Source of the DNA: Acidisoma cellulosilyticum
Lineage (GTDB): Bacteria; Pseudomonadota; Alphaproteobacteria; Acetobacterales; Acetobacteraceae
DNA length: 64,000 nucleotides
Assembly: GCF_020621385.1 (NCBI RefSeq)
Contig: NZ_JAESVA010000016.1
Coordinates: forward strand, 1-64,000
Direction of reading: 5' to 3'
Part shown: in pieces, positions 1-64,000 of the stretch
Numbering within the stretch: position 1 is the first letter of the stretch
Layout of the letters: the number at the start of each line of letters is the position of its first letter
Position numbers and translations under genes: made by a program
The notes under the pieces: model-generated
The model's database searches: none
The model's input: only the letters and a program-made list of their open reading frames with translations
What the model was told of the DNA's origin: nothing

Positions 1-465
1 AGGCCCCTGTCTGCTCGTCTGTCCCACGCATCTGACACTCCAATCCCAACAGAACCAGAGAATCAGATCAGCGCCCGTCATGCATCTAAATTTCCGCAAC
101 CTGTTAGAGGCCTGACCCCTCATCAGTTCATCTGCAAAACCTGGACAAATGAGCCAGAAAGATTCAGAGTAAATCCACTCCATCAAATGCCGGGACTAAA
201 CACCTAACCCACTCCGCGATGTGGTCTGCGCGTTCCTGCACTGTGAGTTCGGCGCAACAAAGGTTTTCGCTGAACTCGCAAAGCTTGGCGTTTGGCATCG
301 CCCTGCGGGGTCTGGAGCTGGACCATAATTACCGCCGCGTTACCTCATCTCCAATGGCTAAAGCCGCGATCCCAGACCCAAATGAGGCTAGTCCAGGAAG
401 GGCAGGCTCAAGCACAATGACCGAAAGCGTTTTGTCTGAAAGCAGTTTTGATTTTGCAGCAGGAG
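1..465. other. Non-coding start of window
   Basis: No gene is supported here. A 95-codon open frame at 219-506 overlaps the start of the next gene in another frame and resembles no family I know. I see no convincing promoter, RNA or repeat. Confidence 0.4.
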
Positions 466-1989
466 ATGACCGTGCCGAAGCGCCCGCTTCTTCTAGATGG
501 CTTTGATAGTCGGTTGATTGCTCCCGTGCAAAGTCATGATATTGCTCCTGAGTCAGGTCAGGATAGCTATAAGCCCGAACTCATCCGAACCCGGCTCCTC
601 GGAATGATCGAGCTTTTATTTGGCGGCAAAATTCTTGTCACAGAAGGATGGGCTCTCGACTCAATCAGCTTCATCATCATCGGTGGAGAAATTGCTCAGG
701 CGAACGCCGCTGTGGCGAACCGCCCAGAGAACGTCAGGTTGCCAACATACAGTCCCCTGCTAATGGAGAGCCGCAGAGGTCCAAACTTCTTCAAAGTGAT
801 GGATGCTTACCTTCATCGATCAGAAGTACGGTGGCACGCGTTTCCTGCGGACTTCAAGAGTGAAGCGTCGCGCAAAGCGCTCCGACAAGTTTTAGATCCA
901 AATGCGCACAGTCAATCGAAGGAGTTTTATGATCTTCTGCAGCACATCACTCGTGGCAGGGATTCCCTTTTTGCTAACTTCAGTGCGCTTGCAAAGTATT
1001 TTGGAGTAAATGAAGAGCGGTTCGTTGAAAGTCGTATCGAAGAGAAAGTGTTTCATAGGTACTTCCGCCAGCATCTGAAAACGTTCGCCAACTATCAAAA
1101 GAGCTTCAGAATCGACGACCCGATTGCTGAGGAGCTAGTCCGCGCCCGCAGTTTGATTGTGAAAAGCGGCCATATTTTTGAAACGTCAACCAGGGCAATG
1201 AATTATGTTGAGGAAACGTTTGCGCCGGAGGTTGCCGCTCACTTGCGGCACACGATCACCGCGGGCTATCTGGATACAAGCGCCTATTTGACAGGGTCAA
1301 ACCGGACAAGCCCTCAAGTAGATAGAGATGCGGGTTTGACTACTTGGCTGACCAATTTTCTCCCCGACGTAAGTCGACATAACCAAATCACCTATGCGGC
1401 CCAAATCCAAACCGGATTTGAGCGTTTGTCAAAAACACCGATCATGGGAGTATTCGATAAAGTTTGTTATTGGGTCCCGTTGTGGGAGAAGGTCATCGCT
1501 CTGGCCAGAAGTGATGCGTGGCGAGCTTTGGTTGAAAAATTTCGACGTGCTGCGGTCGAGGGTGGTATCGAAGCGGCTCTGCGATCCGCCTCTTTCAACC
1601 TTTTGGAAGAGAAGCTTGCCACAGAGATACCCGAATTGGTCTTGCAGCAGAGCACGATCGATCGAATTCGGTTTCAACTGAACCTTGGTCCTGGCAACGC
1701 AGCGCGTAACATCCGCATCGGGTCCGCCGCTACAAAAATAGTCACCGGATCGATCGGTGCAGCTGCCACCGCAAAGGGACTTGAACATCTGTTTCAAGTC
1801 GATGTTGGCAGTGAGATCCTAAAAGTAGCGCAAAATTCCTGGCCGGTAATATCGGCCGTTGGCGGGGCCGCCACTGCTATGATAACGGCCCACCTTGGAA
1901 TCGATCTCGGATCTAAAGACGCCGGCGTCGGGTTGTCGAAGCGTATTACCCCGCTGAGAGATCTGGCCCAGTTGATAGATGACTCTTAA
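466..1989 (+). CDS. Hypothetical protein, about 507 residues
   Basis: This is a long open frame with coding-like composition, but I do not recognise the family. The start is uncertain. ATG 466 directly abuts AGGAG at 461-465, so GTG 472, six bases downstream of that AGGAG, may be the real start; TTG 448 is also possible. The body is mostly polar and probably helical, with no signal peptide. Near the C-terminus are two Ala/Gly-rich weakly hydrophobic stretches, around ATKIVTGSIGAAATAKG and PVISAVGGAATAMITAHLG, which could be membrane-inserting or glycine-zipper helices. That layout is seen in some phage-exclusion and toxin-like proteins, but this is only a structural impression. No neighbour hints at function. 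Confidence 0.6.
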   Translation: MTVPKRPLLLDGFDSRLIAPVQSHDIAPESGQDSYKPELIRTRLLGMIELLFGGKILVTEGWALDSISFIIIGGEIAQANAAVANRPENVRLPTYSPLLMESRRGPNFFKVMDAYLHRSEVRWHAFPADFKSEASRKALRQVLDPNAHSQSKEFYDLLQHITRGRDSLFANFSALAKYFGVNEERFVESRIEEKVFHRYFRQHLKTFANYQKSFRIDDPIAEELVRARSLIVKSGHIFETSTRAMNYVEETFAPEVAAHLRHTITAGYLDTSAYLTGSNRTSPQVDRDAGLTTWLTNFLPDVSRHNQITYAAQIQTGFERLSKTPIMGVFDKVCYWVPLWEKVIALARSDAWRALVEKFRRAAVEGGIEAALRSASFNLLEEKLATEIPELVLQQSTIDRIRFQLNLGPGNAARNIRIGSAATKIVTGSIGAAATAKGLEHLFQVDVGSEILKVAQNSWPVISAVGGAATAMITAHLGIDLGSKDAGVGLSKRITPLRDLAQLIDDS

Positions 1990-2064
1990 TAAACTCAACC
2001 TTTTCGCCCGGTTGAGATCGTCGATAAACTCATCGCCGGCAACGAGAACAGCGCGGAGGCGCTA

Positions 2065-2537
2065 TTGGAGTTCGACGGTGCTATTCGCGGTGAGCACGGC
2101 GGAGCACGCGAGGCTGCTGGACGAAAGAAGATAGCGACTGAGCTTCCTCCGCATGACCCTAAGACTAGAGAAATCAGGAATGACAACGCTAAACTTGATT
2201 TTATCAGCCGGCGAGAAAAAGTTGCGTACGCGGCGGAACCAAAAGCCTATGCTCTCGCGCAGATTACATTGTTTGACCCCGCCGCCTATTCCGCGTCGGG
2301 CTATCCCGCCATGGTAGAAGCCGCGGTTGCTGCATATGGTGGACGCTATGTCGTCCGTGGTGGTTCGCCTGAAGCCCTAGAAGGCACAGCATCTGGTGAC
2401 TGGACGGTGATCTAGAATTTCCATCACGTGCGCTAGCTCGCGCTTGGCACGAAAGCGAGATCTATGCACCAGCAATTAAATTACGGCGAAACCTGTCTAT
2501 TGGACGTTTAACATTACTAGACCGATGTGCCGTCTAG
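2065..2537 (+). pseudogene. Frameshifted DUF1330 gene remnant
   Basis: Residues such as AYALAQITLFDPAAY and AAYGGRYVVRGGS match the small ferredoxin-like-fold DUF1330 family. The frame opened at TTG 2065 stops at 2413-2415 straight after GDWTVI. The family's usual next block (EFPS, ARAW, SEIYAPA) continues in another frame from about 2409 to a stop at 2535-2537, so an indel has broken the gene. The sequence before about 2236 (GAIRGEHGGAREAAGRKK) is not DUF1330 and has no start next to the domain, so the 5' part seems joined from other DNA. Function of the family is unknown. Confidence 0.7.
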
Positions 2538-3132
2538 CAGAACTTGTCTCGATGAGATGAGGCGTTACCAAGTGTTGTTGAAGAGACAGAATTCATCTCT
2601 AGAGGACGGCCGAGAGAATTCAAAAATGACCGGCACCAATTTCCGTTATAAAAACGGCGTTCCAAGAAAAAAGCGTTGGTAGTTAGGATGTCGGTGGCTT
2701 GCGCGGCTCACTTCAAGCCGTCACTGGCAACAGAATGTCATCACGAGTGAGGAAGCGGTGAAAAAGTTCAGCTCGTGGTGTGAGGCTTAGGAAACATGGG
2801 GAAACTCCATGCGATCCCCTTTGTGGATTATCGAGACGGCGCCTTGAGATAAAGGGCATATTCAAGTGGGATCGAAAACGTGGAAAATGAATCAACGGAA
2901 TGGCCGCGATGCTATCGCCTTGGAAGCTTCGTTAAGACAGCGACAGTCATGAGGATGTAGAGAAGCTCGACAACGGTATGGTCGTGAATTTCCGTGTACG
3001 ATGATTTTTTATCGATTATGATCAGGGACTGCCGAAGGCTACCCATTGGATCATCCCAAAGATACAGCGCACGAACGAGCCAAGATAGGTAGAATGTTTT
3101 TTGACCATAGCATTTTTCCCGAATTGAGCGGC
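2538..3132. other. Intergenic stretch, no gene seen
   Basis: Only short, unconvincing frames occur here. A TCTC/GAGATGAG cluster at about 2546-2563 resembles the TGAGAC-type motifs found near sigma-54 promoters further on, but I found no -24/-12 element beside it. Confidence 0.4.
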
Positions 3133-3582
3133 TCAGCAAATTTCCGAGACCAGACTCTCCAAGACTTTGTCTAACTCAGCTGCGAGTGTGGTGAGGGTTG
3201 GGTAACGTCCTAGCAGTGCTGTGGCTGTGCAATATCTGACGGTGACCGTATAGTCAGGCATGGATAACACAATTAACTTTAACGGGATTTCCGGGACAGC
3301 ACTGGGATCTGCAATCAACAATCTTTCTAAATAGCGAGGATGAAAGACTAGAAGTTGGCGGGCAGGCAGCATGGCGTAGTCAGCACGCGCGGCGAGCATC
3401 TGAGGGTTGATTTCATGGATTAGCCACAGATCATGAGCAGAAATGGCCTGTCTCAAGCGTTCCAAAGTAGCCTCAAACTCAAAAAGAGAAAGGGCTTCTC
3501 TCTGATGAGAAGGATTTGAGGGGGCACCGTAAACAATAGCGATGCGATCATCGCTTAGGTCATGCAAGTGAGAGGACGTCAT
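3133..3582 (-). CDS. DUF302 domain protein
   Basis: A 149-residue protein of the DUF302 type, a small alpha/beta fold of unknown function. I start it at ATG 3582 (MTSSHLHDLSDD) because longer versions of the frame run into the divergent regulator. The core includes LERLRQAISAHDLWLIHEI, followed by a region with LLVFHPRYLERLL and the C-terminal VRYCTATALLGRYP. No signal peptide is visible. It is divergent from the GlxA-type regulator at 3685 with about 100 bp between, a layout that often means the regulator controls the neighbour; that link is inference. Confidence 0.75.
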   Translation of the reverse strand: MTSSHLHDLSDDRIAIVYGAPSNPSHQREALSLFEFEATLERLRQAISAHDLWLIHEINPQMLAARADYAMLPARQLLVFHPRYLERLLIADPSAVPEIPLKLIVLSMPDYTVTVRYCTATALLGRYPTLTTLAAELDKVLESLVSEIC

Positions 3583-3684
3583 GGCGGATCTCCGGTGGTT
3601 TGCAACGCCGTTCGCCCAAGAGCCTAGATTTCCGCCCGTTCGCGAGCTAGGGTCGATCATGTCAATCTTGGGGTCATTCACGAC

Positions 3685-4659
3685 ATGCAGTTGGCCATCT
3701 TGGTGCTTGATGGCGTTTTTGATACCGGCCTGACGGTGCTCCTGGACAGTTTCTCTACAGCGAACGAGCTGGCAGCTGCTCAAGGCATCCCTTTCCCTCT
3801 GTTTAATGTCACCCTTGTTGGAATGCAGAAGCAAGTTCGCACTGGCTTGGGACTTACCGTTCTGGTTGAGCCGGTGAGCGTGGCGGCGTATCCGGATTGG
3901 GTGATAGTGCCGGCATTGAATGCGAAAGGACCTGACCATCTGAGCCAGGCACTATCACGGGAGGACGTGAAGAGGGCTGTCGCGCAGTTGCGCCTTTGGC
4001 ATGAGAGTGGCTGTGCCGTGGCAGGCGCGTGCATCGGAACCTTTCTCCTTGCCGAGGCGGGCCTACTGGATGGCGTCGACGCGACAACTAGCTGGTCCTT
4101 GGCGCCCTTTTTCAGGCAGCGCTACCCAACGACACGGCTCAGCGATGTTCAGATGATCGCAGTGAGCGGTAATGTTGTCACTGCTGGTGCGGTTATGGGT
4201 CATATGGACCTTGCATTATGGTTGATGCGACGGTCGAGTCCCGAAATTGCAGACTTGGTTGCCCGTTACATGTTGGATGCTCGCGGGTCGTTCCATGGTC
4301 GGCATATTATGCCGGATCATCTCGCTCACTCCGATCCACTGATCGCTAAATTCGAAAGATGGGCAAGAGAGCACCTCGCATCGGGGTTTTCACTGCAGGC
4401 GGCAGCCTCGGCACTGGCGGTGGGTCCGCGCACTCTGCAACGTCGCATGGAAAGTCTGTTGGGAAAGTCCCCACTTGCTTTCGTTCAAGATCTCCGGGTG
4501 GAGCGTGCTCAGCATCTCCTCGCCATGGGGCAAAATATCGAGAGGATAGCGGCAGAGGTGGGATATGCCGACGCGGCAACTCTAAGAACGTTAATGCGGC
4601 GGCAACTCGGCAACGGCGTACGAGAATTGAGAGCGGTCATGCGCGGGCTAGACCCATAA
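3685..4659 (+). CDS. GlxA-family AraC transcriptional regulator
   Basis: 324 residues with the two-domain plan of GlxA/FtrA-type regulators. Residues 1-190 form a DJ-1/PfpI-like (class I amidotransferase-like) sensor domain with the nucleophile-elbow motif AGACIGTFLLAEAG. Residues 220-324 form an AraC/XylS double helix-turn-helix (SLQAAASALAVGPRTLQRRM and IERIAAEVGYADAATLRTLM). It should be a cytosolic DNA-binding activator; relatives control choline, carnitine, arginine or glycine-betaine catabolism, but the ligand here is unknown. It is divergent from the DUF302 gene. The start follows ACGAC without a strong Shine-Dalgarno. Confidence 0.88.
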   Translation: MQLAILVLDGVFDTGLTVLLDSFSTANELAAAQGIPFPLFNVTLVGMQKQVRTGLGLTVLVEPVSVAAYPDWVIVPALNAKGPDHLSQALSREDVKRAVAQLRLWHESGCAVAGACIGTFLLAEAGLLDGVDATTSWSLAPFFRQRYPTTRLSDVQMIAVSGNVVTAGAVMGHMDLALWLMRRSSPEIADLVARYMLDARGSFHGRHIMPDHLAHSDPLIAKFERWAREHLASGFSLQAAASALAVGPRTLQRRMESLLGKSPLAFVQDLRVERAQHLLAMGQNIERIAAEVGYADAATLRTLMRRQLGNGVRELRAVMRGLDP

Positions 4660-4743
4660 CATAGGCCAAGCTTGCCAGCGCTTGATCCGGCACCATGGCG
4701 ATGGTCCGCGATGGGTCGGTAGCGATCCCCGGCCTATTTCGGA

Positions 4744-4749
4744 TGAGAC
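4744..4749 (+). promoter_or_regulatory. TGAGAC box upstream of sigma-54 promoter
   Basis: GATGAGACG lies about 105 bp upstream of the -24/-12 promoter at 4853, a normal distance for an enhancer-bound sigma-54 activator. The same core occurs near several other promoters in the window. Function is inferred. Confidence 0.35.
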
Positions 4750-4852
4750 GATTTGCGATGAATTGCGACGAAGCTTGTGATAACAACTCCCACCTAGCCA
4801 AATTCGAACGTTTCATCCGGTAGCGGTTTGCGAGTGGGGCTGGCGAAGCCAA

Positions 4853-4868
4853 TGGCACAGCCTTTGCA
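4853..4868 (+). promoter_or_regulatory. Sigma-54 promoter for enolase-superfamily gene
   Basis: TGGCACAGCCTTTGCA fits the RpoN consensus TGGCAC-N5-TTGCW with correct GG/GC spacing. It reads toward the gene at 5171 with a leader of about 300 bases, in which I see no other gene. Confidence 0.75.
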
Positions 4869-5170
4869 GTAATGGAGTGAAGCTGAAAATCTCAGCCAAC
4901 CCTTATTCTATGTGACGCTCGCGATGCCTGACAATCTTTGTAGCCAATCCCTAACTACGTTGAGCGCCACCTTCGCTTGTGCGCACGACGGCAGTTTTCT
5001 TTCGCCATTGCACACAGGCTCCCATCAATTGCTGACGCCGACGGGTTGTAGAATGGCATCGATCGACGATTAGCAAGGAAATCTAATTAGCGCCATGCTC
5101 GCCATGAAACGATTTCACCGCGGGCGCGTTATCGATCAATACAAATTTTCCTCAGCCTGGAGATTTTCGC

Positions 5171-6337
5171 ATGCGTGTTACTAATGTTCGTGCCTATCAT
5201 GTTCCCTCCGGAGGCGTTCGCCCAGTACTAGTTGAGGTTGAAACCGATGCCGGAATTACCGGATGGGGCGAAGCTGCTGTCGCTTACGGCATGGGAGCTC
5301 ACGCCGCCGTTGGCATGGTGTCGGACGTCGCATATCGTATCATCGGCGCAGACCCAAATTATCCACGGCACGTCTACCATACGCTTTATGATAATTCATT
5401 CTGGGCCAAGGGCGGCGGCGCCATAGTGTTTGCCGCTATCAGCGCCATCGACCAGGCACTGTGGGACATCAAGGGCAAGGCGGCCGGCGTTCCTGTCTAC
5501 CAATTCTTCGGAGGAAAATTTGCCGACCGCGCACAGGTTTACGCGAATGGCTGGAACTATCACTGCAATGATTCCGATGAATGGGCCAAAGCCGCCGAAC
5601 GCCCGATGCGCGATGGTTATAAAATCTTGAAATGCTACCCGCTAGCTACACAGCAGATGGGGCGGACGTTGGTGCACGCACAACGTAGGATGCAGACACA
5701 GGAAGACTTTCAGCGCACGCTAGATCGAATCCGCAAACTCAAGAATGTAGTCGGCAACCAAGCTGAAATTATGATCGACCTATCTGGAGGGCTGAACAAC
5801 GATCAGCTGCTTCGCGTGCTCAATTTATGCGAGGAAATTGATGTTCTCTGGGTTGAGGAGCCGTTCGACGCTTTTAACCTCACGGGCCTAAAAAATATCG
5901 CCGGGCGCTATAAGTTCCCCATAGCTGCAGGCGAACGTGTATATACCCGCAGCGGCTTTCGTAACATGCTCGATAGCGGCGGGGTCGACGTAGTGATGCC
6001 GGATGTTGGTAATTGCGGCGGTGTCTTCGAATTGGTGCAGATCGCCGCGATGGCAGAAGCTTACAACGCCCGAGTCTCGCCACACAACTGCGCGTCCTCA
6101 CTTTGCACGGCGGCCTCGCTCCAGGCCTGGGCTGCCTGCGCTAATGCCATGCAGCTGGAAATCTATCCCTATCTGCCAGAATCGGATGGATATGTGCAAG
6201 TTTTGGACGACGCGCCTGAAGAGCGGATCAAGGATGGCTGGCTCAGTGTTTCAGATGCACCCGGTCTTGGTGCGACAGTCAATGTGGATCGCCTTCGTCC
6301 GTATTGTCAGTTCGACTTTCGAAAGGCAAATGGTTGA
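5171..6337 (+). CDS. Mandelate racemase/muconate lactonizing family dehydratase
   Basis: 388 residues with the enolase-superfamily plan: N-terminal capping domain (1-125, including ITGWGEAAVAYG and ALWDIKGKAAGVPVYQFFGG) then a TIM barrel. Expected metal ligands are Asp203 (IMIDLSG), Glu229 (WVEEPFD) and Glu255 (AAGERVY); His305 (SPHNCAS) is the probable general base/acid. These enzymes abstract a proton alpha to a carboxylate, and most relatives of this shape dehydrate acid sugars such as galactonate or mannonate. The substrate cannot be read off. The gene is alone behind a sigma-54 promoter and ends at a bidirectional terminator shared with the convergent cupin gene. Start ATG 5171 follows TGGAG. 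Confidence 0.88.
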   Translation: MRVTNVRAYHVPSGGVRPVLVEVETDAGITGWGEAAVAYGMGAHAAVGMVSDVAYRIIGADPNYPRHVYHTLYDNSFWAKGGGAIVFAAISAIDQALWDIKGKAAGVPVYQFFGGKFADRAQVYANGWNYHCNDSDEWAKAAERPMRDGYKILKCYPLATQQMGRTLVHAQRRMQTQEDFQRTLDRIRKLKNVVGNQAEIMIDLSGGLNNDQLLRVLNLCEEIDVLWVEEPFDAFNLTGLKNIAGRYKFPIAAGERVYTRSGFRNMLDSGGVDVVMPDVGNCGGVFELVQIAAMAEAYNARVSPHNCASSLCTAASLQAWAACANAMQLEIYPYLPESDGYVQVLDDAPEERIKDGWLSVSDAPGLGATVNVDRLRPYCQFDFRKANG

Positions 6338-6504
6338 ACCGCAAATCCGAAATGAGCAGTCTAGGGACACGGTGGCCTCAAACGACTGTGTCTTTGGTCG
6401 TTCTACTTTCTATAGTGAACCATCAATGACGGGCTACCTTTGATAAAACACCGGTTCGACGCAGCAATCCGTTCAAGCTTTTAAGACAAGAAAATGCATA
6501 AAAG

Positions 6505-6534
6505 CCGTTGGGTCGCATCAATGCAACCCAACGG
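6505..6534. terminator. Bidirectional terminator
   Basis: CCGTTGGGT and ACCCAACGG form a 9-bp stem with a 12-base loop, flanked by A-run and T-run (GGTTTTTAT). It lies between convergent genes and would stop transcription from both sides. Confidence 0.85.
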
Positions 6535-6588
6535 TTTTTATCTTTTAAAGCGATATCGCCGGCAGTCTTTACTGACGACGCAGATGCT

Positions 6589-6969
6589 TCATTTGGACAG
6601 TTTGGTGTACGTGTACTTCGTACGTCCAAGCGCATTCGGGTTAGGACCCCACACGCAGAACAATTTCGCGTATCCCTTAGCAGTGTAACGCCCGAAAGCT
6701 CCCGCGGGAATTAGAACCGCGTCACCGGGATTGAGTTCAACCTCAACCCCATCAACTTCGATGAGAATTTGCCCTTCCACCATATAGTTCCACTCATCAA
6801 AGCCAAGCTCAGCGGTCAAAGCTTCAGCTTCGAGCTCCCATACGCATAGTATGGGTTCCATCCAGCCTTTGGGATCTGCAGTATTGATCCACCAGGTCCG
6901 CGGCTCTCCGGAAGGAGCCTCCAGTAGGCCGGCTGGATATTTAACAATTGCCATTGCTTTTCTCTTCAC
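6589..6969 (-). CDS. Cupin domain protein (copy 1)
   Basis: 126 residues forming one small cupin barrel, with DEWNYMVEGQILIEVDGVEVELNPGDAVLIPAG covering the two cupin motifs. ATG at 6954 (MAIVKYPAG) is an alternative start that matches the paralogue better. It is a close paralogue of the cupin at 8805 (shared features: EWNY-VEGQ, IEVDG-EVELN-GD, the VWGPNPN/VYGPNPN end). It follows the reductase gene by 45 bases, so the two form an operon under the sigma-54 promoter at 8008-8023. The classical second histidine of motif 1 is replaced by Asn/Tyr, so metal binding is uncertain. Such stand-alone cupins act as isomerases, sugar-acid binding proteins or oxygenases; no specific role can be claimed. 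Confidence 0.8.
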   Translation of the reverse strand: MKRKAMAIVKYPAGLLEAPSGEPRTWWINTADPKGWMEPILCVWELEAEALTAELGFDEWNYMVEGQILIEVDGVEVELNPGDAVLIPAGAFGRYTAKGYAKLFCVWGPNPNALGRTKYTYTKLSK

Positions 6970-7014
6970 TTACGGTTGAGATGTTTGCCAAGTCGTCCAT
7001 GAGCCCGATTCGAA

Positions 7015-7908
7015 TTACTTGGCCTGAAATACCTCGAACAATGAGGCGTCGTCTTTCAGGCCGTAGCCCCGATCAACAGCATCTTGGAAGATCGAGACGA
7101 GCGTATCAGGAAACAGGCTCTGTAACCCGGCTGCTTTGGTCGCATTTACCATTAACTTGGCCGCACCTAGGTCTGTATTCAGCGCGACGTTAACCGTGGA
7201 GGTATAGTCGCGGTTCAAAATCATTGTGCGGTATGAACGATTTTGCGATTCAACTTGATGCATAAAGGACTGCGTCAAATCGAAATATTGGTCAAGGTCG
7301 AGGCCCGTGGCAGAACAGAAGGCGGCACCATACAAGCTGCCGACCACGCCCGCCCAATATACGCTTAGAAAGGCAAAATCACCTAGGCAGGCGTTGTCGA
7401 TTTTCTCGCCGACATAGGTTGTGCGGCCGGCCATGCTTTTCAGCGGTCCTTCGTAGCGATCAAATTGCTCACGCCGGCCCGCGTAGAAGATCACGGTCGT
7501 CTCGGCGCCAATCTCCACGGGCGTCGTGGCGATTTTCGCATCGAGATAATTAATGCCGTTCTCGCTGGCCCAAGCGCCGAACTTGACCGCTTCCTCTGGG
7601 ACAGCGGTCCCCATCATGATTAGGGTCTTGCCTTTGAGCGCGCTTTTGATGTCGTTGTTATCGAATACAGTTAAGGCTCCATCGTAGCTGGGGAAACAGC
7701 ACAAAACCAGCTCAGCGGCTTCGCAAGCGGCGACGGCGGTTTCTGCGACGGCGCATTTGCCACGGAAGCTTTCCCGGCGATCAACACCGCGATTCCATAC
7801 AATCAAATCGTTGCCGCCATTTATGATTGAATTTGCAAGGGCTGAGCCCATAGCGCCGAGTCCAAGCATGGCGATTTTCGGCTTTGCGGCCTGCGGTTCT
7901 CCAGCCAT
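7015..7908 (-). CDS. NAD(P)-dependent reductase, HIBADH/imine-reductase family
   Basis: 297 residues from ATG 7908 (MAGEPQAAKPKIAMLG). A Rossmann NAD(P)-binding domain begins with MLGLGAMGSALANSIINGG and the cofactor-selecting strand LIVWNRG; the C-terminal half is the helical dimerisation domain of the 3-hydroxyisobutyrate dehydrogenase/6-phosphogluconate dehydrogenase superfamily. The Asp in YLDAKI and the lack of the usual catalytic Lys-containing motif place it nearer the imine-reductase-like branch than true HIBADH. The open frame extends upstream to 8103, but that part covers the sigma-54 promoter at 8008-8023 and is not coding. It is first in an operon with the cupin downstream. A decayed second copy is at 9272. 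Confidence 0.85.
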   Translation of the reverse strand: MAGEPQAAKPKIAMLGLGAMGSALANSIINGGNDLIVWNRGVDRRESFRGKCAVAETAVAACEAAELVLCCFPSYDGALTVFDNNDIKSALKGKTLIMMGTAVPEEAVKFGAWASENGINYLDAKIATTPVEIGAETTVIFYAGRREQFDRYEGPLKSMAGRTTYVGEKIDNACLGDFAFLSVYWAGVVGSLYGAAFCSATGLDLDQYFDLTQSFMHQVESQNRSYRTMILNRDYTSTVNVALNTDLGAAKLMVNATKAAGLQSLFPDTLVSIFQDAVDRGYGLKDDASLFEVFQAK

Positions 7909-8007
7909 TTGATATCTATCCTTCAGATAATGATCGAGGTTATTGACGCTGATCGCCAAATCGCGCGCACCGAACGAGGCTAGTCCGATACCACTAGAGG
8001 TGTGATC

Positions 8008-8023
8008 TGCAAGCGTTGTGCCA
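8008..8023 (-). promoter_or_regulatory. Sigma-54 promoter for reductase-cupin operon
   Basis: Read on the minus strand, TGGCACAACGCTTGCA is a full RpoN -24/-12 match, 100 bases before the reductase start at 7908. A TGAGAC box at 8149-8154 lies upstream. Confidence 0.8.
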
Positions 8024-8103
8024 GGGCACCGAGACCGGATCAGGCGTATCGTACTCACGCTGAACGCAGATTGCTTGGAGAGGACGGTGGCGGACCCAGC
8101 CAA

Positions 8104-8532
8104 CGCGTTGAGGAGAATGGAGAAGTAATAAGAAAATTTGCGACTGATTGAGACTGGCCTCGCCTTCCTTCGACCACTGTCGAGTCAGCTTGCCTCATCT
8201 GTTTTCAATTTGGCTAAATCCGCTTCATGAGTATCCGATCTCAAAATCTCCACCGGATCAAAAGCTCTGCGAACCCGTCTCTGGCGCGTCGTAAGGGCTT
8301 GCGCAACGGGCTGGTGGGTGCCAGGGGGTTGGCAGGCAGGATGATCGCCGGCGCCTGCGGGGGAGTGTCGCATGTCCATCGTGTGGTGCCGCGGCAAGAC
8401 AAGCGGCGTAGACAGCCAACTTTTCTACTCAAAAAAACCGCCGGCCGGCATAGCGGCGATCGTCGCTTCGCCCGCCTTATGTCAAAAAATCTGGTGATCA
8501 TAGCCTTCAGCCATCATTGAAAAGGCAAGTCT
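8104..8532. other. Divergent control region between two sigma-54 promoters
   Basis: No gene is supported. The stretch separates the minus-strand promoter at 8008-8023 from the plus-strand promoter at 8533-8548 and holds one TTGAGAC box (8148-8154) that could serve either as an activator site. Confidence 0.4.
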
Positions 8533-8548
8533 TGGCACGACGTTTGCT
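8533..8548 (+). promoter_or_regulatory. Sigma-54 promoter for decayed ABC/cupin module
   Basis: TGGCACGACGTTTGCT is a perfect RpoN consensus. It reads into the ABC-ATPase remnant (8642) and the intact cupin at 8805. Confidence 0.8.
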
Positions 8549-8641
8549 TCGTGTCACCGCAAGGGCTCATGTTCGATCCCCCACATTGTTCGACATAAAT
8601 GCACATGCTCTTAACTTTTGGGCGGCCTGAAGAGGAATTTG

Positions 8642-8788
8642 ATGCCCACAATAATTGTCGAAAATGTAGCGAAGATGTTTGACGATAACGCTGCAATTCG
8701 GGATGTGAGGGTGGCAATCGATCCTGCCAGGCTTCACATGCTGCATGTGGCAGGTGCTTTTAGCAAAGCAGCTTGTCTAACTGCTTAA
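8642..8788 (+). pseudogene. N-terminal remnant of a sugar ABC transporter ATPase
   Basis: A 48-codon frame beginning MPTIIVENVAKMFDDNAAIRD matches the first 25 residues of the intact ATPase at 21349-22488 (MPTVTFENVSKIFADYAAIRN). After about residue 28 it loses similarity and stops before the Walker A motif, so it is a truncated duplicate with no ATPase function. It lies right after the sigma-54 promoter at 8533. Confidence 0.75.
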
Positions 8789-8804
8789 ATCAGGAAAAAT
8801 ATTT

Positions 8805-9215
8805 ATGGACCAAGTCAAATACCCGGCGCCGATGCTCGAAAGCGAACACGGTCCGAAGCACAAGTGGATCACTCCTTTAAATGCTGAAGGCTGGACTGAT
8901 CCGGTCTTCTCTTTTTGGGAGATGACAGCTGAGTACTGGACCGATCGCCACTTCCATGCTGAATGGAATTATGTTGTTGAAGGACAACTATTTATCGAAG
9001 TCGATGGTATAAAAGTAGAGCTGAATGCAGGTGATGTTGGTTGCGTTCCCGCAGGACGTGTGGGTCACTACTCGGCACCTAAATACGCGAAGATGTTCGC
9101 TGTGTATGGCCCCAACCCGAATGGGACAAAGCCCACAGATATGACATACAAAAAGCTTAGCGACGGAGATTCGTCGCCACCGAAGGCTTGGTCGCTCAAA
9201 ACCCCAGGGTTGTAA
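8805..9215 (+). CDS. Cupin domain protein (copy 2)
   Basis: 136 residues, single cupin barrel, paralogous to the protein at 6589-6969. It keeps RHFHAEWNYVVEGQLFIEVDG, so it has two histidines in motif 1 (HFH) where copy 1 has none, and may be the metal-binding form. A C-terminal tail (DGDSSPPKAWSLKTPGL) is absent from copy 1. RBS-like AGGAAAAAT precedes ATG 8805. It is transcribed from the sigma-54 promoter at 8533 and is followed by a decayed reductase, giving the same cupin-reductase pairing as the intact module. Substrate unknown. Confidence 0.8.
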   Translation: MDQVKYPAPMLESEHGPKHKWITPLNAEGWTDPVFSFWEMTAEYWTDRHFHAEWNYVVEGQLFIEVDGIKVELNAGDVGCVPAGRVGHYSAPKYAKMFAVYGPNPNGTKPTDMTYKKLSDGDSSPPKAWSLKTPGL

Positions 9216-9271
9216 CTTCAACATAAATTTAAGCTTAGCGAAACGCATTGCTCGATGAAACGCCAGTCACG

Positions 9272-9398
9272 ATGCCCAAAATTACTTTACGCGGTCTCAA
9301 TCATATGGGACCAAATTAGGGAAAACGCTGCTGGCGGCAGACCATGATCTTACGATTTGGAGTCGCGGCTGCCTCTGGCCGCGACTCCTTTCAGGGTA
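9272..9398 (+). pseudogene. Remnant of NAD(P)-dependent reductase
   Basis: MPKITLRGLNHMG at 9272, then after a frameshift GKTLLAADHDLTIWSRG, reproduces the N-terminal Rossmann strand-helix-strand of the reductase at 7908 (KPKIAMLGLGAMG ... NDLIVWNRG). Similarity ends near 9370 at a hairpin and the rest is missing; an IS3-family element begins at about 9434. It is the second half of a duplicated cupin-reductase module. Confidence 0.75.
9359..9388 (+). terminator. Hairpin, possible terminator
   Basis: GGAGTCGCGG/CCGCGACTCC makes a perfect 10-bp stem with a 10-base loop, followed by TTTC. It could end the cupin transcript. It lies inside the reductase remnant. Confidence 0.6.
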
Positions 9399-9445
9399 AA
9401 TGCCAATAGCGCGGCCGTGGCCCGCGCGCAGGCTGTTGTTGCCCC

Positions 9446-10363
9446 TTAATTTTCGGACAGTGCGACCTCACCAGTTGGATTTGCTTTGAGAGCGATGAAC
9501 TCGCGAGGGGATCGATAGCCGAGCGCGCGGTGCGGATGCAATGCGTTGTAATGTTCAAACCAGATGGGAAGCGATTGAATGACGGTGGCGGCGTCTGGCT
9601 TGGGATTGAACGCCACATAATCGCGTTTGAAGGTTCGCTCGAAGGCTTCGGCCATACCGTTGGATTGCGGGCTTTCAATTGGCGTGTGCAAAGAAAGGAG
9701 GCCGATCTCGCGCGCAAACCGGCGTGTGTCGGCCGCCGTGTAGCAGGAGCCGTTGTCCGTCAGCCATTCAATGGTTGTGGGCAATCGGTTGAGGCGGCTG
9801 AAGCGCTGATCGACAGCCGTGACCATCAAATCGCGGATATCGTCGCTCTTGATGCCCGCGGTTGTCGCAACATGGCTCATGGCCTCCCGGTCGCAGCAGT
9901 CGAGGGCAAAAGCGACACGAACGCGCTCCGCATTGTCACAAGCAAATTCAAATCCATCGGAGCACCAGCGAAGATTGGATTGCTCGACAGCAACGCGTCC
10001 ATCGTGCTGGCGTTCTGCGTGGCCACCAGCGTGTTTCTGCAGGAGAAGGCCATGCTTCTTCATGATCCGATAGACACGTTTGCGGTTTGCAGACGGCGCA
10101 CCCCGGGCTTCGGACCGGCGCCGCAACACGGCCCATACCCGCGGATAATCGTAGGACGGCATCTCGGCGATCACAGCCATGATCTCGCTCACCAACGGCT
10201 CTTCGGGCTGAGCTGGGCGTCCCTGGCGCTTGGAAGGGCCCTGTACGACGCGGCGTGCGACATTCGACCGTGCCACGCCGAGCGTCTCGCAGACCGCCGT
10301 CATGGGGAACTGTCTCGTGGCAGCGACAGCAGCCGCAACGGCCGTTTTTTTGAGTCCGTTGCA
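9446..10363 (-). CDS. IS3-family transposase OrfB
   Basis: The DDE integrase half of an IS3/IS2-type transposase. It has an HTH_21-like region (MKKHGLLLQKHAGG) and the rve catalytic core, with Asp in RWCSDGFEF, Asp in WLTDNGSCY and Glu in NGMAEAFERTFKRDY, then HRALGYRSPREFI. It has no good start of its own; expression is expected by -1 frameshifting from orfA at the A7 run (T7 on the plus strand at 10345-10351). The 5' boundary given is approximate, because the open frame extends to 10528. No disrupting mutation is visible. Confidence 0.85.
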   Translation of the reverse strand, partial: CNGLKKTAVAAAVAATRQFPMTAVCETLGVARSNVARRVVQGPSKRQGRPAQPEEPLVSEIMAVIAEMPSYDYPRVWAVLRRRSEARGAPSANRKRVYRIMKKHGLLLQKHAGGHAERQHDGRVAVEQSNLRWCSDGFEFACDNAERVRVAFALDCCDREAMSHVATTAGIKSDDIRDLMVTAVDQRFSRLNRLPTTIEWLTDNGSCYTAADTRRFAREIGLLSLHTPIESPQSNGMAEAFERTFKRDYVAFNPKPDAATVIQSLPIWFEHYNALHPHRALGYRSPREFIALKANPTGEVALSEN

Positions 10364-10692
10364 ACCTCCAGCGCTTCTTTCAGGATCTCGGTTTCCAGCG
10401 TCTTCTTGCCCATAAGACGCTGGAGTTCGCGGATCATATCCTGCTGAGCCCGGAAGGCCGATGCCGGGACAACCTCTTCCTCGGCTTGGGTTGCTGTCAA
10501 AGCGCCCTGTTCGGCCAGGCGTCTCCAAGTGAAGAGCTGGTTCGGTGACACACCGCGCCGGCGCGCGACAAGGCTCACCGTGGCGCCCGGTTCACGGGTC
10601 TCGTCGACCATCGCCAGCTTTTCCGCCACAGACCAACGCCGTCGGCGTTCCGGTCCAGGCAAAACCTCGGTCCGAGGATAAGAACCAGTCAT
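10300..10692 (-). CDS. IS3-family transposase OrfA
   Basis: 130 residues with the IS3 OrfA plan: an N-terminal HTH (RRRWSVAEKLAMVDET, then SLVARRRGVSPNQLFTWRRL) and a leucine-zipper-like segment (IRELQRLMGKKTLETEILKEAL). It binds the IS ends and forms the fusion transposase with OrfB by frameshift at the A7 run. Confidence 0.85.
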   Translation of the reverse strand: MTGSYPRTEVLPGPERRRRWSVAEKLAMVDETREPGATVSLVARRRGVSPNQLFTWRRLAEQGALTATQAEEEVVPASAFRAQQDMIRELQRLMGKKTLETEILKEALEVATDSKKRPLRLLSLPRDSSP

Positions 10693-10816
10693 ATAACTAA
10701 CCCTTATTTAAGGGTGAGCCACGTCCGCAGATTAAGGGGGTACGTTCACAGGCTGGGTCAGCAAGGCATGATGAAAAGCAGTCCGAAATAAAACACGGAG
10801 CTCGTCAAAAACAAAA

Positions 10817-10838
10817 GAGGAAGCCGTACAGCTTCCTC
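10817..10838 (-). terminator. Terminator of the transporter-hydrolase operon
   Basis: GAGGAAGC/GCTTCCTC is an 8-bp stem with a 6-base loop. On the minus strand it is followed by a T-rich run (TTTTGTTTTT), as in a Rho-independent terminator, 40 bases after the hydrolase stop. Confidence 0.85.
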
Positions 10839-10879
10839 CTTCATTCCCACTTTACTTACAAGCGTTTTGAAAGGCGCTC

Positions 10880-11977
10880 TTAGCTCAAGCCGCGTATAAA
10901 ATCACTCAGATCTCCCGCGAATAATTCAGGCTCCTCGAAGGCAGTGAAATGGCCGCCAGTAGGAAACTCGCTCCACCGCACCACGTTATAGAAGCGCTCG
11001 GCGATCGAGCGTGGTGCTTTTAAAATTTCGGCAGGAAATGTCGCAATCCCTGTCGGAATGTCGATCGTGAAGGTGCGGCCGGTGGTGTTTCCCTCGTAAT
11101 AAGACCGGAACGACGGGCCAATGGTTTGCGTCGCCCAATAGATTGTCAGATTTGTGAGCAGATCATCCATCGTGAAACGCGTTAGGATATCACCACCGCA
11201 ATCGCTCCAGGCGCGCAATTTTTCTATGATCCACGATGCAAGACCTGCCGGTGAGTCGTTTAACGCCACCGCTGCCGTTTGCGGCTTCGTATTATGAAGC
11301 GCCCAATAGGCTCCTTCATTTTTTGTCCATTCAGCGACGTAGGCGAAATAGGCGAGTTCGTCCTTCGTCGCATCGGCTGGAATAGCATCTGGAAGATGGC
11401 CATCGAGGTCTGTAATGTGAAGGCCACGAACCACAGTTGGGTGTCTGTGCGCGATGTCGGATGCAACAAATCCGCCGATATCGCCTCCGTGCACAAAATA
11501 GGATTCAAAACCGAGCGCTGACATCATTTCAACCATCACGTCCGCCATGCGCTCCGTACCGACACCTCGGCGGGTAGGTCGTTCGGAAAAGCCATAGCCA
11601 GGTAGTGAAGGAACAACGAGCGTGAAGTCCTTAAGAAGGGGCAACACCTTACTATAACGCCAAAATGTATCCGGCCATCCATGCAGAAGAATTAAGGCAG
11701 GGCTAAGCGGATCTGCTGCGCGCTGGATCAGGGCATGGACTTTGAGGCCGCAGGCATCGACGAGCACATGTTCATGCTGATTCATCTCTTTCTCGGCAAC
11801 GCGCCAATCGAACTCCTCACTCCAATAGGTCATGACTGTTTTGAGAAAGCCGATATCGGTCCCGTAGTCCCAACCGCCGCCCTCGACAGAATCAGTCCAT
11901 CGCGTAGCCCGCACCCGAGACTGCAGATCTAATAGAGTAGCATCTGGAACTGAAATGGTAAATGGAGAAACAGCCAC
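10880..11977 (-). CDS. Epoxide hydrolase family alpha/beta hydrolase
   Basis: 365 residues. An N-terminal EHN-type lid segment (residues 1-90, FTISVPDATLLDLQSRVRATRW) is followed by an alpha/beta-hydrolase core. The oxyanion-hole motif is HGWPDTF, the nucleophile is Asp166 in HGGDIGGFVA (Asp rather than Ser, the epoxide-hydrolase hallmark), and His343 in TGGHFTAFEEP is the catalytic base. It would open an epoxide to a diol in the cytosol. It is the last gene of an SBP-permease-permease-hydrolase operon, so it probably acts on the imported compound or a derivative. With a flavin monooxygenase in the same region, an epoxide intermediate is plausible but not shown. Confidence 0.88.
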   Translation of the reverse strand: MAVSPFTISVPDATLLDLQSRVRATRWTDSVEGGGWDYGTDIGFLKTVMTYWSEEFDWRVAEKEMNQHEHVLVDACGLKVHALIQRAADPLSPALILLHGWPDTFWRYSKVLPLLKDFTLVVPSLPGYGFSERPTRRGVGTERMADVMVEMMSALGFESYFVHGGDIGGFVASDIAHRHPTVVRGLHITDLDGHLPDAIPADATKDELAYFAYVAEWTKNEGAYWALHNTKPQTAAVALNDSPAGLASWIIEKLRAWSDCGGDILTRFTMDDLLTNLTIYWATQTIGPSFRSYYEGNTTGRTFTIDIPTGIATFPAEILKAPRSIAERFYNVVRWSEFPTGGHFTAFEEPELFAGDLSDFIRGLS

Positions 11978-12055
11978 GACAGAATTCCTCTGCTATTTGA
12001 CGGAAAACTTGGTAGACATATGAATCATTAAATCGACGGCAATGCCCAAACGGAA

Positions 12056-12952
12056 TCAGCGCGTTGTGCGGCTTACCTTGAAGCCTGCGGTAAATATGCG
12101 TGAAGATGCAAGGTATAACGCCACGACCGGGAACGAATAAATAATACAATAAGCCGCTAACGTGCCGTATTGACAACTGACACTGCTTATAAAACCAAAA
12201 AGTTGCGCGGGACTCGGCTGTTGCTCGCTCGACGAAATCAGCACGATTGGAATTAGAAAATTTCCCCAGGACATGATAAAACCATAGATCGCTGCGGCCG
12301 CAATCCCCGGCAAGGAGATCGGCAGGATTATTTTAAAAAGTATTCTTAGTGTCGATGCTTTTTCAATCCGGGCAGCCTCTTCCAAATCCAATGGAATAGC
12401 ATCAATGGCATTTTTGATGATGTAAAGTTCAAACGGAAGGCAGGTAATTCCAAGGATTATTGAGGCTGGAAGAAGCGATAGAAGGTTCCAGCTCTGAAAA
12501 ACTTCGAATATTGGAATAATTAATATCGAGATTGGAACACCGGCTAAAAACAATATGCTGAAAAGAATGACATTCTTGCTAGGGAGCCGATGCCGCGAAA
12601 ATGAATAAGCACCGAAGAAGGCTGGGATGGTGGCGACCGCTGTCGCAATACCCGAAATTATCACGCTGTTTAGCAAAGCCCACATCAAATCGGGCGCCAT
12701 CGCGTGTTGAAAATTGATGGTTGAAAAATGGGGCCATTGAAGTTCCTGCGTTGCCTGAGAATCACATGCCGCCAGCACTAACCATAGCAGAGGAACCGAA
12801 AACATCAGGGCTACAAACAATGTTCCGATATTAACACCTATGGTAACGCGTCCAAACTTGGGAAGCACCACAGGCCGCCCGCTTGGTTTGTAGGGCTTTT
12901 CTTTCTCTAGAGATGCAACGCCGGTCAAATAAAGTCTCCTGTCAAAATGCAA
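12056..12952 (-). CDS. Sugar-type ABC transporter permease (MalG-like)
   Basis: 298 residues, about six membrane helices, with the EAA loop LDLEEAARIEKASTLRILFKI typical of the CUT1/MalFG permease family. It should pair with the permease upstream (12973) and dock to the ATPase encoded at 21349. It ends about 80 bases before the epoxide hydrolase start. The N-terminus has an unusually long polar lead (about 35 residues) before the first helix; a later start is possible. Confidence 0.88.
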   Translation of the reverse strand: MHFDRRLYLTGVASLEKEKPYKPSGRPVVLPKFGRVTIGVNIGTLFVALMFSVPLLWLVLAACDSQATQELQWPHFSTINFQHAMAPDLMWALLNSVIISGIATAVATIPAFFGAYSFSRHRLPSKNVILFSILFLAGVPISILIIPIFEVFQSWNLLSLLPASIILGITCLPFELYIIKNAIDAIPLDLEEAARIEKASTLRILFKIILPISLPGIAAAAIYGFIMSWGNFLIPIVLISSSEQQPSPAQLFGFISSVSCQYGTLAAYCIIYSFPVVALYLASSRIFTAGFKVSRTTR

Positions 12953-12972
12953 ATAACTAAGTTAGGTCTAAT

Positions 12973-13923
12973 TCAGATCGCGCGGCGTTCCGCTCTGCTC
13001 TCCAGACGGGATATTGCGCCGAAAATAATGCCGATTGCTGCGGTAATCAGTACGATCACGTTGCCCAACATCGCGCCATATCCCAATCTGTGAAAGGTAA
13101 ATCCTTCCATGTAGGAATAGACCGGTAAGATATTTGTTGCATCCTGGGGGCCGCCGCCTGTCATGATATAGATAATTGTGAAATTACCGAATGAGAGCAG
13201 TGTCATTAACAACGCGGAAGTCAATACGGTTGGCCTTAGCACGGGAAATACGACTCGGCGAAAAATACGAGCTGAGCTTGCCCCTTCGAGTTTGGCGGCT
13301 TCGACGATATCTTCAGGGACATTTTTTAAAGCCGCGGCAAACAAAAGCATCGCTAGTCCGCATAGCGACCAACAATTGGCACAGGAAACCACTAGCATCG
13401 GAACAGTGTATAAAACGCCTGTGTCCCCCATTCCTAACATCTCGGAAAAAATGCCGCCATGTGAGGTTACGGTCCACCAGATCACCGCGACCGTGGTTGG
13501 GGGCAGCGTCGTTGCCAATACGACGATGGTACCGATGAGCGACCTTAAGCTTGGTATAGCGCGCTGCATCAGCATGGCAATCAACAAGCCCACGGCTGTT
13601 GACGCCACCGCTCCAGAAAAAATAACAAATATGATCGTAAGGTATACGGATTTTCCGAACAGATCATCCCGCCACATCGCCTGGACGTTATGCATGCCGG
13701 TAAAATGCCAATTAACAGAATTAGGCCCAATCAGCGAAAGATTGGTAAATCCAATATAAGCTGAATACCCAATTGGCGCGAGAAAGGCGGCGAGCAATAT
13801 GCCGGCCGGCAGCAGCAGAGGTACGCTCAACCACTGAAAGCGAACCCTGTCGAGACGGGCATTTTTGTTTACCTTCACGCCTTTACCCGGCGCTACCGGT
13901 GGCAGTTCGATAGAATTTGCCAT
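12973..13923 (-). CDS. Sugar-type ABC transporter permease (MalF-like)
   Basis: 316 residues from ATG 13923 (MANSIELPP), chosen because CAGGGGTAAA sits directly before it; the frame is open 60 bases further. Six membrane helices and the EAA loop DIVEAAKLEGASSARIFRRVVFP identify a CUT1 permease subunit. It forms a heterodimer with the 12056 product. Operon order is binding protein, this gene, second permease, epoxide hydrolase. Confidence 0.9.
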   Translation of the reverse strand: MANSIELPPVAPGKGVKVNKNARLDRVRFQWLSVPLLLPAGILLAAFLAPIGYSAYIGFTNLSLIGPNSVNWHFTGMHNVQAMWRDDLFGKSVYLTIIFVIFSGAVASTAVGLLIAMLMQRAIPSLRSLIGTIVVLATTLPPTTVAVIWWTVTSHGGIFSEMLGMGDTGVLYTVPMLVVSCANCWSLCGLAMLLFAAALKNVPEDIVEAAKLEGASSARIFRRVVFPVLRPTVLTSALLMTLLSFGNFTIIYIMTGGGPQDATNILPVYSYMEGFTFHRLGYGAMLGNVIVLITAAIGIIFGAISRLESRAERRAI

Positions 13924-13983
13924 TTTACCCCTGCAGCTCTTACATCTACTTATTCTAACAGACTCTGACAAAGCCTTGGCCAA

Positions 13984-14015
13984 CGAGCAAGATCGGGTAT
14001 CCTCGATCCTGCTCG
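13984..14015 (-). terminator. Intra-operon hairpin after binding-protein gene
   Basis: A 12-bp stem (CGAGCAAGATCG with CGATCCTGCTCG, one wobble) lies between the binding-protein stop and the first permease. Such hairpins commonly stabilise or attenuate mRNA so that the binding protein is made in excess. Confidence 0.55.
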
Positions 14016-14064
14016 TTTATCGGATTTCTCTATTACAAGTATGCGACTGGCCCTTCGACGATTT

Positions 14065-15438
14065 TTATCGCGTTTCAACCTGATCGTCGGAAAGCTGGTT
14101 GGTAACCGTATCTTTCAGCTTCGCGATTGCGTCATCTACCGACATATTTGGGTTAAGCACCACGGCGTCAGTTGCTTGCAAAAAGCCTACCGCCCAGATC
14201 GCGAAATTGGGATCGGCGGGAACACCACCGGCGATCGGAATAAGCGCGCCAAACTTAGCTCGGTATGGGTTTTCGTCTACATAGCTAGGCGTATTCAAAA
14301 CATCGGTCTGCGACGGAAGTCCACCAATTTCGATGGCAGCCGAGAGCTGATTTTCGGGTTTCATCGCAAGCTCGATAAACTTAATAGCGAGATCGCGATT
14401 CGGGGTCTTGGCATAAACAACCAGTGGCCATCCGACCAAAGCCGACGCGATACCGATGCCACCGCCGTTTATGGTCGGCAAGTTCGCGTATCCCATTTCC
14501 TTCGCAGAATCTGGATAATAAGGGTTAGAAACTTCCTTAGACCAAATATCCGGCATCCAGTTACCCATCACCGCGATGCCGACCTGGTGCTTCGGCATAA
14601 AGGCTGGAAGATTATCGGTATTTTGTGCGCTCAACACCTGACTCGCCGGCGCGATTAAGCCTTTCTGTGAAATCTCCTTGTAAAAGGCGATTGTTTCACG
14701 AAGGCCCTTGCTATCCACAACCCATTTGCCCGTTTTCGGATCAAGGATTGTCGGGTCTGATGACCCGAGTAGAAAGCTCAGACCGCCATAGCCTACCATG
14801 GCAAGACCACCCGCCTCACCCGACATCGCGTAAAGCGGCCAGGTTTTAGGATTTGCTTTTTTTAGGTTTTCGGCTGCAACAACGATATCCGCCCAGGTCT
14901 TCGGCTGCCAAGGCATTGGAATACCAGCAGCTTTAAACAGCGTTTTATCATAGTATAGCGCCATGTCATTTTCGGCATGGCTGACACCGTAAACCTTACC
15001 GGCGATCGAGCTCTGCGTTTTAATCGACTGTGGAATATTATTCCAGAAAGGCTGGTCCTTCAGATAAGCGTTGAGCGGAAGAAGATAACCGCTGCTACTC
15101 CAAAGGCTTTCGTCCTGATCGAATATTTCAAGCAGGTCTGGCGCCGTCGAGGGAGACCGTAACAGCAATGAAATCTTATTCTCAAAGTCAATGAAGCTGC
15201 CGGGAAGCCCGATCTTCTGAACTTTGACGCCCGGGTTCGCTGCTTCAAATTCAGTAGATATATTATTCCACCAAGCATTGCAAAGCGTGGTGGAAATCGG
15301 CACGTAGTCGCAAGAATATGCAATCTTGAATACGACCGGTTCCTGAGCTGAAGCGCTGGATTCCATTGCTCCTAGGACGCCCAGACTGACCGCGGCCGGC
15401 AGAACAAGATAGTTAAATAGATTTCGACGGAATTTCAT
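14065..15438 (-). CDS. ABC transporter extracellular solute-binding protein
   Basis: 457 residues with a Sec signal peptide (MKFRRNLFNYLVLPAAVSLG, cleavage likely after SSASA). The mature part is a family-1 extracellular solute-binding protein (MalE/UgpB type). It delivers a ligand to the two permeases downstream. Recognisable features are EFEAANPGVKVQ near the start, then the substrate-closure region GVSHAENDMALYYDKTLFKAAGIPMP. The ligand is unknown; the operon's epoxide hydrolase suggests something other than a plain sugar. Transcription probably starts at the sigma-54 promoter at 15736-15751, about 300 bases upstream. Confidence 0.9.
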   Translation of the reverse strand: MKFRRNLFNYLVLPAAVSLGVLGAMESSASAQEPVVFKIAYSCDYVPISTTLCNAWWNNISTEFEAANPGVKVQKIGLPGSFIDFENKISLLLRSPSTAPDLLEIFDQDESLWSSSGYLLPLNAYLKDQPFWNNIPQSIKTQSSIAGKVYGVSHAENDMALYYDKTLFKAAGIPMPWQPKTWADIVVAAENLKKANPKTWPLYAMSGEAGGLAMVGYGGLSFLLGSSDPTILDPKTGKWVVDSKGLRETIAFYKEISQKGLIAPASQVLSAQNTDNLPAFMPKHQVGIAVMGNWMPDIWSKEVSNPYYPDSAKEMGYANLPTINGGGIGIASALVGWPLVVYAKTPNRDLAIKFIELAMKPENQLSAAIEIGGLPSQTDVLNTPSYVDENPYRAKFGALIPIAGGVPADPNFAIWAVGFLQATDAVVLNPNMSVDDAIAKLKDTVTNQLSDDQVETR

Positions 15439-15735
15439 TTTAGCTAGTCTCCTGTGTGGAAAACGATTGAATGGCGAAATTGGATTCCAATCCTCTGGAA
15501 CTAGAACTTGGCACTCACCAAGTGTCTCGGGATGGTGGGCTAAGTTCAGAGACCGGAGATATGAAGTGGAGCCATCAGCGAAATATAGGCCAATCGATTT
15601 AGTTTCTGCCGAACCAGCTCCATCAAAAGTTGGCCCAGCAGAGGCGATGCACGAATCATTTGTTCACCTGAAAATCAATCCCGCTGTTTTCGGGTTAACG
15701 ATGGTAGCGCGCCAACTTCCTCCGCCATTGTATAT
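15439..15735. other. Leader of the transporter operon
   Basis: A non-coding leader of about 300 bases between the sigma-54 promoter and the binding-protein start. I see no gene or clear RNA fold in it. Confidence 0.4.
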
Positions 15736-15751
15736 GGCAATTTTCATGCCA
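15736..15751 (-). promoter_or_regulatory. Sigma-54 promoter for ABC-hydrolase operon
   Basis: On the minus strand the sequence is TGGCATGAAAATTGCC, with correct RpoN -24/-12 spacing. It drives the operon 15438 to 10880. Confidence 0.75.
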
Positions 15752-16069
15752 AGAATGCACACTAACGTTGATATTTCAACAAAAGTACGCTTTTGAAATC
15801 CTGAGTGAGAATACATGTTGGTCGTGAGACAAGAACCTTAGAAAGGATTTATGTGAAAGTCGTGCTCAATTGTTATGAGGTTTAAAATAACAGGTCTAGG
15901 AAGTTGTAATAAAGCGGCGAGATCAGATGCGATTCTTGATCACTAGTCGACCGTATCTGAGAACATTGCGAGTTTAACAGGTTGGGATGCGGCACCGCGT
16001 TTTTACTACGGCACCATTCTGAATATCCAAGGTTAGCTTAGTCGCCGATTTACCCGGCTATAGCTCCAA

Positions 16070-16118
16070 TTCTCATCAGTCTCAGTCTCATTTAGTCTAA
16101 TAGAGTCGCTCGTCTCAC
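16070..16118. promoter_or_regulatory. Cluster of CTCA/GTCTCA boxes
   Basis: TCTCAT, GTCTCA, GTCTCAT and CGTCTCACG occur within 49 bases, about 320 bp upstream of the sigma-54 promoter at 15736. They are the complement of the TGAGAC boxes found by other promoters, so this is a likely enhancer site for the AcoR-like activator. Inference. Confidence 0.45.
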
Positions 16119-16196
16119 GGGATGCGCTTTCACACAGATCCTGATAAGCGAAGCTAAGACGTTCGAAACGCCGACGTTGACTTATTGTCAAAGCTG

Positions 16197-17717
16197 TTAT
16201 GAGTCACCGATCACTGTGTTCTCTATCGAGAGATCGTGGCGGCGAACCGCTAGAAGTTGTGGTGTAAGCGGAGGGCCAGGGAACCGGCGGCGCTCTATCG
16301 CGAACCAGCCGATAGCCAGGAGAAGCAGGATTCCGATAAAGTAATTCAAGAGAACCTGCGTCGGTGGTTGCAGTCCTACCCAGATGACGTAGACGCCGCC
16401 GACGATACCAATGATCCTAAACAACTTTGACCAGCCGCCAAGCCGAAACGGTCCGTAAATGTGATGCTTCGAAAAGAGTGCCGCACAAATCGCCATTCCA
16501 TAACTGAGCTGATAGAAAAGTGCTGTGCCAGCGATGAGCGCAGAAAAAGCGGAGGAATAGAGGGTCGTGCATACCGCAAGGATGGCACCGCACCAGATCG
16601 CGACAGCGGGTGTGCGATATTTATGGGAGACAAGACGCAAAGCAGAAGGCAGACCTCGGTCGCGGGCAAAGGCAAAAATGGCACGCGAGAATCCGGTGAG
16701 GCAGCACGTGCCACAAACGTAAGATGCCACGACGAGTGCGACCGCGATAAAGTCCTTGACGATGGTGGGCGCCTGGGTCTGACCGAACATGACAGAGAAC
16801 GCATTGGCGCCTTGTTTGGCAATCTGGTCCTGATCAGCCATAGCGAGACCGAGCGCTGTGAAAATGACGATACCCAGCAGCGCTGAGAATGAAGCGGACT
16901 GTACCATCGCACGCGGAACGGCTCGCGCTGCGTCAATGGTTTCTTCCGAGGTGTGCGCTGACGCGTCATAGGATGTGATGATCCACATCGGTAGAAGGAT
17001 TGCATAACCCAAAACAAGCGCAATATTGCCGGTATGGGGAACAACGTCTCCGCCAAGCGTGCCTGTGTTATTTGTAAAAGTGAAGATGTGTTCGAGGTTC
17101 TGCGGGTGGATATTGTAAAGCAGGATGGACAGCAATGCGACCGCGCCGATAAACGTCATATAAGCACCAAATTCTCCAAATCGAGCAAGCGTTCGCACCC
17201 CGACATGGTTGAGAATAGCTTGGGATGTCACGATGACAACGACTCCCACAACCTGATGCCAGTATCCCCAGCTTGACGTGTCTATATGCAGAACCCATCC
17301 GAGGATCATCTGAGTGAAGAGCAGGTAGATGGCGACGGCGGTCCCCGCGACCGAGAATGTGTACGCGAGGAGGTTTAACCAAGCGGTCGCCCAACCCCAA
17401 CCGCGCCCGCCAAATACGGATGACCAGTGGTAAAGGCCGCCGGCCGTCGGGATGGCAGATGCGATTTCGGCCAGAGACAAAGCTGTCGATACGGCGATGG
17501 CACTGCCGATGAGCCAGCCGACACTAACTCCGAACATGCCGGCACTGCCAATGCCCTGCTGCATGTTGATACAGGCACACCAGAAGACTCCGATCACCAT
17601 GAAAGACATGGCGAAATTACCGAAGCTCGACATCAGCCGGCGCAATTCCTGCGTATAGCCAAACTTTTGCAATATTTCCGTGTCGTTATCGACGACTTGG
17701 TCATCGAACTTATCCAT
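16197..17717 (-). CDS. Amino acid permease (APC superfamily)
   Basis: 506 residues from ATG 17717 (MDKFDDQVVDNDTEILQKFG); the frame is open to 18044, but that part overlaps the glycine riboswitch on the other strand and is not coding. About 12 membrane helices; helix 1 includes SFGNFAMSFMVIGVFW and SAIPTAGGLYHWSSVFGG matches the conserved substrate-site region of the APC amino acid/GABA/choline-type permeases. It imports an amino acid or amine by proton symport. It is divergent from the glycine-riboswitch-controlled oxidase and has its own sigma-54 promoter (17771-17786). A role in importing the oxidase substrate is inferred. Confidence 0.88.
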   Translation of the reverse strand: MDKFDDQVVDNDTEILQKFGYTQELRRLMSSFGNFAMSFMVIGVFWCACINMQQGIGSAGMFGVSVGWLIGSAIAVSTALSLAEIASAIPTAGGLYHWSSVFGGRGWGWATAWLNLLAYTFSVAGTAVAIYLLFTQMILGWVLHIDTSSWGYWHQVVGVVVIVTSQAILNHVGVRTLARFGEFGAYMTFIGAVALLSILLYNIHPQNLEHIFTFTNNTGTLGGDVVPHTGNIALVLGYAILLPMWIITSYDASAHTSEETIDAARAVPRAMVQSASFSALLGIVIFTALGLAMADQDQIAKQGANAFSVMFGQTQAPTIVKDFIAVALVVASYVCGTCCLTGFSRAIFAFARDRGLPSALRLVSHKYRTPAVAIWCGAILAVCTTLYSSAFSALIAGTALFYQLSYGMAICAALFSKHHIYGPFRLGGWSKLFRIIGIVGGVYVIWVGLQPPTQVLLNYFIGILLLLAIGWFAIERRRFPGPPLTPQLLAVRRHDLSIENTVIGDS

Positions 17718-17770
17718 GAGCCATCGTCCCTTAAAAAATTCAAGCACGCCAGAAGCAGTTATTCGACGAT

Positions 17771-17786
17771 AGCAAAAAGGATGCCA
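17771..17786 (-). promoter_or_regulatory. Sigma-54 promoter for amino acid permease
   Basis: Minus-strand TGGCATCCTTTTTGCT matches the RpoN consensus, with the permease start 54 bases downstream. Confidence 0.75.
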
Positions 17787-17957
17787 AAGTTTGCGGCGGC
17801 GTTGATGTCGGCTGTCTGCCTTTGAAGAAGAGTTGAAATCGTCCTTCCGAAGCGTCCTGTGCGGACAGGTTGGGACCCTATAAACAGAGTATGATCCCCG
17901 TAGAGGCGGCGGCGGGAATTTCGGCATGAGACTTGCTGGACCAACGATTGTCGAAAC

Positions 17958-18138
17958 AGCCTCTCGGGAGAGACCGGGATTAATCGGCGCCGAAGGAGCA
18001 ACCCCCCGGAAACTCTCAGGCAAAAGGACTGAGAGGCTGGACAATCTGGAGAGAGATGGCGCAGATCAGTCGTGTCATCCACCGAAGGGGAAATCTGGCA
18101 CCGCCGGACAAACTCTCAGGTACAAGGGACAGATGGGG
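17958..18138 (+). promoter_or_regulatory. Tandem glycine riboswitch
   Basis: Two consecutive gcvT-type aptamers. Aptamer 1 (about 17958-18038) has the P1 arms AGCCTCTC/GAGAGGCT, GGAGAGACCGG, the GCCGAAGGAGCAA segment and AACTCTCAGGCAAAAGGACTG. Aptamer 2 (about 18042-18138) repeats GGAGAGA, CCACCGAAGGGG and AAACTCTCAGGTACAAGGGACAG. A short linker joins them, as in cooperative glycine sensors. A 6-bp hairpin (CCGCGG/CCGTGG, about 18147-18166) followed by ATTTTAC may be the expression platform, ahead of the AAGAGG ribosome site of the oxidase. Confidence 0.93.
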
Positions 18139-18190
18139 ACAGTCGCCGCGGTCTTACAGCCGTGGATTTTACAGCCAAGAGGTTTGCTCT

Positions 18191-19432
18191 GTGCCCCATA
18201 TAGCCGTCATTGGTGCCGGTATCACCGGTATGACAACTGCATACGCTCTGTTGAACCGTGGACACAAAGTTACGGTGATCGAGCGCCATCCCTATCCAGC
18301 GATGGAGACTTCCTTCGCCAACGGTGGACAGCTTTCGGTTAGCAATGCCGAAGTTTGGAACCACGCATCAACCGTTATCAAAGGGCTAAAGTGGATGACG
18401 CGAAAAGACGCGCCACTTTTGGTTCATCCTGCCCCAACATGGCATAAAGCATCATGGATGGCGGAGTTCGTCGGCCAAATCCCCCGGTACCATGTCAACA
18501 CCGTCGAGACTGTCCGCCTTGCTTTGACCGCTCGCAAATATATGCTCGAGATCGCCGAAAAAGAGCATATTGACTTCAATCTTGAACGGCGTGGCATTCT
18601 GCATTTCTATTACAACAAGGCCAGTTTCGAGCATGCGGGGGTTGTTAGTCAGATGCTCAAGGAAGGCGGATTGGACCGTCATCCTGTCACTCAGGCTGAA
18701 ATCAAAGACATTGAGCCGGCTCTGAATGGACAGTTTTATGGGGGCTATTTCACTCCTTCGGATTCGACCGGAGATATCCACAAATTTACCCGTGGTCTTG
18801 CCGACGTGTGCGCGAGGCTGGGGATGAACTTTGTCGGGAACGCCGAGGTGGTGAGGATCACCCACCTCGGCGGACAGGGTATCGAGATCGCCTGGCAGAA
18901 GAAGGGGCCAGGCGAAAGCACGGCGCAAAGTCTTGGGCGATTTGACTCCGTCGTTATGTGCGCGGGTGTCGGGACGCGACGACTGGCGGCAATGCTCGGC
19001 GATCGGGTGAATATTTATCCTGTGAAAGGCTATTCCATCACCGTGCATCTTGACAGCGAGACGAGCCGCAAAGCCGTACCTTGGGTGAGTCTGCTTGACG
19101 ACAAGGCGAAGATTGTGACTAGCCGGCTTGGAGAGGACCGATTTAGGGTAGCGGGCACTGCTGAGTTTCGCGGTGAAAATCGGGACATACGGGCCGACCG
19201 TATCCAACCTCTAGTGGCATGGTGCCGCAAGCTTTTCCCGCGAATGGATACTGACCGTGTGATCCCCTGGGCGGGGCTGCGGCCAATGATGCCTAATATG
19301 CTTCCGCGCGTGGCCAAGGGACGCCAGGAGCGCGTGTTCTACAATAGCGGCCATGGCCACTTGGGCTGGACTTTGTCGGCTGCGACCGCAGAAATTATCG
19401 CACAACAAATAACCTCGGAAACGCCGGCCTAG
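18191..19432 (+). CDS. DadA-type FAD-dependent D-amino acid/glycine oxidoreductase
   Basis: 413 residues from GTG 18191 (MPHIAVIGAGITGMTTAYAL), with AAGAGG about ten bases upstream; the longer frame from 18056 lies inside the riboswitch. It has an N-terminal dinucleotide-binding GAGITG fold with an ERHPYPAMETSFANGG block typical of DadA, and a C-terminal FAD-contact region (PWAGLRPMMPNMLP, YNSGHGHLGWTLSAATAEIIA). It oxidatively deaminates D-amino acids or glycine to 2-oxo acids. The tandem glycine riboswitch directly upstream argues that glycine, or a precursor of it, is the physiological substrate, giving glyoxylate. Malate synthase G at 30556 could use that glyoxylate. Confidence 0.9.
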   Translation: MPHIAVIGAGITGMTTAYALLNRGHKVTVIERHPYPAMETSFANGGQLSVSNAEVWNHASTVIKGLKWMTRKDAPLLVHPAPTWHKASWMAEFVGQIPRYHVNTVETVRLALTARKYMLEIAEKEHIDFNLERRGILHFYYNKASFEHAGVVSQMLKEGGLDRHPVTQAEIKDIEPALNGQFYGGYFTPSDSTGDIHKFTRGLADVCARLGMNFVGNAEVVRITHLGGQGIEIAWQKKGPGESTAQSLGRFDSVVMCAGVGTRRLAAMLGDRVNIYPVKGYSITVHLDSETSRKAVPWVSLLDDKAKIVTSRLGEDRFRVAGTAEFRGENRDIRADRIQPLVAWCRKLFPRMDTDRVIPWAGLRPMMPNMLPRVAKGRQERVFYNSGHGHLGWTLSAATAEIIAQQITSETPA

Positions 19433-20463
19433 CCGGTCGCTGGTCTAACTTGCCGCTGCTCCATCCGCATGGCCATTGGCTCATGGCGCGGCGCAGCGGC
19501 ACAACAATCCTCCAGGGAAATCACGATTCTAAGTTCCGTCAGGATGCGAATAGATACCAGGGACATCTCATCACAGTGATTTGCGAGCACTTGTCGCAGT
19601 CCGATAGACATACCGCTCACACGAGATCTGCGGCGCCGGCCGCTCCCCGCCAAGCATGAGTCTCCACCGCCTCCGGAACGTTTCGGCTCATACACGCGTA
19701 GCTTGAAAAACTTTTAACGTTCGGACGCAATGAGGGAAGTCCAGCAAGCGCAACGTTTGTAGCTAGTACGACGTTTGTAGCTTTGAGATCACCCGAAGGC
19801 GTTTGGCGAAGAAAACCCACTTCCACTTCCGTAGCTCGCTGCACAAGAGTATCCTCAAAGACGGTGCAGCCACGCCGAAGAATTTCGGAACGAAGATGAT
19901 ACGCCAAACATCCCTGACGCACCGTCGCGCCCTCGGAATACAATAAGCCACCACGGAAAATCGGAGACCATAGATGCTGTCTCATCTCATCTTGGGATAC
20001 TGGTGAGACACTTGAGGCTAATCCCAGTGCTCTAGCGACCTCCGATGCTCCTGAAATTATGGTGTCTTGTCCTTTGCTCATGGAAATCAGCAGATTGCCG
20101 CCTTCACTCTACTGACAATCCCAACCGCTGGCCGTACAAAAATTGCGAACCAGATCCTGCGAGCGGTCTCCCAGACGCGCAGCATATAACGCGTCTGAAT
20201 CACCGAGCTGATGGGAGAGAAGCTCCAGGCTAGACCTGTAGCCATCAACCTTACCAACATTACACGAGCTGGCGCCGTATCCGTAGCAATAAGCATCTAA
20301 TATCGCGATACGCAAAGTAGGACGTCGGTCCAGCAAAGCGATTGCAGTCCACATGCTGGCAAAGCCACCACCAACGATGGCGACGTCTACACGCAAGCTC
20401 CCCGTCAATGGCGGTCGGGGAGGTGTGCAGGCTTGAACGTATTAGACGTCCAGCAACCACCAT
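19433..20463 (-). pseudogene. Decayed DAO-type FAD oxidoreductase
   Basis: This matches the intact gene at 34556-35995 in pieces: DVAIVGGGFASMWTAIALLDR (from about 20385) to CTASGWDC, then SQDEMRQHLWSPIFRGGLLYSEGA to HAWRGAAGAADL, then the extreme C-terminal GMSIGLR near 19600. It has a frameshift before the FAD motif, a stop near 20109, a missing stretch of about 30 codons and a deletion of roughly 150 codons between AAGAADL and GMSIGLR. It cannot make a working enzyme. The paralogue shows what it was; no sigma-54 promoter remains upstream. Confidence 0.8.
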
Positions 20464-21348
20464 GAGTGTCCCTGTCTTCGGTGTGCGTCGGGAGGCGTCA
20501 CTAGGCCCGTAGAGGCTCTGACTCCAACCGGAGTAATTGCGGGGAACTTAGAAAAAAGTTGGAAAGGCTAAGCAATGGTCGCGCGATCAATATCTAAGAC
20601 ATTGTTTTATACGCTTCTTGACTTTTTCCTCATTTAAAAGCCCTGCGTCGCCAAATATGCCGCATAGTATATCTGCTGGTGGGCGTCGCGAAGATAACCA
20701 AAACCAGTCACTCTTAAGCCGTCGCAATTAATCTCGAATCGTCGCATTCGGATATATGAATTATCTGCGAACGGATAAGCTTGCTAGGCGTCAACGCCCG
20801 CAGAACGTATCGGGCTGATTGAAAGAAGGGCGTGCTTCCCGCGCGTTTTAGCCCTGAAGGTCGTGACGGCGAGACGGATTTCTGCGGGCCAGTTCGGAGC
20901 CGATGGTTATCCATGATATTCGGTGCGTTCTCCCCGAGCGGCAGGATTTGCAAGAGTAGAAAAGCCGAATCGCGTTCGCGGAAAGAGCACTGCATATTGA
21001 GTTGGGCTTCGCTTTAGCTCAATGACCCGCAAAATCGAAACCCAATGCGGGTGTCTTTTTCGAGATCGAATCCCAACATCATAGTCTGCATCGTGGTCGA
21101 TTCATATTCCAAAAATACCAGTCGTTCAAAGCCGCCGGACAAGAGCGGAGGGGGCATTCCTCTGAATATGTTCGTGGATAGAGAGAGGCGCCATGAAAAG
21201 GCAAAGCCAGATAGAAGCAGCCCATCCGGCTAGTCGAGGAAGACGCTCTTCCCGTTAAGAGGATCTTGGGAAGGATTGCTAACCTCTGGCCAAATTTCAT
21301 CGAAAGACCGGGGGGGGTGTCGCCCATATTGTTGAGCAGCCACAACTG
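20464..21348. other. Intergenic stretch, no gene seen
   Basis: No open frame here looks like a gene. A possible plus-strand terminator is at 21025-21060 (stem ACCCGCA/TGCGGGT, then TTTTT). The flanks may be degraded coding sequence that I cannot identify. Confidence 0.4.
21025..21060 (+). terminator. Possible Rho-independent terminator
   Basis: A 7-bp stem ACCCGCA/TGCGGGT with a 14-base loop followed by GTCTTTTT. No intact gene ends just upstream, so it may be a leftover of lost DNA. Confidence 0.45.
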
Positions 21349-22488
21349 TTACGCAGACAAGAGAAGGGCCTCACCGTCCCGGACATAGCCGGAGAGCAGG
21401 TTCACGCCGCTGGCGGCGTCGAAGACATAGAGATCTTCGCTATCAAAGACGAGCTCGACTTGATCGCCTGGACGAATTTGCGAGAAGCTTGGAAATTGAG
21501 CTTCTACGGATTGGCCATCGACATCTACAATGACAAATGTTTCCGCACCAGTAGGTTCGACGGCGTGTACAATGCCGCGGATCTTTTGCGTACACCGGCC
21601 AGGCGCATCCTGTGTCCAATGAACGTCTTGCGGGCGCAATCCGATATTGACACTGGAGATGTCACCGGATCGAAGTCCCTTAGCTTGACGATCAGACAAT
21701 TGCGTGTTTCGGCCGAGGCATTTTAAAAAAACACTTTGATCGAACCTTTCGAGAGTCCCCGGAACGAGATTCATCTTAGGCGATCCGATGAATGTCGCCA
21801 CGAATTCATTGACAGGCTGTTGGTAGAGGCGCTGAGGCGTATCGATCTGCAATAGCTCGCCTTTGTTGAAGACAGCAATTCGATGGCCCATTGTCAGCGC
21901 CTCGACCTGGTCATGCGTTACATAGGCCGTGGTGACACCTAACCTACGCTGCAGGTCTGTGATCTCAATGCGCATTTGCGCGCGGAGCGCTGCATCGAGG
22001 TTTGAAAGCGGTTCATCAAGCAGGAAGACCTTCGGCTGTCGCACCATGGCCCGGCCCAACGCAATGCGCTGGCGTTGTCCGCCAGAAAGCTCACTTGGCC
22101 GGCGTCCCAAAAGTGAATCGAGTCCAAGCATCCTCGCAACTTCGCGAATCCGCTGGTCCGTTAGCTGCTTATCTTCGTGACGGGCACGGGGGCCAAACGC
22201 GAGATTTTGATACGTCGAGAGATGAGGATAGAGAGCGTAGCTCTGAAAGACCATTGCAATATCCCGACGGCCTGGTGGAACTAGCGTAACGTCGACTTCG
22301 TCGAAAAATATGCTTCCATAGGACGGCGTTTCTAAGCCCGCGAGCATACGCAGTGTCGTGGTTTTTCCGCAGCCAGAAGGGCCAACGAATACAACGAATT
22401 CGCCATCAGCTATCTTGAAGTTAATATTTCGAATGGCCGCGTAGTCGGCAAATATTTTCGAAACATTCTCGAAGGTTACGGTCGGCAT
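21349..22488 (-). CDS. Sugar-type ABC transporter ATPase (MalK/UgpC-like)
   Basis: 379 residues from ATG 22488 (MPTVTFENVSKIFADYAAIRN); the frame is open to 22602 but that part overlaps the sigma-54 promoter. Walker A is GPSGCGKTT (about residues 36-44), the Q-loop is MVFQSYALYPHLS, the signature LSGGQRQRIALGRAMVRQPK, and Walker B VFLLDEPLSNLD. A C-terminal OB/TOBE regulatory domain (about 235-379, INIGLRPQDVHW) marks the CUT1 class. It likely energises the CUT1 transporter at 12056-15438, which has no ATPase of its own. Both are under sigma-54 promoters. A truncated duplicate lies at 8642. Confidence 0.9.
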   Translation of the reverse strand: MPTVTFENVSKIFADYAAIRNINFKIADGEFVVFVGPSGCGKTTTLRMLAGLETPSYGSIFFDEVDVTLVPPGRRDIAMVFQSYALYPHLSTYQNLAFGPRARHEDKQLTDQRIREVARMLGLDSLLGRRPSELSGGQRQRIALGRAMVRQPKVFLLDEPLSNLDAALRAQMRIEITDLQRRLGVTTAYVTHDQVEALTMGHRIAVFNKGELLQIDTPQRLYQQPVNEFVATFIGSPKMNLVPGTLERFDQSVFLKCLGRNTQLSDRQAKGLRSGDISSVNIGLRPQDVHWTQDAPGRCTQKIRGIVHAVEPTGAETFVIVDVDGQSVEAQFPSFSQIRPGDQVELVFDSEDLYVFDAASGVNLLSGYVRDGEALLLSA

Positions 22489-22585
22489 CGAACCCCTTAC
22501 CCGGTTGCCCGGCACTGATTGATTTGGAAGATTGCCCAGCTGCATCACAACAAGGCTTCCACCACAAAGATGATAAGGTGGTAAT

Positions 22586-22601
22586 AGCAAAAAGCGTGCC
22601 A
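22586..22601 (-). promoter_or_regulatory. Sigma-54 promoter for ABC ATPase
   Basis: Minus-strand TGGCACGCTTTTTGCT is a perfect RpoN match, about 100 bases before the ATPase start. Confidence 0.82.
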
Positions 22602-22833
22602 AAAATTGAATGGGAAGTGTCTAGCGAGGGAAAGCATAGTCGCGATGCCATCATCATTATGGCTCGTCGAATTTTGCGATTGAGGGAATCATGTGACGAG
22701 TGGTCGGGAAATCGCTTTATTTTGACGAGTGGCTCTAAGCAACTGGCTCACTCGGATGAGTGCGCTCATTATGATTACTTAAAGTGAAGATCAGCGGTAA
22801 TTCAGTTTCGTCTAGTCACTCTCAGAAAGTCTC

Positions 22834-22860
22834 GCCTCATCTCAATCGTTGAGATGAGGC
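22834..22860. promoter_or_regulatory. Perfect 12-bp inverted repeat with TGAGAT/ATCTCA core
   Basis: GCCTCATCTCAA-TCG-TTGAGATGAGGC lies just after the GMC oxidoreductase stop and about 235 bp upstream of the ATPase promoter. It can fold as a transcription terminator for the GMC gene, although no T-run follows. Its halves also carry the TGAGA/TCTCA motif seen at other sigma-54 control regions, so it may be an activator-binding site. Both roles are possible. Confidence 0.55.
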
Positions 22861-22873
22861 TGCCTGTTTGGGA

Positions 22874-24463
22874 TCAGGCGGTGTTTCCTTTGATGAAGTC
22901 GGCTGCCCGCTCGCCCATCATGATAGTGGGTGCCGTGAGGTTTCCCGACGGCACGAAGGGCATCACCGAGGTGTCCACCACGCGCAGACCGTCGAGGCCA
23001 TGAATCCGAAACTGCGGATCAACCACGGCCAACTCGTCCGTACCCATCTTACAGGCTCCACAGGGGTGAAGTGCGCCTTGGCCAGTTTCACGAACGAAGG
23101 CTTCGCGTTCAGCTGCCGTTGCAAGCGCGCTTTGGGGCCTGTGGAGATTCTTTATGAATGGCTGTAGCTCCTTTTGAGCCATAATATCCATGCCAATGCG
23201 CACACCTTCACCGAGGCATTGCACATCGTATGGGTCGCTCAGATAGCGGGGGTCGACAATCGGCTTGCTATCGATGTCTGAGCCACGCAGGCGAATTTCT
23301 CCGCGCGATCTCGGGCGCATTTGGTATAGATTTACGGTGCATCCATTCCCACTGGGCGTGGTTTCAGAGCCCTCTTCAACACCAGCGCCGGGCAGGAAAT
23401 GATATTGCAAATCCGGGGTTTTTTCGTCTTTATGCCCCCACCAGCAAAGACCGCCTTCACAGACATTACTGGTTACTGGACCATTACGAAACAGAAGGTA
23501 CTGTAGCCCGGCGGCAGCCTGCCAGCGGAGTTTCTTGTACTTGTCGTAGCTATGTGGACCACTCAGGTCGTAGATGAGGAATACGTCGACATGATCGTGC
23601 AGGTTCTTTCCGACTCCTGGAAGATCGTGTATTACCTCAACGCCGGCCGAGCGAAGGTCTGCCGCCGGTCCGATGCCTGATACCATCAGGAGATGGGGAG
23701 AGTTAATTGCGCCGGCGCTGAGGATCACTTCCTTGTCGGCGTAAACTCGTTTGACATGGCCCTTCTCTATATACTCCACGCCCCGGGCACGACCACCCTC
23801 AACGATGATCTTGGTGACACGCTTTCCAGTCCATACGGTCACGTTGCCACGGCGCTCAGCTGGGTGAAGATAGGCTGCCGCTGCGCTGCAGCGCAGCCCA
23901 TTGCGCATCATGACTTGGTAGAGACCGCAACCCGCTTGGTCGCCAGAATTGAAATCTGCGTTAAACGGGTAGCCGCTTGATTGGCAAGCTTGTAGCCAGG
24001 TTTTGGTGAGAGGATGCGTGGCCCGCGGATCCGAAACCCACAAGGGCCCAGTGGTGCCATGAGACGGTCCAGAAAACCGCTCATTGTGCTCAGCCTTGCG
24101 GAAATAGGGGAGCACCTCATTGTAGGACCAGCCTGTGCAACCAGATTCTGCCCAGTGGTCATAATCTTGCGGCACACCACGCATATAGACCATGGCGTTT
24201 ACTGAACTAGCGCCGCCCATGACGCGGCCCTGAACCATTTCAGGGAATTCCGCTGAGCGTCCAGGGGTTCCGTTTTTGACTTCAAAGCGGGAGAGAAGCG
24301 ATCCCTTCGCAGTTTTGTAGTAAGTTACCGGTATGTGAATGTACGGGTTTCTGTCGCGAGGGCCCTGCTCGAAGACAAGAATTTCTGCACCATCGAGTTC
24401 CGCGAGCCGCGATGCAACAACCGATCCGCCCGGCCCGGTCCCAATGACGATATAGTCAGCCAT
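22874..24463 (-). CDS. GMC family FAD-dependent oxidoreductase (alcohol/choline dehydrogenase-like)
   Basis: 529 residues from ATG 24463 (MADYIVIGTGPGG), chosen because GGAG lies eight bases upstream; ATG 24475 is the other option. FAD-binding GTGPGGSVVASRLAE at the N-terminus, GMC signature 1 around GRVMGGASSVNAMVYMRG, signature 2 around GAINSPHLLMVSGIGP, and the active-site His in LHPCGACKMG with the C-terminal Asn in PSGNLTAPTI. The family oxidises primary alcohols, including choline and alkanols, to aldehydes. It is divergent from the aldehyde dehydrogenase at 24687, and the two sigma-54 promoters overlap, which fits consecutive alcohol-to-aldehyde-to-acid steps. Substrate unknown. Confidence 0.9.
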   Translation of the reverse strand: MADYIVIGTGPGGSVVASRLAELDGAEILVFEQGPRDRNPYIHIPVTYYKTAKGSLLSRFEVKNGTPGRSAEFPEMVQGRVMGGASSVNAMVYMRGVPQDYDHWAESGCTGWSYNEVLPYFRKAEHNERFSGPSHGTTGPLWVSDPRATHPLTKTWLQACQSSGYPFNADFNSGDQAGCGLYQVMMRNGLRCSAAAAYLHPAERRGNVTVWTGKRVTKIIVEGGRARGVEYIEKGHVKRVYADKEVILSAGAINSPHLLMVSGIGPAADLRSAGVEVIHDLPGVGKNLHDHVDVFLIYDLSGPHSYDKYKKLRWQAAAGLQYLLFRNGPVTSNVCEGGLCWWGHKDEKTPDLQYHFLPGAGVEEGSETTPSGNGCTVNLYQMRPRSRGEIRLRGSDIDSKPIVDPRYLSDPYDVQCLGEGVRIGMDIMAQKELQPFIKNLHRPQSALATAAEREAFVRETGQGALHPCGACKMGTDELAVVDPQFRIHGLDGLRVVDTSVMPFVPSGNLTAPTIMMGERAADFIKGNTA

Positions 24464-24524
24464 CTTCCACTCCATTTGCTAGGCTTCGCCAAAGGCCGGC
24501 TCCACCTGCAGCCGATTGCACGAC

Positions 24525-24557
24525 TTGCGTTGCGTTGCGTTGCGTTGCGTTGCGTTG
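24525..24557. repeat. Pentanucleotide TTGCG tandem repeat
   Basis: Six perfect copies of TTGCG plus a partial one. It lies in the untranslated leader of the GMC gene, between its start and its sigma-54 promoter. Copy number could change by slippage. Confidence 0.9.
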
Positions 24558-24561
24558 TCGC

Positions 24562-24577
24562 AGGCACGGTATTCGCA
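24562..24577 (+). promoter_or_regulatory. Sigma-54 promoter for aldehyde dehydrogenase operon
   Basis: AGGCACGGTATTCGCA keeps the invariant GG and GC with correct spacing; it differs from the consensus at the first base and in TTGC (TCGC). It reads toward the gene at 24687 and overlaps the opposite promoter at 24574-24589. Confidence 0.6.
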
Positions 24578-24589
24578 ATTATCATGCCA
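24574..24589 (-). promoter_or_regulatory. Sigma-54 promoter for GMC oxidoreductase
   Basis: Minus-strand TGGCATGATAATTGCG is a strong RpoN match, 111 bases before the GMC start. It shares four bases of its -12 end with the divergent promoter. Confidence 0.8.
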
Positions 24590-24686
24590 TATGCCGCGCC
24601 GCGAACTGAAGTGGCCCGCGGCTTGCTTACGGCTTCAGTAGCACCCTGCGCAACCGCACGGCGTTGAATGCACTAATGGGGACTTC

Positions 24687-26123
24687 ATGAAATATCCAGA
24701 CACAGCGCTGTTCATAAATGGCCAATGGCAGCAGGCGCAGAGCGGCGAGACAATCAGCGTCGCGAACCCTGCGACAGGCGAGGCGATCGGCGTCGTTGCG
24801 AAGGCGAGTGTAGCAGATCTTGATCTCGCCCTTGCGGCGGCAGGACGCGCGTTTGAGACGTGGCGCGCAACGTCGCCGCTCGTACGGAGCAACATTATGC
24901 GCCGGGCTGCCGATCGTCTGCGCCAGCAGGCAGAGCAAACCGCCACCATACTAACGATGGAGCAAGGAAAGCCGTTTAGTGAGGCTATGGCGGAGACCTT
25001 GTCGGCTGCTGATATCATTGATTGGTTCGCAGAGGAGGCACGGCGTTCTTATGGGCGGGTCATTCCTGCACGTGCCGACGGGATCTATCAGCTTGTCGTC
25101 AAGGAGCCAGTCGGGCCAGTTGCGGCGTTTACACCTTGGAATTTTCCTCTCAACCAAGTTGTTCGAAAGGTGTCTGCGGCGATCGCAGCAGGCTGTTCCA
25201 TCATCGTGAAGGGCCCTGAGGAAACGCCTGCCTCACCAGCCGCATTGATCGCCTGCTTCGCAGAAGCTGGCTTGCCCGATGGTGTCATTAACCTTGTCTA
25301 CGGTTCACCGGCAGAAATCTCGTCTTATCTCATCCCGCATCCCGTGATCCGAAAAGTGTCGTTCACCGGATCTGTCGCTGTCGGGAAGCAATTGGCGGCC
25401 ATGGCAGGGCAACATATGAAGCGCGCAACTATGGAGTTGGGTGGTCATGGTCCTGCTCTGGTATTTGATGATGCCGACCTCCCGAGCGCGGTGGATCGCC
25501 TTGTGTTCTCAAAATTCCGCAACGCCGGCCAGGTCTGCGTCGCTCCGACACGGTTTCTCGTGCAGGAAGGTGTCTACGATGCCTTCGTGGAAGAATTTGC
25601 CACGCGGGCGGCGGCCTTAAAGCTCGGAAGCGGTTTGGATTCGGAAACCAAGATGGGCCCACTCATTAATGACCGGCGCGTCAAGGCGGTGGAGAGTTTG
25701 GTTAGTGATGCAGTCGCAAAGGGTGCAGGTGTTGCCACCGGCGGGCGGCGTGTCGGCAACGTCGGCAGTTTCTATGAGCCGACGGTTCTAACCGGACTGA
25801 CGACCGAAATGAGCGTGATGCAGGAGGAACCATTTGGGCCCCTAGCACTTATGATTCCGTTTCGCGATCTAGATGAAGCAGTTGCAGAAGCTAACCGTCT
25901 TCCTTACGGACTTGCCGCTTACGCATGGACGGGTTCGGCGCGCACGTCGACCTTGCTGGGTCAGCGGATTGAGAGTGGGATGCTAACAATTAACCATCTT
26001 GGACTGGCCCTTCCAGAAACGCCATTCGGTGGTGTTAAAGACTCTGGTTACGGGTCCGAAGGTGGGGTCGAGGCAATGGAAGCCTACCTCAATGTGAAAT
26101 TTGTGTCGCAAGCCGCAGGCTGA
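24687..26123 (+). CDS. NAD(P)-dependent aldehyde dehydrogenase (succinate-semialdehyde DH-like)
   Basis: 478 residues, full-length for the aldehyde dehydrogenase superfamily. Oxyanion/NAD region FTPWNFPLNQVVRK, cofactor motif FTGSVAVGKQLAA, general base Glu250 (MELGGHGPALV), nucleophile Cys284 (NAGQVCVAPTRF) and the EEPFGPLALM block. Overall shape is closest to GabD-like succinate-semialdehyde dehydrogenases. It oxidises an aldehyde to a carboxylate in the cytosol. It is divergent from the GMC alcohol oxidase, which could supply the aldehyde, and is followed 63 bases later by a flavin reductase. Start ATG 24687 gives MKYPDTALFINGQW, the usual N-terminus. Confidence 0.92.
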   Translation: MKYPDTALFINGQWQQAQSGETISVANPATGEAIGVVAKASVADLDLALAAAGRAFETWRATSPLVRSNIMRRAADRLRQQAEQTATILTMEQGKPFSEAMAETLSAADIIDWFAEEARRSYGRVIPARADGIYQLVVKEPVGPVAAFTPWNFPLNQVVRKVSAAIAAGCSIIVKGPEETPASPAALIACFAEAGLPDGVINLVYGSPAEISSYLIPHPVIRKVSFTGSVAVGKQLAAMAGQHMKRATMELGGHGPALVFDDADLPSAVDRLVFSKFRNAGQVCVAPTRFLVQEGVYDAFVEEFATRAAALKLGSGLDSETKMGPLINDRRVKAVESLVSDAVAKGAGVATGGRRVGNVGSFYEPTVLTGLTTEMSVMQEEPFGPLALMIPFRDLDEAVAEANRLPYGLAAYAWTGSARTSTLLGQRIESGMLTINHLGLALPETPFGGVKDSGYGSEGGVEAMEAYLNVKFVSQAAG

Positions 26124-26186
26124 ATAGACGAGACATGACGGCCGGCGAAACTACGCCGGCCGGTGATCCTAAGGAAATGCGGTATC

Positions 26187-26684
26187 ATGCAAGAGCGTGA
26201 AGCCTTCATAAGCGGGATGGCCGCCCTAGCCGGGGGCGTTAACGTTATTACGACGGGGGGCCTAGAGAATTCTGCTGGGCTAACCGCCACGGCGGTTTGT
26301 AGCCTATCGGCGGACCCGCCGTCATTGATTGTGTGTGTAAACAAGGAAGCGTCGGCGCATGAAATGTTGTTGGCAGAGCGCCGGTTCGCGGTAAATGTGC
26401 TAACTGGTGATCATCGCAGTCTCGCTCTTCAATTTGCCAAGACTAGTTTGAGCGCCAAAGAGAGATTCGGAGGGGCAAGTTGGACGACGCTTGCGACCGG
26501 TGCGCCGGTCCTTTCAGGAGCAGCGGCGGTGTTTGACTGTGTTCTCGACCGTGTATACGACGGATATTCGCATTCTATTTTGATAGGCTTGGTTCAACGA
26601 ACTCTCATTCAGGACGATCCCGACGGATCTGGTTTGGTTTGGCATGGCCGGAGGTTCCGCGGTTTAGTCGACTTGATCAGATAA
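26187..26684 (+). CDS. Flavin reductase family protein
   Basis: 165 residues from ATG 26187, with AAGGAA about ten bases upstream; GTG 26163 is less likely. A flavin-reductase-like FMN-binding split barrel: GGVNVITTGG near the start, the AGLTATAVCSLSADPPSLIVCVN block, and FAVNVLTGDHRSLALQFA. It supplies reduced FMN/FAD to a partner monooxygenase. The obvious partner is the luciferase-like monooxygenase at 29180, under the same kind of promoter. It is the second gene of the aldehyde dehydrogenase operon and ends at a strong bidirectional terminator. Confidence 0.88.
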   Translation: MQEREAFISGMAALAGGVNVITTGGLENSAGLTATAVCSLSADPPSLIVCVNKEASAHEMLLAERRFAVNVLTGDHRSLALQFAKTSLSAKERFGGASWTTLATGAPVLSGAAAVFDCVLDRVYDGYSHSILIGLVQRTLIQDDPDGSGLVWHGRRFRGLVDLIR

Positions 26685-26747
26685 TTAGACCATGTTGCCA
26701 AAGGCGGGTAAGGAACCGATTTAGGCCTGCGTTTGAGTGACTAAAGC

Positions 26748-26786
26748 GTATAAAGCTGCATCCCTCTGCAGGATGCAGCTTTATAC
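26748..26786. terminator. Bidirectional terminator
   Basis: A perfect 16-bp stem (GTATAAAGCTGCATCC with its complement) and a 7-base loop between the convergent flavin reductase and regulator genes. Confidence 0.85.
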
Positions 26787-26806
26787 TTGAACCCGGAGAG
26801 TTGTGC

Positions 26807-28732
26807 TCAGTTAGTTGGGGACATTTGGATCCGCCGCGTTCCACGCGGCCGGATGCCAAATTCTTTTAGCCGGCGATAAAAGGTCGCTCGGCTCATCTGT
26901 AAAGCTTTCGCTGTTTCGGCAGCGTCGTCGTTGTGATCGCGCAGCGCAGCCATCAACATCGCGCGTTCATCGCCGCGTTGTGGGCTGGGAGGCAGGCTAA
27001 TTGCGGCCGGCGGCGCAATCGCTGTGGACGTAACGCCGGCATTGATCTCGATATCAAAAAACAAATGATCCTCCTGGATCATCCCGTCGTCGGCGACGCA
27101 AGCGGCGCGTTGTAGTACGTTGCGCAGTTCACGGAGGTTTCCTGGCCACTCATACGATTGGAGCAACGCCATGGCCGCTGATGACACAGACATCCCAGCA
27201 CCGGCCGGATAATCGGCAAGAATCTTAGCAACGACTTCTGGAAAATCGGTGCGCTCACGCAGTGTAGGCAGGTTCACAACAACGCCCGCGAGACGATAAT
27301 AAAGATCGGCGCGGAATCGTCCTTCTCTCGCCGCCTGAGCCACCGAGACATTGGTTGCGGCAATCACCCGTACATCAACGCGGCGAACTGCACCCCCACC
27401 AATCGGCGTGACCTCTGCGTTTTCTAGAAACCGCAGCAGCCTAGTCTGCAAGGCTACGGGCATGTCGCCGATCTCATCAAGAAAGAGAGTGCCACCCTCT
27501 GCTTGCATGATGCGACCAGTCTGTCCCTCCTTCCGGGCACCGGTGAAAGCCCCGGAGCTATATCCGAAGAGCTCACTGTCGATGAGGGTTTCAGGCATTG
27601 CAGCACAGTTTAAGGCCACAAAAGGCTTGTGTGACCGAGGTCCATCCGCGTGGATGGCACGCGCCAACACGTCCTTACCTGTGCCTGTCTCTCCAAGGAG
27701 CAGCACAGGCAGAGTACTACCGCGCACACGTTGCAGTAAGCCCGCATTTCGTATCATTTTCGGATCACTGCCTACCGTCTCAAGGAGGCTGCGGCTTCCG
27801 GTTACAGGGGCTCGTGCAACATGGTCAGGCCTACCGCTGCTAAGAGGGGAGCGGATGGGGAAATGGATTTTGCTCGGAATCCGCACCCCGTCGATTTTAT
27901 GCACCAACGCAACAGACTTTGACGATCCAGGAGTGAAAAAGGAGTTATCTCGGTCAAAATAATTCCACAGCGATTTGCCGTCGATGCCATATCCGGTTGC
28001 TCTGAGGAAATTCATCGCGTGCCTGTCGGCAGCGATAAGAGAACCCTCTTCACGTGCGGCAACCAGCGCCATCTGACCGGGGCTCACGCGCATTTCCACC
28101 AAACAATGGTCTCGGTGATAGTGGCGGAATAACCGCCTCTCAACCTTTTCAGCCATTTTTATCAGGATGTTATAGGCCATTTGGTGCAATTCTCGCGACA
28201 CCGATTCCGAACTGGTCGTGATATTGAGCACGCCCAGTATATCACCTGAACTGGCAAAAACGGGCGCTGCAGCGCAGCAATTGTCGGTATAACGGCTGAG
28301 AAAATGATCCGATTTATAGAGAGAAACTGGCCGTGCTTCCCAGAGCGAGGTGCCGACGCCGTTGGTTCCTTCCGTTTCTTCAGTCCAAAGAGAACCAGGA
28401 CACTCCAAGCTCGGCACCCCTCCGGCGCCGCTAGCTGGGAGGTTCAATATTGTGACACCAGCCTTGGTGCAGAATGAGACCTCGTAGCCGGAAGGATTTA
28501 TTAATGCAGATAGCTCGAACAGACCAAGCTCAATGATATCCCGATAGGGCTCCAAGGGCTCTGCTTGCCGGCGCCACTCTGTGCGCATGAGTGTATGGGG
28601 ACGCCGCCGCTGAATGGGGTCGAGCTTGTGCACTTCGATACAACGACGCCATGATACATCGACCCAGTTGTCCGCGTCCCGAGCGGTCAGCGATGACAGT
28701 ATATGCGCTCGATGTGCGTTCGCGTCGATCAT
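26807..28732 (-). CDS. Sigma-54-dependent activator, AcoR-like (GAF-AAA+-Fis)
   Basis: 641 residues from ATG 28732 (MIDANAHRAHI), with GGAG nine bases upstream; ATG 28762 is an alternative. The N-terminal 300 residues are an AcoR-type sensor with a GAF-like core (SYTDNCCAAAPVFASSGDILGVLNI region). The central AAA+ domain has Walker A GETGTGKD (about 345), the sigma-54-contacting GAFTGA loop (about 392, SSGAFTGARKEG) and Walker B TLFLDEIGDM. A Fis HTH ends it (NDDAAETAKALQMSRATFYRRL). It activates RpoN promoters when a small ligand binds; acetoin is the ligand for true AcoR, unknown here. It lies centrally among eleven such promoters and is divergent from the monooxygenase. Confidence 0.92.
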   Translation of the reverse strand: MIDANAHRAHILSSLTARDADNWVDVSWRRCIEVHKLDPIQRRRPHTLMRTEWRRQAEPLEPYRDIIELGLFELSALINPSGYEVSFCTKAGVTILNLPASGAGGVPSLECPGSLWTEETEGTNGVGTSLWEARPVSLYKSDHFLSRYTDNCCAAAPVFASSGDILGVLNITTSSESVSRELHQMAYNILIKMAEKVERRLFRHYHRDHCLVEMRVSPGQMALVAAREEGSLIAADRHAMNFLRATGYGIDGKSLWNYFDRDNSFFTPGSSKSVALVHKIDGVRIPSKIHFPIRSPLSSGRPDHVARAPVTGSRSLLETVGSDPKMIRNAGLLQRVRGSTLPVLLLGETGTGKDVLARAIHADGPRSHKPFVALNCAAMPETLIDSELFGYSSGAFTGARKEGQTGRIMQAEGGTLFLDEIGDMPVALQTRLLRFLENAEVTPIGGGAVRRVDVRVIAATNVSVAQAAREGRFRADLYYRLAGVVVNLPTLRERTDFPEVVAKILADYPAGAGMSVSSAAMALLQSYEWPGNLRELRNVLQRAACVADDGMIQEDHLFFDIEINAGVTSTAIAPPAAISLPPSPQRGDERAMLMAALRDHNDDAAETAKALQMSRATFYRRLKEFGIRPRGTRRIQMSPTN

Positions 28733-28887
28733 AGCCCCACTCCATCTTGCCTCCACAGGCAAAGGCCAACTCTGAAAGCGTTTTAGTAGGCAAATTTATA
28801 TAAAGCATGCTCAGCCGCAAGGCAAAAAAAATTTCCGCAAGCTTAGCTGCCTAAACCATGTGCGTAGACGCCTGTCTAAGCAATTTT

Positions 28888-28958
28888 CATCTCACCTTGT
28901 CTCAATTCGTCTCACGCTATGATTGTCACCCATTCTAAATTAGTCGCAGCGATGAGAC
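28888..28958. promoter_or_regulatory. Enhancer-like sites: CTCA every 10 bp plus TGAGAC
   Basis: CTCA occurs at 28891, 28901 and 28911, exactly one helical turn apart (CATCTCACC, TTGTCTCAA, TCGTCTCAC), with an opposite-strand GATGAGACG at 28951. The set lies 125-195 bp upstream of the sigma-54 promoter at 29083 and upstream of the activator gene, as expected for activator-binding enhancers. Confidence 0.55.
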
Positions 28959-29082
28959 GCCGCAGTTCGAGGCTGGGCACTCTCCGCTGAACCCACTAAT
29001 TTTTCTAAAAACATAGATTTTAACGGGGATTTCTTTTTATCTCCGTTAACAAAAACTCCCACTTGTTGACGCTTGCGAATGC

Positions 29083-29098
29083 TGGCATGGCTCTTGCG
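29083..29098 (+). promoter_or_regulatory. Sigma-54 promoter for flavin monooxygenase
   Basis: TGGCATGGCTCTTGCG matches the RpoN consensus, 82 bases before the ATG at 29180. The in-frame extension of the gene up to 29063 would cover this promoter and is therefore excluded. Confidence 0.85.
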
Positions 29099-29179
29099 AT
29101 TGACAACTCCTGCATGGCAAGCGGGTGCAAACGCAGCAAGGCTGCATGCTTTGAGCTTGATTTTAAAAGGGAGTTTGAA

Positions 29180-30283
29180 ATGGACCTCGGCCTTTTCATG
29201 ATGCCGCTTCATGACCAGAAGCGAAACATCACCGACGTTCTGCAGCAAGATCGTGAAGCCATCATCCTTGCGGATAAGCTAGGATTTGCAGAAGCTTGGG
29301 TCGGTGAGCATACGACCTGTTCTGCCGAGCCGATTGTGGATTCCCTTCAGTTTCTCGCGACACTGATAGACGCAACGAAGAACATAAAATTTGCTACTGG
29401 CGTGCTGAATTTGCCGCAGCAGCATCCGGCGACAGTGGCCGGGCGAGTTGCTCAGTTCGATCATCTTTCGCGAGGCCGCTTCATCATGGGTGTCGGGCCT
29501 GGCGGTCTAACATCAGACATGGAATTGTTCGACACGATCAATATGAACCGTGCCGAAATGGTCCTGGACTCGGTTGAGATTATTCATAAGATTTGGGCGT
29601 CCGATCCTCCTTACGAGATTCAAGGCAAATACTGGAAGGCAGTCGTTAAGGACCAAGTGATTCATTCACTGGGATTTGGCCCGATGCTTAAGCCGTATCA
29701 AAAGCCGTATCCGCCGCTTGCAATTTCTGTGATGAGCCCCTCCTCAAGTAGCGCAAAACAAGCAGGTGAGCGTGGTTGGGAGATCGTCTCTGCAAACTTT
29801 ACCCCGGCGTCAAACGTCAAAACTCATTGGGAGCAATACGCCATAGGTTGCTCAAATGCGGGACGCAAAGTTGACCGAACCAAATGGCGTGTTGCACGGT
29901 CGATTCTCGTAACAGATACGGACCAGGAAGCTGCAGATTATCTAGCTCAGGACGAAAGCGCTTACGGCGCTTATTACGATTATATCATCGAAGACATGGC
30001 CGTCTTCAAGATGCTCCGAGTTTTGAAGCCGTCCAAAGAGACCCCAGACGAGGCGGTAACGCGGAAAAATTGCATGGATTGGATGGTGCTTTCAGGGTCT
30101 CCGAAAACAGTTCTCGACAAGCTTGTCGCCTTCGTCGACGAGCTAGGCGGGCCGTTTGGAGGTTTGCTCATGACCCAAAAGGATTGGGATGTGCCTAGCG
30201 TTCATCGCCGGACAATGGAGCTACTGGCGCTGGAGGTAATGCCGAAGTTGCGTCAGCACGTCTCAGCAATGCAGACAGCTTGA
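29180..30283 (+). CDS. Luciferase-like (LLM class) flavin-dependent monooxygenase
   Basis: 367 residues from ATG 29180 (MDLGLFMMPLHDQKR) with AAGGGAG upstream. Bacterial-luciferase-like TIM barrel: AIILADKLGFAEAWVGEHTT at the flavin site, FATGVLNLPQQHPATVAGRVAQFDHLSRGRFIMGVGPGG in the core, and a C-terminal SGSPKTVLDKLVAFVDELG. Length and the GEHTT/HLSRGR pattern resemble limonene 1,2-monooxygenase and related two-component enzymes that use FMNH2 and O2. The reductase partner is probably at 26187. It is divergent from the AcoR-like activator. An epoxidation role fits the epoxide hydrolase but is inference; other oxygenations are possible. Confidence 0.87.
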   Translation: MDLGLFMMPLHDQKRNITDVLQQDREAIILADKLGFAEAWVGEHTTCSAEPIVDSLQFLATLIDATKNIKFATGVLNLPQQHPATVAGRVAQFDHLSRGRFIMGVGPGGLTSDMELFDTINMNRAEMVLDSVEIIHKIWASDPPYEIQGKYWKAVVKDQVIHSLGFGPMLKPYQKPYPPLAISVMSPSSSSAKQAGERGWEIVSANFTPASNVKTHWEQYAIGCSNAGRKVDRTKWRVARSILVTDTDQEAADYLAQDESAYGAYYDYIIEDMAVFKMLRVLKPSKETPDEAVTRKNCMDWMVLSGSPKTVLDKLVAFVDELGGPFGGLLMTQKDWDVPSVHRRTMELLALEVMPKLRQHVSAMQTA

Positions 30284-30288
30284 TCCAC

Positions 30289-30318
30289 GACGCCTCCCAG
30301 CGAATACTGGGAGGCGTC
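30289..30318 (+). terminator. Hairpin after monooxygenase gene
   Basis: GACGCCTCCCAG/CTGGGAGGCGTC is a perfect 12-bp stem with a 6-base loop, shortly after the stop. There is no T-run, but the stem is strong. Confidence 0.7.
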
Positions 30319-30555
30319 AGGGACACGAAGTAGATGATTAAATAAGATCCACAAAGAATTTGGATTAGTCGGCACTATAAGCCAATCAGCGGCCTTGCTC
30401 GGTCATGGTTGGATGGTAAAAAGATCAAATGGCGACCTAAGGTGAGGACGCAGAACGGCCGCGCCACATGGCAGCAAATGAGAGCGTCTTCGCATAGGCG
30501 ACCTGCGTCTCAAGTGAAGTCGGACGAATATCGCGGCAACCTAGAGAGAAATCGA

Positions 30556-32709
30556 GTGACGGATAAAACAATAGCCACCGGAAACCTTGAAGTTGCTAGC
30601 GTTCTTCGGGACTTCGTGGTGAACGAGGCGTTAGTCGGGACTGGACTAGACGCTGACGTTTTTTGGAGAAATTTCGAAACTTTGCTAACAGAGTTTTCTC
30701 CTCGTAACGAAGCTCTTCTGAAGCTGCGGAACACATTTCAAGCAGAAATTGATGCATGGCATGTTGAGCACCGAGGCGGCCCGCATGATGCGGCCGCTTA
30801 CAAAGTTTTTCTTTCGGAAATCGGCTACCTCGTTCCTCAGCCGACCGATCTTCTCATCGAGACAGCGGGCGTTGATGACGAAATTGCGCTGATTTCTGGA
30901 CCACAGCTGGTTGTTCCAGTCACAAACGCTCGCTACGCGCTGAACGCGGCCAATGCCCGTTGGGGTAGCTTGTACGACGCTCTCTACGGAACCGATGCAA
31001 TCGACGAATTGGACGGCGCTGGACGAATGGCAAACTTTAATCCGGTCCGTGCCGCCAAAGTGGTGGCCTACGCGAAAGCATTCCTAGATCGGACCTTCCC
31101 GCTTTCCGAAGGGAGCTACGCGGAAGTTACGGGGTTTTCTGTAGAGAACGGTCAGCTGCAAATACACCAACAGGTCAGAAAAACCGCCCTGCGATCGCCA
31201 GATCAATTTGTGGGATTCAAGGGCGCGGATGCTATCCTGCTGAACAACAACAAATTGCACGTGGAGATAGCGATTGACCGAAGCCACAATATTGGCGCGC
31301 ACGATCTTGCCGGAATTTCCGACATTTTTCTAGAGTCGGCAGTTTCTACGATCATCGATTGCGAGGATAGTGTCTCGGCCGTCGATGCTTCAGATAAGGT
31401 CCTTGTTTACCGCAACTGGCTCGGTCTGATGAAAGGCACTCTCACCGCTTCAGTGGAGAAAAATGGCCAGGTTCAGACGCGGACTTTGAATGAAGACCGA
31501 ATTTATACCGCGCCTGATGGTACGAAATTGGTACTTCCAGGACGTTCTCTGATGCTTGTTCGCAATGTTGGTCATCATATGATGACAGACGCTGTGTTGC
31601 TGGGTGGCAGCGAGGTTCCTGAAACCATCTTGGACGCCGTAATTACTACGTTAATCGCAATGCAGGATCTTCGTCAGCCAGGAAAATTCAGAAACTCTCG
31701 TGCGGGTTCGATTTATATTGTAAAACCCAAGATGCATGGGCCTGAAGAGGTGAGCTTTGCCAATGAGATCTTCGGGGCGGTGGAGCAATTGCTTGATCTA
31801 CCCCGGTTTACGGTCAAAATCGGCATAATGGATGAGGAACGCCGCACCAGCGCTAACCTCAAAGCCTGTATATCACGTGCTCGACATCGCCTGGTTTTCA
31901 TCAACACAGGGTTCCTTGATCGAACCGGTGATGAGATTCATACCTCGATGCAAGCGGGGCCATTCATCCGTAAAGCCGGACTAAAGACTACACCGTGGAT
32001 ACTTGCCTATGAAGATCGCAATGTGGATATCGGCCTTGCCTGCGGCCTAAAGGGCAAAGCCCAGATAGGGAAGGGGATGTGGGCGGCGCCCGACCAAATG
32101 GCTGCAATGTTGCAGCAAAAGATTGCCCATCCGCGGGCAGGTGCAAGTACCGCTTGGGTGCCGTCCCCCACAGCCGCAACGTTACACGCACTGCACTACC
32201 ATGAGATTGACGTCGCCAGCAGCCAGAGCACGATTAGTAATCGCAGCTCAGCGTCTCTCGATGATCTTTTGTCTATCCCGCTGGCGGACGAGGTAAATTA
32301 TTCGTCCGAGGAGATCCAACAGGAGCTCGACAATAACATACAAAGTATTCTTGGCTACGTCGTGCGATGGATTGATCAGGGAATTGGCTGTTCCAAAGTC
32401 CTCGACATACATAATGTCGGTCTCATGGAAGATCGGGCGACTCTCCGGATCTCGTCTCAGCACATAGCAAATTGGCTCCATCATGGGATCGTCAATGAAG
32501 CTCAGGTAATGCGCACGCTGAAGCACATGGCGTTGGTAGTCGATCAGCAGAATCGGAGTGATTCCAACTATAGCTGCCTTGCTCCGAATTACGATGGGGC
32601 CGCTTTTCGAGCTGCTCGTGAACTTATTTTTAGTGGGGTAAGCCAACCGAATGGCTATACCGAGCTTGTCCTCACCCGGTTCCGAAAAGAGGCAAAGAAC
32701 GCTCTCTGA
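30556..32709 (+). CDS. glcB: Malate synthase G
   Basis: 717 residues from GTG 30556 ([20 protein letters not shown]), chosen because it gives the family's usual length (about 720); the frame is open to 30409. Family landmarks are the [24 protein letters not shown] segment, [45 protein letters not shown] and the [17 protein letters not shown] region. It condenses glyoxylate with acetyl-CoA to malate in the cytosol. Placed in a catabolic cluster with a glycine-responsive oxidase, it probably assimilates glyoxylate made there. No convincing sigma-54 promoter is seen before it; it may have its own sigma-70-type promoter. Confidence 0.95.
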
Positions 32710-32769
32710 CGTTGACTAAAAAGACTAGGTCACCCGACTTGGTCCAACCCCCTAGATCTGCACGATCAT

Positions 32770-33440
32770 TGATGTAGTTTTTGGGTGGAGGTGGATGATG
32801 CCACGGAGAGTTTATAAGCCCGAAGAGATCATTGCGAAGCCCTGTCAGGTTGAGGTTTTGACCTCGCAGGGCAAGTCGGCTTTTGATGCGATCCGTTCGA
32901 TCGAGGACCGCACGCATAACGGTCGCAAGATCCGAATGTTGAATATCGTCGACGAATTCACCCGCGAAGCGCTGGCGATCCGGGTCGCCCGGCGGTTGAA
33001 TTCTAATGATGTCATCGATGCCCTCTCAGACTTGTTCATCTTGCGTGGCGTGCCGGGGCATATCCGTTCAGATAATGGGCCTGAGTTCATAGCCAAGGCC
33101 GTGTAGGCTTAGATCGCTGCCGTTGGCGCTCAGACCGCCTATATCACCCCAGGAAGCCCCTGGAAGAATGGTTACATCGAGAGCTTCAATGCCCGGCTGC
33201 GCGACGAATTTCTCCACGGAGAAATCTTCTACACGCTGCAGGAAGCGGGGGTTTTGATCGAAGCTTGGCGAAGGCAATATAACACGATCCGGCCGCACTC
33301 TTCGCTCGATTACAGGCCGCCAGCACCAGAGGGTCTTAATAGCGCCATCGCCGCAACCCAGTACTCAAAAACGTGGCCTCCTTCATTTCAGCCGCGGCCC
33401 AAATCCATCAGATTAACTACATAAAAACTGGACCAGTCAT
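32770..33440 (+). mobile_element. Decayed IS3-family element
   Basis: An internally deleted and point-mutated IS3-type element, too short for a complete copy. Imperfect ends with TGTAGTTTTTGGGTGGAG at the left and TACATAAAAACTGG at the right suggest inverted repeats. Exact borders are approximate. Confidence 0.65.
32795..33424 (+). pseudogene. IS3-family transposase remnant (OrfA-OrfB fusion with stops)
   Basis: The first 25 codons (MPRRVYKPEEIIAK) resemble OrfA; a deletion then joins them to the OrfB integrase core (RMLNIVDEFTREALAI, HIRSDNGPEFIAKAV). Two in-frame stops (33104 and 33110) replace the usual Q and W, one base each, after which the same frame continues as SPWKNGYIESFNARLRDEF to the stop at 33424. 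Non-functional. Confidence 0.85.
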
Positions 33441-33645
33441 CGGGGCTTGCCAGATGGTGAAAAGTTAGAGTTCAACGGTGGAGAAAGGCCTGGATAGGAG
33501 CGGATCTCTTGGACGCTACTCGGCTCGGATCCGGCATTTGCCGTGTTTGGTCCGGTAATGCAACGACTTAATGTCGGCATGATGTTGTCCAATGACAAAG
33601 CTGATCTGGGCGGCTAAGGTGAAACCGTAAAACCTGCCCGTGTGG

Positions 33646-33996
33646 CTAGTAGATAGCGTAGACCTTGCGCAAGGTTTCGATCACTTCCCAGCGCCCGCTC
33701 CAGCCCGGCGGCAGAATGACCAAATCGCCGCCGGTAACGTCGATCACGTCACCGGTCGCAGCATTGGTCAGTTTAGCTTTTCCCACGATGATATAGGCAA
33801 ATTCTGTGTCGTTACGATTAATGACCGGCCAGCCGCCCGGCTGACATTCCCAGATCCCCAGCCGGCCACCGGCCTCGGCCGCGAGCTTTTGGATCGCTAG
33901 CTGCGGATCGCCATGATCGGCACCTGGCCGTTGACCTGCTGGGCTTAAAGTCATGTCTCGAATTTCTGCGGCTTTTACGATTGTCATGTTATTCAA
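33646..33996 (-). CDS. Cupin domain protein (EutQ/DUF861-like)
   Basis: 116 residues from TTG 33996, which has AAAGGAAAT eight bases upstream; ATG 33987 is possible but further from the ribosome site. A small cupin with GRLGIWECQPGGWPVINRNDTEFAYIIVGKAKLT and VTGGDLVILPPGWSGRWEV, typical of the DUF861/ureidoglycine-aminohydrolase-like single cupins. It is not closely similar to the two cupins near 6.6 and 8.8 kb. Transcription probably begins at the sigma-54 promoter at 34245-34260. These cupins often neighbour DAO-type FAD oxidases, as here with the divergent gene at 34556. Confidence 0.82.
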   Translation of the reverse strand: MNNMTIVKAAEIRDMTLSPAGQRPGADHGDPQLAIQKLAAEAGGRLGIWECQPGGWPVINRNDTEFAYIIVGKAKLTNAATGDVIDVTGGDLVILPPGWSGRWEVIETLRKVYAIY

Positions 33997-34073
33997 AACT
34001 AATTTCCTTTACCAACGAGTCTCGCTGTTCGCTTAGTTAGCCGACCGACGGTTTGGCTGCGTTGCGCTCAAGA

Positions 34074-34205
34074 TCATTCAGTGTGCTGCTTCCTGACGCC
34101 AGGGCTTCTGCCTAGTTCAACCGGTGGCCCACCTGAATCCATGCATCGCAAAATGCGGTGCCACGATATCTGAAGCTCCTGGTCCGACACTACTGTGATC
34201 GGCAT
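34074..34205 (-). CDS. Possible small ORF, 43 residues
   Basis: ATG 34205 to a stop at 34074, lying between the sigma-54 promoter at 34245 and the cupin gene. It encodes a protein starting MPITVVSDQELQISWHRI. I recognise no family. It may be a small leader gene or a fragment of a lost gene. Confidence 0.25.
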   Translation of the reverse strand: MPITVVSDQELQISWHRILRCMDSGGPPVELGRSPGVRKQHTE

Positions 34206-34244
34206 CGCGCAAATATCGAGATGGCTGCACGTTAGAATGATCGT

Positions 34245-34260
34245 AGCAAGAGCCGTGCCA
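34245..34260 (-). promoter_or_regulatory. Sigma-54 promoter for third cupin gene
   Basis: Minus-strand TGGCACGGCTCTTGCT is a perfect RpoN match. The cupin start is about 250 bases downstream. Confidence 0.78.
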
Positions 34261-34473
34261 GCCTTTCGGCAAATTTTGGCTGCTGATATTGGCTTTCGGG
34301 TAACGGCACAGCCCCTTCCCAACAGAGCGCAGGAAAAAGAAGATACCTACTGATGTTCGGCGTCCTCTGGTCCTTAGAAGAGATGACGTCGCGACGGGTT
34401 GGGAGACAATGCGACACATTGAAAATCTCCGGAACACGCTTTGGCCCGGAAAGCCTTCCCTTGCCACCAATCG

Positions 34474-34489
34474 GATGAGATCAATCTCA
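34474..34489. promoter_or_regulatory. TGAGAT-CA-ATCTCA inverted repeat
   Basis: A 6-bp inverted repeat with a 2-base spacer, directly upstream of the sigma-54 promoter at 34491 and about 215 bp upstream of the opposite one at 34245. It is similar to the palindrome at 22834 and is a candidate activator site. Confidence 0.45.
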
Positions 34490-34490
34490 T

Positions 34491-34506
34491 TGGCATGTCT
34501 TTTGCT
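34491..34506 (+). promoter_or_regulatory. Sigma-54 promoter for DAO-type oxidase
   Basis: TGGCATGTCTTTTGCT is a perfect RpoN match, 50 bases before the ATG at 34556. Confidence 0.82.
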
Positions 34507-34555
34507 CAAATGATTTTGCAAACTGGACCAAGGACGGCCAGGCCGGAGCACACCT

Positions 34556-35995
34556 ATGCTAAATCTGCTGATGCCGCCAAGCAGCTACCGAGAAGAGGAC
34601 CGTTCCTGGTGGCTAAACGACGTGCGATCGCTGCAAGGCGCCTTAAGGAATCACGCGCGCCTAACCGGCACGCAGACGGCGGATGTAGCTATCATTGGCG
34701 GCGGGTTTACCGGCATGTGGAGCGCGCTGGCGCTTTTGGACCGCCACCCCAAGTTACGTATCACTGTTTTGGATGCTTTTCGCTGTGGCGAAGGCGCGAG
34801 TTCCCGCAACGGGGGGAAGGCTCATGGCTATTGGTCGAGCCTCGGCCGGCTGAGCCAACAGCTCGGCGCATCCGCAGCCCTTGCCACGGCCAGGCTCGGC
34901 GACAAGGCGCAAGACCAGCTACGCAGCTTCTGCACCAGCAGCGGGCGCGATTGTTGGTGGCAGGAAAGCGGCAATCTGGCGATCTCGACGGCCGCGTCGC
35001 AGGATTATAAAATCGCCGAAGCCGTGGCCGTTGCCGCGCGCATGGGCGTGGCGGATAGTGTTGTAGCGCTGTCGCAAGACGAAATGGTGCAGCATATCAA
35101 GGCGCCACTATTTCGTGGTGGACTGCTCTATCGCGAGGGGGCAACCGTCCACCCGGCCCGTGTCGCCCACTATCTGCGCGCCGAAATCCAAGCGCGCGGT
35201 TGCGCGATCTATGAGGATACGCAGATAGCCGCGATTACTCCAACTGAAAACGGTGCCGTGCTGCACAGCGCAAACGGCCAACTAACGGCAGGCAAGGTGA
35301 TACTAACGACGAACTTCGCTCTCTCCAGCCTGGCACATCTGCGGCCGCATCTCACTAATTTTTCAAGCTATGCCACGATGAGCCGCCCCGCCCCGGAAGC
35401 GCTGCGTGGTCATGGCTGGCTGGGCAGCGTCGGCGCGGCCGACCTGCGGATGTTCCTGCATTATTTCCGCAAGGCCGGAGACCGCGTTCTTATGGGTGCG
35501 GGCTCCGGTCCCATCGGCTTCGGTCAGGCATTGCAAGCTGAGCGCCTGCGGCAGGACAAGCCATCCCTGCGTCGCCCCGCCAATGCGCTTCAGCGCCTCC
35601 TACCCGGGTTTTCTACCCAGGATATCGAGCGCAGCTGGGGTTGGCCTATCGACGTCACCGCCGACAGGCTGCCTTACGCAGCACGTCTCAAAGGGCAAAA
35701 TATCTTTTATGGCGGCGGGTTCTCAGGCCATGGCGTCAACCCAACCCTGATTATTGGCCAATGCTTGGCGTCTCTGGTGACGGGCCAAGACGACGAATGG
35801 ACGAGATCACCGTTCTGCCAGCGCAAAATGCCGAGTTTGCCGCCGGAACCCCTGCGGTTTATCGGCGGCTCCGCCGTACGCTGGGGTATCATGAGCTGCG
35901 AGAATGACGAAGAAGATGGGCATTCACCCAATATGGCTGCCCGGTTCTGTGCAGCTTTGCCACGTCTGACCGGCATGTCTATTGGGTTACGCTAG
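34556..35995 (+). CDS. DAO-family FAD-dependent oxidoreductase (PuuB/OrdL-like)
   Basis: 479 residues. After an N-terminal SYREEDRSWWLNDVR lead (typical of gamma-glutamylputrescine/amine oxidases of the OrdL type) comes the FAD fold DVAIIGGGFTGMWSALALLDR, then FRCGEGASSRNGGKAHG. The catalytic half includes LFRGGLLYREGATVHPARVAHYL and the C-terminal FAD contact FYGGGFSGHGVNPTLIIGQ. It should oxidise a C-N bond of an amine or amino acid. The last about 60 residues are not family-typical, but their final GMSIGLR is also preserved in the decayed paralogue at 19.4-20.5 kb, so they are probably native. Confidence 0.88.
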   Translation: MLNLLMPPSSYREEDRSWWLNDVRSLQGALRNHARLTGTQTADVAIIGGGFTGMWSALALLDRHPKLRITVLDAFRCGEGASSRNGGKAHGYWSSLGRLSQQLGASAALATARLGDKAQDQLRSFCTSSGRDCWWQESGNLAISTAASQDYKIAEAVAVAARMGVADSVVALSQDEMVQHIKAPLFRGGLLYREGATVHPARVAHYLRAEIQARGCAIYEDTQIAAITPTENGAVLHSANGQLTAGKVILTTNFALSSLAHLRPHLTNFSSYATMSRPAPEALRGHGWLGSVGAADLRMFLHYFRKAGDRVLMGAGSGPIGFGQALQAERLRQDKPSLRRPANALQRLLPGFSTQDIERSWGWPIDVTADRLPYAARLKGQNIFYGGGFSGHGVNPTLIIGQCLASLVTGQDDEWTRSPFCQRKMPSLPPEPLRFIGGSAVRWGIMSCENDEEDGHSPNMAARFCAALPRLTGMSIGLR

Positions 35996-36393
35996 CATAT
36001 AACTGGGCGGAGCCCAAAGGATTGCCGAAAGTAGACTTCCGGAAATCATCTCGAGTCCGATGGACATACAACAGATCGGATATTCCTTTCTGTCCCATGT
36101 CAATTATGTGCTCTATTCAATCGGTGAAGAATCGTTCTCGTGCAGCCGCCTGATGAAAGCGTCAAAATGTTGACCATGCAAAAATACGGGCAATTGAGAT
36201 CCGGCGCTGTGCTAGCTTTAGAGCGAGGCGGCGAATTTCCTGAACCGACCATTGGATGAGCGTCGTCGTGACTTTGCCGTCGTTTTTTTCGGTGTCATGA
36301 CGTTGGCCTGGTGCCGAACGATCGTCATGTCGGATTGGATTATCCTCCTGTCAGCGAAGCCAATCTCTCTGCGATCATCCGGCTCGCCACGAA
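35996..36393. other. Intergenic stretch before IS6 copy 1
   Basis: No intact gene. A minus-strand open frame enters from the IS at 36394 and stops at 36218 (ending RRSSNGRFRKFAASL); it may be the C-terminal stub of a gene cut by the IS, but I cannot identify it. Confidence 0.35.
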
Positions 36394-37002
36394 GGGTGCT
36401 GTCAGGTTGTTGAAATGCGAGTGCGTTTGGGCATGACGGTTGCCAGTCACAGGGTGATTGTGATGCAAGCGACAATGCGCCAGACACGAAAAGCCGCGTC
36501 ACGAAAGGAGCGATAATCGTCTGCGGGAATGAGATGGCGGCGGAGCTGGAAGTGGCTGTGCATACGGCTATGAGCGGAGAGGAAGCGTTGAGCATGCCGT
36601 ATCGATTTGAACCGCTGCATCTGTCGCTCACGTCGCCGGGTCGGTTGATGCGAAACCTCTATTCGGCTGTTCAGATAACGGCTTTGTCGGTGTTCAACCT
36701 TCGGTAGGATGTCTCGTTTTGCCGCCGCATAACTTTTCAGCTTGTCCGTGACGATCACCCGAGGCGCTTCAGTTCCGCCGCTGAGGAGCTTTTGGAAAAA
36801 CCGCTTGGCCGCATTCGTGTCACGGTGTTTTTGCACCAGAATGTCCAGCACCACCCCGTTCTGATCGACAGCCCGCCAGAGATAGTGGATCTTCCCACGG
36901 ATCCGTATAAACACTTCATCGAGGTGCCATTTATCCCCGGGTTTTGGACGACGGCGCTTGAGAGCGGCCGCGCCTCCCCACCCCGGCAACCTGACAGCAC
37001 CC
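36394..37002 (-). mobile_element. IS6-family element, copy 1 (internally deleted)
   Basis: Both ends carry GGGTGCTGTCAGGTTG (the right end as its complement). Compared with copy 2 it lacks about 200 bp at the 5' end of the transposase, the junction being near 36970 where CTTGAGAGCGGCCGCGCC departs from copy 2. It bounds the left side of region C. Confidence 0.85.
36447..36970 (-). pseudogene. IS6-family transposase, N-terminally truncated
   Basis: It retains the DDE core (GDKWHLDEVFIRIRGKIHYLWRAVDQ, VIVTDKLKSYAAAKRD, RQSRYLNSRIEVSHQPTRRRER) but lacks the N-terminal HTH region present in copy 2 (about 60 residues) and has a slightly altered C-terminus. Probably inactive, although its ends could be used in trans by copy 2. 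Confidence 0.85.
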
Positions 37003-37183
37003 TCTGGTGCAAGGTTCTCTTTTAAGCGGAATATGAAACGACTAGATTGATATAGATCAGCAGGTAACTGGTTGCAAACTCACACCGTATTGGCCGTTTG
37101 CACCATAGCCGTAGGAGCTATCCACTTTTCCGAAGTAAGTTCAAGTCCAGATTGTCCTAGCTCTGTCTCTGGGGTGAAGTATG

Positions 37184-37960
37184 TCAGTCGTGGTACAGAA
37201 CGGAACGGCCGCCATCGATCGCGATACTGGCCGCATTGATGAAGGGGGCTTCGTCCGAGGCCAGGAAGACCGCCGTCATGGCGACCTCTTCCGGTCGACC
37301 GATGCGCTTCGGCGGGTGTAGATCATAGGCTTTCTGCCGCTCAGCGTCCGGGTCGGGGAAGGTGTTCCAATAGTCGCGGGCGATATCCGTTTCGACATAG
37401 CCAGGGGCGATCGCGTTTACGCGCACGCCCCTGGCCGCATATTGAATGCCAAGCGCACGGGTCAGGCCCAATAGGCCGTGCTTCGCTACCGGATAGGGAA
37501 AGGTATCGGGGATAATCTTGCTGGAATGACTGGAAGCAATATTGATGATGCTACCGGCGTTTTGCGCCAGCATGGAGGGCAATACGGCTTTGCACATATG
37601 CCAGACGCCTTCCAGATCGACGGCAAAGCACCGTTTCCACTCCGCCTCGGTCGTTTCCAGTGGCTCATGGAAGACATTGATACCGGCGTTGTTGACCAGA
37701 ACGTCAATGCGCCCGAAGGCACCAAGTGTCGCCTCGGCGACGGTGACGGCAGCGGCACTCTCGGCTACGTCGGTCTCGACAAAGAGGCTTTTTGCACCGA
37801 GAGACTTCAGCTCGGCCGCCATAGCGGGACCAGTCGTCGTATCACGCTCGGCAATCACCACGATGGCCCCTGCTTCAGCGAAGGCGCGGGCGGTGGCGGC
37901 GCCGATACCGCGGCCGGCACCGGTGATGATGGCGACTTTATTCTGAAGTCTAAGTGACAT
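37184..37960 (-). CDS. SDR family sugar/alcohol dehydrogenase
   Basis: 258 residues from ATG 37960 (MSLRLQNKVAIITG); a TTG at 37972 is the alternative. Classical short-chain dehydrogenase: cofactor motif TGAGRGIG, NNAG, and the catalytic Ser...Tyr-x-x-x-Lys in ASSHSS ... YPVAKHG. It is NAD(P)-dependent and most relatives in such operons oxidise aldoses at C1 or polyols. It is last in an operon read from 44618 toward 37184, right behind the galactonate-dehydratase-like gene (5-base gap), suggesting it makes or uses the same acid sugar. Confidence 0.9.
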   Translation of the reverse strand: MSLRLQNKVAIITGAGRGIGAATARAFAEAGAIVVIAERDTTTGPAMAAELKSLGAKSLFVETDVAESAAAVTVAEATLGAFGRIDVLVNNAGINVFHEPLETTEAEWKRCFAVDLEGVWHMCKAVLPSMLAQNAGSIINIASSHSSKIIPDTFPYPVAKHGLLGLTRALGIQYAARGVRVNAIAPGYVETDIARDYWNTFPDPDAERQKAYDLHPPKRIGRPEEVAMTAVFLASDEAPFINAASIAIDGGRSVLYHD

Positions 37961-37965
37961 TGTGC

Positions 37966-39138
37966 TCACCAATCGACCACGGTGCCGTCCGGCAGAACGG
38001 CTTCCGTCGCGGTCAGAATTTCTTGTTTAAAAGGATGTTTGGCTGCCACAGCCTCATCAATCTCGATACCAAGTCCTGGGGCTTCCGGTATCTGCCAATA
38101 CCCGTCCACCATACGAATGGGGCCTTGCAGAACGTCACCATACCAGGGGACGGCCCCCACCATTTCCTCCTGGATGACGAAGTTCGGCGTCGCAATGTCG
38201 AAATGCAGGGCAGCGACCCCGGCGAGAGGACCGAGCGGATTATGCGGCGCAATTCCGGCGCCGGCGAGTTCGGCCATAGCCGCGATTTTTCTTGCCTCCG
38301 TAAAGCCGCCGACATGACAAAGATCGGGCTGCGCAATGTCGATGACGCGCGCCTGGAAGAAGGGCTCAAACTCCCACCGGTCCACAAGGCGCTCGCCTGC
38401 CGCGAGCGGCACGTGAGTACGTGCTGCGATCGATTTCAGGCCTGCGATATCTTGTGGCGGCAGCGGTTCTTCCACAAACAATGGCCGACCCGCTGCCAGT
38501 ACATCGATATATTGAAGCGCCGAGCCTGCTGAGGCGCATCGACCATGAAAATCGACCATAAGCTCGACGTCGTCGCCGACAGCGCTCCGAAGGTCCTGCA
38601 TCATGCGCGCAACTTCATCAATCGCACGGACAGGGGCCGTGTAGTGGGTATAAGGGATGAAGACGACCTTCATGGCGCTGTAACCGCGCTCAAGCACTTC
38701 GTGGGCGCGCTCGATGAGCGGGCCGGCCGACATCGAATTATAGACGGCATTGATCTCACCCAGGCCGAGATGAGTATAGACCCGCACGCGGTCGCGCGTC
38801 TTGCCGCCCAGCAGACGCCAGACCGGCAGACCAACGCTTTTGCCGAGAATATCCCAAAGCGCAACCTCGATTCCGGCGATCGCGCTGCTGCCAATGACGC
38901 CGATACGCCAGAAGCCATGCTTGTGCATGGTGCGGACAAGGTTTTCGATGTCGCGGGGGTCTTTGCCGATGATAAGCGGCGCCAGATCATCGACAGCGCC
39001 CGTAACGGCTCTCGTCTTCCATTCAAGCGTGGCTTCACCCCAGCCGTAAAGTCCGGGCTGATCGGTATCGACGCGCACGAAAATCCAGTTGCGCATCTTG
39101 GCATTGACGACGACCGTCCGAATACTGGTGATTTTCAT
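37966..39138 (-). CDS. Enolase-superfamily dehydratase, galactonate dehydratase-like
   Basis: 390 residues, mandelate-racemase subgroup. Capping domain (GLYGWGEATLEWKTRAVTGAV, ALWDILGKSVGLPVWRLLGG), then the barrel with metal ligands in VDFHGR (Asp), FVEEPLPPQD (Glu) and AAGERLVDR (Glu); the PHNPLGP His is the catalytic acid/base. The FHGR and EEPLPPQ pattern is that of D-galactonate dehydratases and close relatives. It would convert an aldonate to a 2-keto-3-deoxy acid. It overlaps the epimerase upstream (start ATG 39138 inside its 3' end), showing tight co-translation. Confidence 0.88.
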   Translation of the reverse strand: MKITSIRTVVVNAKMRNWIFVRVDTDQPGLYGWGEATLEWKTRAVTGAVDDLAPLIIGKDPRDIENLVRTMHKHGFWRIGVIGSSAIAGIEVALWDILGKSVGLPVWRLLGGKTRDRVRVYTHLGLGEINAVYNSMSAGPLIERAHEVLERGYSAMKVVFIPYTHYTAPVRAIDEVARMMQDLRSAVGDDVELMVDFHGRCASAGSALQYIDVLAAGRPLFVEEPLPPQDIAGLKSIAARTHVPLAAGERLVDRWEFEPFFQARVIDIAQPDLCHVGGFTEARKIAAMAELAGAGIAPHNPLGPLAGVAALHFDIATPNFVIQEEMVGAVPWYGDVLQGPIRMVDGYWQIPEAPGLGIEIDEAVAAKHPFKQEILTATEAVLPDGTVVDW

Positions 39139-40064
39139 GAGGGGCTCCGATTGCGAAGAGGCTGAGGCGTGAAACGAACGGCCGCGTTCAGCGTCTCGCC
39201 GGGCGCCAGAAGTTTGAGTCCGCCGAGGTCCGCGGCATGGTGGGCATCTGCCTCATGCGTCATGGGTTCGAAGCAGAAGTAGTCCCCGGCGAAATCGGGC
39301 TCGAATGCGGTGTCGGACATGAAGACGAAAAAGTCCTGGAACGCGGGATCGGCATCGATATGCAGGCCTAAATCATGCTCGGGCCAAATGATCTCGGCCT
39401 TACCATTCCAACCTTTGAAGCCGTTGTTGATCCAGTGGCGGGGAGGGGAGCGTCTTTCGGCAAAATCCAGATCCGGAGGAATGGCAGTCAACGGGCCAGG
39501 CATGAACTCAGCCTCCTCCGAAAAGAAGCCGCTCGCACGCGCGCGCAGCGTCATCATGGGCGTCAGGGGAAAATAAGGATGCAGACCCAATCCGAAGGGC
39601 ATGGTCTCATTGGCGAGATTGCGAATCGAGAGCGCGACAGCGAGCGTCGGTTGGGGCGCAACACTCAGCCGATAGACGATCTCCGCTTCATAATTATAGG
39701 GGCTTTGCGCATTTGCTTTCCTGCGCAACGCGAAGCGGATAGTGTCGCTACCTAGGTCCAGCACCTGCCAGTCGTTTAGCCAACCGTCGCCGTGCAAGTA
39801 ATGTCGGTCCCAGGGCTGATTGGGCTGCAGATAGTAATCCCGACCATGAAGCTGAAACCGATTGTCGCGTACGCGGTTGCAGAATGGCAGGAGCGGGAAG
39901 CAGCTTGCCTTGAGTGGATCGCCGTCATGATGGCGAGCATCCCGCATCAGATGCTGCGTGACGCCAGCAGGGCCAGTCCAACGGAAGCCGCAGATGACGG
40001 CACCGCGACGGTCCAGATCAACCGCCAACGGGCCTTGCGACAGCGTAAAACGGTCGCCGGTCAT
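39135..40064 (-). CDS. Aldose 1-epimerase family protein
   Basis: 309 residues with the galactose-mutarotase beta-sandwich: FPLLPFCNRVRDNRF, HYLHGDGWLNDWQ and GLGLHPYFPLTP supply the catalytic and binding histidines, and the C-terminal acidic residues lie around FEPDFAGDYFCFEPMTHEADA. It interconverts alpha and beta anomers of an aldose. Start ATG overlaps the stop of the dehydrogenase upstream (TAATG). The operon thus has anomer control, oxidation and dehydration, as in non-phosphorylative (De Ley-Doudoroff-like) routes. Confidence 0.88.
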   Translation of the reverse strand: MTGDRFTLSQGPLAVDLDRRGAVICGFRWTGPAGVTQHLMRDARHHDGDPLKASCFPLLPFCNRVRDNRFQLHGRDYYLQPNQPWDRHYLHGDGWLNDWQVLDLGSDTIRFALRRKANAQSPYNYEAEIVYRLSVAPQPTLAVALSIRNLANETMPFGLGLHPYFPLTPMMTLRARASGFFSEEAEFMPGPLTAIPPDLDFAERRSPPRHWINNGFKGWNGKAEIIWPEHDLGLHIDADPAFQDFFVFMSDTAFEPDFAGDYFCFEPMTHEADAHHAADLGGLKLLAPGETLNAAVRFTPQPLRNRSPS

Positions 40065-41110
40065 TAGTCTTCCATCCGGATGATGACCTTACCCGCCCGT
40101 CCGCTGGCCGTGAGCGCATAGGCCTCGGCAGCCTGAGCAAGCGAGAAGCGATCCGTGATGATGTCGCGTGGATAGCGTTTCCAATCGGCCAGATCTTCCG
40201 CGCATTGATCCATATTGTGCAAGCTTGTGACCCAGGAGCCGATAATGCGGCGCTGCTTGTGCATGAGGTCGTCGCTGACCTTGAAGGTGACTTCGCCGGT
40301 CTCTCCGATATAGACACAGCGTCCCCAGATATGCGTGGCCTGAAGGGCCAGAAGCCGCCCGCGTGCATTGCCCGAACAATCGAGCGTCACATTAGCGCCG
40401 CCACGCGTGACCTCCTGCACAGCGCCAAGCGTGTCTGGCCCTGCGACGAAGCCATGAGTGATAAGACCGAGGCGCTGCGCGACCTCGACCCGCTCGACCT
40501 GGGTGTCGACGCCGATCGTCATTTTCGCGCCGCGCCCCTGGGCCAGCATGAGGGCCGCTAGGCCAACAGGCCCGAGGCCTACGACCATGACGCTGTCGCT
40601 GCCTGACACTTCGCCGCGTAGGATGCCCTCATAGGCTGTGCCAACGCCGCAGGAGATGAAGCAGCCGTCCTCATAGGTCAGGCTGTCGGGCAGCTTCACG
40701 AGATCCTTCTCGTCCGCGATCAAATATTCCGCATGGCCGCCGTCGCGCTGCCAGCCGTAAGCTGCACGCAAGGGGTCTGTGCAGCTGATCTGATAGCCCT
40801 TGCGGCAGCTCCGGCAGAAACCGCAACCGGAGATGTGATAGACGGAAACGCGGTCGCCTGGCTTGAAGTGCCGGCAGCCCGGGCCGAGCGTCTCTACCTG
40901 GCCGCTCGGCTCATGCCCGGCCACGACGCCCTGATATTTGGCACCGCCCTCGCCGATATGCTTGTGATAGATGTAGTGGATGTCGCTGCCGCAGAGGCCG
41001 GATGCCTTCATGCGCAGCCGAACCTGTCCGATCCCTGGCTCCGGCACATCGATCTCACGCAGATCAACCTTGTCATCGCCGGGCAGAAAAGCCGCAAGCA
41101 TCTTTGCCAT
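40064..41110 (-). CDS. Zinc-dependent alcohol/polyol dehydrogenase
   Basis: 348 residues from ATG 41110 (MAKMLAAFLPGDDKVD); the frame is open to 41635 but that part is antisense to the permease. Medium-chain dehydrogenase: catalytic zinc motif SGLCGSDIHY with GHEPSG, the structural-zinc cysteines CGFCRSCRKGYQISC, and the Rossmann motif VVGLGPVGLAAL followed by IGVDTQVERVE (NAD-type Asp). The family includes sorbitol, galactitol and L-threonine dehydrogenases. It is placed between the ABC transporter and the epimerase, so it probably oxidises the imported sugar or polyol. Confidence 0.9.
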   Translation of the reverse strand: MAKMLAAFLPGDDKVDLREIDVPEPGIGQVRLRMKASGLCGSDIHYIYHKHIGEGGAKYQGVVAGHEPSGQVETLGPGCRHFKPGDRVSVYHISGCGFCRSCRKGYQISCTDPLRAAYGWQRDGGHAEYLIADEKDLVKLPDSLTYEDGCFISCGVGTAYEGILRGEVSGSDSVMVVGLGPVGLAALMLAQGRGAKMTIGVDTQVERVEVAQRLGLITHGFVAGPDTLGAVQEVTRGGANVTLDCSGNARGRLLALQATHIWGRCVYIGETGEVTFKVSDDLMHKQRRIIGSWVTSLHNMDQCAEDLADWKRYPRDIITDRFSLAQAAEAYALTASGRAGKVIIRMED

Positions 41111-41133
41111 GATCGCAAATCCTGAACCTTGAG

Positions 41134-42126
41134 TTAGCGGCCTGCGCGCCCGGAACGGCGCGCGGCGGCGACATTGAGGAGGACGGCAGCGACGATGATG
41201 ACGCCACGCACGACGTCCTGAACGAAGGAGTTGATGCCGTAGAGGACGAGACCGTCGCCGATGACGGTGATCGCGAGGACACCAAGCAAGGTGCCAAGCA
41301 TGGAGCCGCGCCCACCGGTCAGTGAGGTGCCTCCAACGACGACACCCGCGATGACGTCGAATTCGAGCCCCGAAGCCGCTCCGGCATTGCCAGTACCCAG
41401 GCGCGCCAGCAGCATGATGGCCGTGACCGCCGCCATAAGGCCGGACAGCGTGAAAACCAGGATACGGATACCGGTGACATTGATGCCGCAGAGTCGTGCG
41501 GCGCTCGCATTGCCACCGACTGCGTAGACGGATCGCCCGAGCGCGGTTTTGCGCGACACGAAAACGAAGATCGCGAAGAGAATAATCATGACAACGGCCG
41601 AGACCGGAATGCCGAAGACATTGTCGCCGATCCAATCGAGCGTGTCGTTGTCATCGAAGCTGACCGGCAGCGCATTCGTCATAAAAAGTGCCAGGCCGCG
41701 TAGCGCGCTCCAAAGGCCCAAGGTCGCGACGAAGGAGGGCACGTTGAAGATGCCGCGCAGCACACCGGCGACGCTGCCGAGCAGCGCGCCCAGCACAAGC
41801 CCACCACAGAGCGAGACGGCAAGCGGCATATGCCATTTCAGGGCAAAGGCCATGAGGACTGATATAAACGCGACCATGGGACCGACGCTGATATCGATTT
41901 CGCCGGCGACGATCACCAGGGTTTGGGCCCAGGCGGCAATGCCGATGGCCGAGCCGTCGCGCAGGATATTGACCTGGTTATTGGCGCTTAGAAAGCCTGG
42001 CGAGATGAAACCGAAGATGGCGTAGAGCAGGACGATGATGCCGATCAGGCCAAGTTCGTTGACATGGCCCGCCAGTCGCCCGGATAAGGTTCTGGGGATA
42101 GGCGTCGTGATCACGGAAGCCGTCAT
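41134..42126 (-). CDS. CUT2 sugar ABC transporter permease (RbsC-like)
   Basis: 330 residues, about ten hydrophobic helices, of the ribose/xylose/autoinducer-2 permease family. Features include QTLVIVAGEIDISVGPMVAF, YAVGGNASAARLCGINV and VGGTSLTGGRGSMLGTLLGV, all conserved in RbsC/AraH-type proteins. It follows the ATPase gene by 11 bases and works with it and the binding protein at 43650. Confidence 0.92.
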   Translation of the reverse strand: MTASVITTPIPRTLSGRLAGHVNELGLIGIIVLLYAIFGFISPGFLSANNQVNILRDGSAIGIAAWAQTLVIVAGEIDISVGPMVAFISVLMAFALKWHMPLAVSLCGGLVLGALLGSVAGVLRGIFNVPSFVATLGLWSALRGLALFMTNALPVSFDDNDTLDWIGDNVFGIPVSAVVMIILFAIFVFVSRKTALGRSVYAVGGNASAARLCGINVTGIRILVFTLSGLMAAVTAIMLLARLGTGNAGAASGLEFDVIAGVVVGGTSLTGGRGSMLGTLLGVLAITVIGDGLVLYGINSFVQDVVRGVIIVAAVLLNVAAARRSGRAGR

Positions 42127-42137
42127 GGGGAAAATCC

Positions 42138-43628
42138 TCAGCCGATGCAGGCGGCCAGAAGCCGCTCGGCATCGATGTCAGGGGCTGTATGCTCTTCAGC
42201 GATTTGTCCGTCTCGCAAGACCAGAACGCGATCGCAGACCTGATCCAACTCCTCGATCTCGCTTGAGACGAAGAGGATGGCGCGGCCCTCTCGCGCCAGG
42301 CCGCGAATGATGTCGTAGATTTGATTCTTGGCTTCGACGTCCACACCGCGTGTCGGCTCATCCAGTAGCAGGATGCGCGATCTGGCATGAATCCATCGCC
42401 CGATGACGACTTTCTGCTGATTGCCGCCGGAGAGCGTGCCAATAGGCGTCGTGGTGGCGGCGGTCTTGACGTGGAGCCGTTCGACGACCCCGCGCGTAGC
42501 GCGCGCAATGGCCGATGTCGACAGAACGCCGATACGGTCGACCCGCCGAAAATCGGTGATGACGGTATTCTCATCGACACCGAGCAGCGGAATGATGCCG
42601 TCTTCCTTGCGGCTTTCCGGCGTATAGCCAAAGCCGCGTCGGATCATGCTCCGGTAGCCGCGACGGGCAATGGCTTTTCCGTCTACGGCGACAATACCCG
42701 CAGCCGGTTTCGTAAAGCCCAGGATTGCCTCTATGAGTTCAGTGCGGCCGGAGCCCAACAACCCGGCAATGCCCAGCACCTCACCCTCTTTCAGATCAAG
42801 GCTGATGGACTGCAGTTTGGGCGGCAGGGATAGACCCTGCACCGATAGCAGCGGACGACCACCGACCTGTGGTGTAATTTGCCGCGCTTGTTCACTGCGG
42901 CCGAGCATCATCTGCACGATATCCTCCGTGCGTGCTTCGGCAACGGGGAGAGTGGAGATGATACGGCCATCGCGCAGGACGGTCGCGGTATCGGCCAGTC
43001 TGCGGATTTCGCTCATGCGATGGCTGACATAGAGAACAGCCGTGCCTTGGGCGGCGACATCTCGAACCGCAGCGCATACTTGGTCGACCTCGGCGGCTGC
43101 GAGCGAACTTGTCGGTTCGTCGAGAATGACCAGCTTCGGCGTGCCGAGGAACGCGCGTGCGATTTCCACCATCTGTCGCGCAGCCGGGCTGAGTGACGAG
43201 ACCGGAAGAGAGGGATCGAGCGTGAGGCCGAGACGCGCGAGGGCCTGACGTGCCTCGAACACCATGCGGGCATGGTCCAGCATGCCGCTGCGCCGGAGCC
43301 AGGCGCCCAGAAACATGTTCTCGGCGATGCTCATGCTGGGAACAAGACTGAGCTCCTGGTAGACGGCGCGCAGCCCGCGTGCTGCGGCTTCGCGGGTTCG
43401 CCCTTCACCTTGTTCGCGGAACGGCTCGCCTGCCAACAGTACTGTGCCGTCGTCGGGGGTTTCTGCGCCGGTCAGCAAGCGGATCAGGGTCGATTTGCCA
43501 GCGCCGTTTTTGCCCAAGATGGCGCGCACCTCGCCTGGCTGAACCGCGAAGTCGACGCGGTCCAGCGCGACCACACCCGGATAGCGTCGACTTGCCTGGC
43601 GGATTTCGGCAACGGGTATGGTTATCAT
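42138..43628 (-). CDS. CUT2 sugar ABC transporter ATPase (RbsA-like)
   Basis: 496 residues with two nucleotide-binding domains. The first has Walker A GKNGAGKST, signature LSPAARQMVEIARAFLG and Walker B LVILDEPTSSL. The second has a degenerate Walker A (GIAGLLGSGRTELIEAI), the TPESRKEDG segment and LSGGNQQKVVIGRWI then LLLDEPTRGVDVEAK. This is the normal RbsA/MglA layout. Gene order is binding protein, ATPase, permease, dehydrogenase, epimerase, dehydratase, SDR. Confidence 0.93.
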   Translation of the reverse strand: MITIPVAEIRQASRRYPGVVALDRVDFAVQPGEVRAILGKNGAGKSTLIRLLTGAETPDDGTVLLAGEPFREQGEGRTREAAARGLRAVYQELSLVPSMSIAENMFLGAWLRRSGMLDHARMVFEARQALARLGLTLDPSLPVSSLSPAARQMVEIARAFLGTPKLVILDEPTSSLAAAEVDQVCAAVRDVAAQGTAVLYVSHRMSEIRRLADTATVLRDGRIISTLPVAEARTEDIVQMMLGRSEQARQITPQVGGRPLLSVQGLSLPPKLQSISLDLKEGEVLGIAGLLGSGRTELIEAILGFTKPAAGIVAVDGKAIARRGYRSMIRRGFGYTPESRKEDGIIPLLGVDENTVITDFRRVDRIGVLSTSAIARATRGVVERLHVKTAATTTPIGTLSGGNQQKVVIGRWIHARSRILLLDEPTRGVDVEAKNQIYDIIRGLAREGRAILFVSSEIEELDQVCDRVLVLRDGQIAEEHTAPDIDAERLLAACIG

Positions 43629-43649
43629 CAGATCTAATCCTGGCCGCGC

Positions 43650-44618
43650 TTACGGGATGCCGTCAGCATGCGTCTGCAGCCATGCATTGGCCTGATCAGG
43701 CGTCTTATACAGATCAATCGCAGCCGGCACCGTCGGATCGGTCTGAGTCTTGCCATCCACAGCGTCCATGGCTTCCTGGATCGCGAGATGGCCGACGGCC
43801 TTGCCGGAGATATCGACGACCGCCTTGAGAATCTTATGGTCGGCGAGGGCATGGGCGATGTCTGTTGTCATATCGCTGCCGAAGACGACGGTCTTGCCGC
43901 CGTTTTGCTGCACGGCCTTTGTCGCGCCAAGCGTGGCGCCGCCGGATTCGCCAAAGAAGGCATCAAGATCGGGATGCGCGGTTAGCATCTTCTCAGAAAC
44001 GGCGACCGACGCGTCAACCGTTGTGCCCTGCTGATTATCGACAAGCTTGGCGCCAGGAACACGCTTAAGCAGTGCTGCCTGAAAACCTTTGCGGCGATTT
44101 ATGCAGACTTCTACGAATTCGCAGTTGACGACGCCAATCTTAGGCGCAGTGATCCCGGCTTTCACAAAATAGTCGGCGGCCGCTTCGCCAAGCTTTGTGC
44201 CAAAGGCGACGGGATCACCCACGACGTAAGCATAGACGTATGTCTTCATCGCTGTACCGCTGATGCAGGTATTGTAGCAGACGACCGGGATGCCGGCCTG
44301 ATGGGCACGGCGAATGGCATGGACCGAGCCCTCTGCCGACACGGCGGAGAGCAGGATCGCTTTGACATTTGCGGAAATCAGCGTGTCGATGAAGGCGCTT
44401 TCCTTGGAAGGATCATCCTGGGCGGTTGTTTCGACCAAGCGGATGGACCGGTGCATCGTGGCGGCACCGTCCTGAACACCCTTCCGGACACCGGCGTAAT
44501 AGCCCTGGGAGTCCAGGTAGATGGCACCGATGCTTGTGGTGGATGCAGCTTGGGCCGGCAGCGTGCCGAGACCGAGAGCAAAGCCGCACAGCATAAATAA
44601 AGACGCTAGGACGCGCAT
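43650..44618 (-). CDS. Periplasmic sugar-binding protein (RbsB/TorT-like)
   Basis: 322 residues with a signal peptide (MRVLASLFMLCGFALGLGTL, cleavage after PAQA). Type I periplasmic-binding fold: SIGAIYLDSQGYYAGVRKGVQDGA, AGIPVVCYNTCISG, GEAAADYFVKAG and VNCEFVEVCINRRKGF. Several cysteines in CYNTC and CEFVEVC are unusual and could form disulfides. First gene of the operon; divergent from the GntR regulator. Ligand unknown, probably a sugar or polyol. Confidence 0.88.
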   Translation of the reverse strand: MRVLASLFMLCGFALGLGTLPAQAASTTSIGAIYLDSQGYYAGVRKGVQDGAATMHRSIRLVETTAQDDPSKESAFIDTLISANVKAILLSAVSAEGSVHAIRRAHQAGIPVVCYNTCISGTAMKTYVYAYVVGDPVAFGTKLGEAAADYFVKAGITAPKIGVVNCEFVEVCINRRKGFQAALLKRVPGAKLVDNQQGTTVDASVAVSEKMLTAHPDLDAFFGESGGATLGATKAVQQNGGKTVVFGSDMTTDIAHALADHKILKAVVDISGKAVGHLAIQEAMDAVDGKTQTDPTVPAAIDLYKTPDQANAWLQTHADGIP

Positions 44619-44644
44619 TATTTCCTCCTTTCCCTTGTCTTTCG

Positions 44645-44664
44645 TTTCCCTTATGCGTGGGAAA
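44645..44664. promoter_or_regulatory. Inverted repeat TTTCCC-N8-GGGAAA
   Basis: A 6-bp inverted repeat with an 8-base spacer in the short divergent space between the binding-protein gene and the GntR regulator. It is a candidate operator; inferred from position and symmetry only. Confidence 0.4.
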
Positions 44665-44703
44665 ACATATGATTGATTGCGACAATAGTAGGATGAATGC
44701 GGG

Positions 44704-45423
44704 ATGCAAGTAGGAAATAATGCGCGGCCGCGCGTTCACCAAAATGTTCTGATGGATCTCGCCCGCCGTATCCTGTCAGGGGAGATCCCCGCTGGATCGC
44801 TGCTGCCCAGCATGCAGGAATTAAGTGACGAGCTTGGTGTCAGCCGCTCCGCAATGCGGGAGGCGATCAAGGTGCTGAGCGCCAAAGGAATGGTGGAAGT
44901 ACGCCCGCGGACGGGCACGCGGGTTCGCCCGCGGGCGACCTGGAATTTGATGGACCCCGAATTGCTCTCCTGGTCAGGACCGGAACTTGATCAGCGCTTT
45001 CTCACTAGCCTTCTGCAATGCCGTCTGCTTATCGAACCGGGTGCGGCGGCGCTGGCGGCAGCCAATGCTACCGCGGCGCAATTGGCGGTGATGGAGGATG
45101 CGTTTCACCGCATGCAGAATGCGAAGACGCTCGGTGAGCGTGTCGAGGCGGATCTTGATTTTCACGTCGCGGTGCTGAGCGCCAGCGGAAACATATTCCT
45201 GGAACAATGGGGCAGTACAATTTCGTCCGTATTGCTGGCCGCCTTTCGTATATCGACCGAGACGGCGATGTCGGGCGATGAAGCGTTCAGTGTTCACGGA
45301 GAGGTCCTGGAGGCGATCAGGATGCGCAGCGAGCAAAGGGCAGATCGCGCCATGAGACGACTTCTCACCGTCGCCGCGAAAGACCTGCATGTCGGTGCCA
45401 AGGAGGTGAAGAAGGTCTCTTAA
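44704..45423 (+). CDS. GntR/FadR-family transcriptional regulator (FCD domain)
   Basis: 239 residues. N-terminal winged HTH (residues 10-75: MQELSDELGVSRSAMREAIKVLSAKGMVEVRPRTGTRV) and a C-terminal FCD ligand domain, with DLDFHVAVLSASGN and HGEVLEAIRMRSEQRADRAMRRLL supplying the Asp/His metal-site residues. FadR-subfamily members usually repress sugar-acid catabolic genes and release on binding the acid. It sits between two divergently arranged ABC transporters and could control both. Confidence 0.92.
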   Translation: MQVGNNARPRVHQNVLMDLARRILSGEIPAGSLLPSMQELSDELGVSRSAMREAIKVLSAKGMVEVRPRTGTRVRPRATWNLMDPELLSWSGPELDQRFLTSLLQCRLLIEPGAAALAAANATAAQLAVMEDAFHRMQNAKTLGERVEADLDFHVAVLSASGNIFLEQWGSTISSVLLAAFRISTETAMSGDEAFSVHGEVLEAIRMRSEQRADRAMRRLLTVAAKDLHVGAKEVKKVS

Positions 45424-45606
45424 TATCCTTGGCTTAATATAAGACGGACTTGACTCTTCTAATCATCCGACATTTGATGCCGACCGGATACGGATAGCCT
45501 GGCATCCAAGGGCTAGGTACGGAATAGACTATCGTTCAATGTATACTGCCGACTTCAGCGCTCTCGTTTTAAAAAAAATAATAGATCACGAGTGGGGAAC
45601 AAGTTC

Positions 45607-46602
45607 ATGGCCTGGTCCAGATCAACGATTACGACCTTATTCATGGCGACAGCCGGATTAGGCACATTTGGCCAGCTTCCGATGGCCCAAGCTGCTGATA
45701 AATCCCTGACCATCGCCTATATCCAGAAGCAAGGCGACCAGCAGTATTTTGTTGATGAAGCGCAAGGTGCGCGCGACGAAGCCAAGGCGCTTGGCAATGT
45801 AAAGATCAATGTCGTCAATGTGCAGATGGATTCCAACGCGGCTATCAGCGCCATGAATGTCATGATCGGTCAGCAGGTCGGCGGCATTGCCATTGTGGTG
45901 CCGGACCAGCAGATCGGCCCGCAGGTCATCGACATGGCCGGGCAAGCTAAGATCCCTCTTGTGTCGTCGGATGACCCGATCAAAAGCGGTACAGGCCAAG
46001 TCGCCCCTTTCGTCGGTTTTGATGGCTATCAGATGGGCTTCAAGGTTGGACAGGCCGCTGGCCAGCTCTACAAGAAAGCGGGATGGGATGCGAAGCAGGC
46101 AAAGATAGCGGCAGCGTTCGAGGAGCAGCTCTCTGTCTGCCAGGATCGCGAACACGGCGAGGAGGACGGTTTCAAATCCGTCATTTCCGCGGATATGCCG
46201 GTCATCGTCAAAATCGGCACCGACAATTCAGTGGTCGACGCCCAGAACCGCATGGGCGCTGTGGTGACGGCCAATCCGCAGATCAAGCATTGGGTGGTCT
46301 GGGGCTGCAATGATGAGAATGAAACCGGGGCCGTGACGGCGCTCGCCAATGCCGGGCTGGCGCCGGACAATGTCATCGGCGTCGGGCTTGGGGCTTATTT
46401 GACCTGCAAGGATTGGCAGGCAGGGCAGGCGTCTGGCAACAAGGCGGCTTTGTTCATCAGCGGACATGACGTCGGCAGTGCTGCCGTGCAGGTTCTGGTC
46501 GACAGCATCCGCAACCACACGCCGCTGCCACCCAAGACTATTGCCAAGACAACAATCGTGACGCCCGAAACCTGGAAGGGCGTCATGGGAAGCTGCAGCT
46601 AG
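45607..46602 (+). CDS. Sugar ABC transporter substrate-binding protein (AraF-like)
   Basis: 331 residues from ATG 45607, with GGGGAA eight bases upstream; GTG 45592 is the alternative. Signal peptide MAWSRSTITTLFMATAGLG, cleavage after AQA. Type I periplasmic-binding fold close to arabinose-binding proteins: IAYIQKQGDQQYFVDEAQGA, AGQAKIPLVSSDDP, VSWGCNDENET-like VVWGCNDENETGA. It carries a pentose or hexose to the ATPase and permease that follow. It starts a second, plus-strand transporter operon. Confidence 0.9.
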   Translation: MAWSRSTITTLFMATAGLGTFGQLPMAQAADKSLTIAYIQKQGDQQYFVDEAQGARDEAKALGNVKINVVNVQMDSNAAISAMNVMIGQQVGGIAIVVPDQQIGPQVIDMAGQAKIPLVSSDDPIKSGTGQVAPFVGFDGYQMGFKVGQAAGQLYKKAGWDAKQAKIAAAFEEQLSVCQDREHGEEDGFKSVISADMPVIVKIGTDNSVVDAQNRMGAVVTANPQIKHWVVWGCNDENETGAVTALANAGLAPDNVIGVGLGAYLTCKDWQAGQASGNKAALFISGHDVGSAAVQVLVDSIRNHTPLPPKTIAKTTIVTPETWKGVMGSCS

Positions 46603-46633
46603 GCAGACTGAGACAAGCTTAAGGCAAGACGCG

Positions 46634-48133
46634 ATGACCGGTGCCGTTCTGCTGCATATGGACAATGTCGCGAAGCGATTTGGCGCTGTCCAAGCGCTAC
46701 GCGGCGTGTCGCTCAATGCCCGCGCCGGGGAGGTGCTGGCATTGATGGGGGAAAACGGTGCCGGCAAATCCACGCTGCTGCGGCTGATGAGCGGTGTGCA
46801 TCAGCCCGACAGCGGCAGCATCGCGGTGGATGGCAAAAACATGGCCTTCGCGACGCCGCATGCCGCCCGCGATGTCGGGGTGCGGGTGGTGGTGCAGGAG
46901 CCTGAAATCATTCCCGATGTCTCGGTTGCCGAGAATGTCTATGCCGGGGCTTTGCCGCGCCGTGGTCGCATTTTCGACCGCGGCGCGCTACGCGCCCAAC
47001 TGGAGCATGATCTGGCGCGCTATGGTTTCACCGGGGTTTTGCGGCCCGAACAAATCGGACGGACGCTGTCGCCGGCGCAACGCCAGGTGGTTGAAATCCT
47101 CCGCGCCCTGACCGGCGGCGCGCGCGTCATCGCCTTCGACGAGCCGACATCCTCGTTGTCCGATCATGAGGTCGAAAGCCTGTTCCGCCTCATCGCGCAG
47201 CTAAGGGCCGAAGGTATTGCCATCATCTATGTGTCCCATCGCATGAAGGAAATCTTCCGGATCGCCGACCGTATCCTGGTCTTGCGCGATGGTGCGAGCG
47301 TCGGTGAACGCCCCGCCGCCGAGACCAGCGAGCCGGAACTGGTGCGCATGATGGTGGGGCGGGACCTTTCGGCCCTGTTCGCAAGGAGCCCGCGCAGCAT
47401 CGGCCGCGGCGTGCTGCGGGTCGATCAGGTGACTACGACCGATGTGCGTGACATCAGTTTCGAGGTCCGGGCCGGGGAGGTCGTGGCCTTGGCCGGTTTG
47501 GTTGGTGCGGGCCGCACGGAGCTTGCACATGCCATTATCGGCGATACACCGATCCTTACGGGGCAGATCGAGGTCGATGGCAAGCGGCTCACTCTGAACT
47601 CGCCGCGCGACGCCGTGCGTGCGGGTCTTGCCTTGGCACCCGAGGAACGCAAGCAGCAGGCGTTGCTGATGAAGCGCTCCGTCCGCGACAATATCTGTCT
47701 TGCCGTGCTGGGACGCTTGCAGAAACTGCGGTTCGTTAGCCGGGCGGAAGAAAGCCGTATCGCGCGCCGTTACGTACAGGAATTGCGCGTGCGCACACCG
47801 ACGATCAACCAGGAAGTCGCGACACTGTCGGGTGGCAATCAGCAAAAGACCGTGCTCGCCCGCTGGCTTGCGAGTGATGCAAAGATGCTGATCCTGGATG
47901 AGCCGACCCGTGGTGTCGATGTCGGTGCCAAGGCGGATATCTACGCCATCATCGATAAGCTCGCTGCACAGGGCAGCGCTATCCTGGTCATTTCTTCTGA
48001 ATTGCCGGAGGTGCTGGGTCTGGCCGACCGCATCATCGTCATGCAGGGCGGCCGCATAAGGGGTGAGCTGACCCGGGCGGAGGCGACGGAAGAAAAAATT
48101 CTCAGCTTGGCTATTCTGGAGGATGCGGCATGA
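46634..48133 (+). CDS. Sugar ABC transporter ATPase (AraG/RbsA-like)
   Basis: 499 residues, two nucleotide-binding domains. First: Walker A GENGAGKST, signature region LSPAQRQVVEILRALTGG, Walker B VIAFDEPTSSL. Second: degenerate GLVGAGRTELAHAI, APEERKQQALL, then LSGGNQQKTVLARWL and LILDEPTRGVDVGAK. Its stop overlaps the permease start (ATGA), indicating translational coupling. Confidence 0.93.
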   Translation: MTGAVLLHMDNVAKRFGAVQALRGVSLNARAGEVLALMGENGAGKSTLLRLMSGVHQPDSGSIAVDGKNMAFATPHAARDVGVRVVVQEPEIIPDVSVAENVYAGALPRRGRIFDRGALRAQLEHDLARYGFTGVLRPEQIGRTLSPAQRQVVEILRALTGGARVIAFDEPTSSLSDHEVESLFRLIAQLRAEGIAIIYVSHRMKEIFRIADRILVLRDGASVGERPAAETSEPELVRMMVGRDLSALFARSPRSIGRGVLRVDQVTTTDVRDISFEVRAGEVVALAGLVGAGRTELAHAIIGDTPILTGQIEVDGKRLTLNSPRDAVRAGLALAPEERKQQALLMKRSVRDNICLAVLGRLQKLRFVSRAEESRIARRYVQELRVRTPTINQEVATLSGGNQQKTVLARWLASDAKMLILDEPTRGVDVGAKADIYAIIDKLAAQGSAILVISSELPEVLGLADRIIVMQGGRIRGELTRAEATEEKILSLAILEDAA

Positions 48134-49152
48134 CGAGTTCGGTGCAAGAGCCGGCCAAGATGGCGCCTGCCACGCATATGGCATTGCAACGTCGGGTGCT
48201 CGCCGCAGTCGGTGTGCAGAATGTCAGCCTGCTGCTGGCGCTCGTTGTTCTCGTCGCTTTTATCGGCGCGCAAAACAGCAATTTTTTCTATGCCAGCAAT
48301 ATCGCGACGATCGGCACGACGATTGCGATCGTCGGTGTTCTGGCTGTCGTCCAGACCGTCGTCATGTTGCTCGGTGGCCTGGATATTTCGGTCGGAAGCC
48401 AGGCCGGGCTGACGTCGGTGGTATCGGCCATGGTGTTCATGGCGACTGGCAGCGCGCTTGCCGGTATTGCGGCAGCTCTCGCTCTCGGGCTTTGCCTCGG
48501 TCTGCTGAATGGCGTTGTCATCATTTATGGCCGCGTCAACGCTGTCATCGCGACACTGGCGACCTTTGCCGCCTTTCGCGGCTTGGCCAATCTCGTCTCT
48601 GACGGCCGGGCGCAAGGCTATACTGGCGTGAACCATCTTTTCGTGTTTCTGGCACGCGGAGACCTGCTCGGCATACCCGTTCTGATCTGGATTCTGCTTC
48701 TGATCGCGGCGCTGGTGCAGGTGATGCTGCATTACACGGATATCGGCCGGAATATCTACGCGGTCGGCGGCAATGCCACGGCTGCGCGTTTGGCGGGCAT
48801 TCCGCTCAATCGCTACATCATCGGGTGCTATATGCTCGTGGGCTTTGTCGCGGCGCTTGCCGGCATTTTGCTCACAGCCAGGACCGGGTCAGGTCAGCCG
48901 ACCTCCGGCAGCCAGGGGCTGGAACTGCAGTCGATCACCGCGGCGGCCCTTGGCGGTGTCGCGCTGCAGGGTGGGCGCGGCACCATTGTCGGGACGATTC
49001 TGGCGGTTATCCTTCTGGGTGTGCTGGAAAACGGGCTGATCATCCTCAACGTCAACAGCTTCTGGCAGGATATCGCGCAAGGGGCTTTGCTCGTGATTGC
49101 GGTTGTCATCCAGCAGCGCCGGGCGGGCGGCAACGGCGTTGGTCTTCCGTAA
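48130..49152 (+). CDS. Sugar ABC transporter permease (AraH/RbsC-like)
   Basis: 340 residues, about ten membrane helices. QTVVMLLGGLDISVGSQAGLT, YAVGGNATAARLAGIPLNRY and LGGVALQGGRGTIVGTILAV are the conserved CUT2 permease blocks. It completes the second transporter of region C. IS6-related sequence begins about 35 bases after its stop, so any further operon genes would have been lost or never present. Confidence 0.92.
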   Translation: MTSSVQEPAKMAPATHMALQRRVLAAVGVQNVSLLLALVVLVAFIGAQNSNFFYASNIATIGTTIAIVGVLAVVQTVVMLLGGLDISVGSQAGLTSVVSAMVFMATGSALAGIAAALALGLCLGLLNGVVIIYGRVNAVIATLATFAAFRGLANLVSDGRAQGYTGVNHLFVFLARGDLLGIPVLIWILLLIAALVQVMLHYTDIGRNIYAVGGNATAARLAGIPLNRYIIGCYMLVGFVAALAGILLTARTGSGQPTSGSQGLELQSITAAALGGVALQGGRGTIVGTILAVILLGVLENGLIILNVNSFWQDIAQGALLVIAVVIQQRRAGGNGVGLP

Positions 49153-49186
49153 AGTAGAAGCCCTTCCCACGACGCTTTGCCACGAG

Positions 49187-49206
49187 AGGTGCTGTCAGGT
49201 TGCCCC
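49187..49206. repeat. Orphan IS6 terminal repeat
   Basis: GAGGTGCTGTCAGGTTGCCC matches the IS6 end sequence but lies about 23 bases outside the left end of copy 2 and has no element attached. It is probably a relic of an earlier IS6 insertion or deletion. Confidence 0.6.
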
Positions 49207-49210
49207 GGGT

Positions 49211-50025
49211 GAAGTGCTGTAAGGTTGTTGAAGTGCGTGTGCGTTTGGACATGAACGGTTGCCAAGTCACTCGGTGATTGCGATGCGGGCGACATCCCGC
49301 CAGACACGAAAAGCCGCGTCACGAAAGGAGCGATAATCGACTGCGGGAATGAGATGGCGGCGGAGTTGGACGTGGCTGTGCATACGGCTATGAGCGGAGA
49401 GGAAGCGTTGGGCTTGCCGTATCGATTTGAAACGCTGCATCTGCCGCTCTCGCCGCCGGGTCGGTTGATGCGAAACCTTTATTCGGTTGTTCAGATAACG
49501 GCTTTGCCGGTGTTCGACCTTCGGTAGGATGTCTCGTTTGGCCGCCGCATAGCTTTTCAGCTTGTCCGTGACGATCACCCGAGGCGCTTCAGTTCCGCCG
49601 CTGAGGAGCTTTTGGAAAAACCGCTTGGCCGCATTCGTGTCACGGTGTTTTTGCACCAGAATGTCCAGCACCACCCCGTTCTGATCGACAGCCCGCCAGA
49701 GATAGTGGATCTTCCCACGGATCCGTATAAACACTTCATCGAGGTGCCATTTATCCCCGGGTCTTGGACGACGGCGCTTGAGGGCGGCAGCGTATTGCCG
49801 GCCAAAACGGATGCCCCAGTCCCGGATGCTCTCGTAGCTGACGGTCACGCCCCGGGCCGCCAGGATCAGTTCGACATCCCGCAGGCTAAGGCTGAAACAG
49901 TGATACAACCAGACCGCATGGGCGATGATCTCCCTTGGAAAACGGAAGCCTCGGTGGGGTTCTGGGATCGTCTCATGCGCAGAGTTTGCTCCGTGCCTAC
50001 CGTTCCCAGCAACCTGACAGCACCC
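49211..50025 (-). mobile_element. IS6-family element, copy 2 (full length)
   Basis: About 815 bp, the usual IS6 size. Right end is the complement of GGGTGCTGTCAGGTTG; the left end (AGTGCTGTAAGGTTG) has diverged slightly. It is in the same orientation as copies 1 and 3 and separates regions C and D. An 8-bp target duplication is not visible, as expected after IS6 cointegrate formation or recombination. Confidence 0.85.
49267..49908 (-). CDS. IS6-family transposase
   Basis: 213 residues from TTG 49908 (YHCFSLSLRDVELILAARG). The same frame continues upstream as RGFRFPREIIAHAVWL, the normal IS6 N-terminus, but no ATG or GTG is found there, so the true start is unclear. HTH-like SLRDVELILAARGVTVSYESIRDW, then the DDE core: Asp in KWHLDEVFIRI, Asp in VIVTDKLKSY and Glu in the HQPTRRRERQMQRF region. 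It acts by replicative cointegrate formation. Probably functional if the N-terminus is made. Confidence 0.85.
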   Translation of the reverse strand: MYHCFSLSLRDVELILAARGVTVSYESIRDWGIRFGRQYAAALKRRRPRPGDKWHLDEVFIRIRGKIHYLWRAVDQNGVVLDILVQKHRDTNAAKRFFQKLLSGGTEAPRVIVTDKLKSYAAAKRDILPKVEHRQSRYLNNRIKVSHQPTRRRERQMQRFKSIRQAQRFLSAHSRMHSHVQLRRHLIPAVDYRSFRDAAFRVWRDVARIAITE

Positions 50026-50214
50026 TCGCGTACAAGGGTTTTGAAAGGCGCTATAAGCGCGGCGGGGAAAATGCGCTCAACGGCCTAGTTTCGTCGTAAC
50101 CGCCTGGGATAAGAGGGCAGAAGACCGCCCTAAAAATGAGGAACCCGCTGCCAATAACTCCTCTATTTCTGATACGGTTGATCCTTCCGCCTAGTGTTGA
50201 GGACAGGGCGGACC

Positions 50215-51324
50215 TCATTGAATAGATCCATCACTCCCGCGGGCGATGAGCTTCAGCGGCCAAAGTTCGGCGACTACTGGGCGTTCTGCTTCGGTTTCGT
50301 CCTTATCCAGCGCAAACAAGGCAACCTCAGCCAAACGTTTGCCAAGCGCGATTGTATCCAGGCCGAAGCAGGTCAGGGGCGGGGAGAGGAATTCCGGAAT
50401 AGGATTGTCCTGCACGCCGCCGATCACTGAGATATCCTGGCCGCAGCGCAGGCCGAGCTCCGCAAGCCTGACGTAGACTCCGACAATCACCGCGGAATCA
50501 ATCACGATGAAAGCGGAAGGTCTTGCGCGCAAGCCGAGTAGTTTATCCGTGGCCTGGATACCGCCTTGAGGGATCGCTTCACATTGCACGATCAACTTGT
50601 CGTCGAGCGCCGTCGAATCTTCGGCAAGCGCTTTCTTATAGCCGGCAATGATGAACTGATTTTGCATGAGGGCGCTGGAGACGAGAATGAGCCCAATATG
50701 GCGATGGCCGAAACCAAGCAGTCTGCGCGTGGCCTTATAGATGGCACCTTCGAAGTCCAAATCGATCCAAGGATGGTTTCCACCAGATCTGCTGCGGCCG
50801 AGGGCGGTGAACGGCACAGCTTGTTTCGCGCAATAGGCGAGACGGGCATCGGTGACGCGCGTCCAGGGGATGATGAACGCGTCCACCTGCCGGCGCTGAA
50901 TGGCGTCCTTCAGGCGACCGAGCGGCGGCTCGGCGAGACCGCCGCTACTGGGCCGATCAAACAGGATTGTCAGGTCATAGCCGCGTTCAAACAATTGTGC
51001 CTGCACACCGATGAAGAGCGAGAGGAAGAACGCATCCCCGTAATTCTCGCGCCCGAAGGGTATTTCCCATAGCAGGCCGATGGTGCGGGTGGTACCCGTG
51101 CGTAGACTGAGACCGGACTGTTGGGGGCGGTAGCCAAGCCGCTCGGCGGCCTCCAGTACGCGCGCCTTCGTGGCGGGATTGACGTTCGGCCGACCGTTCA
51201 TGGCCCGTGAAATCGTGCCGATCGAGATGCCGAGTTCGGCTGCCAGTTCGCGGATGCCGTGGGGCGCGCGGATGGATTGGTCGCCCGTTGCGGCTTGTGT
51301 GTTTTGTTTTTCCCCGCGTTTCAC
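50215..51324 (-). CDS. LacI-family transcriptional regulator
   Basis: 369 residues. LacI HTH at about residues 23-45 (GIRELAAELGISIGTISRAMNG) with the hinge NPATKARVLEAAERLGYRP, then a periplasmic-binding-like sensor domain (TRTIGLLWEIPFGRENYG to ISVIGGVQDNP). It binds a sugar-type inducer. It is divergent from the Gfo/Idh operon, and a perfect 12-bp palindrome at 51366 lies in the shared control region. Likely repressor of region D genes. Confidence 0.92.
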   Translation of the reverse strand: MKRGEKQNTQAATGDQSIRAPHGIRELAAELGISIGTISRAMNGRPNVNPATKARVLEAAERLGYRPQQSGLSLRTGTTRTIGLLWEIPFGRENYGDAFFLSLFIGVQAQLFERGYDLTILFDRPSSGGLAEPPLGRLKDAIQRRQVDAFIIPWTRVTDARLAYCAKQAVPFTALGRSRSGGNHPWIDLDFEGAIYKATRRLLGFGHRHIGLILVSSALMQNQFIIAGYKKALAEDSTALDDKLIVQCEAIPQGGIQATDKLLGLRARPSAFIVIDSAVIVGVYVRLAELGLRCGQDISVIGGVQDNPIPEFLSPPLTCFGLDTIALGKRLAEVALFALDKDETEAERPVVAELWPLKLIARGSDGSIQ

Positions 51325-51365
51325 ATCTTCTCCTTGACCGGGCGGTCGCTTCGGTCGTATAGCCC

Positions 51366-51377
51366 GTAAACGTTTAC
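51366..51377. promoter_or_regulatory. LacI-type operator
   Basis: GTAAACGTTTAC is a perfect palindrome with the central CG typical of LacI-family operators (AAACGTTT core). It is 42 bases from the LacI gene start and 55 bases before the Gfo/Idh start, so it can control both directions. Confidence 0.75.
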
Positions 51378-51431
51378 AATGCCATCCCGGTTTCGTAAAG
51401 CAAGAATAAGACCGGACGGGAGGATATATCG

Positions 51432-52460
51432 ATGCCAGTCAGAGCCGTTTTGGTTGGGTGTGGGGCGATGAGCCGCGGCTGGATCGAGGCTGCGAAACAG
51501 ATCCCCGATCTGCAATTGGTGGGTTTTGCCGATATCGATGCCGAAAGAGCGCAGGCGGCTGCTGCCTCCTACGGGAATGATGCGGCACGCGTGAGCACGG
51601 ATGTCGCGATACTTCTGGATCAGACGAAGCCTGATGCCGTCTTCGATGTCGTGGTCCCGGCTGCGCGCCATGCGCTGGTATCGCTGGCACTCGAAAAGGG
51701 TTGTCACGTTCTGACAGAAAAGCCGATGGCCGAAACGCTGGAACAGGCGCGGGATCTTGTGCGCAAAGCGCAGGCGGTCGGCAAAATCCATGCTGTAATC
51801 CAGAACCGCCGCTATATCGCGGGCATTCGACGGATCAAGGCGCTAATGGCATCCGGCCAACTCGGTCATGTCACCAGCGTTCACTGCGACTTCTTCAAGG
51901 CGCCGCATTTCGGCGGCTTTCGTGAAGAGATGCGCCATGTGTTGCTGGTCGATATGGCGATCCATATCTTCGATTCGGCCCGGGTTTTTTCAGGGTCGAA
52001 CGCCGTCGCCGTTTACGCGCATGAATGGGACCCGCCAGGCAGTTGGTACCATCAGGGATCATCGGCTGCGGCGATTTTCGAAATGGCGAACGGTTCCGTT
52101 TTCACCTTCAATGGCAGTTGGTGCGCCAAAGGTCTTGGCACCAGTTGGGAAAGCAATTGGCGCTTTGTCTGTGCCAATGGCAGCATCAGCTGGGACGGAG
52201 AAGACAGCGTCCACGCGGAGCTGGAAGTGCCCCCGCGTGACGGCCTGTTCGATAAGACCGTGGTCTTGGATATTCCGCCGCTCGCGCCGGGCGACCGCGT
52301 CGGTGGACATCTGGGCGTGCTGCAGGATTTCGTCGCCGCGGTGCGGGGTGGTCCCATGCCGCCCACGATCGGGCAGGACAATATCCATAGTCTGGCGATG
52401 GTGGTTGCGGCCACGACAAGTGCGGAGACGGGCGCGCGTCTCGCCGTCGGCGGACTGTGA
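51432..52460 (+). CDS. Gfo/Idh/MocA family oxidoreductase
   Basis: 342 residues. N-terminal Rossmann domain (VLVGCGAMSRGWIEAAK; LVGFADIDAERA for NAD(P) choice), the family EKP motif (VLTEKPMAETLEQA) and the catalytic-region Asp/His in LLVDMAIHIFDSARVF. The C-terminal beta-sheet domain includes FTFNGSWCAKGLG. It oxidises or reduces a sugar or cyclitol (inositol, glucose, 3-keto-sugar). It is the first gene of an operon with a CUT1 transporter and a TIM-barrel isomerase, an arrangement known from inositol and 3-keto-glycoside pathways; the exact substrate is unknown. Confidence 0.9.
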   Translation: MPVRAVLVGCGAMSRGWIEAAKQIPDLQLVGFADIDAERAQAAAASYGNDAARVSTDVAILLDQTKPDAVFDVVVPAARHALVSLALEKGCHVLTEKPMAETLEQARDLVRKAQAVGKIHAVIQNRRYIAGIRRIKALMASGQLGHVTSVHCDFFKAPHFGGFREEMRHVLLVDMAIHIFDSARVFSGSNAVAVYAHEWDPPGSWYHQGSSAAAIFEMANGSVFTFNGSWCAKGLGTSWESNWRFVCANGSISWDGEDSVHAELEVPPRDGLFDKTVVLDIPPLAPGDRVGGHLGVLQDFVAAVRGGPMPPTIGQDNIHSLAMVVAATTSAETGARLAVGGL

Positions 52461-52556
52461 CGGACGGCAAGGCAACCCGAATACTGACTAACCGACTGAG
52501 GCTGGCTTCTCTCACACAAATAAAAACTGCAAAAAGCAGAAAAGGGAGGACATCTT

Positions 52557-53888
52557 ATGCGTCATTACTGGATCAATCGCTTGCTCGCGGGCGTCGCCAG
52601 TCTAGCACTCATGGCGTCGGCGGCCTGGGCCGATGATCTCGTCACCCCGGACCGGATCGGTCGCGCCGATGCGTCGCATAACTTCACATTTCGGGTTTTG
52701 ACCGACGAGTCCAACAGCAATGCGCAGCCGCAATTCGCGGCTGCTATGACGGCGCTATACGAAAAATACGCCAAAGATCACCCCGATTGGCGTGTCAATA
52801 TCGAGCTGATGTCACTGCAGATTCCGCAGGAGCATGCGCGCCTTTTGCAACAGGCGCGCAACGGCACAGCGCCCGATTGCTCCTCGATGGATTCCTTTCA
52901 AGTTCCGCTGTTCATTCATCAGCATCTGCTGCAGCCGGTCGATCCCTATTTCACCGACAAGGACAAGGCCGGTCTTTTCCCCTTCGTTCTGCCGATCATT
53001 TCCGATCATCATGGCCATATCTATGCCTGGTGGTGGACGACCGATCTGCGCCTGCTCTACCGCAATACGGCGCTTGTGCCGCAGGCGCCGCAGACCTGGG
53101 CTGAGACCGAACGGATGGCGCTGGCCGCCAAGTCCCACGGTGCGGCGGCCGGCATCATGTTCAATGGCGGCCGTAACGAGATCACGATGATCGACTTCCT
53201 GCCCCAGTTCTGGGCGCAAGGCGGGAAGCTGATCGACGACAAGGGCAATCCAGTCTTCGGCAAGGAGCCCAACCGGACCTATCTGCTGAAGGCGATCGCC
53301 TATTACCAGCAACTCATCAAATCCGGTGCCGCACCGGCGCGTGTCGCCAGCATCAGCAACTATGATGATCTGACGGCGGCAGCCATCGGCGGCCAGACGG
53401 CCATGATGGTGAATGGCGATTGGGCTGAAGGCCAATTGCAAGCGGCCATGAAGCCGGAGGATTTCAAGAACTGGGCCATTTCCATGCTGCCGGGGCCGAC
53501 GGCCGATGAGCGCGCAACATCCAGCGGCGGCTGGACCTTCGTCGCCTTCTCCAAAGACCCAGCCAAGGTCAAGGCCTGCATGGATTTGGTTCGCGAGGTC
53601 TATATGGGACCGGCGGTCGTTGCCCTCAAAAGACTGCCGACGAGCGAGGCGGTTTTCGACAGCGACCCGATGTTTGCAACCCCCTTCTATCAGCAGATCA
53701 AGACCTATCTGAAGGATAGCCACGCAAGGCCGGGCTACCCGATCTATACGGAAATCTCGAACCAATTGCAGATCGCGATCAGCGAAGTTCTGTCGGGTGA
53801 GCGACGTCCGGATGCGGCGCTTGATACCGCTGTCGCCCGTGTGAACCGTGTGGCCGCGCGTTACAGCGATGCCGCCGGCAGCAAGTGA
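52557..53888 (+). CDS. Extracellular solute-binding protein, CUT1 type
   Basis: 443 residues with a signal peptide (MRHYWINRLLAGVASLALM, cleavage after AWA) and AAAAGGGAGG before the start. Family-1 binding protein: DHPDWRVNIELMSLQIPQEHARLLQQ near the front, ATDLRLLYRN-like WWTTDLRLLYRNTALVPQAPQTW, and FVAFSKDPAKVKACMDLVREV. It delivers a sugar to the permeases that follow. Confidence 0.9.
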   Translation: MRHYWINRLLAGVASLALMASAAWADDLVTPDRIGRADASHNFTFRVLTDESNSNAQPQFAAAMTALYEKYAKDHPDWRVNIELMSLQIPQEHARLLQQARNGTAPDCSSMDSFQVPLFIHQHLLQPVDPYFTDKDKAGLFPFVLPIISDHHGHIYAWWWTTDLRLLYRNTALVPQAPQTWAETERMALAAKSHGAAAGIMFNGGRNEITMIDFLPQFWAQGGKLIDDKGNPVFGKEPNRTYLLKAIAYYQQLIKSGAAPARVASISNYDDLTAAAIGGQTAMMVNGDWAEGQLQAAMKPEDFKNWAISMLPGPTADERATSSGGWTFVAFSKDPAKVKACMDLVREVYMGPAVVALKRLPTSEAVFDSDPMFATPFYQQIKTYLKDSHARPGYPIYTEISNQLQIAISEVLSGERRPDAALDTAVARVNRVAARYSDAAGSK

Positions 53889-53907
53889 TCTTGGCAAGGC
53901 GGCGCGG

Positions 53908-54804
53908 ATGATGACGCCGCGCCGCGCTGCCCTGCGCCGAAAGGTCGTGGACCCTCGTGTCTGGCCCTGGCTGCTGCCGCTCGGCCTGCTGCTGATTCTG
54001 TTTTATCTTTATCCGGCCATGGATGTGTTGCGGCTCAGCTTTACCGACGCCAGCCTGACCGATCCCGGCTACAGCTACACCTTCGACAGTTATGCCTCCG
54101 TCATCTCCGACCCCGATTTCCCGGGGATATTGCTGGCGACGGTCATCTTTGTCGGCGGCAGCATCATCGGCCAGGTTTTCCTCGGTCTGTGCGTGGCGCT
54201 GGCCCTCAATGCCGGCGTGCGGCGACGACTGCCGGGCGTGCGGCTGGTTCAGGTTGCCGTGCTTGCGACCTGGATCATTCCTGGCGTTTCATCCGGCATC
54301 ATCTGGCAGTTCATGCTGAACGAGGCGAGTTTCGGCTTCTTCAACGCCATTCTGGCCGGTTTGCGTCTGCCGCCGATGGCTTGGCTGTCCAACCCCGATG
54401 TTGCCATCTGGTCGGCGACGATCGCCAATATCTGGCGCGGCACGGCACTCAGTATGATCTTGCTCTATGCCGGCTTGCAGGCGATTCCCGACAATCTTTA
54501 TGAGGCGGGCGCGCTTGATGGTGCCAAGGCCTTTCAGGTGCTGCGGCATATCACCTTGCCGCAGCTCAAGCCGATTCTGCTGATCAATATCATTCTCGTC
54601 AGCATCTTCTCGCTGAACACCTTCGACTTGGTCCTGCCGCTGACCGGAGGAGGACCGGGACGAGCGACGGAGGTGCTGTCGCTCGACACCTACAACACTG
54701 TCTTCCATAATTTCGATCTGGGCCAAGGCAGTGTGCTCGCGGTCCTGATGCTGCTGATCGGTCTTGGCGTGACGATGGCCTATGCAAGGCTGTTGCGGTC
54801 ATGA
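53908..54804 (+). CDS. Sugar ABC transporter permease (MalF-like)
   Basis: 298 residues from ATG 53908 (MMTPRRAALRRKV); the frame is open to 53848 inside the previous gene. Six helices; EAA loop NLYEAGALDGAKAFQVLRHITLP. It is joined to the next permease by an overlapping ATGA-type junction. Confidence 0.9.
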   Translation: MMTPRRAALRRKVVDPRVWPWLLPLGLLLILFYLYPAMDVLRLSFTDASLTDPGYSYTFDSYASVISDPDFPGILLATVIFVGGSIIGQVFLGLCVALALNAGVRRRLPGVRLVQVAVLATWIIPGVSSGIIWQFMLNEASFGFFNAILAGLRLPPMAWLSNPDVAIWSATIANIWRGTALSMILLYAGLQAIPDNLYEAGALDGAKAFQVLRHITLPQLKPILLINIILVSIFSLNTFDLVLPLTGGGPGRATEVLSLDTYNTVFHNFDLGQGSVLAVLMLLIGLGVTMAYARLLRS

Positions 54805-55646
54805 CACCGCTCACTCGCCGCACGCCCGGCACCGTGCTGGGCCTTTATCTGGTCTATGCCGTCATCCTTCTCATTTTCTTGACGCCGGTTGTCTGGCTGC
54901 TGTCCCTATCGATCCGCACCGCGGCCGAAGTCTTCGTCTCAGAACTCAGAATAATCCCGCGCGCGCCGACCTTGCAGAACTTCATCTATGTTCTGCGCAA
55001 TCCGCAGTTTCTCGGTTATCTGTGGAATGGTCTTGTCCTGTCGGTGATCGGCGCAGCCGGCTCGGTTCTGGTGGGTGCGCCCGCGGCCTACGCTTTCTCG
55101 CGCTATAGATTTCGCTTCAAGAGCCAGCTGCTGCTCGCCGTGCTGGCGTTTCAGATGATCTCACCACTCGTCATCATGGTGCCGCTCTATCAATATATGC
55201 AGGCCATCGGCCTGACGGAGAGCACCTTTGGCGCGGCACTCGTCTATGTCGCGGTCGCGGCGCCGCTCGCTACCTGGATGCTGAAGGGCTTCTTCGACAG
55301 TATTCCTCTCGAGTTGGACGACGCCGCGATGATTGACGGCTGCACGCGCTTTGCCGGATTTATCCGTGTCATAGCGCCATTGGCCCTACCCGGCGTGATG
55401 GCGACTTTCATTCTTACGACGATCCTTGGCTGGTCGCAATTCGTGGTGCCGTTCATCCTGATGAGCCGGCCGAACATGCTGCCGATTGCCGTCGGGATCT
55501 TCAATTTCCTCGGCACCTACACGGGATCGGCCACGCAGCTGATCGCAGCCGCAAGCGTTTTGTCGCTTCTGCCGGCAATTGCCATTTTCCTTATCTTTCA
55601 ACGCTATATCGTGGGTGCCCTGACGGCGGGTGCCGTCAAGGAATGA
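54801..55646 (+). CDS. Sugar ABC transporter permease (MalG-like)
   Basis: 281 residues, six helices. EAA loop ELDDAAMIDGCTRFAGFIRVIAPLALPG and the early RTAAEVFVSELRIIPRAPTLQNF block mark the CUT1 MalG class. Start overlaps the previous stop. No ATPase gene follows or precedes in this operon, so energy must come from an ATPase encoded elsewhere, possibly the one at 21349. Confidence 0.9.
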   Translation: MTPLTRRTPGTVLGLYLVYAVILLIFLTPVVWLLSLSIRTAAEVFVSELRIIPRAPTLQNFIYVLRNPQFLGYLWNGLVLSVIGAAGSVLVGAPAAYAFSRYRFRFKSQLLLAVLAFQMISPLVIMVPLYQYMQAIGLTESTFGAALVYVAVAAPLATWMLKGFFDSIPLELDDAAMIDGCTRFAGFIRVIAPLALPGVMATFILTTILGWSQFVVPFILMSRPNMLPIAVGIFNFLGTYTGSATQLIAAASVLSLLPAIAIFLIFQRYIVGALTAGAVKE

Positions 55647-55680
55647 CCAGACGCCTCAAGCGCACTCGGAGAGCACAGAT

Positions 55681-56535
55681 ATGAAGATCGGCTTCTACAC
55701 ATCCACATTTGGGGATCAACCGATCGAGGCGGTGCTGGATTTTGCCGTCGAAGCCGGTTTCGACGCTATCGAGATTGATATCGGACGGCATGTCGGGAAG
55801 CCGGAGCGTGTCAGGGACGTGGCCGAGCTTGCGCGCGCGCGGGGCCTTTCTATTTCGTCCTTCGTTTTGTTTGGCGGCCAACTGCGCAGCGACACGGCGG
55901 AACAGACGGCGTTCCGCAATCTCACGCGGGATTTCGCGACTGCGCTCGGTGAGGCGCGTGTGCCGGTTTTCGTGCTCTTCGGTGGCGTCGATGCAAGCCG
56001 ATCGGACGACGCGAATTATGAGAGCCTGGCTGAGCAAGGCGCGCGCCTGCTGGCAGCGACCAAGGACAGCAGCCTGCAATTCGCGATCGAGAATTGGCCC
56101 GGCCCGGAGAACCGCTTCGTCGCGGTCACGCCGGACGGCTGGCACAAACTGTTCGATCTTTTGCAGGATGAGCGCTTCGGCCTCGAGTTTGATCCTTCCC
56201 ATCTCGTGCGGCTCGGCATCGATCCGTTGCGGGCGTTGGATGCCGTGCATCACCGCGTGAAAATCCTGCACGCCAAGGACGCGGCGATCGACGCCGAGCT
56301 GTTGCAGGCGGTGGGTTACGCTGGAGAGGGCTGGTGGCGCTACACGCTACCTGGCCGCGGTCTAGTGGACTGGGCTGGCTTCCTGAGAAAAGCGCAGGGC
56401 TACGGGTTCGACGGCACGCTCTCCATTGAGCATGAGGACGAGATATTCGGCTGGCCGGCGGGTGACCTTGGCAAGCGCAAGGACGGGGAGCGGGAGTCGC
56501 TTCGCTACTTGAGGGAAGTTTTACAAGATCTTTGA
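55681..56535 (+). CDS. Sugar phosphate isomerase/epimerase-like TIM barrel
   Basis: 284 residues from ATG 55681, with GGAGAG ten bases upstream. AP-endonuclease-2-type TIM barrel (xylose-isomerase-like): MKIGFYTSTFGDQP, GFDAIEIDIGRH, FAIENWPGPENRF, GLEFDPSHLVRLGID, VKILHAKDAA and LSIEHEDE supply the metal-binding Glu, Asp and His residues. It is likely an isomerase, epimerase or dehydratase of a sugar or keto-inositol in this operon, acting with the Gfo/Idh enzyme. Confidence 0.9.
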   Translation: MKIGFYTSTFGDQPIEAVLDFAVEAGFDAIEIDIGRHVGKPERVRDVAELARARGLSISSFVLFGGQLRSDTAEQTAFRNLTRDFATALGEARVPVFVLFGGVDASRSDDANYESLAEQGARLLAATKDSSLQFAIENWPGPENRFVAVTPDGWHKLFDLLQDERFGLEFDPSHLVRLGIDPLRALDAVHHRVKILHAKDAAIDAELLQAVGYAGEGWWRYTLPGRGLVDWAGFLRKAQGYGFDGTLSIEHEDEIFGWPAGDLGKRKDGERESLRYLREVLQDL

Positions 56536-57447
56536 AGAAAAACGCTGAATCACAGCGATAGCGCTGAACCGCCATTGCACTTCGCCTACAGCTCCGACCC
56601 GCGCGCCGTTGCGGCAACCGGTCTTGCATTCCCCTGCGGTCGAGCGAAGCCGGTCGTCGGGGGCTTTCGTTTGAGTGGCCGGTGGCCATTTGCCAGCGGC
56701 GTCGATGCGGCAACTTGGATGATTGTCGGGGCACAGATCGAGGGCACGCCGGACCGATTGATGCTGTTGGTGCCGAAGGACGACTACCAAAGCCTGGATA
56801 ATTGGCGTGGCTTCGGATTGGCAGGGAGCGGCAGCCACGATGTCAAAATGCAGGAAGTCTTTGTTCCGGAGCATCGCACTGTGCGGCCTGAACAACTGGC
56901 TTCAGGGCGCGACGCTCCTGGGACACTCGTCCATGACAGCCCTGTCTATAGGCTTCCCGCGTATTCCGGGTTTGGTTTTGCGCTGGCTGCCGTTCCTCTC
57001 GGAGCAGCGCGGGCAGCCTTGGATCAATTCATTGCAGGTGCCCGTTTGCGGGCGACCACCTTCAGTGCCAGTCGTGTGGCGGAGCTGGCACCCGTGCAGT
57101 TACGTGTGGCCGAGGCATCGGCCAACATCTCCTTTGCCGAAATTGCCTATTGGACACATCTGCGCGAATTGGTGGCATTGACGAACAGCGGTGAAGAGGT
57201 CGGGCAGGATGCGAAGCTTCGCTGGAAACGCGATGTCGCTTTCGCGGTTGGCTTGAGCAAGCGCTGTCTTGAGACGCTTTTGACTGCGGGCGGCGGCGGG
57301 GCATTATCCACCAACAACCCGCTGCAGCGCTATTTTCGCGATGTTTTCGCGGCCGCGTCGCACATCGCCTTGACCTGGGACGTGCAGGCTTCGCTCTATG
57401 GGCGTCACGCCTTGACGATACCACTCGGCGATGACTTGCTCATTTAG
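56536..57447 (+). pseudogene. N-terminally truncated acyl-CoA dehydrogenase-like flavoprotein
   Basis: About 300 codons of the middle and C-terminal part of an acyl-CoA-dehydrogenase-fold enzyme of the HpaH/HsaA monooxygenase type: GGFRLSGRWPFASGVDAATWMIVG, RGFGLAGSGSHDVKMQEVFVPEH, and the helical C-domain with GGGGALSTNNPLQRYFRDVFAAASHIALTWD. The first about 110 residues are absent; the frame follows directly from the stop of the TIM-barrel gene with only a weak TTG (56575) as a start. Partner genes are also absent. Probably a fragment brought in by rearrangement. Confidence 0.8.
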
Positions 57448-57523
57448 GGCCTGATCGTCAGCGCGTCTCGTGCGTAAGGCGACGCACCCCGGACAAACCC
57501 ACATTCAAGAACAAGAGGTAAGA

Positions 57524-58438
57524 ATGTCCTACTCGATCGAATGCGTATTGGAATGCTCGAACCATCTCGGCGAAAGTCCCATCTGGGATGTCGAGGAAGG
57601 ACGGCTCTACTGGGTCGATGGCACCGGCCGGCGCGTCGGCAAGCCTGCCATCTGGCGCTACGATCCGCGCAGCGGCAAGGTCCAAAATTGGGAACTTAAC
57701 CGTGACGTCGGCGCCATGGTGCTGGGGCAAGACGGGCGTGCCGTCTTGGCGCTCGACGATGGCTTTTATTTCTTCGACTTCGAATCCGGCCAGATCGAAC
57801 CGATCGGCCTGGTCGATGAAGATCAGCCGCGCACGCGCCTCAACGATGGCAAGTGCGATCGACAGGGTCGTTTCTTTGCCGGCGGCATGGATGACAAGGA
57901 GGAACTGAAGATTTGCGGCCTATGGCGGCTTGATGCCGACCTGTCGATCACCAAGGTCGATGGTGGAATTATTTGCTCCAACGGGCCCTGCTGGAGCCCG
58001 GATGACAAGACATTCTACTTCGCCGATACCTTCCAGGAAGAGATTTGGGCCTATGACTACGATATCGCCACTGGCCTACCCTCGGGTAGACGCCTTTTTG
58101 CGAGCACCCGCGACGATCTCGGCGTCGCAGATGGATCGACGGTCGATGCGGAAGGTTATCTTTGGAATGCCCAGTTGATATCCGGGGACCTCGTTCGCTA
58201 TGCGCCGGATGGCAGCGTCGAGCGGCGTATCTCCATGCCGGTGAAGAATATCACCAGTGTCAATTTCGGCGGTCCCAATCTCGATGAGATCTATGTGACC
58301 TCGATGGCTCGGGTCAAGCATCCGGCCGTTCATGACCTCTTCGCGGTCGAGGCCAAACCGCAATTCGGCGCGGGCAATCTGTTCCGCATCAAAGGGCTTG
58401 GCATTCGTGGCTTGCCCGAGCCGCGCTTTGCGCTTTAG
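57524..58438 (+). CDS. SMP-30/gluconolactonase family protein
   Basis: 304 residues from ATG 57524 with AGAGGTAAG upstream. Six-bladed beta-propeller lactonase: CSNHLGESPIWDVEEGRLYWVD gives the Glu metal ligand, then RLNDGKCDRQGRFFAGGMDD (Asn/Asp) and DGGIICSNGPCWSPDDKTFYFADT and GVADGSTVDAEGYLW (Asp). It hydrolyses aldono- or other sugar lactones to the acid. This supplies the lactonase step missing in region C, and could serve the dehydrogenases of either region. Confidence 0.9.
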   Translation: MSYSIECVLECSNHLGESPIWDVEEGRLYWVDGTGRRVGKPAIWRYDPRSGKVQNWELNRDVGAMVLGQDGRAVLALDDGFYFFDFESGQIEPIGLVDEDQPRTRLNDGKCDRQGRFFAGGMDDKEELKICGLWRLDADLSITKVDGGIICSNGPCWSPDDKTFYFADTFQEEIWAYDYDIATGLPSGRRLFASTRDDLGVADGSTVDAEGYLWNAQLISGDLVRYAPDGSVERRISMPVKNITSVNFGGPNLDEIYVTSMARVKHPAVHDLFAVEAKPQFGAGNLFRIKGLGIRGLPEPRFAL

Positions 58439-58671
58439 AAGACCCGGTCAGCAATGCATATGTCGTGTTGCTGAAACTCGATCTCTCAGCAGCAATTGTT
58501 CCGTTCCTACGGGAAAGAAAAACTGGGAATTCAACGCCCGTGGGCCGATGCAGACCGCCTGGCCAGCATGAGCGATCTGCCGATCAAAGAGGCCCGAGCG
58601 GCTATTTCATTGGCCGCTCGGCCGGCGCCCAGACGATCATCCGGGTCCTTTCGAACTCGGTCTCTGTCGGA

Positions 58672-60897
58672 TCAGGCAGCCGACAGCCGTGCCTGAGCCG
58701 GCCGCACCTCAGCCGGCCGCACCTCTGCCAGCATGGAGGCCGCGAGCGCCGCGCGAGCAAGCTCGACCTCCATGCCGGTGACCCGCAGAGGGGCATAGGA
58801 CAGGCCATCCGTCAGCAGAGCGATATCCCGCGCTTCGGAACCCCAGGCCGGATGCAGTTCGGTGACGGAATGGCCATAGGCGAAGGACGTCCGATCACCG
58901 GTATCGAGATAGCTTTCGCAAGCCAGCCCTTCCGCGAGCAGCACGTCATGAGCGTCCAGCTCGACATGGAAATAAGTGACGCTGTCGGCCGTTGTTTGCG
59001 CTATGGTTTTGCCGTTGATGAGGTGCTTCACCGGGATCAGCACGTCTTCGGTATAGAGCGCGTGATCGGGCGATAAAAAGAGATCGCGCGTCGGAACGCC
59101 GAGGCCGAAAGCGCCGGCTTGGACGCGTACAGGATAGACGGCGGCGGGGCGTCCGTGATGCGCGCAATCGACGTTGCGAGAGCCGAGCCATTTGACCGGC
59201 CTGAGCACGCCGGAGACGGTGACGATGAGATCGCCGATGGCCAGATCCTCGACAGCGATATCGCCCCTGGCCGTGCGGATGCCGGTGCCGGACGCGAAAC
59301 AGGCGGGCGCGGTGAGATTGACCACATGCTGCGTCAGCGACTTGAGCGAACCGATGACATTGCCCGTTGAAGGGTCCAGTAGCTCGACGGTGAAGACTTC
59401 ATCGCGCGGTGCGGCGGCATCGGCCGAGAGCTCGATGGAAAAAGCTTCATCCGCACTGGTGGCGTTGGAACTGAAGGTGAGGGTGCCGGAAGTCGGGCCC
59501 GTGAAGTCTTTGAGCAGCGGGCCATCGGCGCCGGTGAGAATTTTCCATTCGACCGTGCCTGTCTTCGGGCTGGCACCGCTCAACGACTGCGCGTCATAGG
59601 TGAAGGTAGTGGGCTTCGACCCGGAGATATTCACGGTCGAGGCTTGGCCGGACAGGTCCGTATTGAGGTCGAAAATACGGCCGTTGATGGTGAGCTTGCC
59701 GCTTTCGGTTCCGCCGTCGTTCAGAATATCCTTGGTGGCGGTGCCGGCGGCGCCTGTCACGCCGGTATGGCCTTCATTGCCGGCACTACCGGCGAGGCCG
59801 TTGCTGCCGAAGGGATCTCCGGATCCGCCGGTCCCGCCTGCGCCACCCGTTCCGGGGTCGGCCCCAAGACCGCCTTTGCCGCCCGAACCGGCCGTCGCGC
59901 TGTCATTCGCCAATACAGCGGCGCCCACGACCGTGACCTTGCCGGTATTGAGGATGCCGCCGACGGCCGATCCTCCGGCACCGCCGTCGCCGCCATTGCC
60001 GCCCGATCCGCCATTGCCACCGTCGCCACCGTTGCCGCCGGCACTGGGGTTTACCGGTGGCTGCTTCGGCGCACCGATGCCGATACTGAAGCCGCCGCCG
60101 CCACCGGCACCTCCCGCGGCACCGGCACCGCCCTTACCCCCGGCCCCGCCGGCCCCACCGGTGGCCTTGCCGGTGACGATGCTGTCCTCGAGCGTCAGAT
60201 CGCCAGTGTTGATGATGCCCCCGACCGCTTCCGCGCCGTCGGTGCCGCTGCTGCCGGATCCGCCATCCCCGCCCGTGCCCCCGTTGGCGCCATTGCCGCC
60301 GTTCACAAATCCGCTCGGTGAGGCAAAACCGGTACCACCCGTGCCGCCGGCGCCGCCCTGGCCGCCAACAGCGCCCCCAGCACCGCCTGCACCCTTGCCG
60401 CCGCTGGCCGTGCCGGTGACCGTGGAGTTGATCAGGGTCAGCTTGCCATCGTTCTCAATGGCTGGCGTGCCGGCGAGCGCGGCAGCGCCATTGGCTGCAG
60501 TCGCATCACCACCGGGATCGCCGTCACCCCCCTTTGTACCCGGCTGCCCCGTTTGTGTGCCGGGTAACCCATCGGTTCCCACGCTGCCCTTGACCCCGGC
60601 CTGGGCATTCGCGGTCGCCGCCAGACCGGCGCTGGTGCTGACGACCCGCATATCGTTCATCGTCACGTTGCCGGTCAACTGGACGATGACTTCCCCATTG
60701 ATGGTGACGCTTGCGTTATTATGAGCGTGGTCGCCGTCGATGGTGACGGCCTGGTCGATCACCAGCGGCGAGGTCAGAGAGATGCTGGTGACGCCCGATG
60801 CAAAAGCAATCGTGTCGCCGGGGGCCGCTGCGGCGAGCGCGGCACGAAGCGAGCCTGTGCCACTGTCACCCGAGTTTGTGACGGTAATGACGCTCAT
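58672..60897 (-). CDS. Large Gly-rich repeat protein with Hint domain
   Basis: 741 residues. Residues 1-90 look like an N-terminal beta-helix start ([21 protein letters not shown], a CSLREA-like opening). Residues 100-420 are a low-complexity Gly-rich region built from GGxGG and GxGGxGG units, broken by non-repeat islands ([33 protein letters not shown]). A beta-rich linker follows, then from about Cys532 a Hint (Hedgehog/intein) domain ([41 protein letters not shown]). The C-terminus repeats [12 protein letters not shown]. No signal peptide is visible. Such proteins are exported and may be autoprocessed; role unknown, possibly adhesion. Confidence 0.82.
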
Positions 60898-61309
60898 AGC
60901 CGGTCCTCCGAGGATTTTTTAGACATCGCATCGCAACGCATGGCAATCGGCACAGGTCTTTTGCGTTCCGACGCGGCAGGAACGCGTTTCGCCCGCTGCT
61001 TCGATATCAGAACGAGAATGCCATCTCAAAGTCAAATATGAAGTTGATCTCGTGAAAGAAGGGGAGCGAAAAAAAGCTGGTCAGACTGGTGTGCGGTCGG
61101 GAAGATCTCTCTTTAGGCGACATGGAGGGCAGCCATGGAATGGGTGCTCTTCCGGCCCAAGCCGGGCAATTAAAAGATGCTACATCTCGGATGCGCAGCA
61201 ACCCAGGCGACCGCGATTCCGCGGATGCGTGAACCCGCAACCACTTCGGCCTGCACACCCCTGGGGACAACAAATTGACGTCGGTAAGGGCAGGGTAGAG
61301 GGATGGGCT
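60898..61309. other. Intergenic stretch, no gene seen
   Basis: Short frames only, none convincing. The upstream region of the Hint gene lies here; I do not see a clear promoter motif. Confidence 0.4.
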
Positions 61310-61640
61310 CTATCCCGCCACAGGCACGCCGCGCTGCTCGGGGATCAGCGTCAGCAGCGCGACGAGAATAAGGATATAGAGGATGCTCAGCACCGCGATC
61401 GCGGTGCCGGGTGCGCGCTGCGCCCCAATCCATGTCATGACCACGGGTGCTAAGCCGGAAGCGCCACGCCCCAGATTGAACAGCACGATTAGCGGCGAGC
61501 CCCGCGCTGCGTTCGAACAGCGCCGCTTCATGCGAGGTGCGGCGGATGATCGCGGAGAGCAGCGCCGGCAGCAGAACCTACGTCAGCAGCGCCGCCGCCG
61601 GTGCGCCGCATTGCGAAGCTACAAGCAGCTTTGACAATGC
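61310..61640 (-). pseudogene. C-terminal remnant of an MFS transporter
   Basis: The segments LLPALLSAIIRRTSHEAALFERSAG and then, in another frame, SPLIVLFNLGRGASGLAPVV with GTAIAVLSILYILILVALLTLIPEQRG, look like the last helices of a major-facilitator transporter. A frameshift and a missing 5' part show it is decayed. Confidence 0.6.
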
Positions 61641-61944
61641 CAAATATTCAGATCGAGAGCTTGTCAGTTCCGGCGCGGCGTGCGCCTTCGAGGCTTGCTT
61701 CGTTCATGCGCTCTCCATTCCACAGGGTTTGAAACTATCAGCCAGTGGACCGGGCCGCGAAGCAACCGCATTAGCTTGCGATCGTCGTCCTCCAGATAAA
61801 TCGTCCACTTGCCTCGCCATGGAAAATAGCCGCAGCGTACGATGGCTAGAGCACGTTCAGGCAGTCTTACCAAGGTGCGCGGTCCATATCGGAGGGCTGA
61901 GGCTATCGTTTTCCGTTCATTCGGTTTGATATAAAAGCGAAGCC
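61641..61944. other. Intergenic stretch, no gene seen
   Basis: About 300 bases with no gene or RNA that I can support. Confidence 0.35.
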
Positions 61945-62769
61945 ATGGATTACATCGTCAGCGCCTTCTACAAATTCTTTCCTCTGCCGGATTATGCCGG
62001 CCGTAGAACCGAACTGCTTCGGTTGCTCGAGTCCGAGGGCATTCGCGGCTCGATTATGTTGGCCGCTGAAGGGATCAACGGCACCGTATCCGGTGCCGAA
62101 AAGGCAATCGAACACTTGCACCGGGTGCTCGAAGCAATACCCGGCGCCAATCCCCTGTCGCGCAAGATTAGCCGGCACGAAGCCCAACCGTTCAGACGCG
62201 CCAAGGTGCGTCTGAAGAAGGAGCTGATCTCCCTGGGAGAAATCGCCGAGCCAGCAAGACGGGTCGGCCGCTATGTAAGCCCCGCCGAATGGAACGTCCT
62301 GATCGCCCGAGATGACGTCATCACGATCGACGCGCGCAATCATTACGAAACGCACGTCGGCAAGTTCGAGCATGCGGTCGATCCCGGAACCCGGAATTTT
62401 CGCCAGCTTCCCACCTTCAGCCGTCAGATGCTCGATCCGGTCCGCACGCCCCGCGTCGCCACCTATTGCACTGGCGGCATCCGCTGCGAAAAATACACCG
62501 CTTGGCTGCTCGACCAGGGGTTCGAGGAGGTCTACCATCTAGAAGGTGGCATCCTGAACTACATGGCGCAAATGCCGGAGAAGGAAAGCCTGTTCGAAGG
62601 CGCCTGCTATGTATTCGACGAGCGGGTCGCCGTGCGCTCCGGTCCGCACGGACTCGCCGCCGATCTTTCGATCACCGCCTGCACTGCCTGCGGCTCTGCA
62701 CTGACGGAGCGGGACCGCGCGCATCCCACTTACCGCGCCGGCTGTCATTGCGCGCATTGCGATGGTTAA
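61945..62769 (+). CDS. trhO: tRNA uridine hydroxylase TrhO (rhodanese-related)
   Basis: 274 residues. N-terminal acylphosphatase-like UPF0176 domain (VSAFYKFFPLPDY, GIRGSIMLAAEGINGTVSG), then a rhodanese domain with Cys175 in ATYCTGGIRCEKYTAWLL and Cys181 in the loop, and a C-terminal Cys-rich tail (TACTACGSAL, CHCAHC) that may bind zinc. TrhO proteins hydroxylate U34 of certain tRNAs using oxygen. This is a housekeeping-type gene, unlike its neighbours. It is alone here, with an MFS remnant before and a tRNA-like fragment after it. Confidence 0.92.
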   Translation: MDYIVSAFYKFFPLPDYAGRRTELLRLLESEGIRGSIMLAAEGINGTVSGAEKAIEHLHRVLEAIPGANPLSRKISRHEAQPFRRAKVRLKKELISLGEIAEPARRVGRYVSPAEWNVLIARDDVITIDARNHYETHVGKFEHAVDPGTRNFRQLPTFSRQMLDPVRTPRVATYCTGGIRCEKYTAWLLDQGFEEVYHLEGGILNYMAQMPEKESLFEGACYVFDERVAVRSGPHGLAADLSITACTACGSALTERDRAHPTYRAGCHCAHCDG

Positions 62770-62847
62770 CTCTCGCCGAACGCGTGAAGCGATGCCACCC
62801 ACCCAGCCATCCATTATAAGCGTCGCATCCTGCGGCCCAAGACCTGT

Positions 62848-62895
62848 ACGCGGATAGCTCTGTTGGTAGAGCAAGGGACTAAAAATCCGAAACTG
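62848..62895 (+). tRNA. tRNA-Phe-like 5' half (remnant)
   Basis: A D-arm (AGCTC...GGTAGAGC) and anticodon arm (AAGGGACTAAAAATCC) match tRNA-Phe, but the G of the GAA anticodon is A, the 3' side of the anticodon stem is mispaired and no T-arm follows. It is most likely a broken tRNA or tRNA-derived attachment relic. Confidence 0.4.
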
Positions 62896-63063
62896 ATGTT
62901 TCGCTCTATTCACGAATCCCGAGCCTGAGTCACTTTTTTAATTTAACATAAAAAATATTCTGCGATTTTGAATTGCTAGCGCCTGGTAGAAATGTCCCCA
63001 TCGCGCCGGATAAAAATGTCCTTCTTCCCCATGGCTTTGGTCCGGTTCGATTGGGGGTTGGCA

Positions 63064-63347
63064 TGGGTTTGGTGCTGATGAACGAGCGCGACCTGCATCG
63101 TGTTGGGGTTCTGGCTGAGATCCTGTCTGGCGATCGGACAGTCGCCTCTGGGGCAGCCTTGCTGGGGCTGACGGCACGGCATGTGCGACGACTTGTGGCG
63201 CGCTATGCGCAGTCTGGTGCGGTGGGCCTGGTGCATGGGCACCGCGGCCATCCATTCAATCGACGTCGGCCGATTGCCGAGCGTGACGGCGTTTTGGCGC
63301 TCGTGCAGGCGCATTACGGCGGCTATGGGCCCACATTGGCCTTTGAG
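63064..63347 (+). pseudogene. ISNCY-type transposase, 3' end lost
   Basis: About 95 codons from ATG 63064 (MGLVLMNERDLHRVGVLAEI) give the N-terminal HTH of ISNCY-family transposases (SGDRTVASGAALLGLTARHVRRLVARYAQSGAVGLVHG, then PFNRRRP and HYGGYGPTLAFE). The IS6 end at 63348 cuts the gene inside GYGPTLAFE; the catalytic part is missing. Confidence 0.85.
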
Positions 63348-64000
63348 GGGTGCTGTCAAGTTGTTGGAGCGCGTATGCGTTTGGGCATGAATGGTTGCCA
63401 AGTCACGGCGTGATTGCGATGCGGGCGACATCCCGCCAGACACGGAAAGCCGCGTCACGAAAGGAGCGATAATCGTCTGCGGGAATGAGATGGCGGCGAA
63501 GTTGGAAGTGGCTATGCATACGGCTATGAGCGGAGAGGAAGCGTTGGGCTTGCCGTGTCGATTTGAAACGCTGCATCTGCCGCTCTCGCCGCCGGGTCGG
63601 TTGATGCGAAACCTCTATTCGGTTGTTCAGATAACGGCTTTTCCGGTGTTCGACCTTCGGTAGGATGTCTCGTTTGGCCGCCGCTTAGCTTTTCAGCTTG
63701 TCCGTGACGATCACCCGAGGCGCTTCAGTTCCGCCGCTGAGCAGCTTTCGGAAAAACCTCTTTGCCGCATTCGTATCGCGGCGTTTTTGCACCAGAATGT
63801 CCAGCACTACCCCGTCCTGATCGATAGCCCGCCAGAGATAATGGATCTTGCCACGGATGCGGATAAACACCTCATCGAGATGCCATTTATCCCCGGGTTT
63901 GGGGCGACGGCGCTTGAGGGCGGCAGCGTATTGCCGGCCAAAACGGATGCCCCAGTCCCGGATGCTTTCATAGCTGACGGTCACGCCCCGGGCCGCTAGA
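63348..64000 (-). mobile_element. IS6-family element, copy 3 (runs off the window)
   Basis: Begins with GGGTGCTGTCAAGTTG and continues past the window end. Same orientation as copies 1 and 2. It bounds region D on the right and is inserted in an ISNCY-type transposase gene. Confidence 0.85.
63408..64000 (-). pseudogene. IS6-family transposase with nonsense mutation
   Basis: Same transposase as copy 2, but the Tyr codon in the KSYAAAKRD motif has become TAA (stop at 63685-63687), so translation ends after VIVTDKLKS. Downstream the frame continues normally to about 63408. The 5' end lies outside the window. Confidence 0.85.

Follow-up and report, generated by a model that had tools for sequence, protein, structure and literature searches.

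A tandem glycine riboswitch upstream of a flavoenzyme gene

The window (the whole 64-kb stretch of DNA that was analysed) contains two adjoining glycine riboswitch aptamers with a short linker and a leader-linker complement, all far beyond chance, and, 48 nt beyond the end of the second aptamer, the start of a gene encoding an FAD-dependent oxidoreductase (Table 1). When Rfam model RF00504 was run over the whole window, aptamer 1 was recovered with an E-value of 1.7e-13, whereas aptamer 2 was missing from the cmscan output because of its 6-nt overlap with aptamer 1. Both aptamers exceed the gathering threshold of 32 bits (73.6 and 59.6 bits). The original prediction had placed a tandem glycine riboswitch before a DadA-type FAD enzyme instead of gcvT, and this is borne out by the two RF00504 matches and by the assignment of the gene to PF01266 and NF009074; of the interval that it gave, 17958-19432, the end is correct and the start falls 3 nt into aptamer 1. 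The riboswitch itself is typical of its class, and an RF00504 search of the window's own genome found only this tandem one.

Table 1. Features of the riboswitch-oxidase transcript, in window coordinates
Feature	Position	Strand	Evidence and remarks
Leader arm AUUGUC of predicted leader-linker (kink-turn) helix	17947..17952	+	Pairs with 18040-18045
Glycine riboswitch aptamer 1	17955..18041	+	RF00504, 73.6 bits
Glycine riboswitch aptamer 2	18036..18142	+	RF00504, 59.6 bits; 57.4 bits when scanned alone
3' strand of aptamer-2 P1 with tail (AUGGGGACAG)	18133..18142	+	Predicted unliganded pairing with start-codon region 18189-18199; MFE and centroid fold
Small hairpin CCGCGG-loop-CCGUGG between aptamer 2 and gene	18146..18165	+	MFE fold
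Shine-Dalgarno-like AAGAGG	18177..18182	+	8 nt upstream of GTG start; sequence
PRK12409-type FAD oxidoreductase; proposed glycine dehydrogenase/oxidase	18191 (GTG)..19432	+	PF01266, NF009074

The complement between leader and linker (GATTGTC/GACAATC) is 7 bp long, a length equalled in none of 200 shuffles. Pairing at this position recurs with altered letters in homologous leaders (GTTC/GAAC, GTCC/GGAC), and complements of at least 5 bp are present in 20 of 75 homologues, with a mean of 3.97 against 3.25 in shuffled sequences. Retention of the complement with changed letters in part of the homologues supports a functional tandem architecture.

No intrinsic terminator was called in the leader by the terminator scan, even at the small hairpin that is followed by AUUUU, and the promoter scan was likewise empty. 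In the predicted unliganded structure, by both MFE and centroid, the region of the GTG start pairs with the 3' strand of aptamer-2 P1, so that the start is buried; this suggests that the leader controls translation of the oxidase gene, the usual mode in Pseudomonadota (PMC12452182, a 2025 survey of contiguous riboswitches). Forcing aptamer-2 P1 to form costs 3 kcal/mol in fold prediction and still does not free the start codon, and pairing between the P1 3' strand and the start region is not enriched across homologues (shuffle test of 77 leaders; median z -0.36; p<0.05 in 4). In Bacillus subtilis, the tandem glycine riboswitch turns expression on (PMC5666159), and the rationale for such ON control of glycine-degradation genes has been described (PMC6944388); by analogy with these systems, the window riboswitch would be expected to act as an ON switch.

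The oxidase matches the DAO domain (PF01266, 240 bits) and belongs to the NCBIfam family NF009074/PRK12409, named 'D-amino acid dehydrogenase' (696 bits, cut-off 494). It falls short of the cut-offs for canonical DadA (PRK00711; 317 of 383 bits) and for the glycine oxidase ThiO (TIGR02352; 132.7 of 250.8 bits). Its predicted structure (pLDDT 87.9) has glycine oxidases as the closest solved folds (Z 34-37), and glycine oxidases are also its best solved-structure matches by sequence. The fold search does not single out a substrate, as enzymes of proline and sarcosine lie within about 1-2 Z units of glycine oxidase; the fold of iminodiacetate oxidase is also close. ThiO of Bacillus and Geobacillus is the best solved match in both sequence and fold, with the arginine of the AGLRP motif aligned, although its identity to the window oxidase is about 20%. 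ThiO serves thiamin synthesis and, in Bacillota, is controlled by a TPP riboswitch (PMC12452182).

Beyond the oxidase gene, on the opposite strand, is a 154-aa open reading frame (19617-20081) that resembles a fragment of another FAD oxidoreductase and may be a decayed gene; it has no Pfam match at 1e-10.

Conservation of the riboswitch-oxidase pair

The 80 closest homologues of the oxidase in the GTDB genome collection (60-67% identity, with near-duplicates from Ancylobacter and Paraburkholderia included) were scanned at their loci by means of a covariance model derived from aptamers of the window and its relatives. A riboswitch lies directly upstream on the same strand in 76 of them, with aptamer matches that typically end 140-240 nt before the gene start. 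The sample spans Alpha-, Beta- and Gammaproteobacteria, and the riboswitch-bearing families range from Xanthobacteraceae and Rhizobiaceae to Burkholderiaceae, Comamonadaceae and Granulosicoccaceae. Thus, the arrangement, which had been presented as exceptional, is common across proteobacteria. The tandem form is also widespread: a fuzzy pattern describing aptamer 2 matches every one of the 77 leaders, that of the window included, and when 14 whole genomes were searched with RF00504, most yielded both aptamers above the cut-off. The largest number was seen in Microvirga sp. VF16 (G069, the genome of homologue L057), with ten glycine aptamers that constitute five tandem pairs. Among the four exceptions, L082, L092 and L106 have no riboswitch and L083 retains a remnant of aptamer 2; the decayed leader of the latter, from a Granulosicoccus MAG (approximately 5700-6001), has kept the 3' part of aptamer 2 and lost aptamer 1.

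Among the 60 genomes nearest to that of the window, the riboswitch is present at 8 of 11 homologues with at least 60% identity and at none of the 14 with 39% identity or less, the canonical DadA of the window's own genome among them. In a tree of 66 proteins, a fully supported branch sets the former group apart, and the riboswitch label changes 6 times on this tree, compared with a mean of 12.8 when labels are shuffled. This distribution is most simply read as an old association in the clade, with several later losses; one apparent loss takes in a paralogue in the window's own genome (C1:344535, 63% identical, without a riboswitch) together with its relatives in two congeners. Glycine control is therefore not essential to the oxidase family. 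Six alignment columns separate the riboswitch clade from the distant homologues, and at H390 the motif GHGHLGW is invariant in the clade, versus GHGTLGW in 12 of the 14 distant homologues.

The description of the window oxidase as 'DadA-type' must accordingly be qualified: glycine is a very poor substrate for the canonical DadA of E. coli (KM above 500 mM; PMC9436414), whereas the riboswitch marks a different clade. Canonical DadA (PRK00711, including the E. coli enzyme) shares the fold and about 35% identity with the window oxidase but differs in its GHGTLGW motif and in the lack of a riboswitch at the distant homologues in relatives.

No conserved gene neighbourhood offers a clue to the substrate: leaving the gene itself aside, the cluster with the most members is a shadow ORF on the strand opposite to it, and every other neighbour cluster occurs in 9 or fewer of the 80 loci. 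With no gene broadly conserved beside it, the oxidase gene has the riboswitch as its only constant partner. In the window, an APC-family amino acid permease (16197-17718, reverse strand) is transcribed divergently from the riboswitch and oxidase and might import the substrate of the latter; homologous loci have no broadly conserved neighbour.

Glycine cleavage in the window genome and its relatives

The window's genome was searched for the glycine cleavage system. GcvP was not found above the cut-off (24.5 versus 26 bits, a partial match only), and GcvH was not found. Matches to GCV_T occur only in reading frames 840 and 1062 aa long, sizes that would fit fusion proteins resembling dimethylglycine dehydrogenase, and in one frame of 312 aa. 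With an assembly of 59 contigs that is 98.5% complete, it is unlikely that all parts of the cleavage system were lost to gaps. Four congeners were searched as well: G001 and G003 gave no GcvP match above the cut-off and G004 has only a similar partial match (26.5 bits), while G002 has a full GcvP and carries riboswitches both near GcvP and before its homologue of the window oxidase. In most other relatives, a glycine riboswitch precedes gcvT.

Proposed function and alternatives

The reading preferred here, at a probability of roughly two in three, is that the riboswitch responds to glycine by switching on a dedicated glycine dehydrogenase or oxidase that yields glyoxylate. The tandem leader would sense an excess of glycine, the binding of which would raise expression of the single-gene transcript, most likely at the level of translation. 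The PRK12409-clade flavoenzyme would then deaminate glycine oxidatively to iminoacetate/glyoxylate and ammonia, with electrons passing to FAD and from there probably to the quinone pool, and would thereby offer a route of glycine removal in an organism where no cleavage system was found. The oxidation of glycine had been part of the original prediction, and it is the most economical reading of the conservation at 76 of 80 homologues, the apparent absence of the cleavage system and the precedent of DadA6 in Cupriavidus necator. This paralogue of DadA has been termed a glycine oxidase, and its gene was removed because it drained glycine (PMC11879842; PMC12421819, citing Claassens 2020). Because of this precedent and the matches to solved glycine oxidases, glycine is a likely physiological substrate of the window oxidase despite the high KM of E. 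coli DadA. DadA6 resembles the window oxidase in being described as a glycine-removing DadA-type flavoenzyme and may belong to the same clade; the passages on dadA6 in PMC11879842 and PMC12421819 mention no riboswitch. A homologue of the window oxidase from Cupriavidus (L052) does carry the riboswitch. The published dadA6 primer has one exact match in 60 Cupriavidus genomes, at a locus without a dadA homologue.

Alternatively, the enzyme might oxidise D-amino acids such as D-alanine and D-serine, with glycine acting only as a signal: an excess would disturb D-alanine and peptidoglycan metabolism, and the dehydrogenase would be induced in response. The name of the NCBIfam family agrees with this alternative, as does the toxicity of glycine via peptidoglycan cited in PMC6944388. 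It is nonetheless considered unlikely, given that the genome has a separate canonical DadA (L115; PRK00711, 638 bits) without a riboswitch, that the clade has replaced GHGT with GHGH, and that the 80 homologues have no broadly conserved neighbour and hence no conserved racemase operon.

It is improbable that the enzyme acts instead on a derivative or source of glycine (sarcosine, iminodiacetate or another N-substituted glycine), an activity to which the near-tie with sarcosine oxidase in the fold search and the proximity of iminodiacetate oxidase would lend themselves. Glycine would then be the product, and the riboswitch an OFF switch or a feed-forward sensor; such product repression would depart from the ON logic established for genes of degradation, the best sequence matches of solved structure are glycine oxidases, and C. 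necator DadA6 is described as one.

A malate synthase G is indeed encoded in the same region (30409-32709), as originally noted, and a malate synthase gene, glcB, is preceded by a glycine riboswitch in Candidatus Pelagibacter (SAR11; PMC2211319), but a regulated glycine-to-malate branch with the window's enzyme as dedicated partner is very doubtful and was not upheld, since this gene lies 11 kb away without a riboswitch, the genome has a second malate synthase, and no gene is broadly conserved beside the homologues of the oxidase. Malate synthase G may use the glyoxylate, as may other enzymes. The same proposal had contrasted regulation by RNA with regulation by sigma-54; nothing was found to connect either malate synthase G or the sigma-54 regulator at 26807-28762 with the oxidase gene.

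The proposed glycine-activated oxidase can be compared with two known systems. With the B. subtilis type of riboswitch before gcvT operons it shares the aptamer class, the tandem form, the leader-linker helix and a target that would remove glycine, and it differs in that the target is a single flavoenzyme gene and in that no intrinsic terminator was found in the leader. With SAR11 it shares a glyoxylate-related gene under a glycine riboswitch in an alphaproteobacterium; in SAR11, however, the riboswitch is on the malate synthase, whereas in the window it is on the oxidase and the malate synthase has none.

A riboswitch is strong evidence for the purpose of the gene downstream, and the occurrence of the riboswitch-oxidase pair in many proteobacteria indicates that this family probably disposes of excess glycine. 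Its near-constant presence before the clade also suggests that many proteins called D-amino acid dehydrogenase degrade glycine, with a bearing on glycine toxicity and nitrogen release, and on the unwanted drain of glycine in engineering of the reductive glycine pathway. A broader proposal, for which the odds appear about even, is that the PRK12409 clade is a dedicated, riboswitch-controlled proteobacterial glycine:acceptor oxidoreductase, an alternative to the cleavage system and the main remaining glycine degrader in some species including this one, and that a large family is misannotated. The glycine regulon would gain a recurrent class of target beside the cleavage system and transporters.

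The pairing of the riboswitch with PRK12409 is at the least under-reported in the literature. The main text of the 2025 survey gives gcv genes for the glycine riboswitches of Pseudomonadota, and dadA/COG0665 is absent as a target from the main texts of PMC2211319, PMC3766115, PMC6944388 and PMC12452182, the supplementary regulon tables (RegPrecise) being a place where dadA may be listed. Among the papers listed by an open-literature search for a glycine riboswitch linked to dadA or D-amino acids, none was relevant.

Several other features of the window were noted. Two overlapping transposase-like ORFs in an IS3-like arrangement (9446-10692, reverse strand) suggest mobile-element activity near the island. 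A second DAO-family oxidoreductase is encoded at 34556-35995 on the forward strand; its nearest model is the aminophosphonate oxidoreductase TIGR03329, at 256 of 633 bits and thus far under the cut-off. The reverse strand encodes, at 58672-60897, a protein of 741 aa that carries a Hint_2 domain at its C-terminus.
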